Source: Terriglobia bacterium
GTDB lineage: Bacteria; Acidobacteriota; Terriglobia; Terriglobales; Acidobacteriaceae
Reading direction: 5' to 3'
Assembly (NCBI GenBank): GCA_020073665.1
Contig: JAIQEU010000011.1
Span: forward strand, 62,001 to 126,000
Length of the DNA stretch: 64,000 nt
Under the pieces are notes generated by a model, which saw nothing but the letters and a program-made list of their open reading frames with translations, was not told where the DNA came from and did not search any database. Of this stretch, positions 1 to 64,000 are shown piece by piece. The first letter of the stretch is position 1. Each line of letters begins with the position of its first letter. The position numbers were made by a program, and so were the translations under genes.

Positions 1-1641
<1,641 letters not shown>

Positions 1642-1739
1642 GCGACGTGCGCGCGGGAGCCGACTGCGGTATATTGTCCCGGTCACAGCTCCGCACGCTT
1701 CCGTCCCCGGGTAACTCAACTCACCCTACAGGAGGTCTT

Positions 1740-2408
1740 ATGAATTTCATTCGTCAGATGGGCATGGTGCTGGTAATCGCATCGTTCTGCCTGGTGGTTG
1801 CCCTGGCGCAGGATTCCGAAAAGAAACCGGCAGACAAGGCCATGAGCAAGAGCAAAGCAGCTGCCAAATCCGAAACCATGAACATGGGGATGCCCATGGC
1901 CAAGCCGTCGGCCGACATGGAAAAGATGGCCAAAATGCTGGTGGGCACCTGGGCCACCACCGAAACCTTCGAGGTGAGCGACATGATGCCTAAAGGCGGC
2001 AAGGGCACGGGCATGGCGGTGATCAAGCCCGGCCCGGGAGGCCTCTCCATCGTAGAGGACTACCACTCGCAGGGCGGCCTGGGCGCATTCGCCGGGCACG
2101 GTGTTTTCTGGTGGGACGAAAAAGCCCAGGGCTTCAAGAACGTATGGTGCGACAACATGACACCGGGCGGCTGCACCCCCATCAACGGCATGGGGAAATG
2201 GGAGGGCAGCGACCTGGTTTTCAACGATGAGCAGGACATGATGGGCAAGAAGATGGGGATGAAGCAGGTCCTCACCGCCGCAGGTTCCTCGGTCACGCTG
2301 ACCATGAGTTCCTCTGAGGACGGCGGCCCCATGAAGAAAATGATGACCATCAAATACACGAAAATGGCGGCCAAACACCAGGCGATGCCATCGACCCCGG
2401 GCAACTAG
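1740..2408 (+). CDS. Secreted DUF1579-like protein
   Basis: A 222-residue exported protein of unknown role. A signal peptide covers about residues 1-23, ending near VALAQD. A methionine- and lysine-rich linker follows, then a domain opening with MAKMLVGTWATTETFEV, which resembles the DUF1579 fold, a lipocalin-like calycin family. The start at 1740 has an excellent AGGAGG at about 1730. TATATT at 1670-1675 could be the -10. Asp, Met and His residues are abundant, but no catalytic motif is evident. It is convergent with the TPR gene ending at 2465. Confidence 0.75.
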   Translation: MNFIRQMGMVLVIASFCLVVALAQDSEKKPADKAMSKSKAAAKSETMNMGMPMAKPSADMEKMAKMLVGTWATTETFEVSDMMPKGGKGTGMAVIKPGPGGLSIVEDYHSQGGLGAFAGHGVFWWDEKAQGFKNVWCDNMTPGGCTPINGMGKWEGSDLVFNDEQDMMGKKMGMKQVLTAAGSSVTLTMSSSEDGGPMKKMMTIKYTKMAAKHQAMPSTPGN

Positions 2409-2409
2409 C

Positions 2410-2446
2410 AGGCGGAAAAAGAAACGGGCCGGCGCTTTGCCGGCCC
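2410..2446 (-). terminator. Intrinsic terminator of the TPR gene, possibly bidirectional
   Basis: Stem GGGCCGGC (2426-2433) pairs with GCCGGCCC (2439-2446) around a short loop. Read on the minus strand it is followed by GTTTCTTTTT, a good U-tract just after the gene that stops at 2465. On the plus strand it lies 17 bp after the stop at 2408 but has only a weak U-tract. Confidence 0.7.
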
Positions 2447-2464
2447 ACGCAATTTCTGCTTCGA

Positions 2465-4111
2465 CTACACCAAGTCTTCCAACTTGAGTTGCGCACTCCC
2501 GCCTTTCCAGGAAGCCTGGAATTGCTTTTCCACGAATCCCGCATCGTAGTCGCGGCCCTGCGCTTTGAGTGCCTGGCGCAATCCGAACAGGGAACGCGGG
2601 TTCCGCGGATTGCGGTCCAGATCGGCACGGAATACCTGTTCCGCGCCGGCGGCATCCCCGTTCATGAGCAAGGCCGCGCCCAGGGACTCGCGCACCGGAA
2701 AGAACCAGTCGGGCGGCTCGCCGTACTTCAGCGTATCCTGCAGCGCGACCGCGTCGCGCAGCAGGGCAATCGCCCCGGAGTTGTCCTTGCTGGCGATGGC
2801 AATCTTTGCCCCCAGGACGTCTTCGGCGATTCTCATGATGTCCTTGGCCTTGTTGTTGATTGGCATGGTGAAGATGACGTCTTCCGGCGTGCTTTTCTCC
2901 GCTTCTGAGACGATCTTGTGTTCCGCTTCCGCATCGCTAACCTTACCGGTTCCTGCGAGTGCCATGCCCCGCGCAAAGTGCCAGAACACGGTGGCTGTTT
3001 TCATGTCCGGATCCGGTTTCGGCATCTTTAGAATGTCGTCCCACTTGTGAAAGCGCAGGTCCACCGCCATAGGGATCGTCATGAAGCCTTCGAGCGGAGG
3101 CATCATCTTGACTGCCGGTCCGACGTGGGCCGCCAGCATGTCGGCGTTTTTCTTCGACTCCGCGTAATCGCCGTTCATGGCCGCGCACATGGCGATGAAG
3201 TGCAAGTTGTGGCTGTAGTACATCATGGGGTAGATGCCCTGCGCCCCACTCGCTTTGATGTAGGCCCGGTCGACCGCCGCCGCGGCCTCGTTGGTTTTCA
3301 CCGCCGCATCGTAATCGCCCGTGCGGATATAAACGTGCGCCGGCATATGCACGATGTGTCCGGCGGCCGGAGCCAGCGATGCCAGCTTGTTCGCCCCGGC
3401 CAGGGCCCGCTCCGGATTGGGCGACGCCTCTACCGCGTGAATGTAGTAGTGAATTGCGCCCAGGTGGTCGGGATCGCGCCGGATGACCGACTCCAGCGTG
3501 GCCACGATTTCCTCTGTTCCCGCTTCCGGTGTCCCGTCCACGTGCCACAGTCCCCAGGGATGCAGGTTCATGCCCGACTCGGCAAACAGCGTGGCGGCAT
3601 CGAGGTCATCGGGAAATTTCTTGCTCACCTCGCGCATGGCGTCGTGATACGCCTCCGCCGCCTTGCGCCGGTCGGCTTGGGGATCAGCGGGAAAACGCAG
3701 CGCCATCGCCTGGATGTAGGCCTGCTCGCTGGGCGAGGCGCTGGCGGAAAGATCGACCGCTTTCTGAATGGCCTCATGGGCGTGCTTGAAACGCTCGTCG
3801 CTGGCGGGGTCGTTGTAGTTCGGGCCCACGGCCTCGGCTACACCCCAGTAAGCGATCGCCAGCTTGGGATCAAGCTCTGCGGCGCGTTGAAACGAACGGG
3901 CCGCCTCGTCGTGATTGAAGGCATAGATCAGCCGCAGTCCCTGATCGAAGAACTCCTGAGCGTCCCGGTTGCTGGTGGACACGGGATGGTGGAGATCCCC
4001 CAGCCCCGACATCAGGGTCGCGGGCTTGGCCTGCGTGTGCGCCGAATGGTCCTGGGCGGCAACCACCGTACACAAGGCCAGGACGAGCATAACGGAAATC
4101 CAGTATTTCAT
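2465..4111 (-). CDS. Secreted tetratricopeptide-repeat protein
   Basis: A 548-residue exported protein with a signal peptide (about residues 1-19, ending VVAAQD). TPR units follow, for example FDQGLRLIYAFNHDEAARSF and AIAYWGVAEAVGPNYNDP. Two histidine-bearing motifs in the middle (GAIHYYIHAVE and AGHIVHMPAHVYIRTGDY) are characteristic of this widespread uncharacterised family and could bind metal or heme, which is inference. The start at 4111 is set by GGGGAGG 7-13 nt upstream and by the signal peptide. The frame is open further upstream but without a good start. The function is unknown. Confidence 0.85.
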   Translation of the reverse strand: MKYWISVMLVLALCTVVAAQDHSAHTQAKPATLMSGLGDLHHPVSTSNRDAQEFFDQGLRLIYAFNHDEAARSFQRAAELDPKLAIAYWGVAEAVGPNYNDPASDERFKHAHEAIQKAVDLSASASPSEQAYIQAMALRFPADPQADRRKAAEAYHDAMREVSKKFPDDLDAATLFAESGMNLHPWGLWHVDGTPEAGTEEIVATLESVIRRDPDHLGAIHYYIHAVEASPNPERALAGANKLASLAPAAGHIVHMPAHVYIRTGDYDAAVKTNEAAAAVDRAYIKASGAQGIYPMMYYSHNLHFIAMCAAMNGDYAESKKNADMLAAHVGPAVKMMPPLEGFMTIPMAVDLRFHKWDDILKMPKPDPDMKTATVFWHFARGMALAGTGKVSDAEAEHKIVSEAEKSTPEDVIFTMPINNKAKDIMRIAEDVLGAKIAIASKDNSGAIALLRDAVALQDTLKYGEPPDWFFPVRESLGAALLMNGDAAGAEQVFRADLDRNPRNPRSLFGLRQALKAQGRDYDAGFVEKQFQASWKGGSAQLKLEDLV

Positions 4112-4234
4112 CGACAGTCCTCCCCAGAGTTTTGAAGACAGGAAAAAATAAGACCGAACCACACCCCAGATGGATAACAGCTTAGTAGAAAGAGCGGAAA
4201 GGCGCAATTGGCTCGGGTGGTTGCGCCCGGCTTA

Positions 4235-4609
4235 CTACATCGGCGAGCCCACCTGTCGCGCCCGGAACCAGCCTCCGGCGATGGCCGACGGAGCCATGAT
4301 CAGCAGCGCCGCCAACTGCGTCCACATAACTCCGCCTCCGGGACGGGTGATCAACGAAGCGGCGCCGACCGCAGCAATGACCGACGCGACCCCGAGCGAG
4401 TGCTCGAACTCGTAGCGCCGGGCCAGCCAGGCGGCCACAAATCCGCTCAGTCCGGCGAAGGCCACGCCATACAAAATGCTGAGCACCATAAAGCCGAGGC
4501 TGGCGGGAGCGTGCGGGTCGTGGCCGGTAAGCTTGAACAGAGCGATGGTGGAAGCGAAGAATATCAGGTACCCGACCAGCACCGCGATCACACTGCGCAG
4601 TATTGCCAT
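4235..4609 (-). CDS. Small integral membrane protein
   Basis: A 124-residue protein consisting almost entirely of four hydrophobic segments (about residues 4-26, 40-62, 72-92 and 96-114), with a short charged stretch ARRYEFEH between helices two and three. No catalytic motif is seen and I do not recognise a named family. It lies 125 bp downstream of the TPR gene start on the same strand, and probably has its own transcript. Confidence 0.7.
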   Translation of the reverse strand: MAILRSVIAVLVGYLIFFASTIALFKLTGHDPHAPASLGFMVLSILYGVAFAGLSGFVAAWLARRYEFEHSLGVASVIAAVGAASLITRPGGGVMWTQLAALLIMAPSAIAGGWFRARQVGSPM

Positions 4610-4681
4610 GGTTGGAATCGAGCCGCACCCGGGGGCTGCGCGGCGTTCGAAATCGCCCCAATAATACCCGACCTCTTACCT

Positions 4682-5137
4682 CTAAGCGCCAAATTGTCGC
4701 AGGTGATGGTCCATGTGCAGGTACCCCCAGCGCATCCATTCCGGGTCCGACATTTCGCCGAAAATGGGGTGGGGCTTGAATTGGAAATCCCTGGGCTGCG
4801 CGGTGAAACGATCCAGCAGCCGGCGCAGCTCGCCCAGGTCGCTTTCAAAGTCCACCGGCTGTGTGCCTCCCAGCTGCGGGTCCATCTCGGGCCTGGTCTT
4901 GACGCCCTTCGGCCATGGGATGGGGACCCAAAGCGCAAACCATTTCATCATCCCGCGCGCCAGCCAATTTGCCGGCGTCAAGGCTTTCTCTCCCATCGGT
5001 CCGCGGAAGGAATCGCTCAAATGGCAAACCATCTGCAGCACCGACATTTTTCCCCACCGGCGCATGCTGGTCGGGCGTAGCGTCTGCAGCCGGGCCACGA
5101 TCTCTGCCTTGTCCTGAGTATTGAGTAGCGTCTTCAT
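4682..5137 (-). CDS. DUF1569 / DinB-like protein
   Basis: A 151-residue protein with the DinB-superfamily four-helix pattern: KMSVLQMVCHLSDS near the N-terminal third and WGYLHMDHHLRQFG at the C-terminus. These supply the His residues that bind a metal ion in DinB-like proteins. The family is linked to thiol-dependent or metal-dependent transferase reactions, but the substrate here is unknown. The ATG at 5137 begins the conserved region. The longer open frame upstream lacks homology-like content. Confidence 0.75.
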   Translation of the reverse strand: MKTLLNTQDKAEIVARLQTLRPTSMRRWGKMSVLQMVCHLSDSFRGPMGEKALTPANWLARGMMKWFALWVPIPWPKGVKTRPEMDPQLGGTQPVDFESDLGELRRLLDRFTAQPRDFQFKPHPIFGEMSDPEWMRWGYLHMDHHLRQFGA

Positions 5138-5242
5138 GGGATGGTTACGATGATACAAGACGTGTCGGCGTAGGGGGCCTTTGACCTGGCGGTGGCTCCA
5201 TGTATCCTTTCTAGATTCCGGATCGAGGTTAGTTTTCCAACT

Positions 5243-6307
5243 TTGGAACCCGTCACCCACTTTCTGCTCGGCGCCTCCATGGGGAGAGCCGGGCTGAACC
5301 GCAAGACCGCCCTGGCGACGGCCACGCTGACCCTGGCGGCCGAAGCCCCGGATCTGGACGTCCTCGGCAACTTCAAAGGCCCGGTTTTCGGTTTTGCCCA
5401 CCATCGCGGGTTCACACACTCTTTCCTCGGGTTGCTGCTGGTGTCGGCGGCCATGGTCGGCTTCATGTACCTGGTGTGGCGCCTGCGTGGGCGCAAAACG
5501 AAAAATCCCGATTTGCCGCCGCGCTGGGGACTGCTGTTTCTCTATTCCTATTTGGCGGGCCTTACCCACATCCTGCTCGACTTCACCAACAACTACGGAG
5601 TACGCCCGTTCTGGCCGTTTTCCGAGAAATGGTATTCCTGGGACATCGTCTTCATCGTCGAGCCGGCCCTACTCATTCTGCTGGCGGGTGGCCTGGTTCT
5701 GCCGCTGCTCTTCGGGCTCATCAACGAGGAGATTGGCGCGCGCAGCAAAGGTCCGCAGGGACGCTTGGGGGCGACCCTCGCCCTGCTCGGTGTGGTGGCA
5801 CTGTGGGGCGTCCGCGACTTCGAACATCGCCGGGCGGTCAATGCCCTGGACGCCCGTACGTACCAGGACGCCGATCCCATCCGAGTGTCTGCCTATCCCT
5901 ATGAGTGGAATCCGTTCCAATGGTATGGGGTGGTGGAGACGGAAAATTTCTTCGCCACCACGCTGGTGAATTCCTTGTCTCCCGAGGTCGATCCTCAAGG
6001 CCGTATGCGGATTCACCCTAAGCCGGAGGAGACCCCGGTGACGCTGGCCGCCAAGAAATCGTACCTCGGTCAGGTCTACCTGGATTGGGCGCACTATCCC
6101 ATGACCGAAACCGAGCAATTCGAAGCTCCGCAAGCGGGATATACCGTCCGCTTCAGGGACTTGCGCTACGACTATCCGGGACGGACTGGCCGAAGCCCAC
6201 TCAGCGCCGTGGTGGAACTCGACCCCGCCTTAAACGTCGTTAGCGAAACCTTTGGGTTCCACCTGGGCCGGCCACCGAGCGCCCAGGCCGGAAGACGCGA
6301 CAAGTAG
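5243..6307 (+). CDS. Membrane-bound metal-dependent hydrolase, YdjM/DUF457 family
   Basis: A 354-residue membrane protein. The N-terminus EPVTHFLLGASMGRAG, the AEAPDLDVLG segment and FAHHRGFTHSF carry the His/Asp residues conserved in the YdjM family. Further transmembrane segments follow (about residues 60-82, 95-112, 130-155 and 175-190), and then a soluble C-terminal domain of about 150 residues. The preferred start is TTG at 5243, where the family usually begins with an EPVTHF segment. ATG at 5192 is possible but adds 17 unrelated residues. Homologues are placed in metal-dependent hydrolases by motif. The physiological substrate is unknown. Confidence 0.8.
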   Translation: MEPVTHFLLGASMGRAGLNRKTALATATLTLAAEAPDLDVLGNFKGPVFGFAHHRGFTHSFLGLLLVSAAMVGFMYLVWRLRGRKTKNPDLPPRWGLLFLYSYLAGLTHILLDFTNNYGVRPFWPFSEKWYSWDIVFIVEPALLILLAGGLVLPLLFGLINEEIGARSKGPQGRLGATLALLGVVALWGVRDFEHRRAVNALDARTYQDADPIRVSAYPYEWNPFQWYGVVETENFFATTLVNSLSPEVDPQGRMRIHPKPEETPVTLAAKKSYLGQVYLDWAHYPMTETEQFEAPQAGYTVRFRDLRYDYPGRTGRSPLSAVVELDPALNVVSETFGFHLGRPPSAQAGRRDK

Positions 6308-6429
6308 AATCACCGAGAGAAACACCTTGGAGCCAGCCTCATGGTTTTGCTCGGTACTCGGTACTCGCTCGAACTTGACGTCTCCGCCCCTACGCGCAAC
6401 AATCATTGCTTCAGACTGTCGAGGTGATC

Positions 6430-6972
6430 ATGTTGGCCTACTTGTTCGTGATTTTGGCGGTAGCGGTTCGCTTGTTGATTCCGGTGCTCCAGCCTCATCC
6501 CTGGATGTTCACGCCCGTGGTTGGATCGCTGCTGTTCTTCGGGGCCCGCGGATCGCGACGCCAGATATGGATTCCGCTTGCTCTGTTCGCCGCTTGCGAT
6601 CTGGCCCTGACCAAGTTCGTCTATGTCTACCCGTTCAGTTGGGACATCCTCGTGACTTGGGCGTGGTACGCAGGCATCTTGCTGCTGGGGACGAAGCTGG
6701 CCAACAATCAGAAGCCATTGCGAATCGTGGGCGCGGCGCTGGCCGGTTCGGTTTCGTTTTTCCTGCTGAGCAACTTCGTGGTCTGGGCCGCCATGGACAT
6801 GTATCCCAAGAACTTCGGCGGGCTCATGACCTCCTACACGATGGCGCTGCCGTTTTTCCGCAACGCAGTGGAAGGCGATCTGTTCTTCACCGCCGCAATG
6901 TTCGCGACCCCGGTGGTGTTCGAAGCGCTGAGCCGCGCGATGAGCAAGGGCGACCATACCGCAGCCGCCTGA
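6430..6972 (+). CDS. DUF6580-like membrane protein
   Basis: A 180-residue protein with about five hydrophobic segments. The pattern RLLIPVLQPHPWMFTPVVG followed by LLFFGARGSRR matches the DUF6580 type (small membrane proteins, perhaps transporter S components). The start is ATG 6430, preceded by GAGGTG; an in-frame ATG at 6406 lacks a ribosome site. It is convergent with the DedA-like gene 43 bp away. Confidence 0.65.
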   Translation: MLAYLFVILAVAVRLLIPVLQPHPWMFTPVVGSLLFFGARGSRRQIWIPLALFAACDLALTKFVYVYPFSWDILVTWAWYAGILLLGTKLANNQKPLRIVGAALAGSVSFFLLSNFVVWAAMDMYPKNFGGLMTSYTMALPFFRNAVEGDLFFTAAMFATPVVFEALSRAMSKGDHTAAA

Positions 6973-7015
6973 GGTATTTAACCGCCGAGTACCCCGAGAT
7001 CGCCGAGAACTAAGA

Positions 7016-7660
7016 TCATTTCTTCTCCGCGCTCTCTGCGGGCCCGGCGGTTAATGCGTTTGGTTTTCTTCTTCGCATTACCAGCCAGACCACCAATCCG
7101 AGTCCTACCGCTGCCAGAACCCAGCTGAAATGCTGGCGGAAGACCGTCCCTGTAACTTCCACAATCTGCGGCCCAAACTTCAAGGTCAACAAAGACAGCG
7201 CCAGGAAGCGCACCATGCGTCCGGCGAAGATGGCCAGCAGAAAATGCCAGAACTGCATCTCCGAAACCGCGGCGCCCAGCACGAAAAGCTTGAAAGGCGT
7301 AGGCGGAGGCAGCATGGCGGGAAACATCAGGGCCCAGAAGGGATGCTCGTCGAAACTGCGATGGATTTTTTCAAAGCGCTCCGGCGACACGCGTCTGCGC
7401 AGCAGCACCTCTCCGCCCTTATAGCCGATCACGTAGATGACGATGCTGCCCAGCGTCGAACCCGCCGATGCCATCAGCACGTACAGCAGAAAACGCGAAG
7501 GGTTCTGGTACACGTAGGCGGCGACGATGGCGTCGAGCGGCATGCCAACGAGGCTGGCGTCCACCCCGGCAATGGCGAAAACCCCCCACGCGCCCAGGGG
7601 CTTCAGCACCGCCCATAGAAACGCCACGTAGCGGGAAATGATGTGGGTGATGGTCTTCAA
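7016..7660 (-). CDS. DedA/VTT-domain membrane protein, YqaA type
   Basis: A 214-residue polytopic membrane protein with a VTT (SNARE-associated) domain: GVFAIAGVDASLVGMPLDAI at about residue 25, GSTLGSIVIYVIGYKGG, and the loop FPAMLPPPTPFKLFVLGAAV carrying the conserved prolines of DedA relatives. These proteins act as lipid flippases or envelope homeostasis factors in the inner membrane. The start codon is TTG at 7660. It marks the left border of the repeat-bounded island. Confidence 0.8.
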   Translation of the reverse strand: MKTITHIISRYVAFLWAVLKPLGAWGVFAIAGVDASLVGMPLDAIVAAYVYQNPSRFLLYVLMASAGSTLGSIVIYVIGYKGGEVLLRRRVSPERFEKIHRSFDEHPFWALMFPAMLPPPTPFKLFVLGAAVSEMQFWHFLLAIFAGRMVRFLALSLLTLKFGPQIVEVTGTVFRQHFSWVLAAVGLGLVVWLVMRRRKPNALTAGPAESAEKK

Positions 7661-7735
7661 GACGTAAGACTAGCAGTGTACGCGAAATGGAAGTGGGAGG
7701 GCAGGCGTGGGCTGCCGGCCGGGTGTGGGAACAGT

Positions 7736-8500
7736 TCACTCATAGAGAATCACGCCACCATCCGGAGACGGAAAACTCTCGTCGCCGGCAAACGCCCAAA
7801 AAGGAGCCTTGCTCATAATTTTGCCGTTGACCCACCCTTGGAACTGGTGGTCACAGTTCGGGATAACCACGAGCGTTTTCTTGCTTGCGCCGGTCGCAAG
7901 CCCCAGAAAGTAGTCGCCAGCCGCCTTCCCGACACATTCGTCATACTCGCCAACCGCAATGTAGACCTCTCCTCGGAACTTGCCGAATGCCTCTTCGATT
8001 GCGGCCTTGCCGGCGTCAACGGAAGGAGCCAGCAGGAGGACTTTCTTGATCTGCGGATAGTCGGGAGAAACAATGGCGATGGCTCCAGCCCCCGCGGAGA
8101 ATCCCATGAGGTAAAGGTCCGGTTCTCTGGTGGAACAAATGCTCTCGGCGTTGGCCAGGGCGTAGTCGATGGTCGCTCTCAGGTCAGCCACTGCGGACTT
8201 TTCGTAGAGAAACCCATACCGATAGCGATTGTCCATTCGAATCACGGCTCCAATGCCCTTCCGCTGGATCACGTCGGCCAGCGTCCTATACTTACCCTGG
8301 TAGCCGTCGATATCTCCTTGATATCCGGGATAGTTGACAATGATGACATTGGACTTGGGGCAGTCATGGATGTTGATTTCGAAGCTTATGGTCGTTTCTT
8401 CACCCCATCCTTTTCTCTCTCTCGCGGATTCGTCATCAGGTCGGGCGAGATGACTCACCGTAGCTCTCCGAAAACGGACATTTTGTGCCACTCTTGGCAT
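7736..8500 (-). CDS. Alpha/beta-hydrolase fold protein
   Basis: A 254-residue predicted serine hydrolase. The nucleophile elbow is GFSAGA with Ser at about 135. The acid is likely in VGEYDE and the base His in NCDHQFQGW near the C-terminus, which completes a Ser-Asp-His triad. An NYPGYQGD segment near residue 56 could form the oxyanion hole. No signal peptide is evident. Dienelactone-hydrolase-like or acyl-esterase activity is plausible but unproven. It is the first gene of the repeat-bounded island. A junction repeat lies 40 bp upstream of its start, and a degenerate copy (7675-7690) lies beyond its stop. Confidence 0.75.
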   Translation of the reverse strand: MPRVAQNVRFRRATVSHLARPDDESARERKGWGEETTISFEINIHDCPKSNVIIVNYPGYQGDIDGYQGKYRTLADVIQRKGIGAVIRMDNRYRYGFLYEKSAVADLRATIDYALANAESICSTREPDLYLMGFSAGAGAIAIVSPDYPQIKKVLLLAPSVDAGKAAIEEAFGKFRGEVYIAVGEYDECVGKAAGDYFLGLATGASKKTLVVIPNCDHQFQGWVNGKIMSKAPFWAFAGDESFPSPDGGVILYE

Positions 8501-8539
8501 GAACGCTCATTGTACTGCTGCTGATAAGACTCCCAGACT

Positions 8540-8586
8540 GTTGCAAAATCGCAATTACGGTTGGTGTAAACGCCTGTTTACGTCAA
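8540..8586. repeat. Junction repeat J0 of the single-gene array
   Basis: Right-facing half GTTGCAAAATCGCAATTACG (8540-8559) is followed at once by a left-facing half that starts GTTGGTGTAAACGCC (8560) and ends TGTTTACGTCAAC (8586). The outer ends GTTG and CAAC are inverted repeats of each other. The right half matches the copies at 10331, 10814 and 11680. Confidence 0.65.
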
Positions 8587-8727
8587 CAGTCGAGGGAAAA
8601 GTTTAGGGGTTTTACTGGCAGCCTTCTATGTACTGTTTTGCGTCAAACCGACCTGCATAGAACCTCGTAATCTTTCCTTTGGTTGGTTGGCGCCACCAAA
8701 GTCTACTCGGGCCTGGGAGCCGACATT

Positions 8728-8797
8728 GTTATGGAATCATTTCACTCAAAACCCCCTCCTGGCCCGAGGTCAATGAGTGAAATCGCCTGTTTACAAC
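8728..8797. repeat. Junction repeat J1, 70 bp near-palindrome
   Basis: The element starts GTTATGGAATCATTTCACTC and ends with CGCCTGTTTACAAC. The inner arms TTTCACTCA (8740-8748) and TGAGTGAAA (8774-8782) pair around a centre containing TGGCCCGAGG. Its complement carries CACTCATTGACC, identical to J2 and J3. Confidence 0.7.
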
Positions 8798-8934
8798 AAT
8801 TGTGAGTTTAGTTTCCGGTTTGCTCTTGACCGGCTGAAACCGTGGTATGCGACGCGGGGTGCTGCAGTACGCCTTTCCCAGAAATGAAAAGGCCCATCAC
8901 GGCGCTCCGTTATTGGGAGGGATGATCTATCGGC

Positions 8935-8961
8935 TTGTGAGACGTTCGGGACTGTGATAAT
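8935..8961 (+). promoter_or_regulatory. Probable promoter of the amidohydrolase gene
   Basis: TTGTGA (8935-8940), a 15 bp spacer and GATAAT (8956-8961), preceded by TG as an extended -10. The hexamer ends 9 nt before the ATG at 8971, so the mRNA would be leaderless or nearly so. Confidence 0.5.
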
Positions 8962-8970
8962 CAGGGGCCT

Positions 8971-10284
8971 ATGAAAACACGGCTACTAGCCTTTACTCTG
9001 CTGGGTTGCCTTTACCCAATGCTGGCCCGCCCGCAAGCGCAAACGGAGGTCCTGCAACCGGTTTCGATCGTGGTAAAGGCCGGAAAGCTGCTCGACGTAC
9101 GCCGAGGCAGCTACATTGAGATCGCCGCGATCTGGATCGAGGGCCAGCGTATCAAAGAGATTGGTCGCGCTTCGGAAGTTCAGTTGCATGCTCCGAAAGA
9201 CGCAAAAGTAATCGATCTTGGACACGCGACGGTCTTGCCTGGCCTCATCGATTGCCACACACACTTGATGGCGCGAATCCCCGACACTCCCGAAGGATAC
9301 GTATTCAGTCTTGCAAGCAAATCGCAGGCATTCCGCACCCTTGAGGGGGCAGCCGATGCCCGCGTCACCTTGCTTGCTGGCTTTACAAGCGTTCGCGATG
9401 TGGGAAACGAAGGCTCAGGTTACGCTGACGTTGCTCTGCGCGACGCCATCGAACAAGGGTTGGTCGAGGGCCCGAGAATGCAGGTTGCAACTCGTGCTAT
9501 CGCCGCTGTTGGTCAATACAATCCGTTTGGCATCTCGCCAGATCTCACGGATTTTCCGACCGGCGCCCAGAACGTGAGCGGCGTGGAGGATGCCCGCCGC
9601 GCGGCGCGCGAGCAGATCGGGCATGGCGCAAATCTCATCAAGATTTATGCGGATTGGGACTCCGCAACGCTCACAGTGGATGAGATACATGTGGTCGTGG
9701 AGGAGGCGCATAAGCAGGGGCTCAAAGTGGCTGCTCACGCAACGACTCCTGAAGGGATCAAGAACGCGATCACAGCCGGCGTCGACTCGATCGAACACGG
9801 GCACCGGGTAGACCGGCAAGGATTAGAGATGATCAAAGCAAAGGGAGTGTTTCTGGTTCCAACTCTCGCGGCGATCGACGAACTGGCCGAGCAGAGCAAT
9901 GCTGAGAAACTCACTCCCGAACAGCAGAGCCGTAAGGACAGTTTCCTGCATGGTATTGAGCAGGAGATTCGGCAGGCAATGGCGTTGGGCATCAAGATTG
10001 GGGCGGGATTTGATGCCAGTAGTCCGGGGCAGCAGGGAAAGAATGCCAATGAGTTGGTTGCGCTGACCAAGCGAGGTATGCCTCCTCTGGAAGCGGTTCG
10101 CGCCGCAACCGTCAACGCAGCGGAACTGCTAGGGTGGGAAGACCGTGTGGGCGCGCTCGAGGCGGGAAAATACGCCGACATCATTGCTGTCGAGGGAGAC
10201 CCACTCAGTGATGTCACAGCACTTCAGCAAGTAAGGTTCGTGATGCAGGGCGGGACGGTAGTAAAGGATACCCTAACCCACTAA
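8971..10284 (+). CDS. Secreted metal-dependent amidohydrolase
   Basis: A 437-residue amidohydrolase-superfamily enzyme, probably exported (hydrophobic residues 5-20). The first metal motif HTH is at about 96-98 (GLIDCHTHLMAR). The later ligands are in GANLIKIYADWD (bridging Lys), AAHATTPEG, SIEHGH and the final Asp in GAGFDAS. The C-terminal GKYADIIAVEGDPLSD is typical of the imidazolonepropionase/Xaa-Pro dipeptidase-like branch. The scissile substrate, for example a dipeptide, a lactone or a cyclic amide, cannot be told. It is the only gene between junction repeats J1 and J2. Confidence 0.85.
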   Translation: MKTRLLAFTLLGCLYPMLARPQAQTEVLQPVSIVVKAGKLLDVRRGSYIEIAAIWIEGQRIKEIGRASEVQLHAPKDAKVIDLGHATVLPGLIDCHTHLMARIPDTPEGYVFSLASKSQAFRTLEGAADARVTLLAGFTSVRDVGNEGSGYADVALRDAIEQGLVEGPRMQVATRAIAAVGQYNPFGISPDLTDFPTGAQNVSGVEDARRAAREQIGHGANLIKIYADWDSATLTVDEIHVVVEEAHKQGLKVAAHATTPEGIKNAITAGVDSIEHGHRVDRQGLEMIKAKGVFLVPTLAAIDELAEQSNAEKLTPEQQSRKDSFLHGIEQEIRQAMALGIKIGAGFDASSPGQQGKNANELVALTKRGMPPLEAVRAATVNAAELLGWEDRVGALEAGKYADIIAVEGDPLSDVTALQQVRFVMQGGTVVKDTLTH

Positions 10285-10330
10285 CGATCGATTCCTGACA
10301 GCGGTAAGCCATCCGAAAACTATCTGAATG

Positions 10331-10411
10331 GTTGGCGTAACATCGCCAGTACACTCATTGACCTGGGATTCCGGCGAACAAACGGCGCCAGCTGGTGTAA
10401 TCGTTAACAAC
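10331..10411. repeat. Junction repeat J2 of the single-gene array
   Basis: The right-facing half starts GTTGGCGTAACATCGCC (10331) and ends CACTCATTGACC (10363). The left-facing half GGTGTAATCGTTAACAAC occupies 10394-10411. GTGTAAT (10395) and ATTACAC (10419) form an extra inverted pair. It begins 46 bp after the amidohydrolase stop. Confidence 0.7.
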
Positions 10412-10452
10412 AATTACACTGTTCGGTTACACTTTGCGATACTGAGTGTCGC

Positions 10453-10800
10453 ATGAACGACGAAGCAACCGAACAGATTCAGATGGGACTCTGCCGACAC
10501 TATGGCCGAGACTTCGTCTCATGTCCGCCCGGCTCTAAGCTCGGACTAGCCCGTCAAACGCTCGGCAAGATGCCAATCAACGGCTTGCGGCATCGGCCTA
10601 CCGGTAGCACGAATGGATGGTTCATCTGGGCAGGCGACTATTCCGCGGAGAAGGATTTCTTCGCTCCCTTCCACGCGTCGCACTTGCCTCAACGCCTCCC
10701 ACAGGTGGTCAGATTCCTAGGGCTTCCGCCCGGAAGTCGCTTTCTGTTGGCCGGAGACCATGTTGATGTCTGGTTCGACGAGTCCCTGCTAGACGTATAG
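10453..10800 (+). CDS. Small Imm33-like protein
   Basis: A 115-residue soluble protein. The segments PINGLRHRPTGSTNGWFIW, DFFAPFHASHL, FLGLPPGSRFLLAG and DVWFDESLL resemble proteins commonly labelled Imm33-type immunity proteins. Such proteins are often orphan genes in mobile regions. The assignment is from memory of the family and is not certain. No toxin gene is adjacent. The start ATG at 10453 lies 41 bp after junction J2, and junction J3 begins 13 bp after the stop, so this gene fills a compact unit of about 450 bp. Confidence 0.65.
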   Translation: MNDEATEQIQMGLCRHYGRDFVSCPPGSKLGLARQTLGKMPINGLRHRPTGSTNGWFIWAGDYSAEKDFFAPFHASHLPQRLPQVVRFLGLPPGSRFLLAGDHVDVWFDESLLDV

Positions 10801-10813
10801 AGAACGCATAACT

Positions 10814-10860
10814 GTTGCAAAATCCCCATTACACTCATTGACCCGGGGCCCCACGGGCTA
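10814..10860. repeat. Junction repeat J3 of the single-gene array
   Basis: GTTGCAAAATCCCCATTAC starts at 10814 and CACTCATTGACC ends at 10843, followed by a CGGGGCCCC centre. A left-facing half is only weakly present in 10850-10871, directly before the mtgA start. Confidence 0.65.
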
Positions 10861-10872
10861 TTATTCCGAAAC

Positions 10873-11580
10873 GTGACTGAAATCTCCAAAGCACACACGA
10901 ACGCGACGCTTCGGACGGGCTTCCTCCGATCCCTTATTCGATGGCTCGTCGTCGTCGTGGTGCTTCTTTGGTCGCTTGCCGCGCTGATCCTTGGGGCAGC
11001 CCGGTGGATCGACCCACCGACGACAGCGGTGCACATCCAGCGCCGCTTGCAGGCCTGGAGTCTCCACAAGCCGTATCGCGAACAGTACAAGTTCATTCCG
11101 CTCAGCCAAATCTCTCTCGATCTCCAGCACGCTGTAATCGCCGCCGAGGACGCGCACTTCTACCAGCACCATGGATTCGATTGGCACCAGATCCAAATTG
11201 CTGCCCAGGAAGATTTGGACGGCGAACGCACTCGCGGAGCTTCCACCATTACGCAGCAACTTGTAAAAAACCTCTTTTTCGGAACAGGCCGCTCTGTCCT
11301 CCGCAAGGGCGCAGAGGCCAGCCTCGTGCCGGTGGCGGAACTTGTCCTCGGCAAACGGCGCATTCTGGAGATATATCTCAACGTAGTCGAGTGGGGCCCA
11401 GGCATTTATGGTGCCGAGCCGGCGTGTCGTTATTACGACCAAACCACAGCGCGCAACATCGGCCGGGAACAGGCGGCACGGCTCGCGGCAATTCTCCCGG
11501 CTCCTCTGAGGCGACGACCCGAGCGCATGAATTCCTACAGCGAAATCATCCTTGGGCGTATGGGCCAGGTGGGATGGTAA
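10873..11580 (+). CDS. mtgA: Monofunctional peptidoglycan transglycosylase
   Basis: A 235-residue GT51 enzyme that polymerises lipid II into glycan strands at the outer face of the inner membrane. One N-terminal transmembrane helix (about residues 18-44) precedes the catalytic domain. The catalytic Glu lies in AVIAAEDAHFYQHHGFDW, and the family motifs RGASTITQQLVKNLFF, RKGAEASLVPVAELVLGKRRILEIYLN and EWGPGIYGAEPACRYY follow. There is no transpeptidase domain. The start is GTG at 10873. The gene lies between junction repeats J3 and J4. Confidence 0.9.
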   Translation: MTEISKAHTNATLRTGFLRSLIRWLVVVVVLLWSLAALILGAARWIDPPTTAVHIQRRLQAWSLHKPYREQYKFIPLSQISLDLQHAVIAAEDAHFYQHHGFDWHQIQIAAQEDLDGERTRGASTITQQLVKNLFFGTGRSVLRKGAEASLVPVAELVLGKRRILEIYLNVVEWGPGIYGAEPACRYYDQTTARNIGREQAARLAAILPAPLRRRPERMNSYSEIILGRMGQVGW

Positions 11581-11679
11581 TCGTCGCTGACAATTTAACC
11601 GAGGTGGCGGTTTTCTATTCACTCACGCACTGGGTTCTTGTGAGAGTGTCGGCTACTCGAAAACTCGAGAATGACCGTA

Positions 11680-11750
11680 GTTGGTGAAAACCGCCATTAC
11701 AATCAACCCCCCTGGCCGGTCGATGAATGTAGTCGTCTGCCCGAAATGGC
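11680..11750. repeat. Junction repeat J4 of the single-gene array
   Basis: GTTGGTGAAAACCGCCATTAC starts at 11680 and continues into CAATCAACCCCCC. A TGGCC centre follows, then GGTCGATGAATGTAG (11718-11732), a diverged copy of the left-facing arm GGTCAATGAGTG of J1. Confidence 0.6.
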
Positions 11751-11831
11751 TGATATGCATTGTGGAGATAGCGTCGGTGCCGCTGCTGGTGGTTGGTCTG
11801 GTGGCTGGTAGCGCAGTTTGAACGCAAGATA

Positions 11832-11868
11832 ATTGGCGTAACATCGCGCTTACACCAGCAACCGGCGG
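11832..11868. repeat. Junction repeat J5, right half only
   Basis: ATTGGCGTAACATCGCGC at 11832 followed by TTACACCAGCAACC. It matches the right-facing half of J2 at most positions. No left-facing half was found before the mog gene. Confidence 0.55.
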
Positions 11869-11983
11869 ACATCCAGACTCAACCGTACCTGCCGTTCTGG
11901 TCTTAACTCTGTGATTGCAATCTACGGCGCGGCTGGGAGCCGCGCCCTTTCGAAACACGCGAGGTCTTGATGAACAACCCAGG

Positions 11984-12478
11984 CTAGTGTTTTGTATTCC
12001 CGCCCAGCAGCTGCAGCGCGTGAGGAATCAGATCAACGACCGACTCCAGCGAATCCACCGCCCCCGCCGGACTCCCCGGCAGATTCAAAATCACCGACGT
12101 CCCGCGTACTCCGCAGATGGCCCGGCTGAGCGCGGCAAAGCGGGTCTTCTTTGCACCCTCGGCGCGCATGCGCTCGGCGACACCTTCGAGCAAGCGATCG
12201 CAAACCGCGCGCGTAGCCTCCGGGGTGACGTCGCGCGCGGCAATGCCCGTACCCCCGGTGGTCACCACGAACCGGGCCTTCCCCGCGAGCCGCACCAGCG
12301 CATTCTGAATGGCGGGTTGCTCGTCGGGAACAATCTCGGTTGCGACGATGGTGAACTTATTTTTCTGGAGTGCTGCCGCCACGGCGGGCCCAGAAAGGTC
12401 GACGCGTTCGCCGCGGGCGGAGGAATCGCTGACGGTGAGGACGGCGCCGGTCAGGGCCTCAGGTGTCGAGGAGGACAT
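11984..12478 (-). CDS. mog: Molybdopterin adenylyltransferase, MogA/MoaB type
   Basis: A 164-residue enzyme of molybdenum cofactor synthesis that adenylates molybdopterin before molybdate insertion by MoeA. The diagnostic VVTTGGTGIAARDVTPEA loop lies near the middle, and LPGSPAGAVDSLE near the C-terminus is also conserved. The start ATG at 12478 overlaps the end of the receiver-PATAN gene by 20 bp, so translational coupling is likely. It is the last gene of the moeA-moaC-regulator-mog run. Confidence 0.92.
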   Translation of the reverse strand: MSSSTPEALTGAVLTVSDSSARGERVDLSGPAVAAALQKNKFTIVATEIVPDEQPAIQNALVRLAGKARFVVTTGGTGIAARDVTPEATRAVCDRLLEGVAERMRAEGAKKTRFAALSRAICGVRGTSVILNLPGSPAGAVDSLESVVDLIPHALQLLGGNTKH

Positions 12479-13223
12479 CTTCCTCTTCCTCGGTGCCCCC
12501 GTCTTCTTCTCGTTTCGATTCGTCGAGCAGGCGGAGGCCTTCCATCAGCAGGCCTTGGGTATTCAGGTTGGTGGTACGCTCAGTAGTCTTGCCTTCAAAA
12601 TCGATCTGGAAGTTGCCTCCGGTCCAGCGCAACACTTTGAAGACTGCCTCGTCGCCGGTCAGCGACCCGTATACCGCGTGGGTCACCTGGCCTTCGCTGA
12701 CGTACATCTCGCACTTCTCGTCCCCGCGGTTGAGGGTGAGCAGGCAGCTCTTGCGTCCCATTTCCAGGGACTGCACCAGGTCGATCACGTTCATCTGCGA
12801 GAGGTTGCCACGCACCACGCCGTCGGTGGATTCCGACTTGGCCAGTTTCTCCAGCGCAATCTTGTCGATGACGCGCTTGATGCGTTGCGTGGCCTGCTTC
12901 AGGAAAAAAGGCTTCTCCACATATTCGTCCACGTCCTGTGCGCCCAGTTTTTCGCTGATGTCGGTCTTGCTGGCCATCAGCACCACTGCAATTCCAGCGG
13001 TGGTCGAGCGGCTTTTCAGGCGGTCCGCCAGCTGGCGCCCGTCCATGCCCGGCATGCGGTAGTCGCTGACCAGCAGGTCGGGAGGATCGTCGACGGCTTT
13101 CAGCAGCGCGTCGGGAGCATCGGTCGCGGTGGTGACAATCGCCAGCGGCGACAAGGCCTGCCGCAGCATCCCCAGCACCATGGGGTTGTCGTCCACCAGC
13201 AGAAGTTTGACGTTCGTCGACAT
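12459..13223 (-). CDS. Response regulator with receiver and PATAN (DUF4388) domains
   Basis: A 254-residue two-domain protein. The receiver domain spans about residues 5-125, with acidic residues in LLVDDN, phospho-acceptor Asp in LLVSDYRMPGMDG and the conserved Lys in VEKPF. A PATAN/DUF4388 domain follows (about 140-235; GNLSQMNVIDLVQSLEMGRKSCLLTL and GDEAVFKVLRWTGGNF). There is no DNA-binding domain, so output is probably by protein interaction. PATAN domains are known from myxobacteria, cyanobacteria and others, often in motility or development. It sits 6 bp after moaC and overlaps mog, an odd place for a regulator. Confidence 0.9.
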   Translation of the reverse strand: MSTNVKLLLVDDNPMVLGMLRQALSPLAIVTTATDAPDALLKAVDDPPDLLVSDYRMPGMDGRQLADRLKSRSTTAGIAVVLMASKTDISEKLGAQDVDEYVEKPFFLKQATQRIKRVIDKIALEKLAKSESTDGVVRGNLSQMNVIDLVQSLEMGRKSCLLTLNRGDEKCEMYVSEGQVTHAVYGSLTGDEAVFKVLRWTGGNFQIDFEGKTTERTTNLNTQGLLMEGLRLLDESKREEDGGTEEEEDVLLDT

Positions 13224-13229
13224 GCCAGG

Positions 13230-13709
13230 CTAAATCTTCTTGCGACCGCGGGCGTAGTCTCCGCTCTTTCCTCCGGACTTGCGCTCGAGCACGATTTCGC
13301 GGATCTCGATTCCTTTATCCAAGGCCTTACACATATCGTACACGGTAAGCGCGGCCACGCTCGCCGCCACCAGCGCTTCCATTTCGACGCCGGTCACCGC
13401 CGTGGTGGTAACTTTCGAGGCAATAGCGACGCCATTCTCGCATAGCCGCAGGGTCACATCAACGTGCGCCAGCGGCAGGGGATGGCACATGGGAATCAAA
13501 TCCGCGGTCCGCTTCGCCGCCATGATTCCGGCCAGCCTGGCCACCTCGAGCGGATCACCCTTGGGGTTTTTGGGCAGAGCCTTGAGCACTGCGGGCTTCA
13601 GCGCCACGAAGGCGCTGGCTGCGGCTTCCCGCTTGGTCGGGGACTTGGCGGAAACGTCCACCATTTTGGCCCGGCCGGCGCGGTCGTAGTGAGAAAGCTT
13701 ACGCGGCAT
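13230..13709 (-). CDS. moaC: Cyclic pyranopterin monophosphate synthase MoaC
   Basis: A 159-residue enzyme that forms cyclic pyranopterin monophosphate in the first steps of molybdopterin synthesis. The motifs MVDVSAK at the N-terminus, the [10 protein letters not shown] segment and [23 protein letters not shown] are diagnostic, and the last includes the MCKA catalytic lysine. The length matches the family. The partner MoaA is not in the window. Confidence 0.96.
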
Positions 13710-13763
13710 GCTGAGCAGCTATCTTACTAGGAATCTCCATCACAACCGAGCCAGCGACCGGAA

Positions 13764-15017
13764 CTACCTCAGCAGCACGGGCACCCATTCGCCCGCCGCG
13801 ATCCGCTCCCGATCAGGAGGGATCACAATGTAGCAGTTCGCGAGTGCCGTCGCCGCAATATCGCCCGAGCCCTGCCACCGTGCCAACTCTACTTCGGACC
13901 GCTCGAACTCCCCGGAGAGAATCGCAGGCAGAAATCTCTTCAGCCCGGTTTTGGTCTTGATTTCTTGCTTCAGCCTGGCACTCAGAAACACCAGCTTGCG
14001 CGGCGACAGGCCGGCCAGCGCTTCGAGGATAGGGCGGGCGAACAGCTCAAAGGTTACCATGGTGGAAACGGGATTCCCCGGCAGGCCGAAGAAATATTTC
14101 GGCTGAGCTGGCGCGGACGCTGGCGCTATCCGTCCAAACACCACCGGACGTCCTGGCTGGATCTGCGCCCCGGTGAAGAAGAACTCCGCCTGAAATTCTG
14201 TGAGCACCTGCTCCACCAGGTCGTACTTGCCCATCGAGACCCCGCCGGTGAGCAGCAGCATGTCGGCCTCGAAGCCATCCTCGATCAGCTCCCGCAGCCG
14301 TACCGGCTCGTCGGGCGCAATCGGCAGCAACATGGGCTCTCCTCCGGCGGCCTGGATCTGCGCTGCCAGCGAGAAAGTGTTGGAGTTGCGAATCTGGGTT
14401 GGGCCCGGGGGAACGTCGATGTCGACAACTTCGTCCCCGGTCGAAAGCACGGCAACTTTTGGCTTGGCGTACACCAGCAAGTGGCTTCTTCCCACCGAGG
14501 CAGCCACCGAGATCGCGGCATGGTCCAGCCGCATGCCGGGCGTGAGCAACCGTTCACCCCGTTTCGCCTCCGACCCCTGCGGCACAATGTTGTCGCCGGT
14601 GGCCACTGCTTTCTTGATCTCGACCACGTTCTCTTGGCGAGACGTATACTCCACCATCACCACGGCGTCGGCTCCCGGTGGAGCAGGCGCGCCGGTCATG
14701 ATGGTGGCCGCCTGCCCGGCTGTGACCGTGGGAATGTCCGCGGACGCGATCCCTGCTTTGATTTCGCCGATGACCTTGAGCCTGGCGGGCAGCTCAGCCA
14801 GGTCCGCTGCGCGCACGGCGTAGCCATCGCGGGCAGCCCGGGGAAAGGGCGGGAAGTTGCGGTCGGCCACGACCGGCTCAGCCAGGATGCGTCCGGCGCC
14901 GTCCAACAGCTCTAGCAGTTCCTTGCCATGCGGACGCAGCCGGGCCGCTTGCTCCTCCACCAGGTGGCGAGCTTCTTCGAAGGTCAAGATGGTTGCAGGT
15001 TCGGGCTGGGCAGCCAT
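13764..15017 (-). CDS. moeA: Molybdopterin molybdotransferase MoeA
   Basis: A 417-residue enzyme that inserts molybdate into adenylated molybdopterin. The N-terminal domains carry FPPFPRAARDGYAVRA and IMTGAPAPPGADAVVMVE. The MoCF-type domain carries VLSTGDEV and LLTGGVSMGKYDLV. The C-terminal part (FGLPGNPVSTMVTFELFARP and the terminal beta domain) is complete. TATCAT ends 7 nt before the ATG and no Shine-Dalgarno is present. It is the first gene of the moeA-moaC-regulator-mog run. Confidence 0.95.
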   Translation of the reverse strand: MAAQPEPATILTFEEARHLVEEQAARLRPHGKELLELLDGAGRILAEPVVADRNFPPFPRAARDGYAVRAADLAELPARLKVIGEIKAGIASADIPTVTAGQAATIMTGAPAPPGADAVVMVEYTSRQENVVEIKKAVATGDNIVPQGSEAKRGERLLTPGMRLDHAAISVAASVGRSHLLVYAKPKVAVLSTGDEVVDIDVPPGPTQIRNSNTFSLAAQIQAAGGEPMLLPIAPDEPVRLRELIEDGFEADMLLLTGGVSMGKYDLVEQVLTEFQAEFFFTGAQIQPGRPVVFGRIAPASAPAQPKYFFGLPGNPVSTMVTFELFARPILEALAGLSPRKLVFLSARLKQEIKTKTGLKRFLPAILSGEFERSEVELARWQGSGDIAATALANCYIVIPPDRERIAAGEWVPVLLR

Positions 15018-15024
15018 GCAGGTG

Positions 15025-15030
15025 ATGATA
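15025..15030 (-). promoter_or_regulatory. Probable -10 of moeA
   Basis: TATCAT on the minus strand (15030 to 15025), ending 7 nt before the moeA ATG. This spacing implies a leaderless transcript. Confidence 0.4.
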
Positions 15031-15059
15031 CGAGCGGAGTTGGAGAAAATCTAGAATTG

Positions 15060-15125
15060 CAGGTTTTAGATTTCAGATTGCAGATTCAAGACCAAATCTG
15101 AAATCTGCAATCTACAATCTGAGAT
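15060..15125. repeat. Word-repeat hairpin at the pilT stop
   Basis: Built from variants of AGATTTCAGATTGCAGATT. GATTGCAGATT (from 15077) pairs with AATCTGCAATC (ending 15112), and TTTCAGATT pairs with AATCTGAAA. The element overlaps the stop codon of the PilT-like gene and fills most of the gap to moeA. Confidence 0.7.
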
Positions 15126-16266
15126 CGGATAGGGCTGTCGCCAGCGTCTGCGGATCCGTGGCATGCCCCAGGGCGGTCTCGGGGTCAACCACGCCCGCCC
15201 GCACCAGCTTCTCGATTTCGCCATCGAAGTGCTGCATGCCTTGCGCCGCGCCCTCTTTCATCACTTCCAGCAGGGTTGGGTTGGGCGTGCCGTCGTATTC
15301 CACGCAGGCGTGGATGCGCGAATCCACCCTCAGGATCTCGATCACGGCCACGCGACCTTGGCCATTAGCGCGCGGGATCAAGCGCTGCGAGATCACGTAG
15401 CGCAGGGTCCGCGCCAAGCGGCTGCGCATGGCGTGTTGTTCCCCGAAAGTGAAGGCGCTGACGAAGCGCTCCACCGTCTTGGAAGCATCCACCGTGTTCA
15501 GGCTGGAAAGCACCAGGTGCCCGGTTTCCGCTGCTTCCACGACCATTTCCATAGTTTCACGGTCGCGCAACTCCCCCACCAGAATGACTTTCGGCGCCTG
15601 CCGCAACGCGGCCCGCAACGCGATGGCAAAGTTCGGTGTGTCGCTGTGCAACTCGCGCTGGTGGATGGTGGCCCGCTTGTGGTTGTGCAGGAACTCGATC
15701 GGGTCCTCCACGGTGATGATGTGGCAGGTCTGTTGCGCGTTGATGCTGTCGAGCAATGCGGCCAGGGTCGAAGACTTTCCCGACCCCCGCGGCCCGGTGA
15801 CCAGCACGATCCCATCGCGGAGCGTCGCGATTTCTCCCAGTTGCGGTGGCAGGCCCAGGGTGGCGAACTTGGGGATCGCGGTGGGAATGACCCGCATGAC
15901 TACCGCGCAACTGCCGCGTTGAATGAAGACGTTGACGCGGAACCGCGCCAGTCCAGGCATGCCAAAGGAAATGTCGCAGGAGCCCTGCTCGCGCAGCATG
16001 GTGATGGCCTGCTTGTTGTTGCCAATCAAGTCGGAGGCGATGCGGCGGGTGTCGTCGGCGGTTAGCGTTTTCAGCCCCGACGCCTGGATCGGGATCAGTT
16101 GCCCGTACACTTCCACTTGCGGCGGCCGTCCCGGTGAAAAGATCAGGTCACTGACTTCCGCATTGGCATGCAGCATGGCGGCCAACAGGGTGTGGGTCGC
16201 GACGGGGCCGGAGCCGGACGGCTGATCAAGAGTGATCGAAATCGGGGCTGTGCCCGGGGCTGCCAT
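15112..16266 (-). CDS. PilT-like type IV pilus retraction ATPase
   Basis: A 384-residue secretion ATPase of the PilT/GspE superfamily. Walker A GPRGSGKSS is at about 158-166, the Asp box is VEDPIEFLH, the Walker B region is APKVILVGELRD, and the His box region reads ETGHLVLSSLNTVDAS. Two usually conserved residues differ: the acidic residue before VILVGE is Lys in a PK pair, and the second His of the canonical HT is Asn. The C-terminus does not show a clear AIRNLIRE motif. A specialised or non-motor paralogue is therefore possible. ATG 16266 is preferred; a TTG at 16353 would add 29 residues. Confidence 0.85.
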   Translation of the reverse strand: MAAPGTAPISITLDQPSGSGPVATHTLLAAMLHANAEVSDLIFSPGRPPQVEVYGQLIPIQASGLKTLTADDTRRIASDLIGNNKQAITMLREQGSCDISFGMPGLARFRVNVFIQRGSCAVVMRVIPTAIPKFATLGLPPQLGEIATLRDGIVLVTGPRGSGKSSTLAALLDSINAQQTCHIITVEDPIEFLHNHKRATIHQRELHSDTPNFAIALRAALRQAPKVILVGELRDRETMEMVVEAAETGHLVLSSLNTVDASKTVERFVSAFTFGEQHAMRSRLARTLRYVISQRLIPRANGQGRVAVIEILRVDSRIHACVEYDGTPNPTLLEVMKEGAAQGMQHFDGEIEKLVRAGVVDPETALGHATDPQTLATALSDLRL

Positions 16267-16475
16267 GTTTTTCTTTCGCGAGAAGCCAGCGGCGCGAAGC
16301 AGGGGGGAGAAGGAATCGAGCTTGAATAGCGCCGGAAGATCCACTGTAACCAAACCCGCAGCTTAGTTCCTAGGAAGAACGTCAGGTTCATGGACCTTCG
16401 TAACTCGCGGCCGGTTCCGTTTCGAAAACGCCGTAGAGACGCAGCGGGCTGCGCTCTACAGCGCATTTGCGCGCA

Positions 16476-16501
16476 AACAAAAAGGGCGGCCGCAGCCGCC
16501 C
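16476..16501 (-). terminator. Intrinsic terminator of the secreted TPR gene
   Basis: Read on the minus strand, GGGCGGC pairs with GCCGCCC around TGCG and is followed directly by TTTTTG. It lies 20 bp after the stop at 16522. Confidence 0.8.
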
Positions 16502-16521
16502 ATGTTCGCCACACGGTTCCA

Positions 16522-17661
16522 TTACTTCTTCGGGGGCTTTTTCTGTTTGCCGAAACTGGTTTCGATGCTGCTGCCAATATATTGCAGCATGCCCTTGGCG
16601 CCCTCGGCGTAAGGCCCGGTCGGCTGCAGCTCCAGGTACTTGCTTAGCGCTTCCGCGGTACCGGGTGCAGCGACCACCTTGCCGGTCTTGTCGGTGGTTG
16701 CCTTGGCTACCAGGTTCACACCCTTCCAGTAATAGGCATCAGCCTTGTTGGGATCGACGGCAATCGCCTTGTCAAAGGCCTGGATCGCGTCATCGTTCTT
16801 GTTGGCGTTGGTGAGGATCGCGCCCAGGTTGAAGTAATAAGTACCCGCGCCGGCCGGGTCCAGGGTTGCTGCCTGGCCATACGATTTGATGGCGTCATCG
16901 GCTTTGCCGGCTTTACCCTGAGCGTCCGCCAGATTGTTGTAGTAGGCGGCCAGCTTCTTGTTGGCGTCCGGGTCCTTTTCGCCATTCTGCATGGCGGTCT
17001 GTTTGGATTGCAGGGCTTTCTGGTAAGCGTCGACCGCGGATTCAAAGCGTTTGCTCTTCTCCGCAGGGTCGGTCTGTTTTGGTGCGGACAGTCGGTACGC
17101 GTCTCCCAAGTTGGCCCACAGAATATCCCGCGTGGCGTCGACTTGGGTGGCCTCCGTCATCAGCGCGATGGCCTGGTCGTAGTTGCCCGCTTTCAGGGCG
17201 TCGCGTGAGGCGGCCAGTTTGTCGTTCAGCGACTTGACGGTATTGGCTTCCTTCGCTTCTTTCTCGGCCGCTTCCTGCCGCCGCTTCAACTCTTCCGGGC
17301 TTATGCCCTGGCCTTGTGCTTGTGCGGCCAGTTCTTTCTTCAGATCGAAAGGGAGCTCCTTTTCCTCGACCGACATCGCCACGCCGGTGAAGTGGTACAA
17401 TTCCTTGCCACCCTGCGTCAGGCTCACGTTGTACTTGCCCGGCGCGATGCCCAGCGAAAAATACTCGCCCTTCTTGTTGGTCTTCAGTTCGTATTTGCGC
17501 CCGGTTTCGGGGCTGTACCAGACCACGGTCGCACCCGCGATTGGGTTCCCTTGCGTGTCGGTGCAGACACCTTTCACTGAGCCCGTGGCCTGGGCGAAAA
17601 CTGCCGGCACGTACAGCGCAGCCAGCAGCGCGACCAGCACCAGCACTAGATAACGTTTCAT
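16522..17661 (-). CDS. Secreted protein with carboxypeptidase-regulatory-like and TPR domains
   Basis: A 379-residue exported protein. Signal peptide residues 1-23 (ending VFAQA) lead to a CarboxypepD-regulatory-like beta-sandwich (about 25-105; GVCTDTQGNPIAGATV and FSLGIAPGKYNVSL). A charged coiled segment follows, then at least four TPR units (about 150-345; DQAIALMTEATQVD, NNLADAQGKAGKADDAIKSY and FNLGAILTNANKNDDAIQAF). The Lys-Pro-rich tail is KKPPKK. The start at 17661 has GGGAGG at good spacing. It is likely a periplasmic scaffold; the partner is unknown. Confidence 0.85.
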   Translation of the reverse strand: MKRYLVLVLVALLAALYVPAVFAQATGSVKGVCTDTQGNPIAGATVVWYSPETGRKYELKTNKKGEYFSLGIAPGKYNVSLTQGGKELYHFTGVAMSVEEKELPFDLKKELAAQAQGQGISPEELKRRQEAAEKEAKEANTVKSLNDKLAASRDALKAGNYDQAIALMTEATQVDATRDILWANLGDAYRLSAPKQTDPAEKSKRFESAVDAYQKALQSKQTAMQNGEKDPDANKKLAAYYNNLADAQGKAGKADDAIKSYGQAATLDPAGAGTYYFNLGAILTNANKNDDAIQAFDKAIAVDPNKADAYYWKGVNLVAKATTDKTGKVVAAPGTAEALSKYLELQPTGPYAEGAKGMLQYIGSSIETSFGKQKKPPKK

Positions 17662-17691
17662 TTTCTTGCCTCCCGGCTAATAAAACGATTC

Positions 17692-17765
17692 TTAAGATTG
17701 CCGATTTTCGACTGACGGCACACCAGGTTCTTCATCGTCAATCGCAAATCGAAAATCGTAAGTTC
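17692..17765. repeat. Word-repeat hairpin between queC and the TPR gene
   Basis: GATTTTCG (17703-17710) pairs with CGAAAATC (17750-17757), with neighbouring variants GATTGCCGATT and CAATCGCAAATCG. It lies between the stop of queC and the start of the next gene. Confidence 0.6.
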
Positions 17766-17767
17766 CT

Positions 17768-18457
17768 TCAAGTCCGCTCTGCCGTTTGCAGGTACGGCAC
17801 CGGGTCCACGGTCCCGGCTTCCTGAAACGCCCGCAGGCGCAACACACAGCTGTCGCAGACGCCGCAGGCCTGATCCTCCCGGCTGTAGCACGACCACGTT
17901 AAATCGAAAGGAGCGCCTAATTCAAGGCCAAGCCTCACAATCTCTGCTTTGCGCATGGCGATGAGCGGGGTCACCACTTCGATCCGTCCCTCCCGGGTCC
18001 CCGCTTTCACCACCTCATTGAACGCCTGGTAGTACGCGGGACGGCAGTCCGGATATCCGGAACTGTCGGGCTCCACGGCCCCGATAAACACCTTGTTGGC
18101 TCCCAGAACCTCCGCCCAACTCACCGCCACGGCCAGAAAATGAGCATTGCGGAACGGTACATAGGTTACCGGAACTCCGTGGCCGATCAGCTGCGCCTCC
18201 GGCACCGCAATCGTCGAATCGGTGAGGGCCGAGCCCCCGATCGCCCGCAGCGCTTCATTGCGCACCACCAGGCGGTGGCGAATCCCCAGCCGTTCGCAAA
18301 TATCCAAGAAAGATTTCCGCTCCCGCTCCTCGGTGCGCTGCCCATAGCTTACGTGCACTGCGGCCGCGTCGTAATCCCGCGCCGCCAGGGCTGCACACAC
18401 ACACGAGTCCATGCCGCCACTGAGCAGGACCACCGCGCGTTGTGAAACCTGTGCCAT
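17768..18457 (-). CDS. queC: 7-cyano-7-deazaguanine synthase QueC
   Basis: A 229-residue ATP-dependent enzyme converting 7-carboxy-7-deazaguanine to preQ0. The PP-loop SGGMDS is at residues 13-18. The C-terminal zinc site is CYSREDQACGVCDSCVLRLRAF, with four cysteines. The length and motifs are canonical. The run queD-queE-queC on the minus strand supplies the preQ0 branch of queuosine synthesis. The reductase QueF and the GTP cyclohydrolase are not in the window. Confidence 0.96.
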   Translation of the reverse strand: MAQVSQRAVVLLSGGMDSCVCAALAARDYDAAAVHVSYGQRTEERERKSFLDICERLGIRHRLVVRNEALRAIGGSALTDSTIAVPEAQLIGHGVPVTYVPFRNAHFLAVAVSWAEVLGANKVFIGAVEPDSSGYPDCRPAYYQAFNEVVKAGTREGRIEVVTPLIAMRKAEIVRLGLELGAPFDLTWSCYSREDQACGVCDSCVLRLRAFQEAGTVDPVPYLQTAERT

Positions 18458-18499
18458 TTAGTTAGATGTCATCGCAAGCAGGATTTCTGCCCGGCAATT

Positions 18500-18600
18500 G
18501 GAATGAAGCACTTAGCATTTGGCATTCAGCCTTGGAGAATTGTCGAATTGAGCAAGATCCGCCGTTGGCTAAGTGCTAATTGCTAACGGCTAAGGGCTGC
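18500..18600. repeat. Word-repeat hairpin between queE and queC
   Basis: AGCACTTAGC (from about 18507) pairs with GCTAAGTGCT (about 18568-18577). The right arm continues with the words GCTAATT, GCTAACG and GCTAAGG. The left part also has GGAGAATTGTCGAATTG. It occupies the whole 146 bp gap between the two genes. Confidence 0.65.
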
Positions 18601-18603
18601 TTT

Positions 18604-19287
18604 TCACACTCCCTTCATCGCCGGGTCCCAGATGAACTTGTGCATCTGCAGGCCCAGCCTTGCCTGGACGCCGTCGGCCAGCATCCACTGCGCCAGTTCG
18701 CACGGGTCGAGCAGGCAGTGCGAGGCGTCGCGCACCCCGCTCGCGCCTTTGCGGAAGGCCGGCGAAAACAACACGGCGTTGACCCGCCGGGCCAAATCGT
18801 GCCGCACCACAAAATCGCGGGCGAACTCGTAGTCGGTGCGGTCGCTGAGCACGAATTTGACCTCGTCCCTCGCGTGGAGCGCTTCCAGATTTTCCAGGTG
18901 AAAGGTATCCGGCTCGCCCGAGTTCGGGCACTTCACGTCGACGATCTTGACCACACCCTTCGGCACCCGCTCCAGGGGACGCTCCCCGCTGGTCTCCAGC
19001 AGCACGGTGTAGCCGTCATGCAGCAGGCGCTGCATCAGCGGGACAATCTCGCGCTCCTGCAACATGGGTTCTCCCCCGGTGATCTCGACCAATCCGCCGC
19101 CGGGGCTCAACTGCTCCACTTCTTCGGCGACCTCTTCCAGGGTCATGCGATGCCCGCCGAAGAAGGTGTACTCACTGTCGCACCAGGAGCACCGCAAGTT
19201 GCACCCGGTCAGCCGCACAAACACGCACGGCAGCCCAGCATGGGTGGATTCGCCCTGGATCGACTTGTAGATCTCGGTTACTTGCAC
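18604..19287 (-). CDS. queE: 7-carboxy-7-deazaguanine synthase QueE
   Basis: A 227-residue radical SAM enzyme that contracts carboxytetrahydropterin to 7-carboxy-7-deazaguanine. The N-terminus has EIYKSIQGEST and the cluster motif GCNLRCSWCD (C-X3-C-X2-C, about residues 29-37), followed by GGEPMLQ. The start codon is GTG at 19287. The middle gene of queD-queE-queC. Confidence 0.95.
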   Translation of the reverse strand: MQVTEIYKSIQGESTHAGLPCVFVRLTGCNLRCSWCDSEYTFFGGHRMTLEEVAEEVEQLSPGGGLVEITGGEPMLQEREIVPLMQRLLHDGYTVLLETSGERPLERVPKGVVKIVDVKCPNSGEPDTFHLENLEALHARDEVKFVLSDRTDYEFARDFVVRHDLARRVNAVLFSPAFRKGASGVRDASHCLLDPCELAQWMLADGVQARLGLQMHKFIWDPAMKGV

Positions 19288-19302
19288 CGGAATTGGCTTC
19301 CG

Positions 19303-19401
19303 TCAGATTGAATCATTGACTCATCGCGTCATTGAGACATCGGGGAAATCAGAACAACGTTGAAATGATTCAATGACCCAATCCCTCAATGATTCAATGG
19401 G
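19303..19401. repeat. Word-repeat hairpin between queD and queE
   Basis: TTGAATCATTGA (near 19306) is complementary to TCAATGATTCAA (near 19386). Intervening variants include CATCGCGTCATTGAG and ATGATTCAATGACCC. It fills the 115 bp gap between the two genes. Confidence 0.7.
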
Positions 19402-19402
19402 A

Positions 19403-19780
19403 TCACTCGCTGTACGTCGCTGTCGTCGTATCGGTTTCGAACACAGTCACGTTCTTCACATGCACCCGGCCCTGGGTCACCTGGTTGAGCCTGGCGTTGG
19501 TCTGTTCGTAGAAATACTTGGCCAGGTTTTCGGCCGAGGGATTCAAAGTCGTAAACGGCTCCAGGTCGTTGATCATCTGGTGGTCGAGTCGCTCGATGGC
19601 GTGCTTCATGACTTCGCGCAAGTCCTTGAAGTCGAGCAGCAGCCCGGCCTTGTCCAGTTCCTTGCCCGCCAGCGTGACCCGCACCTTGTAGTTGTGGCCG
19701 TGCGGATTCTCGCACTTGCCCTTGTAATTGCGCAGGTAGTGCCCCGCGGCAAAAGAATCATCTACGGTGACTTCGAACAT
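19403..19780 (-). CDS. queD: 6-carboxytetrahydropterin synthase QueD
   Basis: A 125-residue homologue of 6-pyruvoyltetrahydropterin synthase, acting in queuosine precursor synthesis. Zinc ligands are His in FAAGHYL and in PHGHNYKV; the catalytic part near the C-terminus includes VFETDTTTATY. The length is canonical. It is the first gene of the que run. Confidence 0.93.
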   Translation of the reverse strand: MFEVTVDDSFAAGHYLRNYKGKCENPHGHNYKVRVTLAGKELDKAGLLLDFKDLREVMKHAIERLDHQMINDLEPFTTLNPSAENLAKYFYEQTNARLNQVTQGRVHVKNVTVFETDTTTATYSE

Positions 19781-19861
19781 GGACCCTCTCTCCGAACAAC
19801 AAGCGAAAACGCTGCAAACGGCAGCCTTCTATTGTACCGCTTGTCGAGAGGGCATCCCTTG

Positions 19862-20404
19862 TCACCCGCGTGCCAGGGCACGGAACAATGCAATCGGACC
19901 CAGAATGCCGACCGCAACTCCGTATCCCAGGTCTGCCCATACCACGCGGGCGTAGTTCAACACCATGAGTACGGCAGCCAACGGGTAGCTGATGATGGCC
20001 AGGATATTTCCGTGCCTCGCCCTCGCCGGCGCCAATTCCCAGATGTTGCTCAAGTCTTCTTTGGAGGGGAAAGCATGCATGCCGATGGATAGCCCGAGCC
20101 AATAAAAGAAATACGCCAGCAAATCGTCCACTTTCAGTTCCCAAACCGGAAGAAATGCTGCGGTGCAGAAGGTCATACAAAGCAGAGTGTTGGCGAAGAA
20201 CGGCCCCATGCTCACGAAGAACAAGGCGGTAAAATTATCGGTTCGTTCGTGGATTACGTAGCCAGCGGGATTCCCCAAGCGGAAGAAGCAGACGTCATAA
20301 ACCTGCAGTTTGAAAAGCTTGCAGAAGAACAGGTGTCCGGTCTCGTGGATGATGACGCCGGGAAAGGTCACGGCCGCGATCAGGAACCCCGGGATGAAGA
20401 ACAT
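19862..20404 (-). CDS. M50-like membrane zinc peptidase
   Basis: A 180-residue polytopic membrane protein. The HETGH motif at about residues 20-24 lies in a hydrophobic segment, as in site-2-type peptidases, followed by more hydrophobic segments (about 60-85, 90-110 and 135-160). The second metal ligand typical of M50 is less clear; SKEDLSNIWEL could be in that position. GGAGG precedes the ATG. It is only 11 bp after the zinc-ribbon/TPR gene on the same strand, so the two are probably cotranscribed and functionally linked. Confidence 0.7.
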   Translation of the reverse strand: MFFIPGFLIAAVTFPGVIIHETGHLFFCKLFKLQVYDVCFFRLGNPAGYVIHERTDNFTALFFVSMGPFFANTLLCMTFCTAAFLPVWELKVDDLLAYFFYWLGLSIGMHAFPSKEDLSNIWELAPARARHGNILAIISYPLAAVLMVLNYARVVWADLGYGVAVGILGPIALFRALARG

Positions 20405-20415
20405 GCTTCCTCCAA

Positions 20416-21486
20416 CTACTTACCCTGTTTGTCCCCGCTGCGGAATCTGCGGTCATATTCCTGCTTGCTGATGATGTCCCGCTTGTCCAATCGGTAACGA
20501 ATGCGTTCGGCGTACTCCTGGAATAGCTGTTGTTGTGTGGAATCACCCTGGATCAGCTGCTGTGACTTCGCCAACATGTCCTCGGATTGTCGCCGGAAAG
20601 GAGCATCTCCCGTCACTGCGTACTTGCAGGCCAGCGCGCTTGACAAAACGCCTGCGGTTTCCGAACTGGCGTGCTCATCCCACTGTTTCTCGGCAATCGA
20701 CAAGAAGGTGTCGTAATCCTTACGGTCGAAGGCCGCGCCCTCATCGTAGTATTCCGCGGCCTGAGTGAGGCCCTGAGCTTCTGGATACATCGCGGCTGCC
20801 TGGTGCATAAGGCGCGCAGCTTCCTCTCCGTGGCCTTCTTGCTGCTCCAGTTTGCTGGCTTGGTCAGCCTTTTCAAAGGCGGCTATCGCCCGCTTCCACA
20901 ATCCCTCAACCTCTTGGAAGTCACGGTCGCTGCTGTCTTCGAACCGGCCGTTGTTGTGTCCCTGGAGCGCCTTCTGAGCAGTTTGGATGTCGCCGGACAA
21001 TAGTGCTGCCTTAGCGGCCAGGAGCACAGCTTTGTCCGAGTCCGGAGCTATCTGTAGAGTTTCCTGCAGGTAGGGCAGGGCATCGGCATAGCGCCCCTGT
21101 CTTACCAGGCGTTCACCAATGTACATAGTGCGGCCAGCGTGAAAATACTTGCGGCCATGCACTAGCGCAACCGCAAGCAGCAACAGCAAGCCCACGAGCG
21201 AAAGTCTCAGCCATTGCGGATACGGCCAATTCGAAACCAACGGTCCGCAAGTTGGACAGAAGGGGTGTTTCCCAACTAGCGGGAAGTCCATGCTCCCGTT
21301 GTCAGCGCCGCAACGGACGCAGACTGTATTGTCAGTGAGGGAGATGTACTCGGACGGTAAACCGCTTTCTTTGGCCTCTCGTGACGCCTTCCACACGCAG
21401 GGTTCGCAGTAGGTCATTCCATTGAGGCTGTAGAAGGAGCGGATGGACTTCGTCAATCCGCATTGACAGCAGGTGCCCTGGCGCAT
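20416..21486 (-). CDS. Zinc-ribbon, membrane-anchored TPR protein
   Basis: A 356-residue protein. Two CxxC-type zinc ribbons occupy the first 70 residues (CCQCGL, YCEPC, CVRCG and CPTCG), one transmembrane helix follows (about 85-103; LSLVGLLLLLAVALVHG), then TPR-like repeats to the C-terminus. The start ATG at 21486 is chosen because CATAAT ends 9 nt before it, whereas a GTG at 21504 lies upstream of that box. No named family is recognised. The companion gene is the M50-like peptidase, so an envelope stress or signalling module is possible (inference). Confidence 0.75.
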   Translation of the reverse strand: MRQGTCCQCGLTKSIRSFYSLNGMTYCEPCVWKASREAKESGLPSEYISLTDNTVCVRCGADNGSMDFPLVGKHPFCPTCGPLVSNWPYPQWLRLSLVGLLLLLAVALVHGRKYFHAGRTMYIGERLVRQGRYADALPYLQETLQIAPDSDKAVLLAAKAALLSGDIQTAQKALQGHNNGRFEDSSDRDFQEVEGLWKRAIAAFEKADQASKLEQQEGHGEEAARLMHQAAAMYPEAQGLTQAAEYYDEGAAFDRKDYDTFLSIAEKQWDEHASSETAGVLSSALACKYAVTGDAPFRRQSEDMLAKSQQLIQGDSTQQQLFQEYAERIRYRLDKRDIISKQEYDRRFRSGDKQGK

Positions 21487-21495
21487 GGCGCGCGA

Positions 21496-21501
21496 ATTAT
21501 G
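21496..21501 (-). promoter_or_regulatory. Probable -10 of the zinc-ribbon/TPR gene
   Basis: CATAAT on the minus strand (21501 to 21496), 9 nt before the ATG at 21486 and with no Shine-Dalgarno. It has the same geometry as the ligA, selB and FAD oxidoreductase boxes. Confidence 0.4.
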
Positions 21502-21579
21502 CACCGGAATCAGGAATTTGAAAAGTGCTTTGAAACAAGCAAGGGCGAGGCTGGATAGTTCGAGTCGGGGCCTCCGTGT

Positions 21580-23574
21580 CTATGGGACCCCGAAAAATTC
21601 CTCCACCGCCCGCATGTCAGTCGTCTTGCGGTACGGCGGCAGGCTCTCCACGAATACTCGCCCGTACTGCTTCTTTAGAATGCGGTTATCCAGCAGAGCC
21701 AGCAGGCCGCGATCGTGCAGCGATCGGATCAGCCGCCCAAAGCCCTGTTTCAGCGTAATCACCGCTGCTGGTACTTGGTATTGGAAAAACGCGTTGCCGC
21801 CATCAGCGTCGATTGATTTGACCCGCGCCGCCACGATCGGATCGCTGGGCACGGCGAACGGCAGACGATCGATAATCACGCAGCTGAGTTGCTCGCCCTG
21901 CACGTCCACCCCCTGCCAGAAGGAAGAAGTTGCGAACAGCACACAGTGCGGCGTCAGGCGGAATTCTTCGAGCAGCGCCGTTTTCGGAGCATCACCCTGC
22001 AGCAGCATGGGAAATTCCAGCTCGCCCAGCAAGCGCTGATAGACGTCGTTCATCTGCGCGTAGCTGGTGAACAGCACAAAAGCCCGTCCGCGTGTGATCT
22101 CCAGCAGCCGCCGGATACGGTCTGCCGCCTTCGCCGCAAACAGGGGCGTGCGCGGATCAGGCAAGTCGGGAGGCACATAGAGCAGCGCCTGGTTTTCGTA
22201 ATCGAAGTGCGAGGGCAGCACCAGTTCGCGCGCATGATCGAGCCCCAGCCGGCGGCGCATATATTCGAACTCGCCACCCACGGCCAGCGTGGCTGAAGTC
22301 AGCACCGCGCACTCCAGCGAGTCGAACAGGCAGGTCTTGAGGATGGGCGCCACGTCGATGGGAGTGGCTTGCAGAAAGACGTTGGAACGGTCGCGTCCGC
22401 CGCGGCGCCGTTCGATCCAGAACACCGTGTTGTGGTCTTCCGACTCCATCAGGAAGCCAAGCTGCACCTGCAGTTCTTGCGCTCGCCGCGCGAAATTGAA
22501 GACCTCCTCCGGCTTCGACGGCAGATTCTCGAGTTCTGCTCCCAACCTTTGCAACGACTGCTGCAGCGCGATGAACTCTTCGCCATTCTCTTCGAGGAAC
22601 TCGCGCCGGTTCTCAAAGGCAAACCGTCCCTCACCCGGCGGCAGAAGAGAAAAGAAGAATCCCGAGCGTTCGCGCAAGGACTTGATTGCGCCCGACAGCG
22701 AAGCCGTGAACATCTTGTTCCGCTGCAGCGAGGCTTCCACGTCGCGGCCCAGTTCTTCCACCCGCGCATTGCTGACGGAAACCCCGAAGTAGCTGCCGGC
22801 AATATCTTCCAGTTCGTGGGCTTCGTCGAAGATCACCGCGCCCACCTCCGGCAGGATGCCCGCATCCGGCGCGTACTCGGCCTGCTGCTTGATGGCCAGG
22901 TCGGCAAAGAACAGATGATGGTTAACGATGATGATGTCGCTTTCCGTCGCCCTCCGGTGCATTTCGGTGATGAAGCACTTGTCCCAGGAACTGCATTTCT
23001 GCCCAAGGCAAGTGTCAGACCGCGCGTCCAACTTGTGCCACAGCGCACTGGCTTCGGGCAATCCCGCCAGCTCGGCCCGATCACCCGTCTGCGTCACCTT
23101 CTCCCACGCCGCGATGGCGCGGTAGTGCTCGATTTCCTCCAGCCCGCTGAGCACGGGCTGGTCAGTCAGGTCATAGAGTTTCTTGCGGCACAGGTAATTG
23201 TTGCGCCCCTTCATGTAGCAGACGTTCAGCTTGCCATCGCCGTTCGGAAACAACGCTTGCTCAAGAAATGGGATATCTTTATAGAAGAGCTGTTCTTGCA
23301 GGTTCTTGGTGCCGGTGGAAATAATCACCCGCTTACCGGAGCGGATGACAGGCACCAGGTAAGCCAGCGTCTTGCCCGTACCGGTGCCCGCTTCCACGAT
23401 CAGATGGCGCTTCTCTTCCAGCGCCTGTTCCACGGCTTGCGCCATTTGCAGCTGCCCGCGGCGGAATTCGTAGGCAGGATGCGTCCGCGAAAGCACTCCC
23501 CCGGGAGCGAAGAACTGGTAGAGCGAGACATCTTTCTTTCCCGCAGGAGTCGAGGGCTGGGAGGTAGAGGCCAC
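21580..23574 (-). CDS. DinG/XPD-family ATP-dependent helicase
   Basis: A 664-residue superfamily 2 helicase that probably unwinds damaged DNA or R-loops. Walker A is VEAGTGTGKTLAY near residue 62, and the DEAH box is VIFDEAHELEDI. Cysteines in CYMKGRNNYLC and CLGQKCSSWDKC suggest the iron-sulfur cluster of XPD/DinG proteins. The C-terminal motif VI region is QGFGRLIRS. There is no N-terminal exonuclease domain. The start codon is GTG at 23574. TATTAT on the minus strand ends 9 nt before it and overlaps the -10 of der. Confidence 0.9.
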   Translation of the reverse strand: MASTSQPSTPAGKKDVSLYQFFAPGGVLSRTHPAYEFRRGQLQMAQAVEQALEEKRHLIVEAGTGTGKTLAYLVPVIRSGKRVIISTGTKNLQEQLFYKDIPFLEQALFPNGDGKLNVCYMKGRNNYLCRKKLYDLTDQPVLSGLEEIEHYRAIAAWEKVTQTGDRAELAGLPEASALWHKLDARSDTCLGQKCSSWDKCFITEMHRRATESDIIIVNHHLFFADLAIKQQAEYAPDAGILPEVGAVIFDEAHELEDIAGSYFGVSVSNARVEELGRDVEASLQRNKMFTASLSGAIKSLRERSGFFFSLLPPGEGRFAFENRREFLEENGEEFIALQQSLQRLGAELENLPSKPEEVFNFARRAQELQVQLGFLMESEDHNTVFWIERRRGGRDRSNVFLQATPIDVAPILKTCLFDSLECAVLTSATLAVGGEFEYMRRRLGLDHARELVLPSHFDYENQALLYVPPDLPDPRTPLFAAKAADRIRRLLEITRGRAFVLFTSYAQMNDVYQRLLGELEFPMLLQGDAPKTALLEEFRLTPHCVLFATSSFWQGVDVQGEQLSCVIIDRLPFAVPSDPIVAARVKSIDADGGNAFFQYQVPAAVITLKQGFGRLIRSLHDRGLLALLDNRILKKQYGRVFVESLPPYRKTTDMRAVEEFFGVP

Positions 23575-23582
23575 GGAGTCTC

Positions 23583-23589
23583 TATAATA
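23583..23589. promoter_or_regulatory. Overlapping divergent -10 boxes of the dinG-like gene and der
   Basis: TATAATA reads TATAAT on the plus strand (23583-23588, 12 nt before the der ATG at 23601) and TATTAT on the minus strand (23589 to 23584, 9 nt before the helicase GTG). No Shine-Dalgarno is seen for either gene. Confidence 0.5.
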
Positions 23590-23600
23590 CTCGGTACTGA

Positions 23601-25094
23601 ATGACCCGAATTCGATCCAGTTCGATGACCGACACCACGGTAGGCCTGCCGACGCTGGCCATCGTGGGCCGCCCCAATGTGGGCAAGTCCACGCTGTTCA
23701 ATCGCATTGTCGGATCGCGGCGGGCCATTGTCGGCGATGAGCCGGGTATCACCCGCGACCGTCTCTACGGCCAGGCCAACTGGCGCGGGCGCCGCCTGCG
23801 CATTGTGGACACCGGCGGCATCATCCCGGAAGAGAAGGATTTCATCCCGGCGGAGATCTTCCGCCAGGCGAAAGTTGCGCTGGAGGAAGCCGACGCCGTC
23901 ATCATGGTCGTCGACGGCCGCACCGAACTCGCCGGCCCCGACCTGGAACTGGCTCGGCTCATGATCCGCGGTGGCAAGCCGTTGTTCCTGGCGGTCAACA
24001 AAGTTGATACCGAAAAACAGGCGAATCTTATCGACGACTTCCACGGTCTCGGTATTCGCAAGCTGTTTGCTGTTTCCGCCGAGCACGGACGAGGGGTGGA
24101 CGACCTGCTGGATGCCATCCTTGAGGCCCTCCCGCCGGAGCCGGAAGAAAGTAGCGCCGGCGTCCCGCCGGCCACCGTGGAGCCAGAACTCTCATCTGCG
24201 GAAGGTTCTTCAATTGCCGCCGAGGGCGGCGGTGCTACCACTGCCGAGCCGCGCGAAGTCAAAGTAGCCATCATCGGACATCCCAACGTCGGCAAGTCGA
24301 CGCTGCTGAACCGGCTCACCGGAACTTCGCGGGCCATCGTTTCCCCGATTCCCGGCACCACGCGCGACGCGGTCGACGAACTAGTCGAGCGCGATGGCCA
24401 CGTTTTTCGATTCATCGACACCGCCGGAATTCGCCGCAAAGGCAAGACCCATCTGATGGCGGAGAAGCTTTCCGTGGTCATGGCGCGCAAGCATCTGGAA
24501 GCCGCCGACATCGCGCTGCTGGTGATCGACGCTACCGAAGGCGTGAGCGCACTCGACGCCAGCATCGCCGGCTACGCCCACGAAAGCGGGCGCTCGGTCA
24601 TCATCGTGGTGAACAAGTGGGACCTGGTGATCGCCCGCCAGGCCCAGCCGGGCAGGCCGTCGAAAGCCGGACGCATGCAGGAGAGCAAGCGTCCCGCCGA
24701 CCGCGAGGCCTACGAACTGAGAGTGCGCGATGCGCTCAAGTTCCTCAGTTATGCCCCGGTGCTGTTTGTGTCTGCCTCTACGGGCGTCGGCACCGACAAG
24801 ATTTGGCCGGTGCTTAACGAAGTTGCCAGCGAGCGGCGCAAGCGCATCACCACCGGCGAGATGAACCGCTTTCTCAAGTACGTGGATTTCGAACGCGCCT
24901 CGGTCCCCATGCGCCAGCGGGTGAGGATCCTCTACCTGACGCAGGCCAGCGTGGCGCCGCCCACATTCGTGCTGTTCACCGACCGCGCCGTTAAGCTGCA
25001 CTTTTCCTACCAGCGCTTTCTGGAAAACCAGATTCGCCGCGCCTTCGGTTTTGTGGGGACCCCGATCTGGATCAAGAACCGGGCACGAGACTGA
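23601..25094 (+). CDS. der: Ribosome-assembly GTPase Der (EngA)
   Basis: A tandem GTPase of 497 residues needed for 50S maturation. Both G domains are complete: GRPNVGKST, DTGG and NKVD in the first, GHPNVGKST, DTAG and NKWD in the second, followed by the KH-like C-terminal domain ending FVGTPIWIKNRARD. The linker between G domains is unusually long and low-complexity (about residues 175-220) and contains a palindromic insert. A short extra loop follows NKWD. An in-frame ATG at 23625 is an alternative start. It is convergent with the VOC gene. Confidence 0.95.
   Translation: MTRIRSSSMTDTTVGLPTLAIVGRPNVGKSTLFNRIVGSRRAIVGDEPGITRDRLYGQANWRGRRLRIVDTGGIIPEEKDFIPAEIFRQAKVALEEADAVIMVVDGRTELAGPDLELARLMIRGGKPLFLAVNKVDTEKQANLIDDFHGLGIRKLFAVSAEHGRGVDDLLDAILEALPPEPEESSAGVPPATVEPELSSAEGSSIAAEGGGATTAEPREVKVAIIGHPNVGKSTLLNRLTGTSRAIVSPIPGTTRDAVDELVERDGHVFRFIDTAGIRRKGKTHLMAEKLSVVMARKHLEAADIALLVIDATEGVSALDASIAGYAHESGRSVIIVVNKWDLVIARQAQPGRPSKAGRMQESKRPADREAYELRVRDALKFLSYAPVLFVSASTGVGTDKIWPVLNEVASERRKRITTGEMNRFLKYVDFERASVPMRQRVRILYLTQASVAPPTFVLFTDRAVKLHFSYQRFLENQIRRAFGFVGTPIWIKNRARD
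24154..24173. repeat. GC-rich palindrome within the der linker
   Basis: GCCGGCG and CGCCGGC form a stem around TCC in coding sequence for the linker segment SAGVPPATVE. It resembles REP-like intergenic palindromes common in this type of genome, and the surrounding linker is low-complexity. Confidence 0.45.
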
Positions 25095-25106
25095 GTTGGA
25101 GTCCTG

Positions 25107-25472
25107 TTACCCGGGCTCCTGGTAGAGGCCGATCACGTTTCCTGCTGGATCGCGGAATCTCGCAGTGATTTCCGGCGCATCCGCGCCGATCGGTTGCACG
25201 ATCTCGCCTCCGTTGGCGACGATTGCCCCAAGTGTCGCGGCTACGCTGTCGACCATGACGTAGATCATAAGGCCGGGCTGTGAGGCAGGCGGTCGCCCGA
25301 GTACCCAGGTGCCGCTCACCTCGCCGGTGGTGTCATCAAAGGCGATGCGACCGTCGCCGCGTTGCCGGATGTGCCAGCCGAAGGCCCGTTTGTAGAAGTC
25401 GGCTGAGCGCGCTATGTCGGTGGCGGGAATCTCGAGGTAGCAGATCTTGCCGTTCGCAAGCGTGGGAGGCAC
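25107..25472 (-). CDS. VOC (glyoxalase-like) family protein
   Basis: A 121-residue single VOC module: KICYLEIPATDIARSADFYKRAFGW at the N-terminus and ARFRDPAGNVIGLYQEPG at the C-terminus. Family members act as dioxygenases, isomerases or resistance proteins. Here the metal ligands are not fully clear, so the activity is undefined. The start is GTG at 25472. It lies downstream of the isochorismatase-like gene on the same strand and may be cotranscribed. Confidence 0.8.
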   Translation of the reverse strand: MPPTLANGKICYLEIPATDIARSADFYKRAFGWHIRQRGDGRIAFDDTTGEVSGTWVLGRPPASQPGLMIYVMVDSVAATLGAIVANGGEIVQPIGADAPEITARFRDPAGNVIGLYQEPG

Positions 25473-25542
25473 AAGTGTTCCTTCAGGGGCGTCACTCTAG
25501 CACGCTCTCAAGCTCAAATCAATTTCGACTTTCCTGCTGATG

Positions 25543-26193
25543 TCACGATCGGGAACTTGCCTCTAACGAAGCTCCCATCTCTGCCAGCAGCTCATCGCTT
25601 GAGACCACACGTCCGAACAACAGGTCGATGTTCTTCAACGTTGCCTGGTGCATAGCCTCGTCAAACGTCGCGTTCAGGTCGCTGGGGAATACTACCTTGT
25701 AGTCGCGCATGAAAGCCGAGCGGGCTGTCGATTCGCAGCAAGCATTGGTGGCGGTCCCGGTGATGATCACGGTGTCCACCTGGTGATAGCGCAGGATGGC
25801 GTCCAGATCGGTTTCGAAAAAGGCGTCGAATTTGTGTTTCACAATCCTGTATTCGAGTTTTCCCTCCCGCGGTTGCAGCATGCGCGGGTACATCTCATAG
25901 CTGGGCTCGCCTTGCCACAGGATGTGGTCCTCTGCGATCGGCGGAAATTTCCGCAGCATCAGCCCTCCGTAGGGAGGGCGATGATCGGATTGGGTCCAGA
26001 CGATCGGGATTTTCGAGGCGCGAGCAAACTGGATCAGTTGCTCCAGGCGGGGAATCATGGTTCGGGCTGCGGGCGTCTCGAAGACTGCGCCTTCGGCAAC
26101 AAAAGCATTCTGCATGTCGATGACAATCAGGGCGCAGCTGCGAGGCGCGATGGTGAAGAAGTCTCTTCCTGAAGCGCTGGGACCAGAGGACAT
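25543..26193 (-). CDS. Isochorismatase-like cysteine hydrolase
   Basis: A 216-residue hydrolase. The catalytic triad is visible as Asp in VIDMQNAF, Lys in VKHKFDAF and Cys in GTATNACCESTAR. The last segment resembles ureidoacrylate or N-carbamoyl amidohydrolases (RutB type) more than true isochorismatases. It is the third enzyme of a run with two nitrilase-superfamily amidohydrolases, which suggests breakdown of an amide or ureido compound (inference). AAGGAG precedes the ATG. Confidence 0.85.
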   Translation of the reverse strand: MSSGPSASGRDFFTIAPRSCALIVIDMQNAFVAEGAVFETPAARTMIPRLEQLIQFARASKIPIVWTQSDHRPPYGGLMLRKFPPIAEDHILWQGEPSYEMYPRMLQPREGKLEYRIVKHKFDAFFETDLDAILRYHQVDTVIITGTATNACCESTARSAFMRDYKVVFPSDLNATFDEAMHQATLKNIDLLFGRVVSSDELLAEMGASLEASSRS

Positions 26194-26240
26194 GGGCTTC
26201 TCCTTCCAAATCTCTTAACGCATCACCGCGAAGCTTGTAC

Positions 26241-27350
26241 TTATCGTGCCAGGCGTTCGATGGCTGATTCCAGTTCCTGCTTGCCCAGTTCGTGACTCTC
26301 CGCGATGGCTTCGATCTCATGCGGAGATTTCTTTTCCAGAGCCTCCACGGCGAGTCCCGCCAGGCTGGGCTCCGCCGACTTCATATACTGCAGGCGAACG
26401 ATGTCCGGACGCGCGTAATGGCCCACCGTGTCAATGATGGCCTTCCAGACCTTGATCATGTCAGCCTGGCATTCGGCGTAGAGGATGGTGTCGCCCGAGG
26501 TCGGAGGAACCAGGGGAATGCCCAGCGGCGCGACGATCTGGCTGCCGCCATGCGCGTAATCCAGGTTCACAGTCTCACGCAGCGGAAAATCCGGCGGCAG
26601 ATCGTTCGCGGTCATGTAGCCGCAGGCGGAAAGCACAAAAGCTCCGGCTTCCATGGCATGCGCACGCGTCAACGTGTGCCCCCAGAAGAGCCGGCCCTCC
26701 AGGTCAGGCTCTTCCAACTTGGGACCGGTATGAAGAGAGAACGCTCCGGGGAAGACAGAGATATGAAAGTCCTCTCCCTGTTCGATCATGCGGGCGCGAA
26801 TGAGCGGCATCAGATGCTCGCCGCAAATGAGTCCGCCGATGCGGCCAATGTCGGTCTCGTACGTGACCAGATCGGTGCCATCGCCGGGTCCCCAGATTGC
26901 CCGCTCGACGAACGTGGGCACGGTCTTGCGGTGGCGGCCCAGGATTTTGCCCGTCCGCTCGATGAACAACAGAGTGTTGTAGATGGTGTGAACGCCACGC
27001 CGGGAATCCATCTCGTTGCAGCCAATGACCACATGGGCATTGGCCTTGGCCGCCGCGTGGCACAGACGTTCGGTGTCTTCACTGGGAATCAGCAGAGCCT
27101 GGTCGTAGAACTGAATCCGAACCGGAATCCAGTTCTGCAGCTTCGACTCCCAACCTTCACCCCAATAGGGATAGCCTGCTAGCCAGGTTTCCGTGAAAGC
27201 GATGAGTTCAGCGCCGTGGCTCGCAGCCTCGTGAATCTTCTGACAGGCGCGGTCTACGCTCTTCTCTCTATCCAGGTAAACCGGTGGCGTCTGCACCACC
27301 GCCACTTTGACGCTGCTGCGACCGCCGAGAACTTTGTCTGCCGGTTTCAT
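26241..27350 (-). CDS. Nitrilase-superfamily carbon-nitrogen hydrolase, copy 1
   Basis: A 369-residue hydrolase of the nitrilase branch. Catalytic residues are Glu in AFTETWLAGYPYW, Lys in GRHRKTVPTFVER and Cys in GGLICGEHLMP, followed by a long C-terminal extension ending LGKQELESAIERLAR. The motif around the cysteine and the length are closer to true nitrilases than to amidases. The enzyme is cytoplasmic by sequence. It lies 47 bp from both the next nitrilase-like gene and the isochorismatase-like gene, indicating one transcript. Confidence 0.88.
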   Translation of the reverse strand: MKPADKVLGGRSSVKVAVVQTPPVYLDREKSVDRACQKIHEAASHGAELIAFTETWLAGYPYWGEGWESKLQNWIPVRIQFYDQALLIPSEDTERLCHAAAKANAHVVIGCNEMDSRRGVHTIYNTLLFIERTGKILGRHRKTVPTFVERAIWGPGDGTDLVTYETDIGRIGGLICGEHLMPLIRARMIEQGEDFHISVFPGAFSLHTGPKLEEPDLEGRLFWGHTLTRAHAMEAGAFVLSACGYMTANDLPPDFPLRETVNLDYAHGGSQIVAPLGIPLVPPTSGDTILYAECQADMIKVWKAIIDTVGHYARPDIVRLQYMKSAEPSLAGLAVEALEKKSPHEIEAIAESHELGKQELESAIERLAR

Positions 27351-27397
27351 GTGGTTCCCCTGTGCTCGAATGTCGGCGCAACTTCCCGAACGCCAGC

Positions 27398-28498
27398 TTA
27401 GTCAGCCGCAACCTCCTTGGGCGTCCCTTGCGCCTTCGACTTGCTGGGGCGCCGGTAGATGCCCTTGGACAGCATCATCTCCATGACCTGACGGCGAATC
27501 TCATCGTGGTCCGCGTGACGCCCGGGATGCTTCTCCAAGCCCAGGTTCTTGGGATAGAGCGCCTGCTCGTAGATGCAGCGGAACTGTTCCGTCCGCAAAT
27601 CCCTGAGCCAATTACCCCATAAGGAGCGAGTGCGATACTGGCGGAGAGCTTCTATGTCAATGATGGCGCCAGCGTACGAAGGCCCGGCTCCATACCCGTG
27701 CTCGGAAAGAATTCTGCCCTGGTAGTCCACGATCATGGATTTTCCGCCGAACGTATCCAGCGCATCGCCTGATTCCTGGGTAAGGAAATAGTTGGCCGGG
27801 TTGGGCGCAACCACGTAGCAGGTATTGTCCAAAGCTCGCGCCCGGTTCTGAATCTCCCAAAGGCCGTTGGCTACGTAAGGCTCCGGATAGGCGGGCCGGT
27901 ACAGCACCTCCGCACCATTCATGGCCAGGCCACGGGCGGTTTCCGGGAACGATCCTTCCATGCAGATGACGCAGCCCAGGCGTCCGATCTCGGTGTCCGC
28001 CACCGGAAAGAATGCGTCCAGGCCATCGCCGTAGAGTTCGACCCACTTGTCCCACACATCATGCGGCACGGTGGAGTGCTCCCGGGCAAAGACCTGGAGC
28101 TTGTAGTGCTTGAGAATCACCTCACCCGTGGGCGCAATGATGAAGGCGCCGTTGAAGAACTTCTTGGGGAACTCGGGATGCTTGATCTTGGCTTGGGCGA
28201 TGATGTAGGTGTTGTGCTGCTTGGCTTTGCGGCCCAGGGCCTCGGTCTCTTCTCCGGGGATGTCGAGGGCCATCTCATCCACGTACTTCTCGTGGTCCCA
28301 GTCAAACACCTCGTCGGTGAAGCCCTGCAGGCAACCCTCGGGCACGCAGATCAGGCGCACCGGCAGATCAATGGCGCTGAGCCAGACGGCAGCGTCGATC
28401 AGTTCCGAAATGTGCCGGATGTTGACGGCAACTTCCGAGCGCTTCCTGCAACCACGCATGGTAGGTTGCAGCGCAAGAGCCATATATTGCTCAATCAT
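27398..28498 (-). CDS. Nitrilase-superfamily carbon-nitrogen hydrolase, copy 2
   Basis: A 366-residue hydrolase of the same superfamily but a different branch. The triad is Glu in ICVPEGCLQG, Lys in LKHYKLQVF and Cys in GCVICMEGSFPE. A C-terminal extension of about 80 residues (RDLRTEQFRCIYEQALYPKN) is characteristic of a poorly known amidohydrolase group. It is the first of the two nitrilase-like genes in the minus-strand run. GGGGG precedes the ATG at 28498. Confidence 0.85.
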   Translation of the reverse strand: MIEQYMALALQPTMRGCRKRSEVAVNIRHISELIDAAVWLSAIDLPVRLICVPEGCLQGFTDEVFDWDHEKYVDEMALDIPGEETEALGRKAKQHNTYIIAQAKIKHPEFPKKFFNGAFIIAPTGEVILKHYKLQVFAREHSTVPHDVWDKWVELYGDGLDAFFPVADTEIGRLGCVICMEGSFPETARGLAMNGAEVLYRPAYPEPYVANGLWEIQNRARALDNTCYVVAPNPANYFLTQESGDALDTFGGKSMIVDYQGRILSEHGYGAGPSYAGAIIDIEALRQYRTRSLWGNWLRDLRTEQFRCIYEQALYPKNLGLEKHPGRHADHDEIRRQVMEMMLSKGIYRRPSKSKAQGTPKEVAAD

Positions 28499-28651
28499 GG
28501 TGCCCCCTATGGACGGTAGATTTTCGGCCGGGACTGGGTGCCCCAGCTACCAAGAGACTTCCGGCCGTACCCCAAAGTACTGGACTGGCATGCTAATGGC
28601 GTCTCCGGCGTCAGTCAACGGGTTTGCGAGATGGGCTCGGCAGAAAGGGAC

Positions 28652-29149
28652 CTATTTCGGCGTGAGGTGGATGATTGTTGCCAGCATGGTGGCAATCAGC
28701 TTTTCTTCTTTACCTTTTACCGCGAAGGCGTCAGCGGTACAGACGCAAAGCGTCTTGCCCGACCGCTTCACCATGGCCCGGGCAACAAAAACATCGCCTA
28801 CCGCCGGCGACAGCAAGTTCACCTTGAACTCCACGCTTAACACCTCCGCCTTGGCCGGCGCCACGCTAAGGGCGGCATAACCGCACGCGGAATCCAGGAT
28901 GCTGGTGATGGCGCCAGCGTGCACAAACTGGTCCTGCTGGGTCAGTTCCAGGCTGAATGGGAGCCGGATCTCCACCGCGCCGCGTCCGACGGAAGCCATC
29001 TCCGCCCCCAAGGTCGTCATGAATTGCTGCCGCGCGAAACTCGCCCGCACCTTCTGCTCGAATGCTTCCACGTGCTTGTCTCCGGACAAAATGTGGCGCC
29101 CTGAAAGCCGCCAATGCTGTCCCAAAGTAACACGGCGCGTTTCGCTCAT
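28652..29149 (-). CDS. PaaI-family thioesterase
   Basis: A 165-residue hotdog-fold protein. The catalytic region is VHAGAITSILDSACGYAA, and the later strands VLSVEFKVNLLSPAVGD and KTLCVCTADAF are typical of PaaI/YbgC-like acyl-CoA thioesterases. The N-terminal 40 residues are longer than usual, so a downstream start is possible. It lies 153 bp upstream of the amidohydrolase run and could share its regulation. It is divergent from the gene at 29274. Confidence 0.8.
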   Translation of the reverse strand: MSETRRVTLGQHWRLSGRHILSGDKHVEAFEQKVRASFARQQFMTTLGAEMASVGRGAVEIRLPFSLELTQQDQFVHAGAITSILDSACGYAALSVAPAKAEVLSVEFKVNLLSPAVGDVFVARAMVKRSGKTLCVCTADAFAVKGKEEKLIATMLATIIHLTPK

Positions 29150-29273
29150 GCGGTTGTTACTGTGACCGCAATTTATGGAATGCACCTCCGACACGCATTC
29201 TGGTTGAACCCTGCGACAGTCCGCGTGCATCATGTAAACTGCGGCAGCGGCGCTCACCCAACCACCATCCAGC

Positions 29274-30068
29274 ATGCGAACCCTTCTCTTGACGGCTCTG
29301 TCCCTGATGTTCGCCGTGGCTGCCGTCGGAACCGTGTACGCTCAGGATAACTACGAGATCCAGGTGTACGGCGCCGACACGGTGGACCCGGGGACCACCA
29401 TGCTCGAGCTGCACACCAACTACACAGCTGAAGGCAGCAAGACCGTGATCGATGGGGTCTTGCCCAGCAACCACGCCGTGCACGAGACTCTCGAACTCAC
29501 GCATGGTTTTAGCCACTGGTTCGAGACCGGCTTCTACGTTTTCACCAGCATTCAGCCCGACGGGGGCTGGCAGTGGGTCGGCGACCACATCCGGCCACGG
29601 GTGCGCGTGCCTGAATCCTGGCACTGGCCGGTGGGTGTGAGCCTCTCCCAGGAAGTTGGCTACCAGCGGCGGGACTTTTCTCCCGACACCTGGACCTGGG
29701 AGATCCGCCCGATCGTCGACAAGAAGCTAGGGCCCTGGTACCTGGCTTTCAACCCCGCGCTCGAGCGCGCCTGGCATGGCCCAAGCGTAAATAAGGGTGT
29801 GGAATTTTCACCCAGTGCCAAGCTGAGTTACGACTTCACCAAGCGGATCACTGGCGGGCTGGAATACTACGGAGCCCTGGGCCCGATCACCGGGTTTGAC
29901 TCCGCCGCCGACCAGCAACAGCAATTCTTCCCTTCCATCGATTTGAACCTGTCGCCGGACTGGGAGTTCAACTTCGGCGTCGGGGTAGGAACCACGCGCT
30001 CCACCGATCACCTGATCATCAAGTGCATCATCGGAAGACGTTTTTCCTGGGGCGGCAAACGTAAGTGA
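29274..30068 (+). CDS. Predicted outer-membrane beta-barrel protein
   Basis: A 264-residue exported protein with a signal peptide (1-23, ending VYAQD). Many alternating aromatic and hydrophobic strands follow (FETGFYVF, YLAFNPALE, GLEYYGAL and WEFNFGVGVG), ending in RRFSWGGKRK. This looks like a 12-14-strand outer-membrane barrel of unknown role. It is preceded by TAAACT with TG (29235-29240), a plausible -10. Confidence 0.65.
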   Translation: MRTLLLTALSLMFAVAAVGTVYAQDNYEIQVYGADTVDPGTTMLELHTNYTAEGSKTVIDGVLPSNHAVHETLELTHGFSHWFETGFYVFTSIQPDGGWQWVGDHIRPRVRVPESWHWPVGVSLSQEVGYQRRDFSPDTWTWEIRPIVDKKLGPWYLAFNPALERAWHGPSVNKGVEFSPSAKLSYDFTKRITGGLEYYGALGPITGFDSAADQQQQFFPSIDLNLSPDWEFNFGVGVGTTRSTDHLIIKCIIGRRFSWGGKRK

Positions 30069-30099
30069 AGGGAACCCATCTCGAAATGATTTTGGGAAG

Positions 30100-30153
30100 G
30101 GCACGGCTTCAGCCGTGCCACTCCGCGTCAACAAGGAAGGCGGCTTTAGCCGC
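30100..30153. repeat. REP-like paired hairpins
   Basis: GCACGGCT and AGCCGTGC form a stem at 30101-30118, and GCGGCT with AGCCGC form a second at 30140-30153. They lie between convergent genes. The type is common as dispersed repeats in acidobacterial genomes, which is from general knowledge. Confidence 0.6.
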
Positions 30154-30183
30154 TGCGGGAATCCCTTAACTGCCGGCCGACCT

Positions 30184-31272
30184 CTAGCCAATCGGCTCCG
30201 GGGGCGGCAGGGGCGGCGGCAAGGGCGGGGTCGCGACCGGAATCACCGGCGCCGGCGGCGCGGGATAAAGCAACTGCTGCAACGCCGGATAGCGCGAAGC
30301 GAAGAAGTAAATCGAATAGGCCGGAAAGAACACGATCGGCGGCACCGAGACCAGCGAAATCACGTAGAGAATCAATCCCACAAGGATCGTTCCAACCACC
30401 ACCGCCAGGGTTATGGTGTAGAGGTTCCACTGCAAGCCGGCGGCCTTTCCGCCCAGCACCAGCACCGCGCCCACTCCGCCGACCGGGATCAGCAGGATCA
30501 GGATCACGATCGTAGAAATAATGCTGACGAGTACCGCCGCGCCAATCGCCATCACAATCTTCAAGCCGATGTAGCCGGCATAGCCGCCCTTTTCCGTCTT
30601 CAGCATGGGCCAGAAGCGCCGCCAGCCTTCCATGGCGCTCACGTCCTCCAACGCCATCTGCGGCACCACGAAATCCTTGGTCATGACGTGCACCACGAAC
30701 CAGCAAGCCACGAACGCAAACAAAACCATGAACAGCAGCATGCCCCCGAGCACCAGCGGGACGGTGTGCCGGCTGGGTTCTTTGAGCCATCCGGCAGCAA
30801 AGGCGAAAGCCGCGGGAATTCCCACCAGAATAATCATGCCCGCCAGGAATCCGAGCAGCAGCAGGATCTGCCACAAGAAATAACGCAGACCGGGCCCTTG
30901 CCGCCGCCCCCAGCTTTTCCGGATCTCGCAGCTCTTGGCGAGGATGCTGTCAAACAGGACGAAGCGCATCACGCTGCCCACGTACAGGAACAACACTCCC
31001 AAGACCAGGGCGGCCACGATCAGCACTGCGATCAGCCCGGCATACAGCGCGGGATCAATGCCCCGCAGACCATAATCCAGCAGTTGCTGTGAGCCGCTGG
31101 TGCGCGTCGGCAACTGGAAACTCGAGGTATTGCAGCCGCCCGAACTGAGTTCGCCGGCGAGGAACCCCACCAGCGCCAGTTTGGCCCACTGGCCCACGCG
31201 GAACGGCTGCAGCAGTTGCTGTTTGGTGTGCTGGAAGGCGGGGCTCAGGGTATCGACCGCAGAAATCGGCAC
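30184..31272 (-). CDS. Polytopic membrane protein, DUF7544-like
   Basis: A 362-residue protein with about seven hydrophobic segments and a proline-rich C-terminus (PPLPPPLPPPEP). The motifs QWAKLALVGFLAGE and GWRRFWPMLKTEKGGYAGYIGLK are shared by the DUF7544-type family often seen near envelope genes in this type of bacterium. The start appears to be GTG at 31272. No catalytic motif is seen. Confidence 0.65.
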   Translation of the reverse strand: MPISAVDTLSPAFQHTKQQLLQPFRVGQWAKLALVGFLAGELSSGGCNTSSFQLPTRTSGSQQLLDYGLRGIDPALYAGLIAVLIVAALVLGVLFLYVGSVMRFVLFDSILAKSCEIRKSWGRRQGPGLRYFLWQILLLLGFLAGMIILVGIPAAFAFAAGWLKEPSRHTVPLVLGGMLLFMVLFAFVACWFVVHVMTKDFVVPQMALEDVSAMEGWRRFWPMLKTEKGGYAGYIGLKIVMAIGAAVLVSIISTIVILILLIPVGGVGAVLVLGGKAAGLQWNLYTITLAVVVGTILVGLILYVISLVSVPPIVFFPAYSIYFFASRYPALQQLLYPAPPAPVIPVATPPLPPPLPPPEPIG

Positions 31273-31321
31273 GCACGCACCTCGATGCCAGCAAGGTACT
31301 GCGAACGGGGGGACGGGTCAA

Positions 31322-31437
31322 TGGAATTGCAGAATTATAGGATTTTAGGATTGCCGAATTGAAAACTAAAATCCCAACACTTCGACTTCGGTGTTCGATT
31401 GTGCCATCCTACAATCCGAAAATCTGCAATCTCCGCT
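31322..31437. repeat. Word-repeat hairpin region
   Basis: Words such as GAATTGCAGAATT, GGATTTTAGGATT and CAATCCGAAAATCTGCAATC occupy the gap between the DUF7544-like gene and the permease. The inner segment CTTCGACTTCGGTG adds secondary structure. No gene is present. Confidence 0.6.
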
Positions 31438-32693
31438 CATTCGTATCGCAGCGCTTCCACGGGATCAAGCTTGGAGGCACGCAACGCCGGCACCAGGCCG
31501 CTGATCACGCCCACTACCAGCAGCACGACAGTCGAGAGCAGCACGGTAAACATGGAGATTTTCAGATGAATGTCGGCCTTGCCGGAGTCATCTTCAAACA
31601 GCGGCCCCATCAGCGGAACCGTGCCTACCGCGGCGGCGATGGCGTAGGAAAGCAGTACCCCGATGGCTCCGCCCAGCAGCATAATCAATAGGGTTTCGGC
31701 CAGGAATTGCAGCTTGATGTGCCGCTTCCTGGCGCCCAGCGCGCGGCGCAGGCCGATCTCACGGATGCGCTCGTCCACCGACACTAGCATGATGTTCATC
31801 ACCCCGACGCCGCCGATGCCCAGGGTCAGGGTGCCGATAAACGTCAGCAGCACCTGCAACCCGATGGTCAGCCCGTCAATGATGGGCCGGAATTCGTCGC
31901 GGCCGAACATCTGGATCGCCTTCTTGTCAGTCGGAGAGAACTGCTGGCGGGTGGCGATGGCCGCCAGCACCTGCGCCATCGCTTTCTTTTCAAACTGCGG
32001 TGCCACCGGCTCGAAAACCATCACCGCGGCATAGCGCGTGTTCCACAAGTCACCGGCCGCAGAGTAGGGGATCCAGGCAGAATCGTCATCGCTGGAGAAG
32101 TAGTTGCTCAACTGGATCTTGCGCGCCATCACCCCGATGACGGTGAAACGCACCCCGCCGATCTGAACCGTTTCTCCCACTGCTGGACGTCCGCTGAATA
32201 GTTGCTCGCGTACCCGGCCGCCGAGGAACACCACGCGCCGCCTTTCCAGTTCATCGGAGGGGCTGATCCACCGGCCTTCGGACGGCACTTCGTTGCGCAT
32301 CTCGCCGTACTCTGGACAAACGCCGCGCACCGCGGCCGTTCCCACCATGCGATCGCCATAGCCGATGCCGGGGCGCTTCACCGTTTCCAGGCAGACGTGC
32401 TTCACCAGCGGCGCGTCCTGTTTCACCATGTCGAGGTCAGCCTGCTCCAGCACCACTTTCTTCCCGGCACGCTGTCCACCCGGCTGCTCGCTGGTTTGCT
32501 GGGGCCAGCAGATGACCACACTCTTGCCGAAGGCATCGAACCCGCCGACCAGGATGCTGCGGAAACTGCTGCCGTACGCGATCAGCAGCGTGACCGTAGC
32601 GATGCCCCAGACGATCCCCAGCATGGTCAGCAGGCTGCGAGTGTAGTTGCGCTTCAACGCAATCCAGGCTTCGCGAATGATTTCCGTTAGCAT
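31437..32693 (-). CDS. FtsX/MacB-type ABC transporter permease, copy 1
   Basis: A 418-residue permease with an N-terminal transmembrane helix (about 20-40), a large periplasmic MacB-PCD domain and three C-terminal helices (about 275-300, 330-355 and 375-400). The loops IREIGLRRALGARKRHIKLQFLAE and the ending RASKLDPVEALRYE are diagnostic. It lies 12 bp downstream of a second such permease, but no ABC ATPase gene is next to either. The substrate is unknown. Confidence 0.9.
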   Translation of the reverse strand: MLTEIIREAWIALKRNYTRSLLTMLGIVWGIATVTLLIAYGSSFRSILVGGFDAFGKSVVICWPQQTSEQPGGQRAGKKVVLEQADLDMVKQDAPLVKHVCLETVKRPGIGYGDRMVGTAAVRGVCPEYGEMRNEVPSEGRWISPSDELERRRVVFLGGRVREQLFSGRPAVGETVQIGGVRFTVIGVMARKIQLSNYFSSDDDSAWIPYSAAGDLWNTRYAAVMVFEPVAPQFEKKAMAQVLAAIATRQQFSPTDKKAIQMFGRDEFRPIIDGLTIGLQVLLTFIGTLTLGIGGVGVMNIMLVSVDERIREIGLRRALGARKRHIKLQFLAETLLIMLLGGAIGVLLSYAIAAAVGTVPLMGPLFEDDSGKADIHLKISMFTVLLSTVVLLVVGVISGLVPALRASKLDPVEALRYE

Positions 32694-32705
32694 GGCCGGC
32701 GCTGC

Positions 32706-33965
32706 CTACCCTCCCGCCTCGTACCGCAGAGCCTCAATCGGATCAATCGACGCCGCCCGTCGCGCCGGATACACCCCGGCCAGCACTGCGACCGTTCCCA
32801 GCAGCCCGAAAGCCAGCAGGCCCGACTGCCAGGTGGCCAGCAAGCCGGCAAAAAAGTCCGGCATAGGCAGCAGGTTCACCAGGGAACAAATACCGTACGC
32901 GATGCCCAACCCCACGCCCCCGCTGACCAACGCAATCAGCAGCGCTTCCAGGAAAAACTGCTTCAGAATGCTGTCGGCGCGGGCGCCCAGGGCCTTGCGC
33001 ACGCCGATTTCGCGTGTCCGCTCGCGCACCGCTACCATCATCACGTTCATCACCCCCAGACCGCCCAGCACCAGGGTGACGATCCCCACCGCACCTAGGA
33101 AATATTTCATGCCGTCGGTCATCTGGCGGAAGGCCTTGGCCTCCTGCACCGTGTCCCAGATGGGACAAGCTTCCTTGTCGGTGGGATCGTAATTGTGCAT
33201 GCGCGCCAGCACGGCGCGCACTTCGTGCTTGCAGGCCTCGTGCTGTTCCACGGATCTGGGAGTGACCAGCATCTGATCGAAGGTATGAGGCGTCCCTGGC
33301 GGCTTGTCGGGGAAATCGCGCCGCATGGCGGCAAACGGAATGAATACTTTTTGCACGTCCCACCCGTCGTAGCTGGAGTCCTGCTTCTTCTGCGCCATCA
33401 CGCCGATGACGGTGTAGGGGAAATCATTCAGGTAGAGGGTCTCGCCGACGGGATTCCGGCCGGGAAACAGCTGCTTGGAGGCGTCGCTGCCCAGGAAGGC
33501 TACACGCCGCGCGTCCCGCTGGTCGTCCCAGTCGTAAAAGCGCCCCTGGCCCACGTCGAGGCTGCGGATGTAGGAAAACTCGGGATGCGACCCGGTCACG
33601 GTGAACGCCGCGTTGTTGTAGTTGCTGTGTGCCCGGACGTCGTTCTGCTCCAACTCTGGAATGGCGTACTGGCAATCGGGCGATTCCGACTGCACCGCGA
33701 CCACGTCGGCATCTTCCCAACGCACTGGTCGTCCGGCCCGCGCTCCGCCCACCTGCAGGCTGGTGCGGCCATGAAACACGATCATCAGGTCTTTGCCCAG
33801 GTTGCGGGCCTGTTCCGCCTGGCCTTGGCGCAAGCCTTCGCCGGCAGCCACCATCAGCACAATGGAAACGATCCCCCAGGCGATTCCGAACATGGTCAGG
33901 AAGGTGCGCAGTTTGTGCGACCACAAGGTGCGGAACACATCGCTGATGAGATCGCGCAAGACCAT
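32706..33965 (-). CDS. FtsX/MacB-type ABC transporter permease, copy 2
   Basis: A 419-residue permease of the same architecture and length as its neighbour: first helix about 20-40 (FGIAWGIVSIVLMVAAGEG), a periplasmic MacB-PCD domain, REIGVRKALGARADSILKQFFLE and the ending RRAASIDPIEALRYEAGG. The ATG at 33965 gives matching N-termini; a longer frame to 34094 adds unrelated sequence. The two genes are coupled and likely form a heterodimer, with the ATPase encoded elsewhere. Confidence 0.9.
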   Translation of the reverse strand: MVLRDLISDVFRTLWSHKLRTFLTMFGIAWGIVSIVLMVAAGEGLRQGQAEQARNLGKDLMIVFHGRTSLQVGGARAGRPVRWEDADVVAVQSESPDCQYAIPELEQNDVRAHSNYNNAAFTVTGSHPEFSYIRSLDVGQGRFYDWDDQRDARRVAFLGSDASKQLFPGRNPVGETLYLNDFPYTVIGVMAQKKQDSSYDGWDVQKVFIPFAAMRRDFPDKPPGTPHTFDQMLVTPRSVEQHEACKHEVRAVLARMHNYDPTDKEACPIWDTVQEAKAFRQMTDGMKYFLGAVGIVTLVLGGLGVMNVMMVAVRERTREIGVRKALGARADSILKQFFLEALLIALVSGGVGLGIAYGICSLVNLLPMPDFFAGLLATWQSGLLAFGLLGTVAVLAGVYPARRAASIDPIEALRYEAGG

Positions 33966-34074
33966 GCGGGATGCCCTCTGATTCGACGCAGGGACCGGCG
34001 GAACGTAAGCCGGCCTAGTGCTTGATACGAAAGGCGAAGGGGTTTTGTTGCAGAAATAGTCGGGGGCGGGCGGA

Positions 34075-34190
34075 AGCCGGAAGTAAGAAGTCAAAATGCA
34101 GGAGAAAGGTCAAAACCAAGTGCCGGGCGGCCCCGGCAGGGGTTCGGTTTTGCTTCTGCATTCAGGCTTCTAACTTCTTACTTCGTAGCC
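34075..34190. repeat. Word-repeat hairpin overlapping the trmFO stop
   Basis: GAAGTAAGAAGT (near 34079) pairs with ACTTCTTACTTC (near 34172), with an inner GC-rich hairpin CCGGGCGGCCCCGG. The right arm overlaps the stop codon of trmFO. Confidence 0.65.
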
Positions 34191-35539
34191 ACTAAACCGC
34201 TCGCTTCGACCCACCCGTCAAACTCCCGCAGCGCCCGCTCGCACTGCAGAAGGTGTCGCTCTTGGCGGTCTCTGACCTTCTTTTCCAGCGCTGGCAGCAG
34301 GTCAAACGTGATATTCGCCGGCTGAAACTTCTTGGGATCGGCGTGGGTGATGTAGTGCACCAGCGAGCCAAACGCTGAGGCACGTGGAGGTGGAACCAGC
34401 GCGTCGCCGGCCACCAGCGCTGCCGCATGCACGCCCGCCATCAAGCCGGTCGCGATCGACTCCACGTAGCCTTCGACGCCGCAGATCTGCCCGGCAAACA
34501 GCACCCGCGGATGCTCCTTCATCTGCAGCGTTTCCGAGAGCAGCGTGGGCGCGTTGATGTAGGTATTGCGGTGAATCTGCCCGTAACGCAGGAAGCGTGC
34601 ATTTTCGAGGCCGGGAATGAGCCGTAGCACCCGCGCCTGCTCACCGAATTTCAGGTGGTTCTGAAAACCGACCAGGTTGTAGGAATCGGCTCGCAGGTTC
34701 TCCTGCCGCAACTGCACCACCGCCCACGGCTGTTGCCCAGTCTGCGGATGCTTCAGACCCACCGGCTTCATGGGCCCGAAGCGCAGGGTATCGCGCCCCC
34801 GGCGCGCGATTTCCTCGATGGGCAGGCATCCCTCGAAATAATTCAGCTTCTCCCAGTCGCGCTCCTCCACTGCCTGCGCCGCCAGCAGCGCGTCGTAGAA
34901 GCGGTCGTACTCCTCGTTCGACATGGGGCAGTTGATGTAGTCGGCCGTGCCCTTGTCGTAGCGCGCCGCCATGTACACCTTGGTCATGTCGATGGAGTCG
35001 GCTTCCACGATGGGGCTGATGGAATCATAGAAATACAGCCTGTGGTGTGGCGTGGGAGCTCCCGCCCGCGCAGGGTCGGATGAGGGACTGAGTCTCGAGA
35101 TCTCCGCCGCCAGCGCATCCGAGGTCAAAGGCCCGCTGGCTATGATTGTGACCTTATCTTCGCGCATCTGCGTCACTTCCTCACGCAGAATAGAAATCAG
35201 AGGCTCCTTCGAAATTGTTTCCGTCACTTTGGCCGCGAAGGTCGCGCGATCGACGGCCAAGGCGTGCCCGGCGGGAACCGCGCACGCCCGAGCGATCTCC
35301 AACAGCAACGACCCTGCGCGGTGCATTTCTTCTTTCAACAGCCAGGGTGCGGTGTTCGGGCTATCGGATTTCAGGGAGTTGGAGCAGACCAGTTCGGCGA
35401 AATCTGCGGTCTGGTGCGCCGGAGTGGAGTGCACCGGACGCATCTCGAAGAGCTCGACCGCCACCCCGCGCCGGGCACACTGCCAGGCCGCTTCCGACCC
35501 GGCCAGTCCGGCGCCGATGATGCGCACGGGAAGGCTCAC
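34178..35539 (-). CDS. trmFO: tRNA (uracil-5)-methyltransferase TrmFO
   Basis: A 453-residue FAD enzyme that methylates U54 of tRNA using methylenetetrahydrofolate. The N-terminal GAGLAGSEAAWQCARRG and the family motif ELVCSNSLKSD are present, along with the later FAGQICGVEGYVESIATGLMAG. The start is GTG at 35539 and overlaps the upstream GNAT stop by 4 bp, so the two are translationally coupled. Confidence 0.95.
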   Translation of the reverse strand: MSLPVRIIGAGLAGSEAAWQCARRGVAVELFEMRPVHSTPAHQTADFAELVCSNSLKSDSPNTAPWLLKEEMHRAGSLLLEIARACAVPAGHALAVDRATFAAKVTETISKEPLISILREEVTQMREDKVTIIASGPLTSDALAAEISRLSPSSDPARAGAPTPHHRLYFYDSISPIVEADSIDMTKVYMAARYDKGTADYINCPMSNEEYDRFYDALLAAQAVEERDWEKLNYFEGCLPIEEIARRGRDTLRFGPMKPVGLKHPQTGQQPWAVVQLRQENLRADSYNLVGFQNHLKFGEQARVLRLIPGLENARFLRYGQIHRNTYINAPTLLSETLQMKEHPRVLFAGQICGVEGYVESIATGLMAGVHAAALVAGDALVPPPRASAFGSLVHYITHADPKKFQPANITFDLLPALEKKVRDRQERHLLQCERALREFDGWVEASGLVATK

Positions 35540-36015
35540 AGCGCCCTCTCCGCCATATCGCGCAATGCCTGGTCCTTCAGCAGCACCAGCTTCCAGTCGT
35601 CCAGGAAGTCGGCTCCCAGCGAGCGGTACATGTCGATGGCCGACTGGTTCCAGCCCAGAACCTCCCAGCGCATGCCGCTACATCCTTCCTCCTGGGAGAG
35701 TCTTGCCACTTTGATCAGCAGGCCCTTGCCGATTCCTTTTCCGCGAAATTGCGGGCGCACGAACAGATCCTCCAGAAAAAGTTGCCGGCCTCTCCAGGTG
35801 CTGTAGAAATCAAAGAACAGAGCATAGCCGGCGGCCTGCCCATCCCATTCCGCGAGCAAAGCGCAAAATTTCGGATCGTTTCCGAACCCATCTCTCGCTA
35901 ATTCCGATTCGGTGATCAGAACCGAATCGAGTTCGTGTTCATACTCTGCCAGTTCACGAATCAATGTCCTCAGCAGAGGCACGTCATTCACGGTCGCGGG
36001 ACGAATTGAGAGCAT
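35536..36015 (-). CDS. GNAT family N-acetyltransferase, diamine acetyltransferase-like
   Basis: A 159-residue acetyltransferase. The segments IRPATVNDVPLLRTLIRELAEYE and LFLEDLFVRPQFRGKGIGKGLL (acetyl-CoA loop) and WNQSAIDMYRSLGA resemble diamine or thialysine acetyltransferases. ATG 36015 has GGAG at 8 nt; a TTG at 36045 would be less likely. The first gene of a two-gene unit with trmFO. Confidence 0.85.
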   Translation of the reverse strand: MLSIRPATVNDVPLLRTLIRELAEYEHELDSVLITESELARDGFGNDPKFCALLAEWDGQAAGYALFFDFYSTWRGRQLFLEDLFVRPQFRGKGIGKGLLIKVARLSQEEGCSGMRWEVLGWNQSAIDMYRSLGADFLDDWKLVLLKDQALRDMAERAL

Positions 36016-36055
36016 GGGCGGGAACTCCGAGAAGGCAGCGATCAACAGTAGCGGT

Positions 36056-36063
36056 ATTATACT
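36056..36063. promoter_or_regulatory. Overlapping divergent -10 boxes of a GNAT gene and an AhpD-like gene
   Basis: ATTATACT reads TATAAT on the minus strand (36061 to 36056) toward the GNAT-trmFO unit and TATACT on the plus strand (36058-36063) toward the AhpD-like gene. The arrangement is the same as between ligA and its GNAT neighbour. Confidence 0.5.
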
Positions 36064-36083
36064 GGCTTTCGAAAAGAGGCCTC

Positions 36084-36611
36084 ATGGCGCGAGTCAGCTA
36101 CGTTGAACCCGGCAGTGCCCCACCCGAAGTCAAAGACATTTACGAAAAAATCTTTCGCGGCAAACCCGGCAACATTCAAAAGGCATTGGCCCACCGTCCC
36201 GAGATGCTGAAGAACTTTCTCCCGTTCTACGCCAGCGTGGGCCGCTCGCTCGACCGCAAGCTTTTTGAACTCATCTACATCCGCGTCTCCATGATCAATG
36301 GATGCCATTACTGCCTGCAGCATCACCTGGCGGCTTCGAAGCGGGTGGGAGTCATACCCGAGGATTGGCACGCGTTGAAAGCGGGGGCGTACGCTCGCTT
36401 CACCGAAAAAGAACAAACCGCCCTGGCCTACGCAGAGAAGCTGACTCGCTCTCCACATGATGTGACCGACGCCCACTTCGCCAATGTGAAGAAGCACTTC
36501 GCCGATCCGGAGATTGTGGATCTGCACATGCTGATCGGCCTGGTGAACCTGACCAACCGGGTCACCGGGCCGCTGAATTTGGAGCTGGAATTTGCGGAGG
36601 AAAAAATCTAG
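36084..36611 (+). CDS. Carboxymuconolactone decarboxylase/AhpD-like protein
   Basis: A 175-residue helical protein with the peroxidase-related motif INGCHYCLQHH (CxxC followed by His) typical of AhpD-like alkylhydroperoxidases, preceded by FELIYIRVS. The C-terminal region has a second helical repeat. AGAGG precedes the ATG at 36084. It probably detoxifies peroxides or acts in an unknown decarboxylation. It is followed by a word-repeat element and a dispersed repeat. Confidence 0.85.
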   Translation: MARVSYVEPGSAPPEVKDIYEKIFRGKPGNIQKALAHRPEMLKNFLPFYASVGRSLDRKLFELIYIRVSMINGCHYCLQHHLAASKRVGVIPEDWHALKAGAYARFTEKEQTALAYAEKLTRSPHDVTDAHFANVKKHFADPEIVDLHMLIGLVNLTNRVTGPLNLELEFAEEKI

Positions 36612-36652
36612 CTTCTAGTTTCTGGTTTCAAGTTCCCAGTTCCCTCCTTACG
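36610..36652. repeat. Word-repeat element after the AhpD-like gene
   Basis: Short variants of AGTTTCTGG and TTCAAGTTCCCAGTTCCC directly follow the stop codon at 36611. It is of the same general type as the elements at 15060, 18500 and 34075. Confidence 0.5.
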
Positions 36653-36653
36653 A

Positions 36654-36690
36654 ATTGTCATCGTGAGCGAAGCGAGGGACCCTGCTTTCT
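36654..36690. repeat. Dispersed repeat of the GAGCGAAGCGAGGG type
   Basis: TGTCATCGTGAGCGAAGCGA followed by GGGACCCTGCTTTCTGCC. This wording is known as a common dispersed intergenic repeat in many acidobacterial and other genomes. It does not encode a protein here. Confidence 0.55.
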
Positions 36691-36805
36691 GCCGGCGTCA
36701 CGGAGAGCAGGTTCTTCGTGGACTCAACGCCCACTCAGAATGCCAATTTTATTGGCAGTGGAAACAATACTGCATCAGAGGCAGGCAGGGCCAACTTCGG
36801 CGTTC

Positions 36806-38710
36806 TCAGAGAATCACCCGTTCATCCCCCACCCGCCGTGTCACATGCTCCCGGTCCAGATACTCAAGCAAGGGAATGGCGTACTTGCGGCTCACCCCGG
36901 TCAGTTCCTTGAAGGCGGCCACGTCGATCTTCGGCGATTTCGCTTTGTGCGCCTGCAGGCGCTGGCGCAGCTCCGCGAGCGCGTCGGAGTGAAACACCAG
37001 GTCATCGGATAATTTCACCAAAATTTTATCGCGCAGCAGCAGAGTGACAATTTTCTGGGCGCGCACCCGGTCCACTTTCAACCCCGCCAGCACTTCCTTG
37101 AGCGCCGGCACTTTCAATCCGGCCGACGCAAAGGCGGTTTCAATCATCTTTTTCGATTCCGCTTCTTCGTCGCGCAGCACCACGCCGCGTCCCGCTGCCC
37201 GCACCTGGTCGCCCGCGACTTCGATCTGCTGGTCGCGTACCAGCGCCTCCAGAATGACGGCAAACACTTGTGGGCTCAAGTCGAGCCGCTCGCGCAGAGC
37301 TTCGCGGCTGATACCCGCCACCAGCGGGTTGTAATTGTGAAACGCTTTCACCGCGACGACGGCCTCCGAAGCCATGCTGGAGAAAGCTGCGGCCGAGAGG
37401 TAGTGGCCGTTGGTGCGAACCACCGCTGACTTGGCCAGCAGCGACGCAGCTATGGACTGCACCCGCTCCAGCGTCCAACCGGTTTCCGCCACGGCGGCTT
37501 CAATCGCCAGGCCGGCCGTTCCCCGGCGCGCGATGCGTGCCAGCAGAATCTCCTCGGGCGAGCCCTTGTCCATTTTCTCCAGGAATAGGATCTTGTCCTC
37601 GGTACGGATTTTGTTTTCCAGCGGCGCGGCGTCCAGCACCACGCCCCCGCCGATGGTCACCACCGGCGAGAACTGGCGGATGATGAAGCGGTCCCCGGGC
37701 AGCAGCAGAGTGGTCTCGGCCAGGCGCAGCTGGGCCAGCGACGTCTGTCCCGGCGCGATCTGCTTCTGTCCGTACAACACCACTTCGGCGACAGTCTCCG
37801 AGGTGTAGCTGTGCAGGTGGACACGCGAGCGGTCCTTGAGCGCCTTAGCTGAAGCCAGAAGCGAGAGCGTGACGTCAGCGCGCCAGGTGGCGTGAAAAGT
37901 GGAATGCGGCGCCAGGGTCATGCCGCGCTGCAAGTCTTCGGTGGCGATGCCCGCCAGGTTCAACGCCGTACGCTGCCCGGCGATGGCCTCGTTGGCGGTT
38001 TCGCCGTGTACCTGCACGCCGCGCACCCTTACCCGCTGACCTTTTGGAAAGACCTCCAGCTCATCGTCCCTACGTATGGCGCCCGAAACCAGGGTGCCGG
38101 TCACTACCGTGCCGAAGCCTTTCATGCTGAACACACGGTCGATAGGAAGGCGCGCCAGCGTCTTGGCGTCTTTTGGCTCGATCGTGCTGGCCGCGTCTAC
38201 CAGCGCCTGGGTAAGGTGATCCAGTCCAGCCCCGGTCATGGCGCTCACCGGGATAATCCGCGCTTTGCGGCCGGCCAGAAAGGATCCGCGCAGAAACTCT
38301 TCCACTTCCATCCGCACCACGCTCAGGGTTTCGCGGTCCACCATGTCCGCTTTGGTAAGCACCACGATGCCGCGGCGCACCGCCAGCAGTTGGCAGATAT
38401 CCAGGTGCTCGCGAGTTTGCGGCTTGATGCCTTCGTCGGCGGCAATCACCAGCAGTACCAGGTCGATGCCGCCCACACCCGCCAGCATGTTGCGGATGAA
38501 GCGCTCGTGCCCGGGCACATCCACAAAGCCCAGGCGAAGGATTTCGCCGTTGGGGCCGGGCAGGTCGCGGTGCGCGAAGCCAAGGTCGATGGTGATGCCG
38601 CGGCGTTTTTCTTCTTCCAGGCGGTCGGCGTCAATGCCGGTCAGCGCTTTCACCAGGGCGGTCTTGCCGTGGTCAATGTGTCCCGCGGTGCCAACGATGA
38701 CGGACTTCAT
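36806..38710 (-). CDS. selB: Selenocysteine-specific elongation factor SelB
   Basis: A 634-residue translation factor delivering selenocysteinyl-tRNA to UGA codons. The GTPase domain has GHIDHGKT near residue 10, [13 protein letters not shown] and TKADMVD. Domains 2-3 and the C-terminal winged-helix repeats (about 370-634; [35 protein letters not shown] at the end) are present. The ATG at 38710 has TATCAT 9 nt upstream and no Shine-Dalgarno. The longer open frame to 38800 contains a hairpin and is probably not coding. selA, selC and selD are not in the window. Confidence 0.93.
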
Positions 38711-38719
38711 TCGCGGGTA

Positions 38720-38725
38720 ATGATA
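38720..38725 (-). promoter_or_regulatory. Probable -10 of selB
   Basis: TATCAT on the minus strand (38725 to 38720), 9 nt before the selB ATG. With the usual distance to the start point the mRNA would begin at or near the start codon. Confidence 0.4.
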
Positions 38726-38743
38726 TCGAATTGGGATTCCGCC

Positions 38744-38764
38744 GGCGCCGAAGACTTCGGCGCC
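38744..38764. repeat. Strong palindrome upstream of selB
   Basis: GGCGCCGAAG and CTTCGGCGCC form a 10 bp stem around a single A. It lies 34 bp upstream of the selB ATG, near the expected -35. If transcription starts further upstream it would be a leader hairpin; otherwise it could be an operator. Confidence 0.6.
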
Positions 38765-39282
38765 CGATGTAGGCAGGTCGGTGGCCAGTGCGGATTTCAT
38801 GACAGGACACTCCGCTCACTAAACAGTGAAGACGTTCGAAGGCGGCGTTTTCCTAACAATGGGGTGTCTAGGGAGGGCTGTGGGCTGCGGATTTCCGGGA
38901 ATCTCAATCTGAGGGGCCTGTGGAAATCTCAGCTTCGGGAAGCGCTTTGTTATAGCTTATAGATAATATCTTCGTACGGTTCGATCTGAGCGATCGCATG
39001 ACGGCGGAGGATGTTTGGCATGCCCGTGCCCTCGAAGTGAGTCTGCAGGTCACCCTGACGCATTCTAGTGGCATCCCAGGCGCAGATCCAACCGCATTCG
39101 GCCCGCGATTCCGGCGGTGACGCTATGTTTTATCAATAACTTAAAGATAAGTACATGAAAACAATGAGCGATTTGGGTGCAATTTCAGAAGCCGGGCTGG
39201 GCTCGGGTCAGCGGCCTGCCCGGCCGCATTCTGCCCTTACCAGCGCCCCCGCGAAATGCGACAATAGAGCTTCCGAGCCCCT

Positions 39283-41610
39283 ATGAACCTGTCGCCCGCC
39301 CTTGCCATTACCCCGGAAGTCGTGCAGGAGCACGGCCTCACTCCCGAAGAGTACGAGAAGGTCAAGCAGCTTCTTGGCGGCCGCGAGCCTACCCTCACCG
39401 AACTGGGGATCTTCAGCGTGATGTGGAGCGAGCACTGTTCCTACAAGTCATCGCGTGTGCACTTGAAACGACTGCCTACGCGCAGCCGCTTGGTGGTGCA
39501 GGGCCCGGGCGAAAACGCGGGCATCATCGACATCGGCGACGGCTGGGCTTGCGCCTTCAAGATCGAATCCCATAATCATCCGTCATTCATCGAGCCCTTT
39601 CAGGGAGCGGCCACCGGCGTAGGCGGCATCCTGCGTGACATTTTCACCATGGGCGCCCGCCCAGTCGCAGTCATGGACTCGCTGCGCTTCGGGCCGATTA
39701 CTCCGGCCAAGGCCGCGGGCGAGGGAGCCCGCGCCACACCCGCCGAGCTCCACAAGAACCACTCGGTGCTCGAAGGCGTGGTCAGCGGAATCGCTTCTTA
39801 TGGCAACTGCTTCGGCGTGCCCAACCTGGGTGGCGAAACCAAGTTCGAGCCCTGCTATTCCGGCAACCCGCTGGTAAATGCGTTTGCCCTCGGCCTGGTG
39901 CGGCGCGACCAGATCTTTTATGCCAAGGCGTCGGGCGAAGGCAACCCTGTGATCTATGTGGGCTCGAAAACCGGGCGCGATGGCATTCACGGCGCCACTA
40001 TGGCCAGTGAAGAATTCAGCGAGGCCTCCGAAGCCAAGCGTCCCAACGTGCAGGTAGGCGATCCCTTCCTGGAAAAGCTGCTGCTCGAGGCTTGCCTGGA
40101 AGCCATGCAGACCGGCGCCATTGTTGGCATCCAGGACATGGGTGCGGCGGGATTGACCTGTTCCACCTGCGAGATGGGCGGACGCGGCCACGTCGGCATC
40201 GAGATTGAACTGGATCGCGTTCCGCAACGCGAGACTGGCATGACGCCTTACGAGATCATGCTCAGCGAATCGCAGGAGCGCATGCTGCTGGTGGCGCAAA
40301 AGGGCCGCGAAGACGAAGTCTTCCGCGTGTTCCAGAAGTGGGGCCTCGACGCCGTAGACGTAGGACGCGTCACCACCGACGGCAAGATGCGCGTCCTTGA
40401 ACACGGCAAAGTGGTCGCTGAAATTCCGAACGAAGCACTCACCGACGACGCGCCTGTCTACAAGCGTCCGCTGCAACGCTGGGAGCCGCCGATTCCGCGC
40501 GAGAAGCCTGACGGCATCAAGCTCGCGGGGCCGGGTGATCTCACCGAGAATCTGAAGCGCCTGCTGGCCAGTCCGAACATCTGCGGCAAGCGCTGGGTGT
40601 GGCAGCAGTACGACTCCATGGTCCAGACCAATACCGTGGAAGGGCCGGGCGCCGGAGATGCCGGCGTGATCCGCATCAAGGGCTCGCAACGCGGCCTGGC
40701 GATGGCGCTCGATGGCAACGGGCGCTGGTGCTATCTCGATCCGCGGCTGGGCGCGATGCATGCCGTGGCGGAAGCCGCGCGTAACGTGGCCTGCGCGGGC
40801 GCAACTCCGGTGGGCGCCACCAACTGCCTGAACTTCGGCAATCCGGAAAAACCGTACATCATGTGGCAGTTCTCGCAGGTGGTCGACGGCATGACCCGGG
40901 CCTGCGAAGAACTGGAAGTGCCGATTACCGGTGGTAATGTCAGCTTCTACAACGAGACGCTGGGCGAGGGCATTTATCCCACGCCGGTCGTAGGCATTGT
41001 GGGGATTCTTGAGGACGTGCACCAGGCCACGCAGCCGCACTTCCGCCAGGCGGGACGCACGGTCGTGCTATTGCGCGCCGGCGAGCCAGGCGATATCACG
41101 GATGCTGAATCCGAATTTGGGTCGTCGGAGTACGCGAAAGAGGTTTTGGGTGCGGTGTGGGGTTACCCGCCGGAGTTGGAACTGGAGCGGGAAGCCGCGC
41201 TGCAGAAGGCGATCGTGGAGATGATCCAGACCGGGCTGGTGGAGTCGGCGCACGATTGCTCCGATGGCGGTCTGGCGGTGGCGTTGTCGGAAGCGGCCTT
41301 GCCGCAAGCCGTGGGCGTGAGAGTGAGCGTGGCTTCCCAGGGGCTGCCGCCTGAGTTCGCGCTGTTTGGCGAAGATGCCAGCCGCATCGTGATCTCCTGC
41401 GACCGCGACAAACTCTCCGGAATCCAACAAGTAGCGGTAAAATATGGGCTCTCGGCAGACGTAATCGGAGAGACAGTTCCCGAACAAGTGGAAATCAAGC
41501 TGGACGGCGGGGTGGTAGTGTCGGCTGCGGTTTCCGAGTTGCGGGAAGCATACGAGAGCGCGCTGGAGAAAGCATTGCGGACGGAGACCGAAGTAGTGGC
41601 GGCGGACTAG
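39283..41610 (+). CDS. purL: Phosphoribosylformylglycinamidine synthase subunit PurL
   Basis: A 775-residue ATP-dependent enzyme of purine synthesis. The small-subunit-dependent form is recognised by its length and by [20 protein letters not shown] near residue 47, [37 protein letters not shown], and [15 protein letters not shown], with the second AIRS-like half after residue 430 ([19 protein letters not shown]). Partner subunits PurS and PurQ are not in the window. purF follows 69 bp downstream. Confidence 0.97.
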
Positions 41611-41651
41611 TGCAAAACCGGACGGCCGAGTCGCCCCTTCCCACACGAGTT

Positions 41652-41682
41652 TGGCTGAATGCTGAGTGCTGGGTGCTGAATG
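41652..41682. repeat. Word-repeat element carrying the purF start
   Basis: Tandem variants of GCTGAATGCTGAGTGCTGGG run up to and include the ATG of purF at 41680. Same general type as the other word-repeat elements. Confidence 0.5.
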
Positions 41683-43110
41683 CTTCCTTTCGACAAATTT
41701 CGTGAAGAGTGCGGAGTGGTAGCCATCTACGCGCATTCCGAGGCGGAGAAGCTCGCCTACCTGGGGCTGCATGCCTTGCAGCATCGTGGACAGGAGTCGG
41801 CGGGCATCGTCACCTCTGACGGTATGACTCTGCACGTGCACAAAGCCATGGGGCTGGTGGCGGATATTTTTGTGGAAGACGTTCTCGCCAAATTGCGCGG
41901 CACGCTGGCCATAGGACACACGCGCTACTCGACTGCGGGTGATTCGGCGCTGCTGAACGCTCAGCCCATCCTGGTGCAATCGAACAAAGGCGCGATGGCG
42001 CTGGCGCACAACGGCAACCTGGTGAATGCGCCGGAGCTCCGTCACCGGCTGGAGAGCCACGGTTCCATCTTCCAGACCAACAGCGACACCGAGGTGATCG
42101 TTCATCTGATAGCGCTCTCCAAAGAGCAGACACTGCCCGAAGCAATGGCCGACGCGCTGCGCCGGGTGGAGGGTGCGTTCTCGCTGGTCATGATCTCCCC
42201 TGACCGGATTTTCGCGGCGCGCGATCCCCGCGGCTTCCGCCCGCTCGCTATGGGAAGGATTCCCGCGCAGTCGGGAGAAAAACGCGACACCTATGTCTTC
42301 GCGTCGGAAACTTGCGCCTTCGACCTGATTGGCGCGACCTTCGAGCGCGATGTGAAGCCCGGAGAACTGGTAGTAGTGGGGCCGGAAGGCATCACTTCCC
42401 GTTTCTACGCCACGCCCAACGCGCAATCGAGCTGCATCTTCGAACATGTGTATTTCTCGCGTCCTGACAGCCAGGTGTTTGGACGGGCGGTTCAGCAGAG
42501 CCGCGAGGAGTTGGGGCGGCAACTGGCGCGGGAAGCCCCGGTCGAAGCCGATATCGTGGTACCGGTTCCGGACTCCGGCGTGACCGCGGCCATGGGCTAC
42601 TCGGCGGAGAGCGGAGTCCCGTTTCGCTTCGGACTCATTCGCAATCACTACGTGGGGCGGACGTTCATCGAACCGCGACAGACCGTACGCGACTTTGGCG
42701 TCAAGCTCAAGCTCAACCCGGTGCGCAGCCTGCTCGAAGGCAAGCGCGTGGTCCTGATTGACGATTCCATTGTGCGCGGCACCACCAGCCGCAAGATCGT
42801 GCGCATGATCCGCAACGCGGGCGCGAAAGAAGTCCACATGCGCATTTCCTGTCCGCCGACTATCTCGCCCTGCTTTTACGGCGTGGATACGCCTTCGAAA
42901 AGAGAGTTGATCGCCGCCAACAAGTCGGTGGAGGAGATCCGGGAATTCATCGGAGCCGACTCGCTGGCCTACCTTTCCCTCGAAGGATTGAAAACTGCCT
43001 GCGGCGAAGGCGAGAAAACCACCTACTGCACCGCCTGCTACACCGGCATGTATCCCACCAACTGGGTCGACGTCGAAGAGATCCAACCAGCAACGGTCAG
43101 CAAGCGGTAG
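41680..43110 (+). CDS. purF: Amidophosphoribosyltransferase PurF
   Basis: A 476-residue enzyme that starts purine synthesis from PRPP and glutamine. The first ten residues MLPFDKFREE form a propeptide before the nucleophile Cys11 in CGVVAIYAHSEAEK. The glutaminase domain continues to about 240, then the phosphoribosyltransferase domain with VVLIDDSIVRGTTSRKIV. Cysteines in ISCPPT and YCTACYTGMYP indicate the 4Fe-4S cluster of the Bacillus-type enzyme. It is likely cotranscribed with purL. Confidence 0.97.
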   Translation: MLPFDKFREECGVVAIYAHSEAEKLAYLGLHALQHRGQESAGIVTSDGMTLHVHKAMGLVADIFVEDVLAKLRGTLAIGHTRYSTAGDSALLNAQPILVQSNKGAMALAHNGNLVNAPELRHRLESHGSIFQTNSDTEVIVHLIALSKEQTLPEAMADALRRVEGAFSLVMISPDRIFAARDPRGFRPLAMGRIPAQSGEKRDTYVFASETCAFDLIGATFERDVKPGELVVVGPEGITSRFYATPNAQSSCIFEHVYFSRPDSQVFGRAVQQSREELGRQLAREAPVEADIVVPVPDSGVTAAMGYSAESGVPFRFGLIRNHYVGRTFIEPRQTVRDFGVKLKLNPVRSLLEGKRVVLIDDSIVRGTTSRKIVRMIRNAGAKEVHMRISCPPTISPCFYGVDTPSKRELIAANKSVEEIREFIGADSLAYLSLEGLKTACGEGEKTTYCTACYTGMYPTNWVDVEEIQPATVSKR

Positions 43111-43406
43111 CCGGTTGCCCGCAGACTCCGTTTCTGAAGCTCAACCCCTTCCGCAATGCGCAGGCAAACCGCCGCGGCAAATTCAAAGAATTGATTGTCC
43201 GCATCAAACAAGCGTCACATGCCAGTCCATGGCACTTCTGTTTTCATGCACTTACGTAAATCGATCCCGTTTATGTCGCCGATAAATTGTTTCGATTTCC
43301 ATTTCTGAGTGCAGTCGTTTATCAGTAGATTGAGTTTCGGGGTTCAGACCTGGTCGCCGGTGGGATCAACGGCGCGTCAACAACCTTGGAGCCAGGAGTG
43401 AACCGA

Positions 43407-43649
43407 ATGGCACAACAGGACAAAAAAAAATGGCGCAAATCGGGCAATCAAGGTATTAACGAGCGCGACCTCAACCAGGTGATGGATATCCTGCTGACAT
43501 TGGATCGGACAGTGCTGGAGTTCTCCATGCGTATCTACAACGTCTCCCGGCGCGACCGGTTCATCATGCGCGAACAAAACCAGCGCCTGCACGATGCGGT
43601 AAGAGACTACCTACCCCGACTCGCAGTGGCGGCTCGAAGCCCGTTGTAG
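43407..43649 (+). CDS. Small charged protein of unknown function
   Basis: An 80-residue protein rich in Arg, Lys and Asp. AGGAG at 43394-43398 precedes the ATG at 43407. The N-terminus MAQQDKKKWRKSGNQG is encoded by a run of nine A residues (43422-43430). A heptad-like segment LNQVMDILLTLDRTVLEFSMRIYNV follows, suggesting a short coiled coil. No known family is recognised. It is isolated, with about 296 bp of apparently empty sequence upstream. Confidence 0.6.
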   Translation: MAQQDKKKWRKSGNQGINERDLNQVMDILLTLDRTVLEFSMRIYNVSRRDRFIMREQNQRLHDAVRDYLPRLAVAARSPL

Positions 43650-43788
43650 ACTCCCAAGTATTTTGGGCGCAGCAGGTGAGCATCGCCTTGAGTCCAGGAG
43701 CGCCACCTGGGAGATTGCTTCCTTTCTTGGCGGTGCACCTCTGATGACAAGGATGTCCGGGCTCTTCAAGCGAGAAGCCTCCCCACAT

Positions 43789-43820
43789 GAAAAAGCCCGG
43801 AGCCGTGGGGCCCCGGGCTG
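43789..43820 (-). terminator. Intrinsic terminator of the subtilisin-like protease gene
   Basis: On the minus strand AGCCCGG and CCGGGCT form a stem with a GC-rich loop, followed by TTTTTC. It lies about 20 bp after the stop at 43842. Confidence 0.75.
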
Positions 43821-43841
43821 GAGATGCGTGCTGGCAGCGGT

Positions 43842-46184
43842 CTATTGCTGGTACACGCGGAGGCGGTACTTGTCGGTTTGCGGCCCGGTTTCGCTGCCAT
43901 CGTCGTGCAGCTTGCCGTAAATGTTGAAGCCGCTCACCAGGATCGTCCAGTTGCCCGCTTTCGGACTGTTGACGGTTGCGGTCTCGCGGCCATTGAGCGT
44001 GGCGCCGTCGAGGATCAGGTTGCCGTCCGGGTCCACCACCAGCAGATCCAGATCGTTCGTGGGATAGTGGCTCCAGTCGTTGTTCCATGTAAGCTCGAAC
44101 GTGACCAGGTTCAGACCGGATGGCACGGTGTACGGAACGGTCTGCAGGTCACCCTCGTTGATGTTGCTGTACTGGCTGAACGCCGCGCTGCCCTTCTTGG
44201 TTGCGGTGATGGTAAGGGCGGCGGAAATTCTGCCAGCGTTGGTCCAGTCTCCAACCAGCGCGACTCGCATGTAACCCGGCTCCGGGCCGTCGATGGAGAA
44301 CGAGCCGGGAGCATTCACGAAGGTGTTGATGGGATAATCGCCTTCGCCGTGGGCCGAGGTCTTGGCTTGGTGTACGGCGAGGATCAGGTCATCGCCGAAC
44401 AACTGGTTTTGCTGGTCGGGCGGCAGTTCAGGTTTCACCACCGTCAGAGTCACCTGAACGTTGCCGATGTCCTTGCCAATCTGAATCAGGAATTCCTTTC
44501 GCTGTCCGGGAACCATTTTGACGCCGAAGAAGTTCAGCGGGGTGCCGGGATCCAGCTTGTGCGTCACCAGGCCGAACTTCAGGATGTTGGCGGCAACGTC
44601 GCCAGACCACGCCGGGAAGGCGGGAAGCTTCCGTGCCACTTTGTGTTTCTGCAACAGGGTGAGCGCGTTGCCCACGTCGAGATAGCCGGTGCCCTGGTCG
44701 AGGCGATTCGACTTGTCGCCCAGCACGTTGGGATTGGCGCCCGCCACCAGCGCGTTGCGGACTTGCACCGCAGGCGTCTTGGGAGCAGCGTAGTTCAGCA
44801 GGGCAGCGGCTCCGGCCACGGCAGGAGCGGCAAAGGAAGTTCCGGCCACCAGCGAGATTCCGCCGTTCGCCCCTTCCACCAGGTTGAAGTAGCCCGCCGA
44901 GGTCACGTCCACTCCTCGGCGTCCGTCGGCCGTGGGGCCGCGGGAACTGAAGGTTGCGGTCTGGATGGTGTTGTTGGGACGAGCCAACAAGCCAAGTCCC
45001 ACGGCACACTGGCCCTCAATGCCAAAGAGGTCCCAGAAGATGCGTTCCTGGGCGGGGATATTTGCCGCCGCCGAGGAAATGGAGCCCAGGCCAGTCGCCG
45101 GGCTGCCCACGGTCAGCAGAGCAGGTCCGGCATTGCCGGCAGAAGTCGCCAGGGTGATGCCGGCGTCGATCATCTGCTGCGTGAGCAGGTCTTCGAGGTC
45201 ACGGCCAGCCGCCTCGGTGGGACCGCCCAGGCTCATGTTTACGACCTGGATGTTGAGCGAGTCGTACACGTAGGGATCATCCTCGGTGCCGGTGCCGGAA
45301 ACCGGAACTGACGGCATGCCAGCCAGGAAGTTCTTCTTGATGGTGATGATGCGGTCCATGGCAGCAATGATGCGATCGTCCGGCGCACCGCCACCGGTGG
45401 ACGGAAATACTTTCACCGCGTAGATACTGGCTCCGGGCGCGACCCCCACCATGGGGACGAGAGAGGTACCGTCACCATTGTCGAACACTGAGTCGGGAGC
45501 GTTGAGCTGCATCGATGGTACCAGGCAGCCGTCGTTGGAGAAGATGAAGCCGACGTGGGCCGCAATCATGGTGCCCACCCAGGTGCCATGGTCGCCATTG
45601 AGCGTGCTGGTGGCTGAGCCGACGGGGTCTTCGTCCGAGGGCACAAGGTTCTCACCGCCGATCACGGTGCCGGCAAGCGCGGGCACGACATCCGCATTGT
45701 TTGCCGTGCCGGTATCAATCACCGCCACGATGATGCCCTGGCCCAGATCGCCCGAGGCTTGCAGCGCCGTCGCGTTAATCAGCAGGTTGTTGAACAAGTA
45801 GTCGTTGGGCAGGGTCTTCGCATTGTTGATCAGGGTATTGGTGTCGAAGTTCCTTTGACCGAGCGACTGGAGGTTGACGACGCCTTTGCTGATGCCTTTC
45901 GGCGCACGCGGTGTGGGTGTGTACACCTCCACGGTCTTGCGAACCTTGAATTGCGGGTTCGCGTTCAAGGCGGCCATGGAACTGGTGGGGATGGTTGCGG
46001 AAACGGCGGTGACGTTCTGGAACTCATGATCGATTTTGCCGCCGAGGGCCTGAACTTTCTGCTTCAACTCCTGCCGCGAGCCGGTGGAACGAATGATGAC
46101 CCGCTGGCTACCGGCAAAGGCGGAGAGAGTAAAGAGGAGGAGTGACAATATAGAAAGAGACACACGAATAAAACGGGAATGCAT
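43842..46184 (-). CDS. Secreted subtilisin-like serine protease (S8)
   Basis: A 780-residue exported protease. The signal peptide is about 1-24. An I9-type inhibitor propeptide is plausible in 25-90 (RVIIRSTGSRQELKQKVQAL). The catalytic domain has Asp in VAVIDTGTANNAD, His in NGDHGTWVGTMIAAH and Ser in SLVAGTSFAAPAVAGAAALL, with the oxyanion Asn in TSAGNAGPALL. The C-terminal 250 residues (including DLDLLVVDPDGNLILDG) look like beta-sandwich domains. GGAGG precedes the ATG. It has an intrinsic terminator. Confidence 0.93.
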   Translation of the reverse strand: MHSRFIRVSLSILSLLLFTLSAFAGSQRVIIRSTGSRQELKQKVQALGGKIDHEFQNVTAVSATIPTSSMAALNANPQFKVRKTVEVYTPTPRAPKGISKGVVNLQSLGQRNFDTNTLINNAKTLPNDYLFNNLLINATALQASGDLGQGIIVAVIDTGTANNADVVPALAGTVIGGENLVPSDEDPVGSATSTLNGDHGTWVGTMIAAHVGFIFSNDGCLVPSMQLNAPDSVFDNGDGTSLVPMVGVAPGASIYAVKVFPSTGGGAPDDRIIAAMDRIITIKKNFLAGMPSVPVSGTGTEDDPYVYDSLNIQVVNMSLGGPTEAAGRDLEDLLTQQMIDAGITLATSAGNAGPALLTVGSPATGLGSISSAAANIPAQERIFWDLFGIEGQCAVGLGLLARPNNTIQTATFSSRGPTADGRRGVDVTSAGYFNLVEGANGGISLVAGTSFAAPAVAGAAALLNYAAPKTPAVQVRNALVAGANPNVLGDKSNRLDQGTGYLDVGNALTLLQKHKVARKLPAFPAWSGDVAANILKFGLVTHKLDPGTPLNFFGVKMVPGQRKEFLIQIGKDIGNVQVTLTVVKPELPPDQQNQLFGDDLILAVHQAKTSAHGEGDYPINTFVNAPGSFSIDGPEPGYMRVALVGDWTNAGRISAALTITATKKGSAAFSQYSNINEGDLQTVPYTVPSGLNLVTFELTWNNDWSHYPTNDLDLLVVDPDGNLILDGATLNGRETATVNSPKAGNWTILVSGFNIYGKLHDDGSETGPQTDKYRLRVYQQ

Positions 46185-46341
46185 GGAGCCTCCACAGACA
46201 GGGATTTCTACACTGCCATTCTAGGGCTGCGACGCGTCGTTATAACCGGTAACCGACGCTGCAAAGTGGCCGCCATGCCCATATTGGGAGGCAAAAGGTA
46301 ACTGGAGGAAAACAGCTAAATTGAGTGTGACTGTGCAAAGA

Positions 46342-46359
46342 GTTGCAGACATTTGCAAC
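46342..46359. promoter_or_regulatory. Palindrome GTTGCA-N6-TGCAAC
   Basis: A perfect 6 bp inverted repeat with a 6 bp centre, located between divergent genes. It could be an operator for either gene; the binding protein is unknown. Confidence 0.4.
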
Positions 46360-46545
46360 ATATCGCTTGCCGCAGGTGCGCAAGAGATTGCGTAGCGAGC
46401 GCGGCAGCAAGATCTGCATGAGTGTAGTTCCCGGCCCGGAGCCGGCCTGGTACTACTTCCCAAAGCTCGTCCAAGGTTCAGCGCCAGGCTCGCGCACCAA
46501 CTGCAAATATCTGCGTCTCAAGCGGTTGTGAGTAAAAGGACTCCA

Positions 46546-46574
46546 TTGACAGTGCCAGTACTATGACGCATAGT
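46546..46574 (+). promoter_or_regulatory. Probable promoter of secreted paralogue 1
   Basis: TTGACA (46546-46551), 17 bp spacer and CATAGT (46569-46574). The start point would be about 46582, giving a leader of about 107 nt with CAGGAGA before the ATG at 46689. Confidence 0.5.
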
Positions 46575-46688
46575 TATGGACGCTTTGTTGGGGTGCATTC
46601 AGCAACTGCGAGCACAGAATCCCCGAATTTCGTGCCGTGAGCACGTCAGATAGTTCTACCGTTTTCTCTAAACTCTCAGGAGAATTGC

Positions 46689-48263
46689 ATGAAAAAGGCC
46701 TATACGCTGTCGCTACTGATTTGCCTGCTGCTGTGGATGATCCCAGCTTCGGCACAGAACGTTCAACGCGGGGCATTCGTCATCCACGAATATCACCACG
46801 ACGTCTCGCCGCCGGCCCGTGACTTGGTATCGAGCGATTTGTTCATCGGAAATCGCGCGGCATTGCTGTCGCCGATTCGCGTTCTGGGCGCAGCGGGGAA
46901 TACATCGCGCGATCCAGTGGCACAACATGAAATTCTTCCGGACGTAGGGACCACCAACCTGGTCAATATTGATGGGATTCCGCACACCGGCTTCGCACCG
47001 CCCGACACCAATGCTTCAGTGGGTGGCACGCAGGTAGTGGAAACCGTGAACCTGAATTACGCGGTTTACGACAAGACGACCGGCGCACAAATCAAGGCGC
47101 CGACCGCGATCAGTTCGCTCTTCTCCGGGTTCGGTGGCACCTGCCAGACCGGAAGCACCAGCGACCCGGTTGTGCTGTGGGACAAAGCGGCGTCGCGTTG
47201 GGTGATCAGCATTCTGGCCTTTACCGGAAACTTCACCTCCACCGAGTGCTACGCGGTTTCGACCTCGACGGACGCCACCGGCACCTATAACCGCTACGGT
47301 TTCACCTTCGCTAACGGGCTCCTGGCTGACTTCCCGAAGACCGGTGTTTGGCCGGATGCTTATTATCTGACGTTCAACGGTTTTCAGGGCGGGGCGAGCT
47401 TCGTTGGAGCTGAGCCTTGCGCACTGGATCGCACCAAAATGCTTGCCGGCTCGGCCGCGACTGCGGTTTGCTTCCCGCCAAAGCCAACCAACTACAGCTT
47501 GCTGCCGTCGGACATGGATGGCACGATTGCTCCGCCGGCCGGCGCTCCGAACCACTTTCTGGAACTGGACGCAGTTTCATTCACCAAGCTCGACCAGTTT
47601 GACTTCCACGTGGACTTCGTCAATACCAACAACTCGACGTTCACTGGACCGATCGCGGTTACGATTCCGACCTGGACGCAGATCTGCGTCACTCAGGGAC
47701 GTGCTTGCATACCGGAACCGTCGCCGGGCGAACCACTGGATGGGAGAGCGGATAAACTGGTGTTCCGGTTGGCCTACCGTAACTTCGGCGACCACGAAGC
47801 CTTAGTCGTGAACCACGCCGTGAAACCCAGCACCGGCACCGCTACGGCGGCAACGCGCTGGTACGAGTTCCGCTCGACACCTCCGGGTGGAGCCTTCACC
47901 ATGTTCCAGGCGGGTACGTTCCAGCATCCCAAGATCAGTGTGTGGAACGGCAGCATTGCCATGGACAAGGTCGGCGATATCGCCTTGGGCATGAGTGCTT
48001 CCAGCTCTACGCTTGATCCCAGCGTGGTTTACACGGGCCGGGTTCCAACCGATGCGAAGGGCAAGATGGAGTCGCCGTTCGTCGTGGTTAAGGGTACGGG
48101 CGTGCAGACCGCCACGCAGAATCGCTGGGGCGATTACTCGACCATGAGCATCGATCCTTCCGATGATTGCACGTTCTGGTTCGCCCAGGAGTACATCAAG
48201 GCCACGGGCAGTTTCAATTGGAACACTCGGTTGAACAGCTTCAAGTTTACGGGCTGCCACTAA
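46689..48263 (+). CDS. Secreted protein of unknown family, paralogue 1
   Basis: A 524-residue exported protein with signal peptide 1-22 (ending PASAQ). The body contains repeated aromatic strand motifs (WDKAASRWVISIL, GVWPDAYYLTFN and TRWYEFRST), suggesting a beta-propeller or beta-sandwich, and about eight cysteines that match those of the protein at 51770. The shared motifs are LLPSDMDG, PPAGAPN, FHVDFVNTNNS, RNFGDHEALVVNHAV and DDCTFWFAQEYI, ending NTRLNSFKFTGC. I know no named family for it. CAGGAGA precedes the ATG. An intrinsic terminator follows. Confidence 0.8.
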   Translation: MKKAYTLSLLICLLLWMIPASAQNVQRGAFVIHEYHHDVSPPARDLVSSDLFIGNRAALLSPIRVLGAAGNTSRDPVAQHEILPDVGTTNLVNIDGIPHTGFAPPDTNASVGGTQVVETVNLNYAVYDKTTGAQIKAPTAISSLFSGFGGTCQTGSTSDPVVLWDKAASRWVISILAFTGNFTSTECYAVSTSTDATGTYNRYGFTFANGLLADFPKTGVWPDAYYLTFNGFQGGASFVGAEPCALDRTKMLAGSAATAVCFPPKPTNYSLLPSDMDGTIAPPAGAPNHFLELDAVSFTKLDQFDFHVDFVNTNNSTFTGPIAVTIPTWTQICVTQGRACIPEPSPGEPLDGRADKLVFRLAYRNFGDHEALVVNHAVKPSTGTATAATRWYEFRSTPPGGAFTMFQAGTFQHPKISVWNGSIAMDKVGDIALGMSASSSTLDPSVVYTGRVPTDAKGKMESPFVVVKGTGVQTATQNRWGDYSTMSIDPSDDCTFWFAQEYIKATGSFNWNTRLNSFKFTGCH

Positions 48264-48286
48264 GGCAGGTCCGCGGAGGCCAATAA

Positions 48287-48315
48287 GGGGCGCCTGATGA
48301 GGGCGCCCTTTTTTT
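48287..48315 (+). terminator. Intrinsic terminator after secreted paralogue 1
   Basis: GGGCGCC and GGCGCCC form a stem around TGATGAG, followed by TTTTTTT. It lies about 25 bp after the stop at 48263. Confidence 0.8.
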
Positions 48316-48486
48316 GATTGGGTTTGGCATACGGAGGCACTCGAGTTAAGCGGTCGAAGATGGAAATCAGGTGTGGCGTACGCTAGAATAAATTGCTCGT
48401 AGCCCTCCTTAGCATTGCGAAATTCCACAGCCAAGGCCGGCAAGAAAAATCGGGTTCGCTGCGTCGAACCGCGAATCAGGGTAACT

Positions 48487-49548
48487 ATGTCACGAAGACG
48501 GATTGACTTTCCCTTTCTACTTGTTCTCTTTCTGATGTTGATTGCACCGCTTGGTATCTCAGCCAGTGGCCAGGCGGAACCGGAATCGAAACCTGCGAAG
48601 ACTGACACGCTCCCATCGCTGCCCTCGACCGCAACCTTGCCCAAGAATTACCCGGTCATCACTGTCCAGGGGCGGTGCCCCAAGCCGGCCGCCAACAGCA
48701 AGACGCCGGCGAAGGGGGAATGCAAGGTCACGGTGAGCCGCGCGGAATTCGAAGCGCTGGTGAATGCGATCAACCCGAGCATGGTGAAAGGTGAACGGCG
48801 CGAACTAGCCGCCACCTACGGGAAGGCGCTGGCGCTTTCCCAGGAGGCGTCGAGGCGAGGCTTGGATCGAGATCCACGCTTGCAGGCACAACTCCGCTAT
48901 TCCAGTTTGATTCTCATGGCCAACGCGATGGGCAAAGAGATCTACAAGGATTCGCTCAATGCTCCGGCTGAGGATGCGGAAAAGTACTATGCGACTCACA
49001 AGTCGCTGTTCGAACGCTTCAACTTCGAGCGCATTTACGTGCCCCTGGAGAGGCGAACACCGGTGGTACCGAAATCGGCTGACGCGAACGCTGCGCTGGA
49101 ACAGAACAGCGACCTCAAAGAAAAAGAGATGAAGGACCTGGCGAACCAGATGTACGCACGGGCCGTGGCCGGGGAGGATTTTGCCAAGCTGCAGCGGGAA
49201 GCGTTCAAAACCGCGGAAATCGCAACCGACCCGAACGTCAAAGTGGAAGACTTGCGACGCGGTGATTTGTCAGAAGTCCAGAATGTGATTTTTGATCTCG
49301 AGCCGGGCAAGATCTCAGCACTGCTGACCGACCAGACCGGGTACTTCATTTACAAGATGGTTTCGAGGACCGTGCCCCCGTTTGAGACGGTAAAGCCGCA
49401 AGTGACGGTGCGCATGCAGAACGACAAATCCGCCGAAGCCGTGCGCCAGATAGAAAGGCTGTCAAAAGCCCAAGTGAACGCTGCCTATTTCGATAAGTAC
49501 GATCCGCCCCCGCCGGACCAGAACGAGCCGGATATGGATACCGATTAA
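48487..49548 (+). CDS. Secreted SurA/PrsA-like peptidylprolyl isomerase
   Basis: A 353-residue exported protein with signal peptide about 1-27. The N-terminal chaperone-like part has VTVSRAEFEALVNAINPSM and AATYGKALALSQEASRRGL, as in SurA-type proteins. The central parvulin-like domain is divergent (EDFAKLQREAFKT, VKVEDLRRGDLSEVQNVIFDLEPGKISALLTDQTGYFIYKMVSR). The C-terminal tail is acidic. The start ATG at 48487 has AGGG upstream. It probably assists folding of secreted or outer membrane proteins, of which several are encoded nearby. Confidence 0.8.
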   Translation: MSRRRIDFPFLLVLFLMLIAPLGISASGQAEPESKPAKTDTLPSLPSTATLPKNYPVITVQGRCPKPAANSKTPAKGECKVTVSRAEFEALVNAINPSMVKGERRELAATYGKALALSQEASRRGLDRDPRLQAQLRYSSLILMANAMGKEIYKDSLNAPAEDAEKYYATHKSLFERFNFERIYVPLERRTPVVPKSADANAALEQNSDLKEKEMKDLANQMYARAVAGEDFAKLQREAFKTAEIATDPNVKVEDLRRGDLSEVQNVIFDLEPGKISALLTDQTGYFIYKMVSRTVPPFETVKPQVTVRMQNDKSAEAVRQIERLSKAQVNAAYFDKYDPPPPDQNEPDMDTD

Positions 49549-49606
49549 GGGGCAGGTAACCGGGACGCAGGTCGCAGGTGACTGGCGCGCAGATAATCCA
49601 CCTGGC

Positions 49607-50551
49607 TTATCGCACTATCCACTCGGTGACCTCGTGCATGCTGGCGAGCGCTGTGCTGTAGGTCATAGCTGCGCAGAACAGGGTTGCCAGCACCAGAGGC
49701 GCGGCATACCACCAACGGTAAGTTGCGGGCGAAGGCTCAACGCTCCACGCGAACAGCCGCTCCACGCGCGTGCTCAAGGATCCGGGCGAAGTGTGAAGCA
49801 GCGCGGTGGTCAGTTCAGCCGAAGGTTGAACCGGGGCAAACCGCGAGAGCTTGATCAAGGCCGCGGCCAAGTCGAGTGCATCGGAAAAACTGGCGACCGC
49901 GGCATCATCCGCTGCCATCTCGGCGGCCTCCGACCAGGCCGACTCCAGGCGGGCCATACCCGGGAACGCGGAAAACCGAAACAGAAGCTTCTTCAGATTG
50001 TCGTGACGCCGCACGTGCGCGATCTCGTGCTGCAGCGCGGTGCGGAGTTCCTGCCCGGTGAGGATGGCGACCGCCGTCTCCGAGACCAGCACCCGCGGCG
50101 CGCAGACGCCGGCGACCGTGAGGCTCGGCGCGTTTTTTCCGGTGCAAAAGACCGGCACGGTCGTCCCCGATTCGATGACCGTGGCTCCATTCATCCAGGC
50201 TGACAATGTCCGCGAAGTCCTCGCCTGCGCCACCGCGCCGCGAAAAACACCGGCAGCCATCAGGCCCAGGCAGCAGAAACCGAGCACCAGCAGCGGAGGG
50301 CCGAAGGGCTCATCGGTCGACTTGGGTTCCAGTAGCAAGAACGACGGCAAGGTGTAAGCCAGCGTCACCGCCGCCGAAAGTGCGAACGGCAGCATACGCA
50401 GGGTGCACAACAGGTCGGCTTCGTGTCGCGCAGAGAGATGGCCACAGGCGCGGTGCGCCAGTTTCCACCCCGACGCCACGGCCAGGGACAGCGCGCCATA
50501 CAGCAGAACGAAGATGGCCAGCGAGACTCCGATGCAACGGACGGCAAACAT
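49607..50551 (-). CDS. BlaR1-type M56 membrane metallopeptidase
   Basis: A 314-residue membrane peptidase with N-terminal hydrophobic segments (about 5-25, 50-75 and 85-105) and HEIAHVRRHDN, the HExxH zinc motif of M56. No penicillin-binding sensor domain follows, so this is a short BlaR1-like protein. It starts directly after the stop of the BlaI-type repressor gene with no gap (TGA then ATG), as in other repressor-protease pairs. It presumably cleaves the repressor or another regulator on a signal. Confidence 0.85.
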   Translation of the reverse strand: MFAVRCIGVSLAIFVLLYGALSLAVASGWKLAHRACGHLSARHEADLLCTLRMLPFALSAAVTLAYTLPSFLLLEPKSTDEPFGPPLLVLGFCCLGLMAAGVFRGAVAQARTSRTLSAWMNGATVIESGTTVPVFCTGKNAPSLTVAGVCAPRVLVSETAVAILTGQELRTALQHEIAHVRRHDNLKKLLFRFSAFPGMARLESAWSEAAEMAADDAAVASFSDALDLAAALIKLSRFAPVQPSAELTTALLHTSPGSLSTRVERLFAWSVEPSPATYRWWYAAPLVLATLFCAAMTYSTALASMHEVTEWIVR

Positions 50552-51004
50552 TCAGCGCGTCTCCTTGTCCTTGTTGTCCTTGTTGTGCTTGCCGCTCATG
50601 CGGCGGCGTTCGCGCTCGACCAGTTGCTGCAATTCGTCCAACAGTTCGCTGTCGTGTTCACTGACCGCCTCTACCAGGTAAGAAAGCGGAAGCGAAGGAG
50701 TGGCTTCGGAACCGAGCAGTTGGCGAATGGCTTGCCCTGCCGCCGCCCTCTGAATCTCCTGCTGGGTGTAGCGCAGGGAATAACGAAATGCCCGGCCCTC
50801 GGCTACGCGGTCGAGCAGGTTCTTTTTGTAAAGGCGGTCGAGGGTCGTCATCACCGTGGTATATGCGAGGGGCAGATTGCCATCGTCGATTAGTTCGCGA
50901 ACGGTGGCGCTGTCGCGCTGCGAAAGAGATTGAAGCAGCTGTTCCTCAAGCGGGCCGATATTGGTTAACGGAAGTGGTTGAAAAAGACGGAAAATCCGGT
51001 TCAT
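50552..51004 (-). CDS. BlaI/MecI-type transcriptional repressor
   Basis: A 150-residue winged-helix protein. GPLEEQLLQSLSQRDSATVREL and LAYTTVMTTLDRLYKKNLLDR match the DNA-binding domain of BlaI/MecI/CopY, and the C-terminal helices (LLDELQQLVERERRRM) form the dimer interface. AGGTGA precedes the ATG at 51004. It is the first gene of a two-gene unit with the M56 peptidase. No beta-lactamase gene is adjacent, so the regulated genes are unknown. No TACA-N2-TGTA operator was seen in the upstream sequence. Confidence 0.88.
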   Translation of the reverse strand: MNRIFRLFQPLPLTNIGPLEEQLLQSLSQRDSATVRELIDDGNLPLAYTTVMTTLDRLYKKNLLDRVAEGRAFRYSLRYTQQEIQRAAAGQAIRQLLGSEATPSLPLSYLVEAVSEHDSELLDELQQLVERERRRMSGKHNKDNKDKETR

Positions 51005-51296
51005 GCGTTATTCACCTGGGTTAGCGAATCAACACCGCGATGCGGCGCAGGCCTGCGCGATCTTGCAAGCTTATCAGTGGAAGTGGAATTGTCAATCGCT
51101 GAAGGTCTCTAATCCCCTCACAAATTCCGGCGGATCTTTAAGGAGAGGACCGACGACTCTAACTACGAGTCCAAGTGAGAGACGAAAGCCCCTGGGTATC
51201 CCGCTTGCCGCGGAATAGCAGGCTGAGGATCGCAGAACACCGCAGAAGTCTCGATTCTGGTGGTGGTTAAGGGAAGCGAAGCCAGGGCTGACAGCG

Positions 51297-51316
51297 CACG
51301 AACCTGAGGGTTCGTG
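51297..51316. terminator. Hairpin in the intergenic region, function unclear
   Basis: CACGAACC and GGTTCGTG pair around TGAG. It has no U-tract on either side, so it may be a regulatory or repeat-derived structure rather than a terminator. Confidence 0.3.
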
Positions 51317-51713
51317 TTCCGAATGGCGCAGAGGACATCTCGAGATGCTGTTTTCCCATGCGCACCCTCACGGCCCCTTTCCTTCAACTAGAACTGGTAG
51401 TAGTAATTGGCGGCCACTAGAAATGCATGGGGGCCTTCGCCACCAGTCGCTCAATTGGAGGCCAATCCAGTTGTCGACGACCGGTGGTTCCGGGCCCCCA
51501 GCGATAGATTCTACTCCTCAACGCTAGTATCCACGCAGTGTTTGGAGGCCCCATCGCCGTGCGGCTTGGACCCGCATGGGCGGGAGTTCGGGGCCATCGC
51601 GACCTCCTCAAATGGGCAGGATACTTCCTCAGGGTCTAGGTAAACGCGGGGCTGGGTGCGGGTTTTGACAGCCATGCGCACCGAAAAAAAGCGCCGCCTG
51701 AGCTGAAGAACGG

Positions 51714-51722
51714 TGATACAAT
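51714..51722 (+). promoter_or_regulatory. Probable extended -10 promoter of secreted paralogue 2
   Basis: TGATACAAT: TG one base before TACAAT (51717-51722). The start point would be near 51729, a leader of about 41 nt with GGAGG at 51757-51761 before the ATG at 51770. No -35 was seen. Confidence 0.5.
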
Positions 51723-51769
51723 CCCCGGCGCGTTGCAATTTAGACTTTAGAAAAGTGGAGGCCAATCCA

Positions 51770-53353
51770 ATGACGCATTCGCGGATAGTTGTGTCTACAA
51801 TCTGTCTGTTCTTGCTTGCTGTCCTCGCGGCAACAGCTCAAAGTTCACCCTCAGTTGTCTCCGTAACTCATCACGACACTTCAGCACCACTGCGTACGAT
51901 GGTACTCACACCCTCGCATGTGAAAGGTATTGTTCCAGGCGAGCACGCCGAGTTTGAGGGATTTTCGAAACCGGTCAAAGTGCAATACTACCCCGACGCG
52001 GTCCTGCAAAACTTCGCAGGCCCGGGCTCGGGTGCGGCTTCAGGGTTAAATTTTGCCGGCGTCGGCGAAGGCGACTACGGCTACTCGGTGACTTTCCCTG
52101 TACCGGACTCGAACGGCGCGGTCGGCGCGACTCAGTACGTGCAAAGCGTAGCCGCTTCATTTGCGGTGTTCGACAAGAAGACGGGTGCGCTTGTACTGGC
52201 GCCGGCGAGCATCAGCTCCCTGTTCGTCAACTTCGGCGGACCATGTGAAACCTCGGCGGCCGGCGATTCCGCAGTCAATTATGACAAGATGGCGGACCGG
52301 TGGGTGATCGGCACCATGGCGCAAAGACTGCCATCCGGAGAAGGATTTGGCTACTCTTGTATCGCAGTCTCGACTTCATCCGACGCAACCGGTTCTTACT
52401 ATCGGTACGCTCTCCAGCTAAGCGCGATCGACTATCAGAAAATCGGTGTGTGGCCGGATGCGTACTATCTGGGTTTCAACAACCCTGCCAACACCAACGC
52501 CCGGGTATGTGCGATGGACCGTAATGCCATGCTGAAAGGTGCCACGGCACAGTCGGTCTGTTTCACCCGGACGGGCATAAACACGTTGCTGCCGTCTGAT
52601 ATGGACGGCCGCACCCAGCCTCCGGCTGGGGCCCCCAACTATTTCGTTGGCGGCATCAATTCCGGGAAGAACGTGCTCAACCTTTTCAAGTTCCACGTGG
52701 ACTTCACCAATACCAAGAACTCGAAACTCACCGGCCCGATCGCCATCAACGTGGCACCCTACAATCCCTCCTGCCTTGCAACCGGCGGTTACTACCGGAC
52801 TTGCGTTCCGCAGAAGGGGAGCACCACGCAGCTGGAGACTTTGAGCGATCGTCTGATGTATCGCAACGCGTATCGCAACTTCTCCGACCACGAGACACTG
52901 GTCGTCAATCATGCCGTCGATGTCGCCGGCGCCAACGGGCACAGCGTAGGCATCCGCTGGTACGAACTGCGCGCCCTGGAAAACGGAAACTTCACGGTGT
53001 TCCAACAGGGAACGTATGCACCTGACTCCAGCAGCCGCTTCATGGGCAGTACGGCCATGGATGGCGCGGGCGACATCGCTCTGGGTTATGGAATTTCCAG
53101 CAGCAAGATGTTCCCGTCGATCGGGTTCAGCGGCCGAGTACCCACCGATCCGGCCGGCACGATGGGCGGCGAGAAGGTCATTTTCGCCGGCCAGAGTGCC
53201 AGCGGCAACACTCTGTGGGGCGACTACACCAGCTTGTCAGTCGATCCCGCCGACGACTGCACGTTCTGGTACACCAGTCAGTACTACAAGACCGGTCAAT
53301 CACTCAACTGGAGCACTCGCGTTGCATCGTTCAAGTTCCCAGGATGCAAGTGA
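51770..53353 (+). CDS. Secreted protein of unknown family, paralogue 2
   Basis: A 527-residue exported protein paralogous along its whole length to the one at 46689. Shared features: signal peptide (1-22), ISSLF..FGG.C, DKMADRWVIG, GVWPDAYYLGFN, LLPSDMDG, PPAGAPN, FHVDFTNTKNSKLTGPIA, RNFSDHETLVVNHAV, GRVPTDPAGTMGG and DDCTFW, ending STRVASFKFPGCK. The cysteine pattern is conserved. It has a longer N-terminal segment before the shared part. GGAGG is correctly spaced from the ATG; the frame extends upstream to 51713 without a ribosome site. Confidence 0.8.
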   Translation: MTHSRIVVSTICLFLLAVLAATAQSSPSVVSVTHHDTSAPLRTMVLTPSHVKGIVPGEHAEFEGFSKPVKVQYYPDAVLQNFAGPGSGAASGLNFAGVGEGDYGYSVTFPVPDSNGAVGATQYVQSVAASFAVFDKKTGALVLAPASISSLFVNFGGPCETSAAGDSAVNYDKMADRWVIGTMAQRLPSGEGFGYSCIAVSTSSDATGSYYRYALQLSAIDYQKIGVWPDAYYLGFNNPANTNARVCAMDRNAMLKGATAQSVCFTRTGINTLLPSDMDGRTQPPAGAPNYFVGGINSGKNVLNLFKFHVDFTNTKNSKLTGPIAINVAPYNPSCLATGGYYRTCVPQKGSTTQLETLSDRLMYRNAYRNFSDHETLVVNHAVDVAGANGHSVGIRWYELRALENGNFTVFQQGTYAPDSSSRFMGSTAMDGAGDIALGYGISSSKMFPSIGFSGRVPTDPAGTMGGEKVIFAGQSASGNTLWGDYTSLSVDPADDCTFWYTSQYYKTGQSLNWSTRVASFKFPGCK

Positions 53354-53845
53354 GGCAGGGCGCATGGCGCTCCCCCCGGAGCGCCTGATCGCGTAGCCAT
53401 CCGGTGTTACAAGACGGGGCCGAGCGGACAATGTTTGGCCCCTCTGCATTGCGCCGGTCACAGTCAAGAACGTGGTTGCGCAACATATCCTTAAAGGATT
53501 GGGAAAGAAAGTTACATGGACGAAAATCTGGCCAAGAGTGCAAACGAAAACTGGTAGTAGTTGGCGGGCGTCGCTAATCTAGCCCGCATCCTGTTCGGAT
53601 GGCCTCCAAATAGGAATAGGCACAAGCTCATGCGTTCCAGACGCTAAGCTTGTGCCTTTTTTTTCAGAACTGACAACTCGCGGATCGCGGCCTCGGCAGT
53701 ACTAACTATGGTAGTAGACGCGGCAAGCCTTTAGGCTGATTCGGGTTTCGGCAGAGGCAAACCCTTTGAGCCGAAAATCAGAAGTTCGTATCGCACCGCC
53801 GAGACGTCGGCGGGAAATCTTTTCGGGCAAGTTTCAAAAAAAACC
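53354..53845. other. Intergenic region upstream of the TonB-dependent receptor
   Basis: About 490 bp with a strong terminator (53619-53664), the word AACTGGTAGTAGT again at 53549-53561, a third related word GGTAGTAG at 53710, and hairpins TTTCGGC/GCCGAAA (53745-53774) and CCGCCGA/TCGGCGG (53796-53813). No gene was seen. Confidence 0.6.
53619..53664 (+). terminator. Strong intrinsic terminator
   Basis: GGCACAAGC (53619-53627) pairs with GCTTGTGCC (53648-53656), followed by TTTTTTTT. It lies about 265 bp after the stop of secreted paralogue 2 and 180 bp before the receptor gene, so it may end the former transcript or act as an attenuator of the latter. Confidence 0.75.
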
Positions 53846-56800
53846 ATGTCACGTCATCGATTACTTGCGCGTCTGCTTGTCCTCCTTGGTTTGGTTTCTG
53901 TTTCCCAGTTTGCCATGCTGGCAGTCGCCCAGAATCCCATGGGGACTCTGCGCGGAGTGGTGCAGGATGGAAACGGCGGGCGGGTCCCGGCGGCCACCAT
54001 CGTGGTGGAGGCGCGCCAGTCTTCGCTGAAGCGTTCCACCAAAACCGACGACCACGGAGAGTTCCGTCTGAACGACCTGCTGCCCGGCACGTATCAACTG
54101 ATGGTGAGTGCAAGAGATTTTGCGGATGCGAGTGCGGATGTCGCAGTGGTGGTCAGCTCCGTGCGGGACGTGGCGGTGACGCTGAAACCGGCCGCGGTGC
54201 AGCAGACGGTGAACGTGCAGGCCTCGGCTCCTTCGGTTACCACCCAACCCATCGACCTGGCCAGCGCCGTTCACGGCGGTGCAGTGAGTGCGCATGACCT
54301 GGAGACCATTCCGCTGGCGGCCCGCAGTTTCGCCAACATTGCGTACCTGGTCCCCGGGACCGAGCCGGTCGAGCCCTCCGATCCGACCAAGGCGCGCATT
54401 ACCGCGGTTGCGTTCGGTGGCAGCTCCGGCTTGAACGTCCAGCTCTCGGTGGATGGCGGCGACAATTCCGACGATTACATCGGCGGTTTCCTGCAGAATT
54501 TCTCGCCCGACGCGATCCAGGAATTCGCCGTACACACTTCGCAGCAGGACGCGGATACGGGTGGCACGGTGGGCGGCTCGGTGATGATTACCACCAAGCG
54601 TGGCACCAACCAGTGGCATGGCGGCGGCGCATTCTACGGGCGAGCAGCGGCGCTGAATGCGCGCTTTCCCATCGACAATCCCGCGCCTAATCCCAAGCAG
54701 GATTTCTCTCGCCAGAATTACATTGCAACCATCGGCGGACCGCTGAAGAGCGACAAACTCTGGCTTTTCTCCTCATTCGAATATGTGCACGAGAATGCCA
54801 GCATCGCGTACAGTCCGGCGAGCCTCACCGAATTTAATGCCCTGGCTTCGCTGGCCTCGCAGGGGCTGATTCCCGGCGTCAGTTCAATTCCCGTTCCCAA
54901 TAGCACGCCGGTGCCGTTTCGCGACTACCTGGGTACGGTGCGTTTCGACTGGGCGCAGTCACAGAACTCGCAGTGGTACCTGCGCGCGGCCGTAGACAAC
55001 TACACCACCCACAATGACCTGGTACAGCAGGCCACTCTGCCCTCGACGGGCGCGACCTCGGGCTCCAACTACCTGAACCTGGTCATCGGCAACACGCACA
55101 CCTTCAGCCCGACCTGGTTAGGGACTTTCATCTTTGATGCCAGCGGTCTGCACCACACGGAATCGCGCAACGCGACTCTCGGTTTTGCCCTGGCGTTCCC
55201 GTTCAGCGCGACCTTTCATACCATTTCAGGATTTGAGACGTTTGGCGACAACCAGTTCGCCACGCCAATCACCGCTTTCCCGGTCCTGCGCAACCAGGAG
55301 AAATACCAGCTCCGCTATGACGTAGGCCGGGGCTCGGGCGATCACGCGCCTAAGTTCGGAATCAACTTTATCCATGAGCCGGTACTGAGCGGCGCGCTCT
55401 CGGGGACAGCGGAGAACTTCATACAGTTTCCGGTGAACCCGTCGGACTACCTGGGCGACCCGGCAGAGTTCGCGACCGACATATCCTGCGGAGCCGCAAG
55501 TGCGGCCACCTGCACCTTCACACCTGCGGGCAATGGCAGCTTCTCGCAGAATGTGCAGCGGCTGGGGCTTTATTTCCAGGACTCCTGGCGGGCCACGCGC
55601 CGTCTTACGGTGAACTATGGCCTGCGCTGGGACACTACGTTTGGACTCTTCGAAGCTTCGGGCCGAACCCAAGGGCAGAATCCCGCTTACCTGACACTCC
55701 AACAGCTCGGAATACCCCTGGTGAATCGAACTCCGCATGATTATCGCAAGGGCTTCGGGCCGCGGCTGGGCCTGGCCTATGCCCTGGGCGAGAAATCAGA
55801 CACGGTGATTCGCGCCGGGATTGGCCTTTACTACAACGATCTAGCCCAGAATGGATGGGTGGGCGCGCTGCAAGCGGTGAACGCGCCGGCGGGGCCCTGC
55901 AACCTGTCGACGAACCCGGATCCGGCCGATCCGGCAAATGCGGGATGCATCCCGGGCGGCGGGCAGGGTGCGATTATCGATGGAAACTACAAGACGCCGT
56001 ATGCCCTGCATGCCAGCGCCGGCATACAGCATGCGTTCGGGGAGAAATGGACGCTCAGCGCGGACTTTACCCACGAGAAGGGCAACCATTCGTATCAAGC
56101 CTTGAACTACACCGCGGGTTTCACGCTGTTTGCACCGTCCGCGGTCGATCCGGCCCTGGTGCCCAATGTGACCGTCTACCGCACCGGAAACCGTTCCGTC
56201 TACGACGCGGTGACGGTGCGGCTGCAGGGCAACGTTTCCCGCCGCTTCAACCTGACGGCGCATTACACCCTGGCTACCGCGAAAACCTGGGGCTGCGTGG
56301 TGGGCGAGTTGTTTGATTACGTGGATGGCGTGTGCAATCCGCTGAATCCCTTCGGGCCGGGTGACTACGGTCCATCCGGGGAAGACGTGCGCCATCGCTT
56401 CGTTCTGGCCGGGACGTACTACGCGCCCGGTGGTTTTGAGTTGAGCACGCTTGCGCAGGTAGAGAGTGCCCGGCCGTTTACGCTGGGCACCGGCGTGGAT
56501 GTGAACGGGTTGGGGGATCCGGGCAACAATCGCGCGGTGGTGAATGGTGTGCAAACGTCACTCGACCAGTTCCGCGGAACTCCTTTTGCGCAAGTTGATC
56601 TGCGGGTGGCTCGCCCGATAAGGGTTGGTGATCGCTGGACGGTCATTCCGTTCGCAGAATTCTTCAATCTTTTCAACCGCAACAATCCCGCCAACAATTA
56701 TGTCGCAGATATCGGCGCGCTGAATGTGCCGCCCGCCGAGGTGGACGCTGGAAACGTGACCCATCTGTGCGGCGACGCGAACTGCAACACGCTGATTCCG

Positions 56801-56917
56801 ATCACCAGCCTGAACCAGTTGAAAGCACCGGCGGGCGCGGTGGGAGATTTCTTTGGGCCGGGGACCACGGTGGGGATTCCGTTCGCGGCGCAGCTGGGAG
56901 TTCGGGTGAGCTTCTAG
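53846..56917 (+). CDS. TonB-dependent receptor with carboxypeptidase-regulatory N-terminus
   Basis: A 1,023-residue outer membrane receptor. The signal peptide is about 1-27. A CarboxypepD-regulatory beta-sandwich covers about 30-115 (GTLRGVVQDGNGGRVPAATIVV and FRLNDLLPGTYQLMV). The plug follows (about 130-270; QLSVDGGDNSDDYIGGFLQNFSPDAIQEFAVHTS), then a long beta-barrel, ending LGVRVSF with the usual aromatic last residue. The architecture is typical of acidobacterial receptors for glycans or siderophores. The substrate is unknown. A run of eight A residues before the ATG replaces an obvious Shine-Dalgarno. Confidence 0.9.
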   Translation: MSRHRLLARLLVLLGLVSVSQFAMLAVAQNPMGTLRGVVQDGNGGRVPAATIVVEARQSSLKRSTKTDDHGEFRLNDLLPGTYQLMVSARDFADASADVAVVVSSVRDVAVTLKPAAVQQTVNVQASAPSVTTQPIDLASAVHGGAVSAHDLETIPLAARSFANIAYLVPGTEPVEPSDPTKARITAVAFGGSSGLNVQLSVDGGDNSDDYIGGFLQNFSPDAIQEFAVHTSQQDADTGGTVGGSVMITTKRGTNQWHGGGAFYGRAAALNARFPIDNPAPNPKQDFSRQNYIATIGGPLKSDKLWLFSSFEYVHENASIAYSPASLTEFNALASLASQGLIPGVSSIPVPNSTPVPFRDYLGTVRFDWAQSQNSQWYLRAAVDNYTTHNDLVQQATLPSTGATSGSNYLNLVIGNTHTFSPTWLGTFIFDASGLHHTESRNATLGFALAFPFSATFHTISGFETFGDNQFATPITAFPVLRNQEKYQLRYDVGRGSGDHAPKFGINFIHEPVLSGALSGTAENFIQFPVNPSDYLGDPAEFATDISCGAASAATCTFTPAGNGSFSQNVQRLGLYFQDSWRATRRLTVNYGLRWDTTFGLFEASGRTQGQNPAYLTLQQLGIPLVNRTPHDYRKGFGPRLGLAYALGEKSDTVIRAGIGLYYNDLAQNGWVGALQAVNAPAGPCNLSTNPDPADPANAGCIPGGGQGAIIDGNYKTPYALHASAGIQHAFGEKWTLSADFTHEKGNHSYQALNYTAGFTLFAPSAVDPALVPNVTVYRTGNRSVYDAVTVRLQGNVSRRFNLTAHYTLATAKTWGCVVGELFDYVDGVCNPLNPFGPGDYGPSGEDVRHRFVLAGTYYAPGGFELSTLAQVESARPFTLGTGVDVNGLGDPGNNRAVVNGVQTSLDQFRGTPFAQVDLRVARPIRVGDRWTVIPFAEFFNLFNRNNPANNYVADIGALNVPPAEVDAGNVTHLCGDANCNTLIPITSLNQLKAPAGAVGDFFGPGTTVGIPFAAQLGVRVSF

Positions 56918-56927
56918 GCGCGCGGCC

Positions 56928-57788
56928 CTACGCTTTCCGCGCCCGCGCCACGCGCGGAATGCCTTGCAGGTCGTTGGTGATGCGCACGTCCTTCCATCCG
57001 GCCAACAACCGTTCCACTCCCTGCGCGATGGTTCCGCTGATTTCCATCACCAGCCAACCTTGGGGCTTGAGCGTGGCTTCCGCTTGCGGGATGAGGCGCT
57101 CGATCACTTCTAGTCCGGTGGGTCCAGCAAACACAGCATTGCGCGGCTCGAACTTCCGGACTTCGAGCTGGACCTGGTCCTCCTCCGCTTCGCCGACGTA
57201 CGGGGGATTCGAGACCACGAAATCGAACCCCTGTCCCTCCAGTCCCTGCAACAAATCGGTGTCGTGAAAAGTAATTTGCCTTTCGAGCTGGTGGCGGGCG
57301 GCGTTGGCCTCGGCAATTTCGAGGGCGTCCGGAGAAATGTCGGTAGCGTGGATTTCGGCGGAGGGCAGCTCTTTGGCCAGCGCCAGGGCGATACAGCCGG
57401 AGCCGGTGCCGACGTCAACAATGCGAAGGACGGGATCTGAGGTCTGACGCCCGCGGTCCGAGGTCCGAATCTCCAGCACGGTTTCGATCAGGTGCTCGGT
57501 CTCGGGGCGCGGGATCAGCACGGCCGGCGAAACAATGAAATCCATGCCCCAGAATTCCTGGTGCCCGGTGATGTACTGCGAAGGAACGCCGCTGGCACGC
57601 TGAGTAATGGCCTGCTCGTAGCGGGCATACTCTGCGGTGGCGAGCTCACGCTCGGGATGCGCGTAGAGAAACGCACGATCGGTGTCTAGGGTGAACATCA
57701 GCAGCACTTCCGCATTCATGCGCGGTGAGCCGACCTTCGAGTCGGTGAGGCGATGGATGGCGGAAGTGAGGGCGTCCTTCAGGAGCAC
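56928..57788 (-). CDS. prmC: Peptide chain release factor N5-glutamine methyltransferase PrmC
   Basis: A 286-residue SAM-dependent methyltransferase that modifies the GGQ glutamine of release factors. The N-terminal helical domain is followed by VDVGTGSGCIALALAKELPS and the catalytic NPPY motif in FVVSNPPYVGEAEED. The start is GTG at 57788. It is directly downstream of prfA on the same strand, the usual arrangement. Confidence 0.95.
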   Translation of the reverse strand: MLLKDALTSAIHRLTDSKVGSPRMNAEVLLMFTLDTDRAFLYAHPERELATAEYARYEQAITQRASGVPSQYITGHQEFWGMDFIVSPAVLIPRPETEHLIETVLEIRTSDRGRQTSDPVLRIVDVGTGSGCIALALAKELPSAEIHATDISPDALEIAEANAARHQLERQITFHDTDLLQGLEGQGFDFVVSNPPYVGEAEEDQVQLEVRKFEPRNAVFAGPTGLEVIERLIPQAEATLKPQGWLVMEISGTIAQGVERLLAGWKDVRITNDLQGIPRVARARKA

Positions 57789-57831
57789 GAGTCTATTTCA
57801 CCACAGAGGACACGGAGGACACAGAGGCCTC

Positions 57832-58911
57832 TCACACCACATTGCTGGTTTCACCCTTCAGCTTTTCGGCTTCGAAGTGGGTGACCAGGGCTTCGACCAG
57901 CGGCTGGAGCTTGCCGTCCATCACTTCCTGCAATTGGTGGATGGTCAGGCCGATGCGGTGGTCGGTGACGCGGTTCTGTGGGAAGTTGTAGGTGCGAATC
58001 TTTTCGCTGCGGTCGCCCGAGCCGACCATGGCTTTGCGCTCCTTGGCCAGGGCATCTTGCTGCTTTTGCATTTCGACTTCGTACAGGCGGGAACGCAGCA
58101 CCCGCATGGCTTTGTCGCGATTCTTGATCTGCGACTTCTCGTCCTGGCAACTGACCACAGTATTGGTGGGAACATGGGTGATGCGCACAGCGGAATACGT
58201 GGTATTCACCGACTGGCCGCCGGGGCCGGAGGAGCAGAAAGTGTCGATGCGCAGGTCCTTGGCCTCGATCTTGATGTCCACATCTTCGGCTTCGGGCAGC
58301 ACTGCGACCGTGACTGCGGAAGTGTGCACCCGTCCCTGCTGCTCGGTGGCCGGCACACGCTGCACGCGATGCACGCCACTCTCGTACTTCAGCCGGGAAT
58401 ACACGCGCTTGCCTTCGATAATGGCAATCACTTCCTTGAGCCCGCCGACCGAAGATTCGGAGGTAGAAAGCACTTCGACCTTCCAGCCCTGGGTCTCAGC
58501 ATAACGTGAGTACATGCGGAACATTTCGGCTGCGAACAGCGTGGCTTCGTCGCCGCCAGTGCCGGCGCGGATTTCGAGGATAATGTCCTTCTCGTCGTTG
58601 GGATCCTTGGGAAGGAGCAGGACCTTCAGTTCCGCTTCAACGGCGCCTACGCGGGCCTCCAACTTGTCCAGTTCCTCCTGGGCGTAGGCGCGCATCTCGG
58701 GATCCTTTTCGTCGGCCAGCATCGCCTTACTTTCGGCGATGCCGCGGGCCAGGTCTTTGTACTCCCGGTATTTCTCAACGATGGGCGAGATTTCGCTGTG
58801 CGCCTTGGCCGTCTTCTGATATTTGCCGGAATCGTTCATGATTTCCGGCGATGCCAGGGCGTTGGTCAGCTCCTCGTAGCGAGCTTCGATTTGGTCTAAG
58901 CGTTCAAACAT
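57832..58911 (-). CDS. prfA: Peptide chain release factor 1
   Basis: A 359-residue factor recognising UAA and UAG. The tripeptide region [14 protein letters not shown] (PxT type context), the GGQ motif in [18 protein letters not shown] and the C-terminal [20 protein letters not shown] are canonical. It is the first gene of the prfA-prmC pair; the DUF1385 gene lies upstream on the same strand. Confidence 0.97.
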
Positions 58912-58993
58912 GGGCAGTCGTTGTTCTTCTGTCCTCAGGTTGTATCAATTGTAATCTGGGTTGAAAGAAAGCAGAGTATGCGCGGGGGACCCG

Positions 58994-59980
58994 CTAGGCA
59001 ATCACTAGCTCGCCGCCGCGCTGTTTCTCTACCGACATGGCCTGGTCGAGGGCGATGATGGCGCATTCCGCCTGGTCGTCCGACGGAGGCTGGGTGGTGA
59101 TGCGCTGCAGCCAGAGCCCGGGAGCGGTCATCAGGGCGAACAGCGATCCGCGATGTTTGGCGGCGAAGCGGATGATCTCGTACGAAAGGCCGGTAATCAC
59201 CGGCAGCAGCGCGATGCGCACCGCAAACTTGGCCCAGAAGCTAGTCACCGGCACCAGCATGTAGATGAAAATCGAAATCAGCATCACGGTCATCAGGAAA
59301 CTGGTGCCGCAGCGGGGATGATAAGTCGAGTACTTTTGCACTTCTGCCGTCTTCAGCTGGTCGCCGTTCTCGAAAGCGAAGACCGTCTTGTGCTCGGCGC
59401 CGTGATACTCGTAGACCCGGTGAATGTCCTTCATCAGGGAAACTCCCCAGATGAAGAGCAGGAACAGGCCGATACGGATTATGCCTTCCACCAGGTTGAA
59501 CAGGATCTGCCCATTCAAGGCGGCATCGTACTTCTTGAGCTCGGTGGTCGCCAAGAGCGGCAGGTACTTGTACATGAAGATGAAGAAGCCGACAGAAAAA
59601 ACGATGTTGACCGTGGCCACCCACCCGCTGACTTCGAGCTTCTTACCCTGATCGTTGGCCGGGACCTCGTCGAGCGCCACGTTGGCGGAAAATCGCAAGG
59701 CCCGGAACCCGAGGCTCATGGCGTGGCCGAGCGTGATCACGCCGCGCATCAGCGGCCAGCCCATCCATTTATGCTTCTCCGACAGGCGCTCCAGCGGTTC
59801 GCTATGGACGGACACTTCGCCGGAAGGTTTGCGGCAGGCGATGGCCCAGGCGTGCGGCGACCGCATCATTACGCCCTCAAGGACGGCTTGGCCGCCGACC
59901 AGGGTTTCCTCGCCGCTCTCCAGCGCGGGCAGGAGTTGGACGGTGACCAGGAAACGCCACAATGTTCGCCAAAACCGCAT
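58994..59980 (-). CDS. DUF1385 membrane protein
   Basis: A 328-residue polytopic membrane protein. GGQAVLEGVMMRSPHAWAIACR at the N-terminus and VYEYHGAEHKTVFAFENG with HPRCGTSFLMTVMLIS are diagnostic of DUF1385. Hydrophobic segments lie near 110-130, 160-185, 220-245 and 255-275. Its place with prfA and prmC is common, but its role is unknown. The start at 59980 is preferred; an upstream start near 60016 is possible. Confidence 0.85.
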   Translation of the reverse strand: MRFWRTLWRFLVTVQLLPALESGEETLVGGQAVLEGVMMRSPHAWAIACRKPSGEVSVHSEPLERLSEKHKWMGWPLMRGVITLGHAMSLGFRALRFSANVALDEVPANDQGKKLEVSGWVATVNIVFSVGFFIFMYKYLPLLATTELKKYDAALNGQILFNLVEGIIRIGLFLLFIWGVSLMKDIHRVYEYHGAEHKTVFAFENGDQLKTAEVQKYSTYHPRCGTSFLMTVMLISIFIYMLVPVTSFWAKFAVRIALLPVITGLSYEIIRFAAKHRGSLFALMTAPGLWLQRITTQPPSDDQAECAIIALDQAMSVEKQRGGELVIA

Positions 59981-60133
59981 GGTGATTGGATGATCTTTCC
60001 GGGAACGAAGTACCAAGCTATAAGGGTATCACAGGTGGAAGTTCGTTTAGCATGGCACGAATGGACTAAGTGGCTGGGCGGCAGTGGGTTAGCAAAGTTT
60101 TGCTAGGACAGCGCTAACGGCCTAGGAGAATTG

Positions 60134-61834
60134 ATGCGACGGCTGGCTGAGGCCTGCGAGCGGATCGCGGGCACCACCAAGAAACTCGAAAAGATTGCCA
60201 TCGTGGCCGACTACCTGAAGTCGAGGGCGCCCGAGGAGGCTCCTGTCTCGGCGGTGTTTCTCGGTGGACGGCCGTTTCCGGCGTGGGAAGAGACTACGTT
60301 GCAGGTGGGTGGGTCGTTGCTGTGGAAGGTCGTTGCGGAGCTGTCGGGAAAGAGCGATCAGGAATTGACTGCCGTCTACCGGAGGCACGGCGACCTGGGT
60401 GCGGTAGCCGCAGAGGTGCTGCCGGAGCGACGAGCCGGGGACGAACTGAGCGTTGTGGAAGTGCAGAACTGCTTCCATCAGATTGCCACCGCTCGCGGTC
60501 CGGCGGCGAAGAGTGCGTTGGTGCGGGAACTGCTCTCCCAAGCCTCGTCCCTTGAGGCCAAGTACATCGTGAAGATCATCACCGGTGATTTGCGAATCGG
60601 GCTGAAGGAGAGCCTGGTCGAGGAAGCGATCGCGAAAGCGTACGGGGGCACGCTGGCCGAGGTGCAGCGCGCCAACATGCTGCTGGGGGACATTGGCGAC
60701 ACCCTCAGATTCGCTGCCGAGGGCAAGCTGGGTCAGGCTCGGATGCGTTTGTTTCATCCGCTGGGGTTCATGCTGGCGAGTCCGGCGGAATCGGCCGAGG
60801 AGGCGCTCAGCTACTTTGAAAATGCGGTGGTGGAAGACAAGTACGACGGCATCCGCGCACAGGCCCACGTGTCCGACGGGGAAGTCCGCATTTTTTCGCG
60901 GACGCGGGACGAGATTACGGAATCGTTTCCTGAGTTGCCGGATGCGCTAGCCGGGCTGCCCGACGACGTAATCCTTGATGGGGAGATCGTGGCGTGGAGT
61001 TATCTTGCCGGTGAGACTGGGCGGGCGCTGCCGTTCAGCGCGCTGCAGCAGCGGTTGGGGCGAAAGAAAGTCAGCGACGAGATGATGCGACGCGTGCCGG
61101 TAGCTTATGTTGTGTTCGATGTGCTGTACGCGAATGGCGAGCTGCTGATCGACCGTCCGCTGCGAGCGCGGGCACAGCTTCTGGACGGGCTTCTGGCGGC
61201 GGAGCGGAAGCTGGTCGAACCGCGATCGCGCGAAGCCCAAGGTCAATTGCGTTTTGAGCCCAGAGAAGCTACGACGGCAAAGGTGATTCGTTCTCCATTG
61301 TTCGTTGCAGCCTCGCCGGAAAACCTGGACCGGCTATTTGAAGCCGCCCAGGAGCGCGGCAACGAAGGGCTGATGATCAAAGATCCCGAGTCCGTGTACA
61401 CGCCGGGGCGACGCGGGAAATCTTGGCTGAAGCTGAAGCGCGAGCTGGCGACGCTGGATGTAGTCGTGACGGCGGTCGAATACGGTCACGGCAAGCGCAT
61501 TGGGGTGTTGAGCGATTACACCTTCGCGGTCCTGGACGGCGAACGGTTGGTGAATATTGGAAAAGCGTACTCTGGCCTGACCGACGCTGAGATTGCCGAA
61601 ATGGGCAAATGGTTTCTCGAGCACACGGTGGAAGACCAGGGATTCCGGCTGATAGTCGAGCCCAAGATCGTCATCGAAGTCGCGTTCAACAACATGATGA
61701 GGTCTGACCGGCACGAAAGCGGGTACGCGCTGCGCTTCCCGAGAATCGTACGGATTCGGACGGACAAGCTGCCGGAAGAGGCGGATACGATCGAGCGGGT
61801 GCGGGAGATTTACGAGGGGCAGTCCAGCAATTAG
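60134..61834 (+). CDS. ATP-dependent DNA ligase
   Basis: A 566-residue ligase of the archaeal-type LigB family. An N-terminal DNA-binding domain (about 1-200) precedes the adenylation domain with catalytic Lys in VEDKYDGIRAQ, then the OB domain (EYGHGKRIGVLSDYTFAV and RFPRIVRIRTDK). AGGAG precedes the ATG at 60134. It is additional to the NAD-dependent LigA at the left edge. No Ku, polymerase or nuclease domain is fused or adjacent, so the role (repair or specialised) is open. Confidence 0.9.
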   Translation: MRRLAEACERIAGTTKKLEKIAIVADYLKSRAPEEAPVSAVFLGGRPFPAWEETTLQVGGSLLWKVVAELSGKSDQELTAVYRRHGDLGAVAAEVLPERRAGDELSVVEVQNCFHQIATARGPAAKSALVRELLSQASSLEAKYIVKIITGDLRIGLKESLVEEAIAKAYGGTLAEVQRANMLLGDIGDTLRFAAEGKLGQARMRLFHPLGFMLASPAESAEEALSYFENAVVEDKYDGIRAQAHVSDGEVRIFSRTRDEITESFPELPDALAGLPDDVILDGEIVAWSYLAGETGRALPFSALQQRLGRKKVSDEMMRRVPVAYVVFDVLYANGELLIDRPLRARAQLLDGLLAAERKLVEPRSREAQGQLRFEPREATTAKVIRSPLFVAASPENLDRLFEAAQERGNEGLMIKDPESVYTPGRRGKSWLKLKRELATLDVVVTAVEYGHGKRIGVLSDYTFAVLDGERLVNIGKAYSGLTDAEIAEMGKWFLEHTVEDQGFRLIVEPKIVIEVAFNNMMRSDRHESGYALRFPRIVRIRTDKLPEEADTIERVREIYEGQSSN

Positions 61835-61919
61835 CACTTGGCAAGCATTTGGCCAATCAGAGCCTTTGACGCACACAAGATCGCACCCCCGCTGAAGGCC
61901 AATTGCTAACTCCTGCCTT
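61834..61919. repeat. Word-repeat element between convergent genes
   Basis: GCACTTGGCAAGCATTTGGCC and a mirror-like GGCCAATTGCTAAC bracket the gap between the ligase and the cation transporter genes. The left word starts at the ligase stop codon. Confidence 0.45.
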
Positions 61920-62848
61920 TAGTGGCTGTGGTGTTCTTCGCTCTCGCTGACCGGGATCACGCAACCATGCGCCACCTCGCACACCGCGTGTTCGAACTGG
62001 ATGGTGGTGTGGTCAATGTGGAAGTCGTGCAAGAGGCACTCCTTGACGTCGCGAAGAATGCGTTCACTGATCGATGGGGGGATATCGGCGATGGTGATAT
62101 GGGCCGACAGAGCATGACTCTCCGAGCCAATGCTCCACACGTGCAGGTCGTGGACGTCGTTGACGCCCTCGATGGAGCGCATAGCGGCTTCCACCCGGTC
62201 GAGCTTGATGCCGCGGGGCGTGCCTTCCAGCAGGATGTTCAGGGTTTCGCGGACAATGCCGTACCCGGACCACAGAATCAGCGCACCGATGCCGAAAGAA
62301 AGCGCGGAGTCAATCCAGTACTGGTCTGTCACCAGAATGGCCCATCCACCAATGATCACCGCGGCGGTGGAGAGCGTGTCGCCAATCTCGTGCAATAAGG
62401 CGCTGCGGATATTCACGTCGCGTCCGGAGCGGAAAAGCAGGAGCGCTATGCCTCCATTCATGACCACGCCGGCAGCCGCCACCCAAATCATGGTACTGGC
62501 GTGCACGTGCTCGGGATTTTGCAGGCGGCGGAAGGCTTCGTAGAAGATGAGGAACGAAACGGCGACCAGCGAGACGGCATTCACCAGCGCGGCCAGTACT
62601 CCCGCGCGGTGATAGCCGTAGGTCTTGGTCGAACTGGGCGGGCGCGATTCCAGATACACCGCGGTCAGCGAAAGCAGCAGGGCGAGGAAATCCGAAAGAT
62701 TGTGGCCGGCTTCGGAAAGCAGGGCCAGCGAATGGGCGCGCAGCCCGGCCACCATGAGGAGAATGATGTATGCCAGAGTTACAACCAGCGAGACCCGCAG
62801 GACCTTGGAAGTCCTCTCCCCTCCGCCGTGGCTGGCATGGACATGCAT
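61919..62848 (-). CDS. Cation diffusion facilitator, CzcD/ZitB type
   Basis: A 309-residue zinc or cadmium exporter of the inner membrane. Six transmembrane segments; the metal site motifs are SEAGHNLSD in helix 2 and LLHEIGD in helix 5. The cytoplasmic C-terminal domain contains HDLHVWSIGSESHALSAHITI, and the termini are histidine-rich (HVHASHGGG at the start, EEHHSH at the end). The metal specificity is probably zinc. Confidence 0.92.
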   Translation of the reverse strand: MHVHASHGGGERTSKVLRVSLVVTLAYIILLMVAGLRAHSLALLSEAGHNLSDFLALLLSLTAVYLESRPPSSTKTYGYHRAGVLAALVNAVSLVAVSFLIFYEAFRRLQNPEHVHASTMIWVAAAGVVMNGGIALLLFRSGRDVNIRSALLHEIGDTLSTAAVIIGGWAILVTDQYWIDSALSFGIGALILWSGYGIVRETLNILLEGTPRGIKLDRVEAAMRSIEGVNDVHDLHVWSIGSESHALSAHITIADIPPSISERILRDVKECLLHDFHIDHTTIQFEHAVCEVAHGCVIPVSESEEHHSH

Positions 62849-62965
62849 CTCTTAAGTTTAAGGTGCCGTGCGACGGCCTTCAACCCGCAACCGTCAAACT
62901 TTTGTCACCTTTTTGAAGTCTTGTCATCCCTCGCGCAGCTCGGGATAACCGTGAAGGTTGACGAT

Positions 62966-62992
62966 TTGGCCCACCCTCGCATGCACTACAAT
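62966..62992 (+). promoter_or_regulatory. Probable promoter of the FAD oxidoreductase gene
   Basis: TTGGCC (62966-62971), 15 bp spacer and TACAAT (62987-62992), ending 9 nt before the ATG at 63002. No Shine-Dalgarno is present. Confidence 0.45.
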
Positions 62993-63001
62993 TGCGGACG
63001 C

Positions 63002-64000
63002 ATGCAGACCGCGGAAGTGGCGATCATCGGCGGCGGGATTGTGGGGTCGAGCATTGCCTATCACCTGGTGGAAGCCGGCTGCCGGGACGTTCTGGTCATC
63101 GAGCGGGAAACGGCGCAGGGCAAGGGCTCCACCGGCAAGAGCATGGGAGGAGTACGGGCACAGTTCTCCACGCCGGTCAACATCCAGATGTCGCTGTACT
63201 CCATTCCCTTCTACGCTTCGTTCAACGAGCGGCTGGGCTTCCCCTGCGACTATCGTCCGCAGGGATACATGTTTTGCGCCACCACCGACAAGCACCTGGC
63301 CTATCTGCGTACCAATCAGGAAAAGCAGATTGCGCTGGGGCTGAAAAATGTTCGCATGATTGCGACCGAAGAAATCCGCGGCCGGTTCCCGCAACTTCGT
63401 GCGGATGACATTTTGGGAGGGAGTTTCTGCTCGAGCGATGGTTTTGTCGATCCCTACAGCGCGATGATCGGGTTCATGACCTGGGCGTCCGATCACGGGG
63501 CGAAATTGTGGAAGAACACGGCGGTCTCGGCCATCCAGCAGGATCATGGGACGTTTGCGATTGAAACTCCACGCGGGACCGTTTCCGCCAGGCAGGTGGT
63601 CAACGCCGCCGGGGCCTGGGCGGCGTCGATCGCAAAGATGGTTGGCATCGACCTGCCAGTGGAACCGCTGCGCCGGATGCTGGTGCCCACCGAGCCCTTC
63701 GATCAATTCCCGCACTCCGCACCCATGATCATTGACATGTCGAATGGCTTTCATTTCCGCCCGGAGGCGCTGGGATTTCTGCTGGCCTGGAACGATCCCG
63801 AGGAGACGCCGGGATACAAAACCGACTTCGAGCCGTCGTTCATCGAGAAAATTCTCACGCGGGCTGCAGACCGGGTGCCGGTGTTCGAGAACCTGGCGGT
63901 GAATCCGAAGCGGGCGTGGGCGGGTCTGTACGAGATGACGCCCGACCATCATCCCATCCTCGGTGCGGTGCCAGGCGTGCCGGGATTTTTCTGCGCCAAC
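63002..64000 (+). CDS. FAD-dependent oxidoreductase (DAO family), 3' end beyond the window
   Basis: The first 333 residues of a flavin amine oxidase-like enzyme. The dinucleotide motif IIGGGIVGSSIAYHLVE is at residues 7-23. KGSTGKSMGGVRAQFS and VVNAAGAWAASIAKMVG are typical of glycine/sarcosine oxidase or FAD-linked dehydrogenases. The end of the visible part (MTPDHHPILGAVPGVPGFF) is the conserved C-terminal FAD site. The substrate is probably an N-methyl or D-amino acid. Start ATG 63002 with TACAAT 9 nt upstream. Confidence 0.9.
   Translation, partial: MQTAEVAIIGGGIVGSSIAYHLVEAGCRDVLVIERETAQGKGSTGKSMGGVRAQFSTPVNIQMSLYSIPFYASFNERLGFPCDYRPQGYMFCATTDKHLAYLRTNQEKQIALGLKNVRMIATEEIRGRFPQLRADDILGGSFCSSDGFVDPYSAMIGFMTWASDHGAKLWKNTAVSAIQQDHGTFAIETPRGTVSARQVVNAAGAWAASIAKMVGIDLPVEPLRRMLVPTEPFDQFPHSAPMIIDMSNGFHFRPEALGFLLAWNDPEETPGYKTDFEPSFIEKILTRAADRVPVFENLAVNPKRAWAGLYEMTPDHHPILGAVPGVPGFFCAN

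Follow-up and report, generated by a model that had tools for sequence, protein, structure and literature searches.

Proteins A and B, encoded by two genes in the window (the whole 64 kb stretch of DNA that was analysed), are predicted with good support to be disulfide-stabilised seven-bladed β-propellers, and sequence comparisons place them in a large, uncatalogued family. The best explanation of the locus as a whole is that the two propellers are exported and form, together with a TonB-type gene, a small regulon that is marked by a conserved dyad and probably read by a BlaI-type repressor, and that their ligand is a polymer. We give this explanation a probability of roughly 0.45.

The gene for A (46689..48263, plus strand) encodes 524 residues and that for B (51770..53353, plus strand) 527 residues; the coordinates and lengths given for these reading frames in the earlier note were checked and are right. 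B is read from the ATG at 51770; starting at the GTG at 51713 would lengthen it to 546 residues. The two proteins align with 43% identity over 535 columns (E 2e-133). Eight cysteines of A (C152, 187, 244, 261, 333, 340, 494 and 523) are common with B (C159, 197, 247, 264, 335, 345, 497 and 526), which has Cys12 in addition. Cys makes up 92-98% of each of these columns in the 85-row family alignment A2, which comprises 83 of 86 domain copies (L015, L050 and L052 are out) plus A and B. The identity and the eight conserved cysteines bear out the claim that the proteins are paralogues with a common cysteine pattern. Local duplication as the origin of the pair is rejected by the trees. The position of A in them is unstable: when the copies of the related genus g66 are included it groups with G128:C110 and G073:C4 (94/95), and without them it groups with the host's C11 copy (SH-aLRT 96).

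Both N termini are hydrophobic, with a mean Kyte-Doolittle value over 12 residues of 2.88 in A and 2.87 in B. The hydrophobic stretch is followed by ASAQ in A and ATAQ in B, an AxAQ-like end of a signal-like start. These starts, the conserved cysteines and the Ig-like and anchor extensions of relatives point to export of both proteins, as had been proposed.

The suggestion that the proteins are propellers is upheld by two confident AlphaFold2 models, of residues 80-524 of A (pLDDT 95.3, pTM 0.93) and of B (pLDDT 88.7, pTM 0.90), and by the similarity of the modelled fold to solved seven-bladed chains (Z 22-25). In our own blade assignment the models contain seven four-stranded blades with closure; strand 90-96 of the B model closes blade 7. 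The segment ahead of the propeller domain is short, about 90 residues. No WD40, NHL or similar repeat models were among the Pfam and NCBIfam matches of the 85 members.

The family also proved unrecognised, as the earlier note had it, in the libraries that were searched. Neither A nor B has a significant match in Pfam, NCBIfam, PHROG or PDB sequences, the family profile matches no PDB sequence, and the best named family over the propeller domain of the 85 members is at chance level (Pfam E 0.013, NCBIfam 0.012). Relatives are encoded in at least 565 stretches found by one search, in several phyla, and there are often several copies per genome; L016 has four in tandem. A search for a phage match found none. 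Annotated relatives on plasmids are named hypothetical or by a PEP-CTERM tag, and profile similarity to neighbouring BNR proteins is not significant (probability 4% and 1%). A literature search found no mention of the family's peptide motifs, and the accessible text of papers on secreted propellers holds no description of the family. A member from Dyella has a subtilase (Pfam) beside it.

The surroundings of A and B in the window are as follows. An S8 subtilase gene (43842..46184, minus strand; PF00082, E 2e-31) is divergent from A. Between the propeller genes lie those for a parvulin-type PPIase (48487..49548, plus; PF13145, E 1e-9, scanned from residue 2), an M56/BlaR1-type peptidase (49607..50551, minus; PF05569, 31.8 bits) and a BlaI/MecI-type repressor (50552..51004, minus; PF03965, E 2e-17), the probable reader of the dyad. 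The profiles confirm the three identities given earlier, that of M56 just over the cut-off of 31. A TonB-receptor-like outer-membrane protein with a CarboxypepD_reg domain (PF25183, E 6e-76, and PF13620) is encoded at 53846..56917 on the plus strand. The earlier note did not name this gene, which looks like a part of the same regulon. The separate promoters attributed to A and B were not substantiated, the consensus scan giving 3 promoter-like sites against 2.5 expected; one of them lies upstream of A (46546-46574), where a conserved dyad overlaps it.

That dyad, TACTA-N7-TAGTA, is 17 bp long and was counted at up to one mismatch. The site upstream of A (TACTATGACGCATAGTT, 46559..46575) is 113 bp before the gene. 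A second site (51386..51402) is 381 bp from BlaI and 367 bp from B and faces both. The third (TACTAACTATGGTAGTA, 53700..53716) is 129 bp before the TonB-type gene and occupies the same place in L122, L145 and L146. The three lie in three gaps and are the only ones in the 64 kb window, with 0.03 expected, a count that is partly circular since the pattern was fixed after the sites of the window and L122 had been viewed. A weaker copy between B and the TonB-type gene (53543..53559) has three mismatches to TACTAMCNNNGKTAGTA and falls outside the one-mismatch count. A putative remnant of an outer-membrane protein gene at 51388-51441 (minus strand) is doubtful and overlaps the second dyad. CopY-type sites (TACANNTGTA) are not above chance (3 found, 4.3 expected), and a 10-mer shared before the BlaI genes of the window and L122 is at chance level (51 of 500 shuffles share one).

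The tests on 80 loci and on other genomes are less circular than the window count. The 80 loci contain 15 dyads. Ten of these fall between -700 and +30 relative to a propeller, in 5.6% of the bases; three of the 10 (L012, L013 and L051) coincide with the start of the match or lie slightly within it. With these 10 sites the dyad ranks highest near propellers of 150 half-site and spacing combinations (30 letter orders of TACTA with gaps of 5-9); the runners-up, with 7, 6 and 5 sites, are the same dyad in another register or spacing, and the next has 4. L145 and L146 (15 kb each) have two dyads apiece, before the propeller and between BlaI and TonB. Furthermore, of 21 other genomes, 11 have the dyad upstream of the TonB gene, compared to at most 2 for decoy dyads (L153, with 93 bases, was left out). 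One of the 10 upstream regions that lack the spacing-7 dyad has it with a spacing of 8. This is the spacing at all four tandem propellers of L016 and at the TonB gene of the same genome, G010. Among propeller copies, 37 of the 53 from loci labelled acidobacterial and all 33 from other loci lack the dyad, which is also absent from the 600 bp at the host's third copy.

The repressor and peptidase domains are both over their Pfam cut-offs and the inverted repeats stand before the putative target genes, as in a BlaI/M56 regulon. The site before A can be written TACTAT-N5-ATAGTT, a 6-5-6 layout. The tested operator of BlaI_0696 of C. thermocellum consists of inverted GTCTAT 5 nt apart, according to the accessible part of PMC8457756, and no BlaI motif letters were found in that of a paper on mycobacterial BlaI (PMC12565901). 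The regulon might instead be read by another factor, the BlaI-M56 pair being near the TonB gene by accident. We consider this rather unlikely. Dyads do precede the TonB genes of G010 and G021, where the stretch fetched around the gene contains no BlaI, and in L125 and L127 none is found in the 500 bp upstream of BlaI, although autoregulation is common among BlaI proteins. On the other side, BlaI-M56 is near the TonB gene in G022, G006, G005, G073 and G128, and the 6-5-6 layout resembles the clostridial operator (PMC8457756, in part). By locus, the pair is near the TonB-type gene in L122, L123, L124, L145 and L146. Because of the placement of the dyad, its recurrence before TonB genes and propellers and the resemblance to the clostridial BlaI operator, the better reading is that A, B and the TonB-type gene are co-regulated, and probably by BlaI. 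Of the regulation suggested earlier, the common sites thus stand, in the three gaps of the window, in g66 and at other acidobacterial propellers, and BlaI is their probable reader.

The idea of a colocalised block holds in part. The order A-PPIase-M56-BlaI-TonB is kept in G073 and G128, both of the g66 genomes seen, where B is absent and the propeller in A's place is of another subfamily; no PPIase, M56 or BlaI homologues were found by BLAST in the 80 other propeller loci. In L145 and L146 no S8 subtilase separates the propeller from the purF-like gene. Elsewhere a propeller seldom has M56 as its neighbour, in at least 3 of 45 genomes among the places listed, a lower bound with at most four candidates scored per genome. 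A dedicated function of the PPIase in folding the propellers, which the block described in the earlier note would imply, is improbable. The two genes adjoin in the window, G073:C11 and G128:C72, and a 27% homologue is about 2.5 kb from the G073:C4 propeller. However, a PPIase profile finds none in the 80 loci, 50 of which reach 2.5 kb or more in each direction, and a PPIase is within 10 kb of a propeller in at least 3 of 57 genomes having both among the places listed, again a lower bound; genomes without a match, possibly including g66 ones, are listed in part. Moreover, a terminator-like hairpin (48285..48311, plus strand; 11 pairs, then a T run) separates A from the PPIase gene; it comes from a scan that gave 7 hairpins in all, no more than the 8.4 expected by chance.

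According to the preferred explanation, the M56 partner would cut BlaI on a signal and, with the repressor released, the cell would make the outer-membrane protein and the propellers. The latter would bind, and possibly cleave, a polymer that is probably extracellular and most likely a glycan, via conserved top-face residues (in B, D113, D166, D221, R365 and W483-G484-D485-Y486). Contact with a polymer is suggested by the extensions of the long members (alignment A3, 45 of 46, without the distant L048 copy): 13 of the 45 match the choice-of-anchor D model and 13 the ASH Ig-like models, two contain PPC and one chitobiase C-terminal repeats. Counting against this ligand, the bottom loops are more conserved than the top (0.71 vs 0.56 in the 85-row alignment), and CBM_4_9 matches among relatives are few and below the Pfam cut-off. 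It is quite possible, if short of an even chance, that A and B are non-catalytic surface adhesins or lectins like the PLL propellers of Photorhabdus. Such lectins are among the fold matches (Z 22.1-22.5), and the anchor and Ig-like extensions and the tandem copies of L016 would suit this role, but at thirteen polar or aromatic positions the alignment shows no variation at all, a number that exceeds what variable binding sites would require.

The dyad supplies a family that is large, missing from the libraries searched and often multi-copy with a candidate regulator and partner genes; its function can therefore be approached via the signal of BlaI-M56. BlaI-M56 pairs elsewhere serve the beta-lactam response. 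A doubtful extension is that in Acidobacteriota the pair acts in trans on dispersed, exported propeller enzymes and the TonB-type protein, as an undescribed regulon for sensing and using polymers, and that the slot beside the PPIase exchanges propeller subfamilies. If so, BlaI regulation would extend to the extracellular arsenal of soil bacteria.

Among solved structures, E. coli YncE (PDB 3vgz) has the seven-bladed fold in common with A (VIA-align Z 24.9, 3.3 Å, 301 aligned) at 4-9% identity. The Photorhabdus PLL lectins (8q83, 8q82, 5c9l and 8q81) are seven-bladed as well, with Z of about 22 over 310 residues (PLL5: 22.5, 3.6 Å, 311 aligned), but at 6-9% identity the likeness is one of fold alone. 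CylK-type enzymes have Arg105 and Tyr473 as criterion residues. An enzymatic relationship to CylK (7ron, 7fh6) is very improbable: its seven-bladed propeller is the best Foldseek match of A (E 1.9e-6) and ties for the best VIA-align score (Z 24.8, 3.8 Å, 337 aligned), but identity is 8-11% and the N-terminal Ca-binding domain required by CylK, according to the accessible part of PMC8916777, has no counterpart in A or B, a Ca-binding β-roll being absent from their Pfam matches and from the B model. Foldseek matches also include Asp-box (BNR) sialidases and their relatives. No BNR family is among the Pfam matches of the members and none of the 85 has a strict Asp-box; there is a single Asp-box-like hairpin, SxDATGxY, between strands c and d of blade 2, and in Asp-box propellers, too, the bottom loops are more conserved than the top (PMC2716378, in part). 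The closest regulatory parallel is the BlaI_0696 regulon, which likewise combines BlaI and M56 genes with inverted 6-mers 5 nt apart before the targets (PMC8457756, in part), but in the window the sites have TACTA[T/C] as half-site and would control exported propellers and a TonB-type outer-membrane protein as their likely targets.

The window encodes two related proteins, A (46689-48263, 524 residues) and B (51770-53353, 527 residues), at the places given in the earlier note; that observation is sound. They are 43% identical over 535 aligned columns, and the cysteine pattern claimed for them is indeed common to both: eight cysteines, not counting Cys12. In B, blade topology suggests the putative disulfides C159-C197, C247-C264, C335-C345 and C497-C526. 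Of the proposed secretion signal, what can be seen in the sequence of both proteins is an N-terminal signal-like stretch. Profile matches confirm that the genes between A and B encode a parvulin-type PPIase (48487-49548), an M56 peptidase (49607-50551) and a BlaI-type repressor (50552-51004).

The guess that the family is uncatalogued was right, as database searches with A, B and an alignment of 85 members, themselves included, found no named family. Neither A nor B matched Pfam, NCBIfam, PHROGs or PDB sequences, the alignment profile matched nothing in the PDB, and the 85 members gave Pfam and NCBIfam matches at chance level only. A search of genome contigs found relatives encoded in at least 565 stretches. 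The 80 loci kept are labelled Acidobacteriota, Chloroflexota, Actinomycetota, Pseudomonadota and others; those labels that come from metagenome bins may be wrong. More distant relatives lie on plasmids of Deinococcus, Halocatena and Polymorphobacter. In a sample of the host's family, 89 of 300 genomes have a match at E 1e-20, and the host genome carries three copies.

The predicted structures of A (residues 80-524; pLDDT 95.3, pTM 0.93) and B (pLDDT 88.7, pTM 0.90) bear out the suggested propeller: strands form seven blades, the seventh closed in B by strand 90-96. Among solved structures, VIA-align places A nearest to YncE (Z 24.9), CylK (Z 24.8) and PLL lectins (Z about 22), rows at most 1 apart being ties. 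High-ranking Foldseek hits of A include CylK, sialidases and GH93; those of B include neuraminidase-like chains. The fold likeness says nothing of function. Polar or aromatic residues are invariant, by weighted score, at thirteen positions. D113 and W483-D485-Y486 are predicted, from topology rather than coordinates, to lie in top-face loops; D166, D221 and R365, each present in 84 of the 85 rows, occupy comparable positions. Mean conservation is 0.71 for the bottom loops versus 0.56 for the top loops. The family is in this respect like the Asp-box propellers, whose bottom loops are likewise reported to be more conserved, the top face being the working one (PMC2716378). A strict Asp-box occurs in 0/85 members, and an SxDATGxY-type hairpin in 72/85.

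C-terminal extensions of more than 100 residues are found in 41 of 86 domain copies. Choice-of-anchor D and ASH models each match 13 of the 45 long members; among the 25 of 37 families listed, other matches are MAM-like (5), PPC (2), chitobiase C-terminal repeats (1) and, below Pfam's cut-off, CBM_4_9 (2). Two actinobacterial members have BNR_2-like neighbours: the Streptomyces member adjoins a BNR_2 protein (L079, 10101-12098) carrying a sub-cut-off CBM_4_9 match, and the Yinghuangia member a protein (L070, 5541-7580) that falls short of the Pfam cut-off for BNR_2. A secretin with TPR and cohesin domains (L039, 2011-4458) is a common neighbour in eight loci, and pilin-type and SmpB genes, named after single members, recur in five each.

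The conserved neighbourhood stood in part. Two genomes of a related genus, G073 and G128, keep the order purF-like gene (so named by us from its sequence), propeller, PPIase, M56, BlaI, TonB-type gene, with identities to the window of 49% for the PPIase, 69% for M56, 72-73% for BlaI and 72% for the TonB-type protein (53846-56917). B is absent there, because the BlaI-TonB gap measures only ~270 bp, and the layout leaves too little space for the S8 subtilase gene (43842-46184). Since the gap is also short (231 bp) in the more distant G022, the simpler explanation is that the window's lineage gained B. Homologues of the window's PPIase, M56 and BlaI were found by BLAST in 0/80 loci, and a PPIase-profile match likewise in 0/80, 50 of the 80 having flanks of 2.5 kb or more on each side. 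In the family sample a propeller co-occurs with an M56 homologue in 45/300 genomes and with a PPIase homologue in 57/300; among the matches listed, they lie within 10 kb of each other only in the host, G073 and G128. Folding of the propellers by the PPIase is unproven. The M56-BlaI pair near a TonB-like CarboxypepD_reg gene (49607-51004 and 53846-56917 in the window) recurs, in differing orientations, in L122, L123, L124, L145 and L146, the last two being the G073 and G128 loci.

A's place (46689-48263) is occupied in these two genomes by a propeller from another subfamily (L145, 6637-8217; L146, 6945-8471), as though the propeller at this place had been exchanged. Constraining A to group with the syntenic pair lowers the log-likelihood by 60 units (25 rows, p-AU 0.00013), the grouping being taken from synteny but the unconstrained tree already known beforehand. 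The host's copy on contig C11 and that on G128 contig C111 are sisters in the tree, and gatB adjoins both.

An operator-like dyad recurs near these genes. The 17-bp form TACTAMC-NNN-GKTAGTA precedes the TonB-type gene both in L122 and in the window, where the match at 53700-53716 is exact; at up to three mismatches the form has five matches in the 64 kb versus 0.8 expected. The outer frame, TACTA-N7-TAGTA, has at one mismatch exactly three sites versus 0.03 expected, a number reached in 0/100 shuffles: upstream of A (46559-46575), in the BlaI-B gap (51386-51402) and at 53700-53716. L145 and L146, 15 kb each, have two sites apiece, one preceding the propeller and one in the BlaI-TonB gap. On the minus strand, 51388-51441 reads ATGGEGPHAFLVAANYYYQF followed by a stop and resembles an outer-membrane barrel end, a likeness that may be chance because it overlaps the dyad; 53548-53571 (minus) reads a similar TPANYYQF over a weaker copy.

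In other genomes, 11 of 21 TonB upstream regions have the dyad, and decoy dyads at most 2. The 80 loci contain 15 sites, of which 10 are between -700 and +30 of a propeller, a zone of 5.6% of the bases. Among 150 combinations of letter order and spacing, only its own registers and spacings came near TACTA-N7-TAGTA (7, 6, 5), the next reaching 4. At spacing 7 or 8 the dyad accompanies 16/53 propeller copies in acidobacterium-labelled loci versus 0/33 others. Four tandem propeller genes (L016, 5761-13224) each have their own dyad of spacing 8. L016 and G010 contig C33 belong to the same genome and their gene places agree; the G010 TonB gene also has a dyad of spacing 8, so TonB and propeller sites share that spacing there, as the window's three dyads share spacing 7. 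This co-variation of spacing points to a single factor.

Dyad placement thus gives the common regulation proposed in the earlier note a stronger basis than neighbourhood by itself; the BlaI-type repressor is the likeliest candidate for the factor. Against it count the dyad-bearing TonB genes of G010 and G021, with no BlaI near them in the surrounding stretch examined, and the absence of a dyad within 500 bp upstream of BlaI in L125 and L127. L127 (genome G028) has an exact TACTA-N7-TAGTA at 3470-3486, ~300 bp downstream of M56. In favour of BlaI, a BlaI-M56 pair lies near a TonB gene in five other genomes. The candidate may also be judged by analogy: Clostridium thermocellum BlaI_0696 recognises inverted GTCTAT copies 5 nt apart (PMC8457756), and the dyad upstream of A, read as TACTAT-N5-ATAGTT, likewise consists of inverted 6-mers 5 nt apart.
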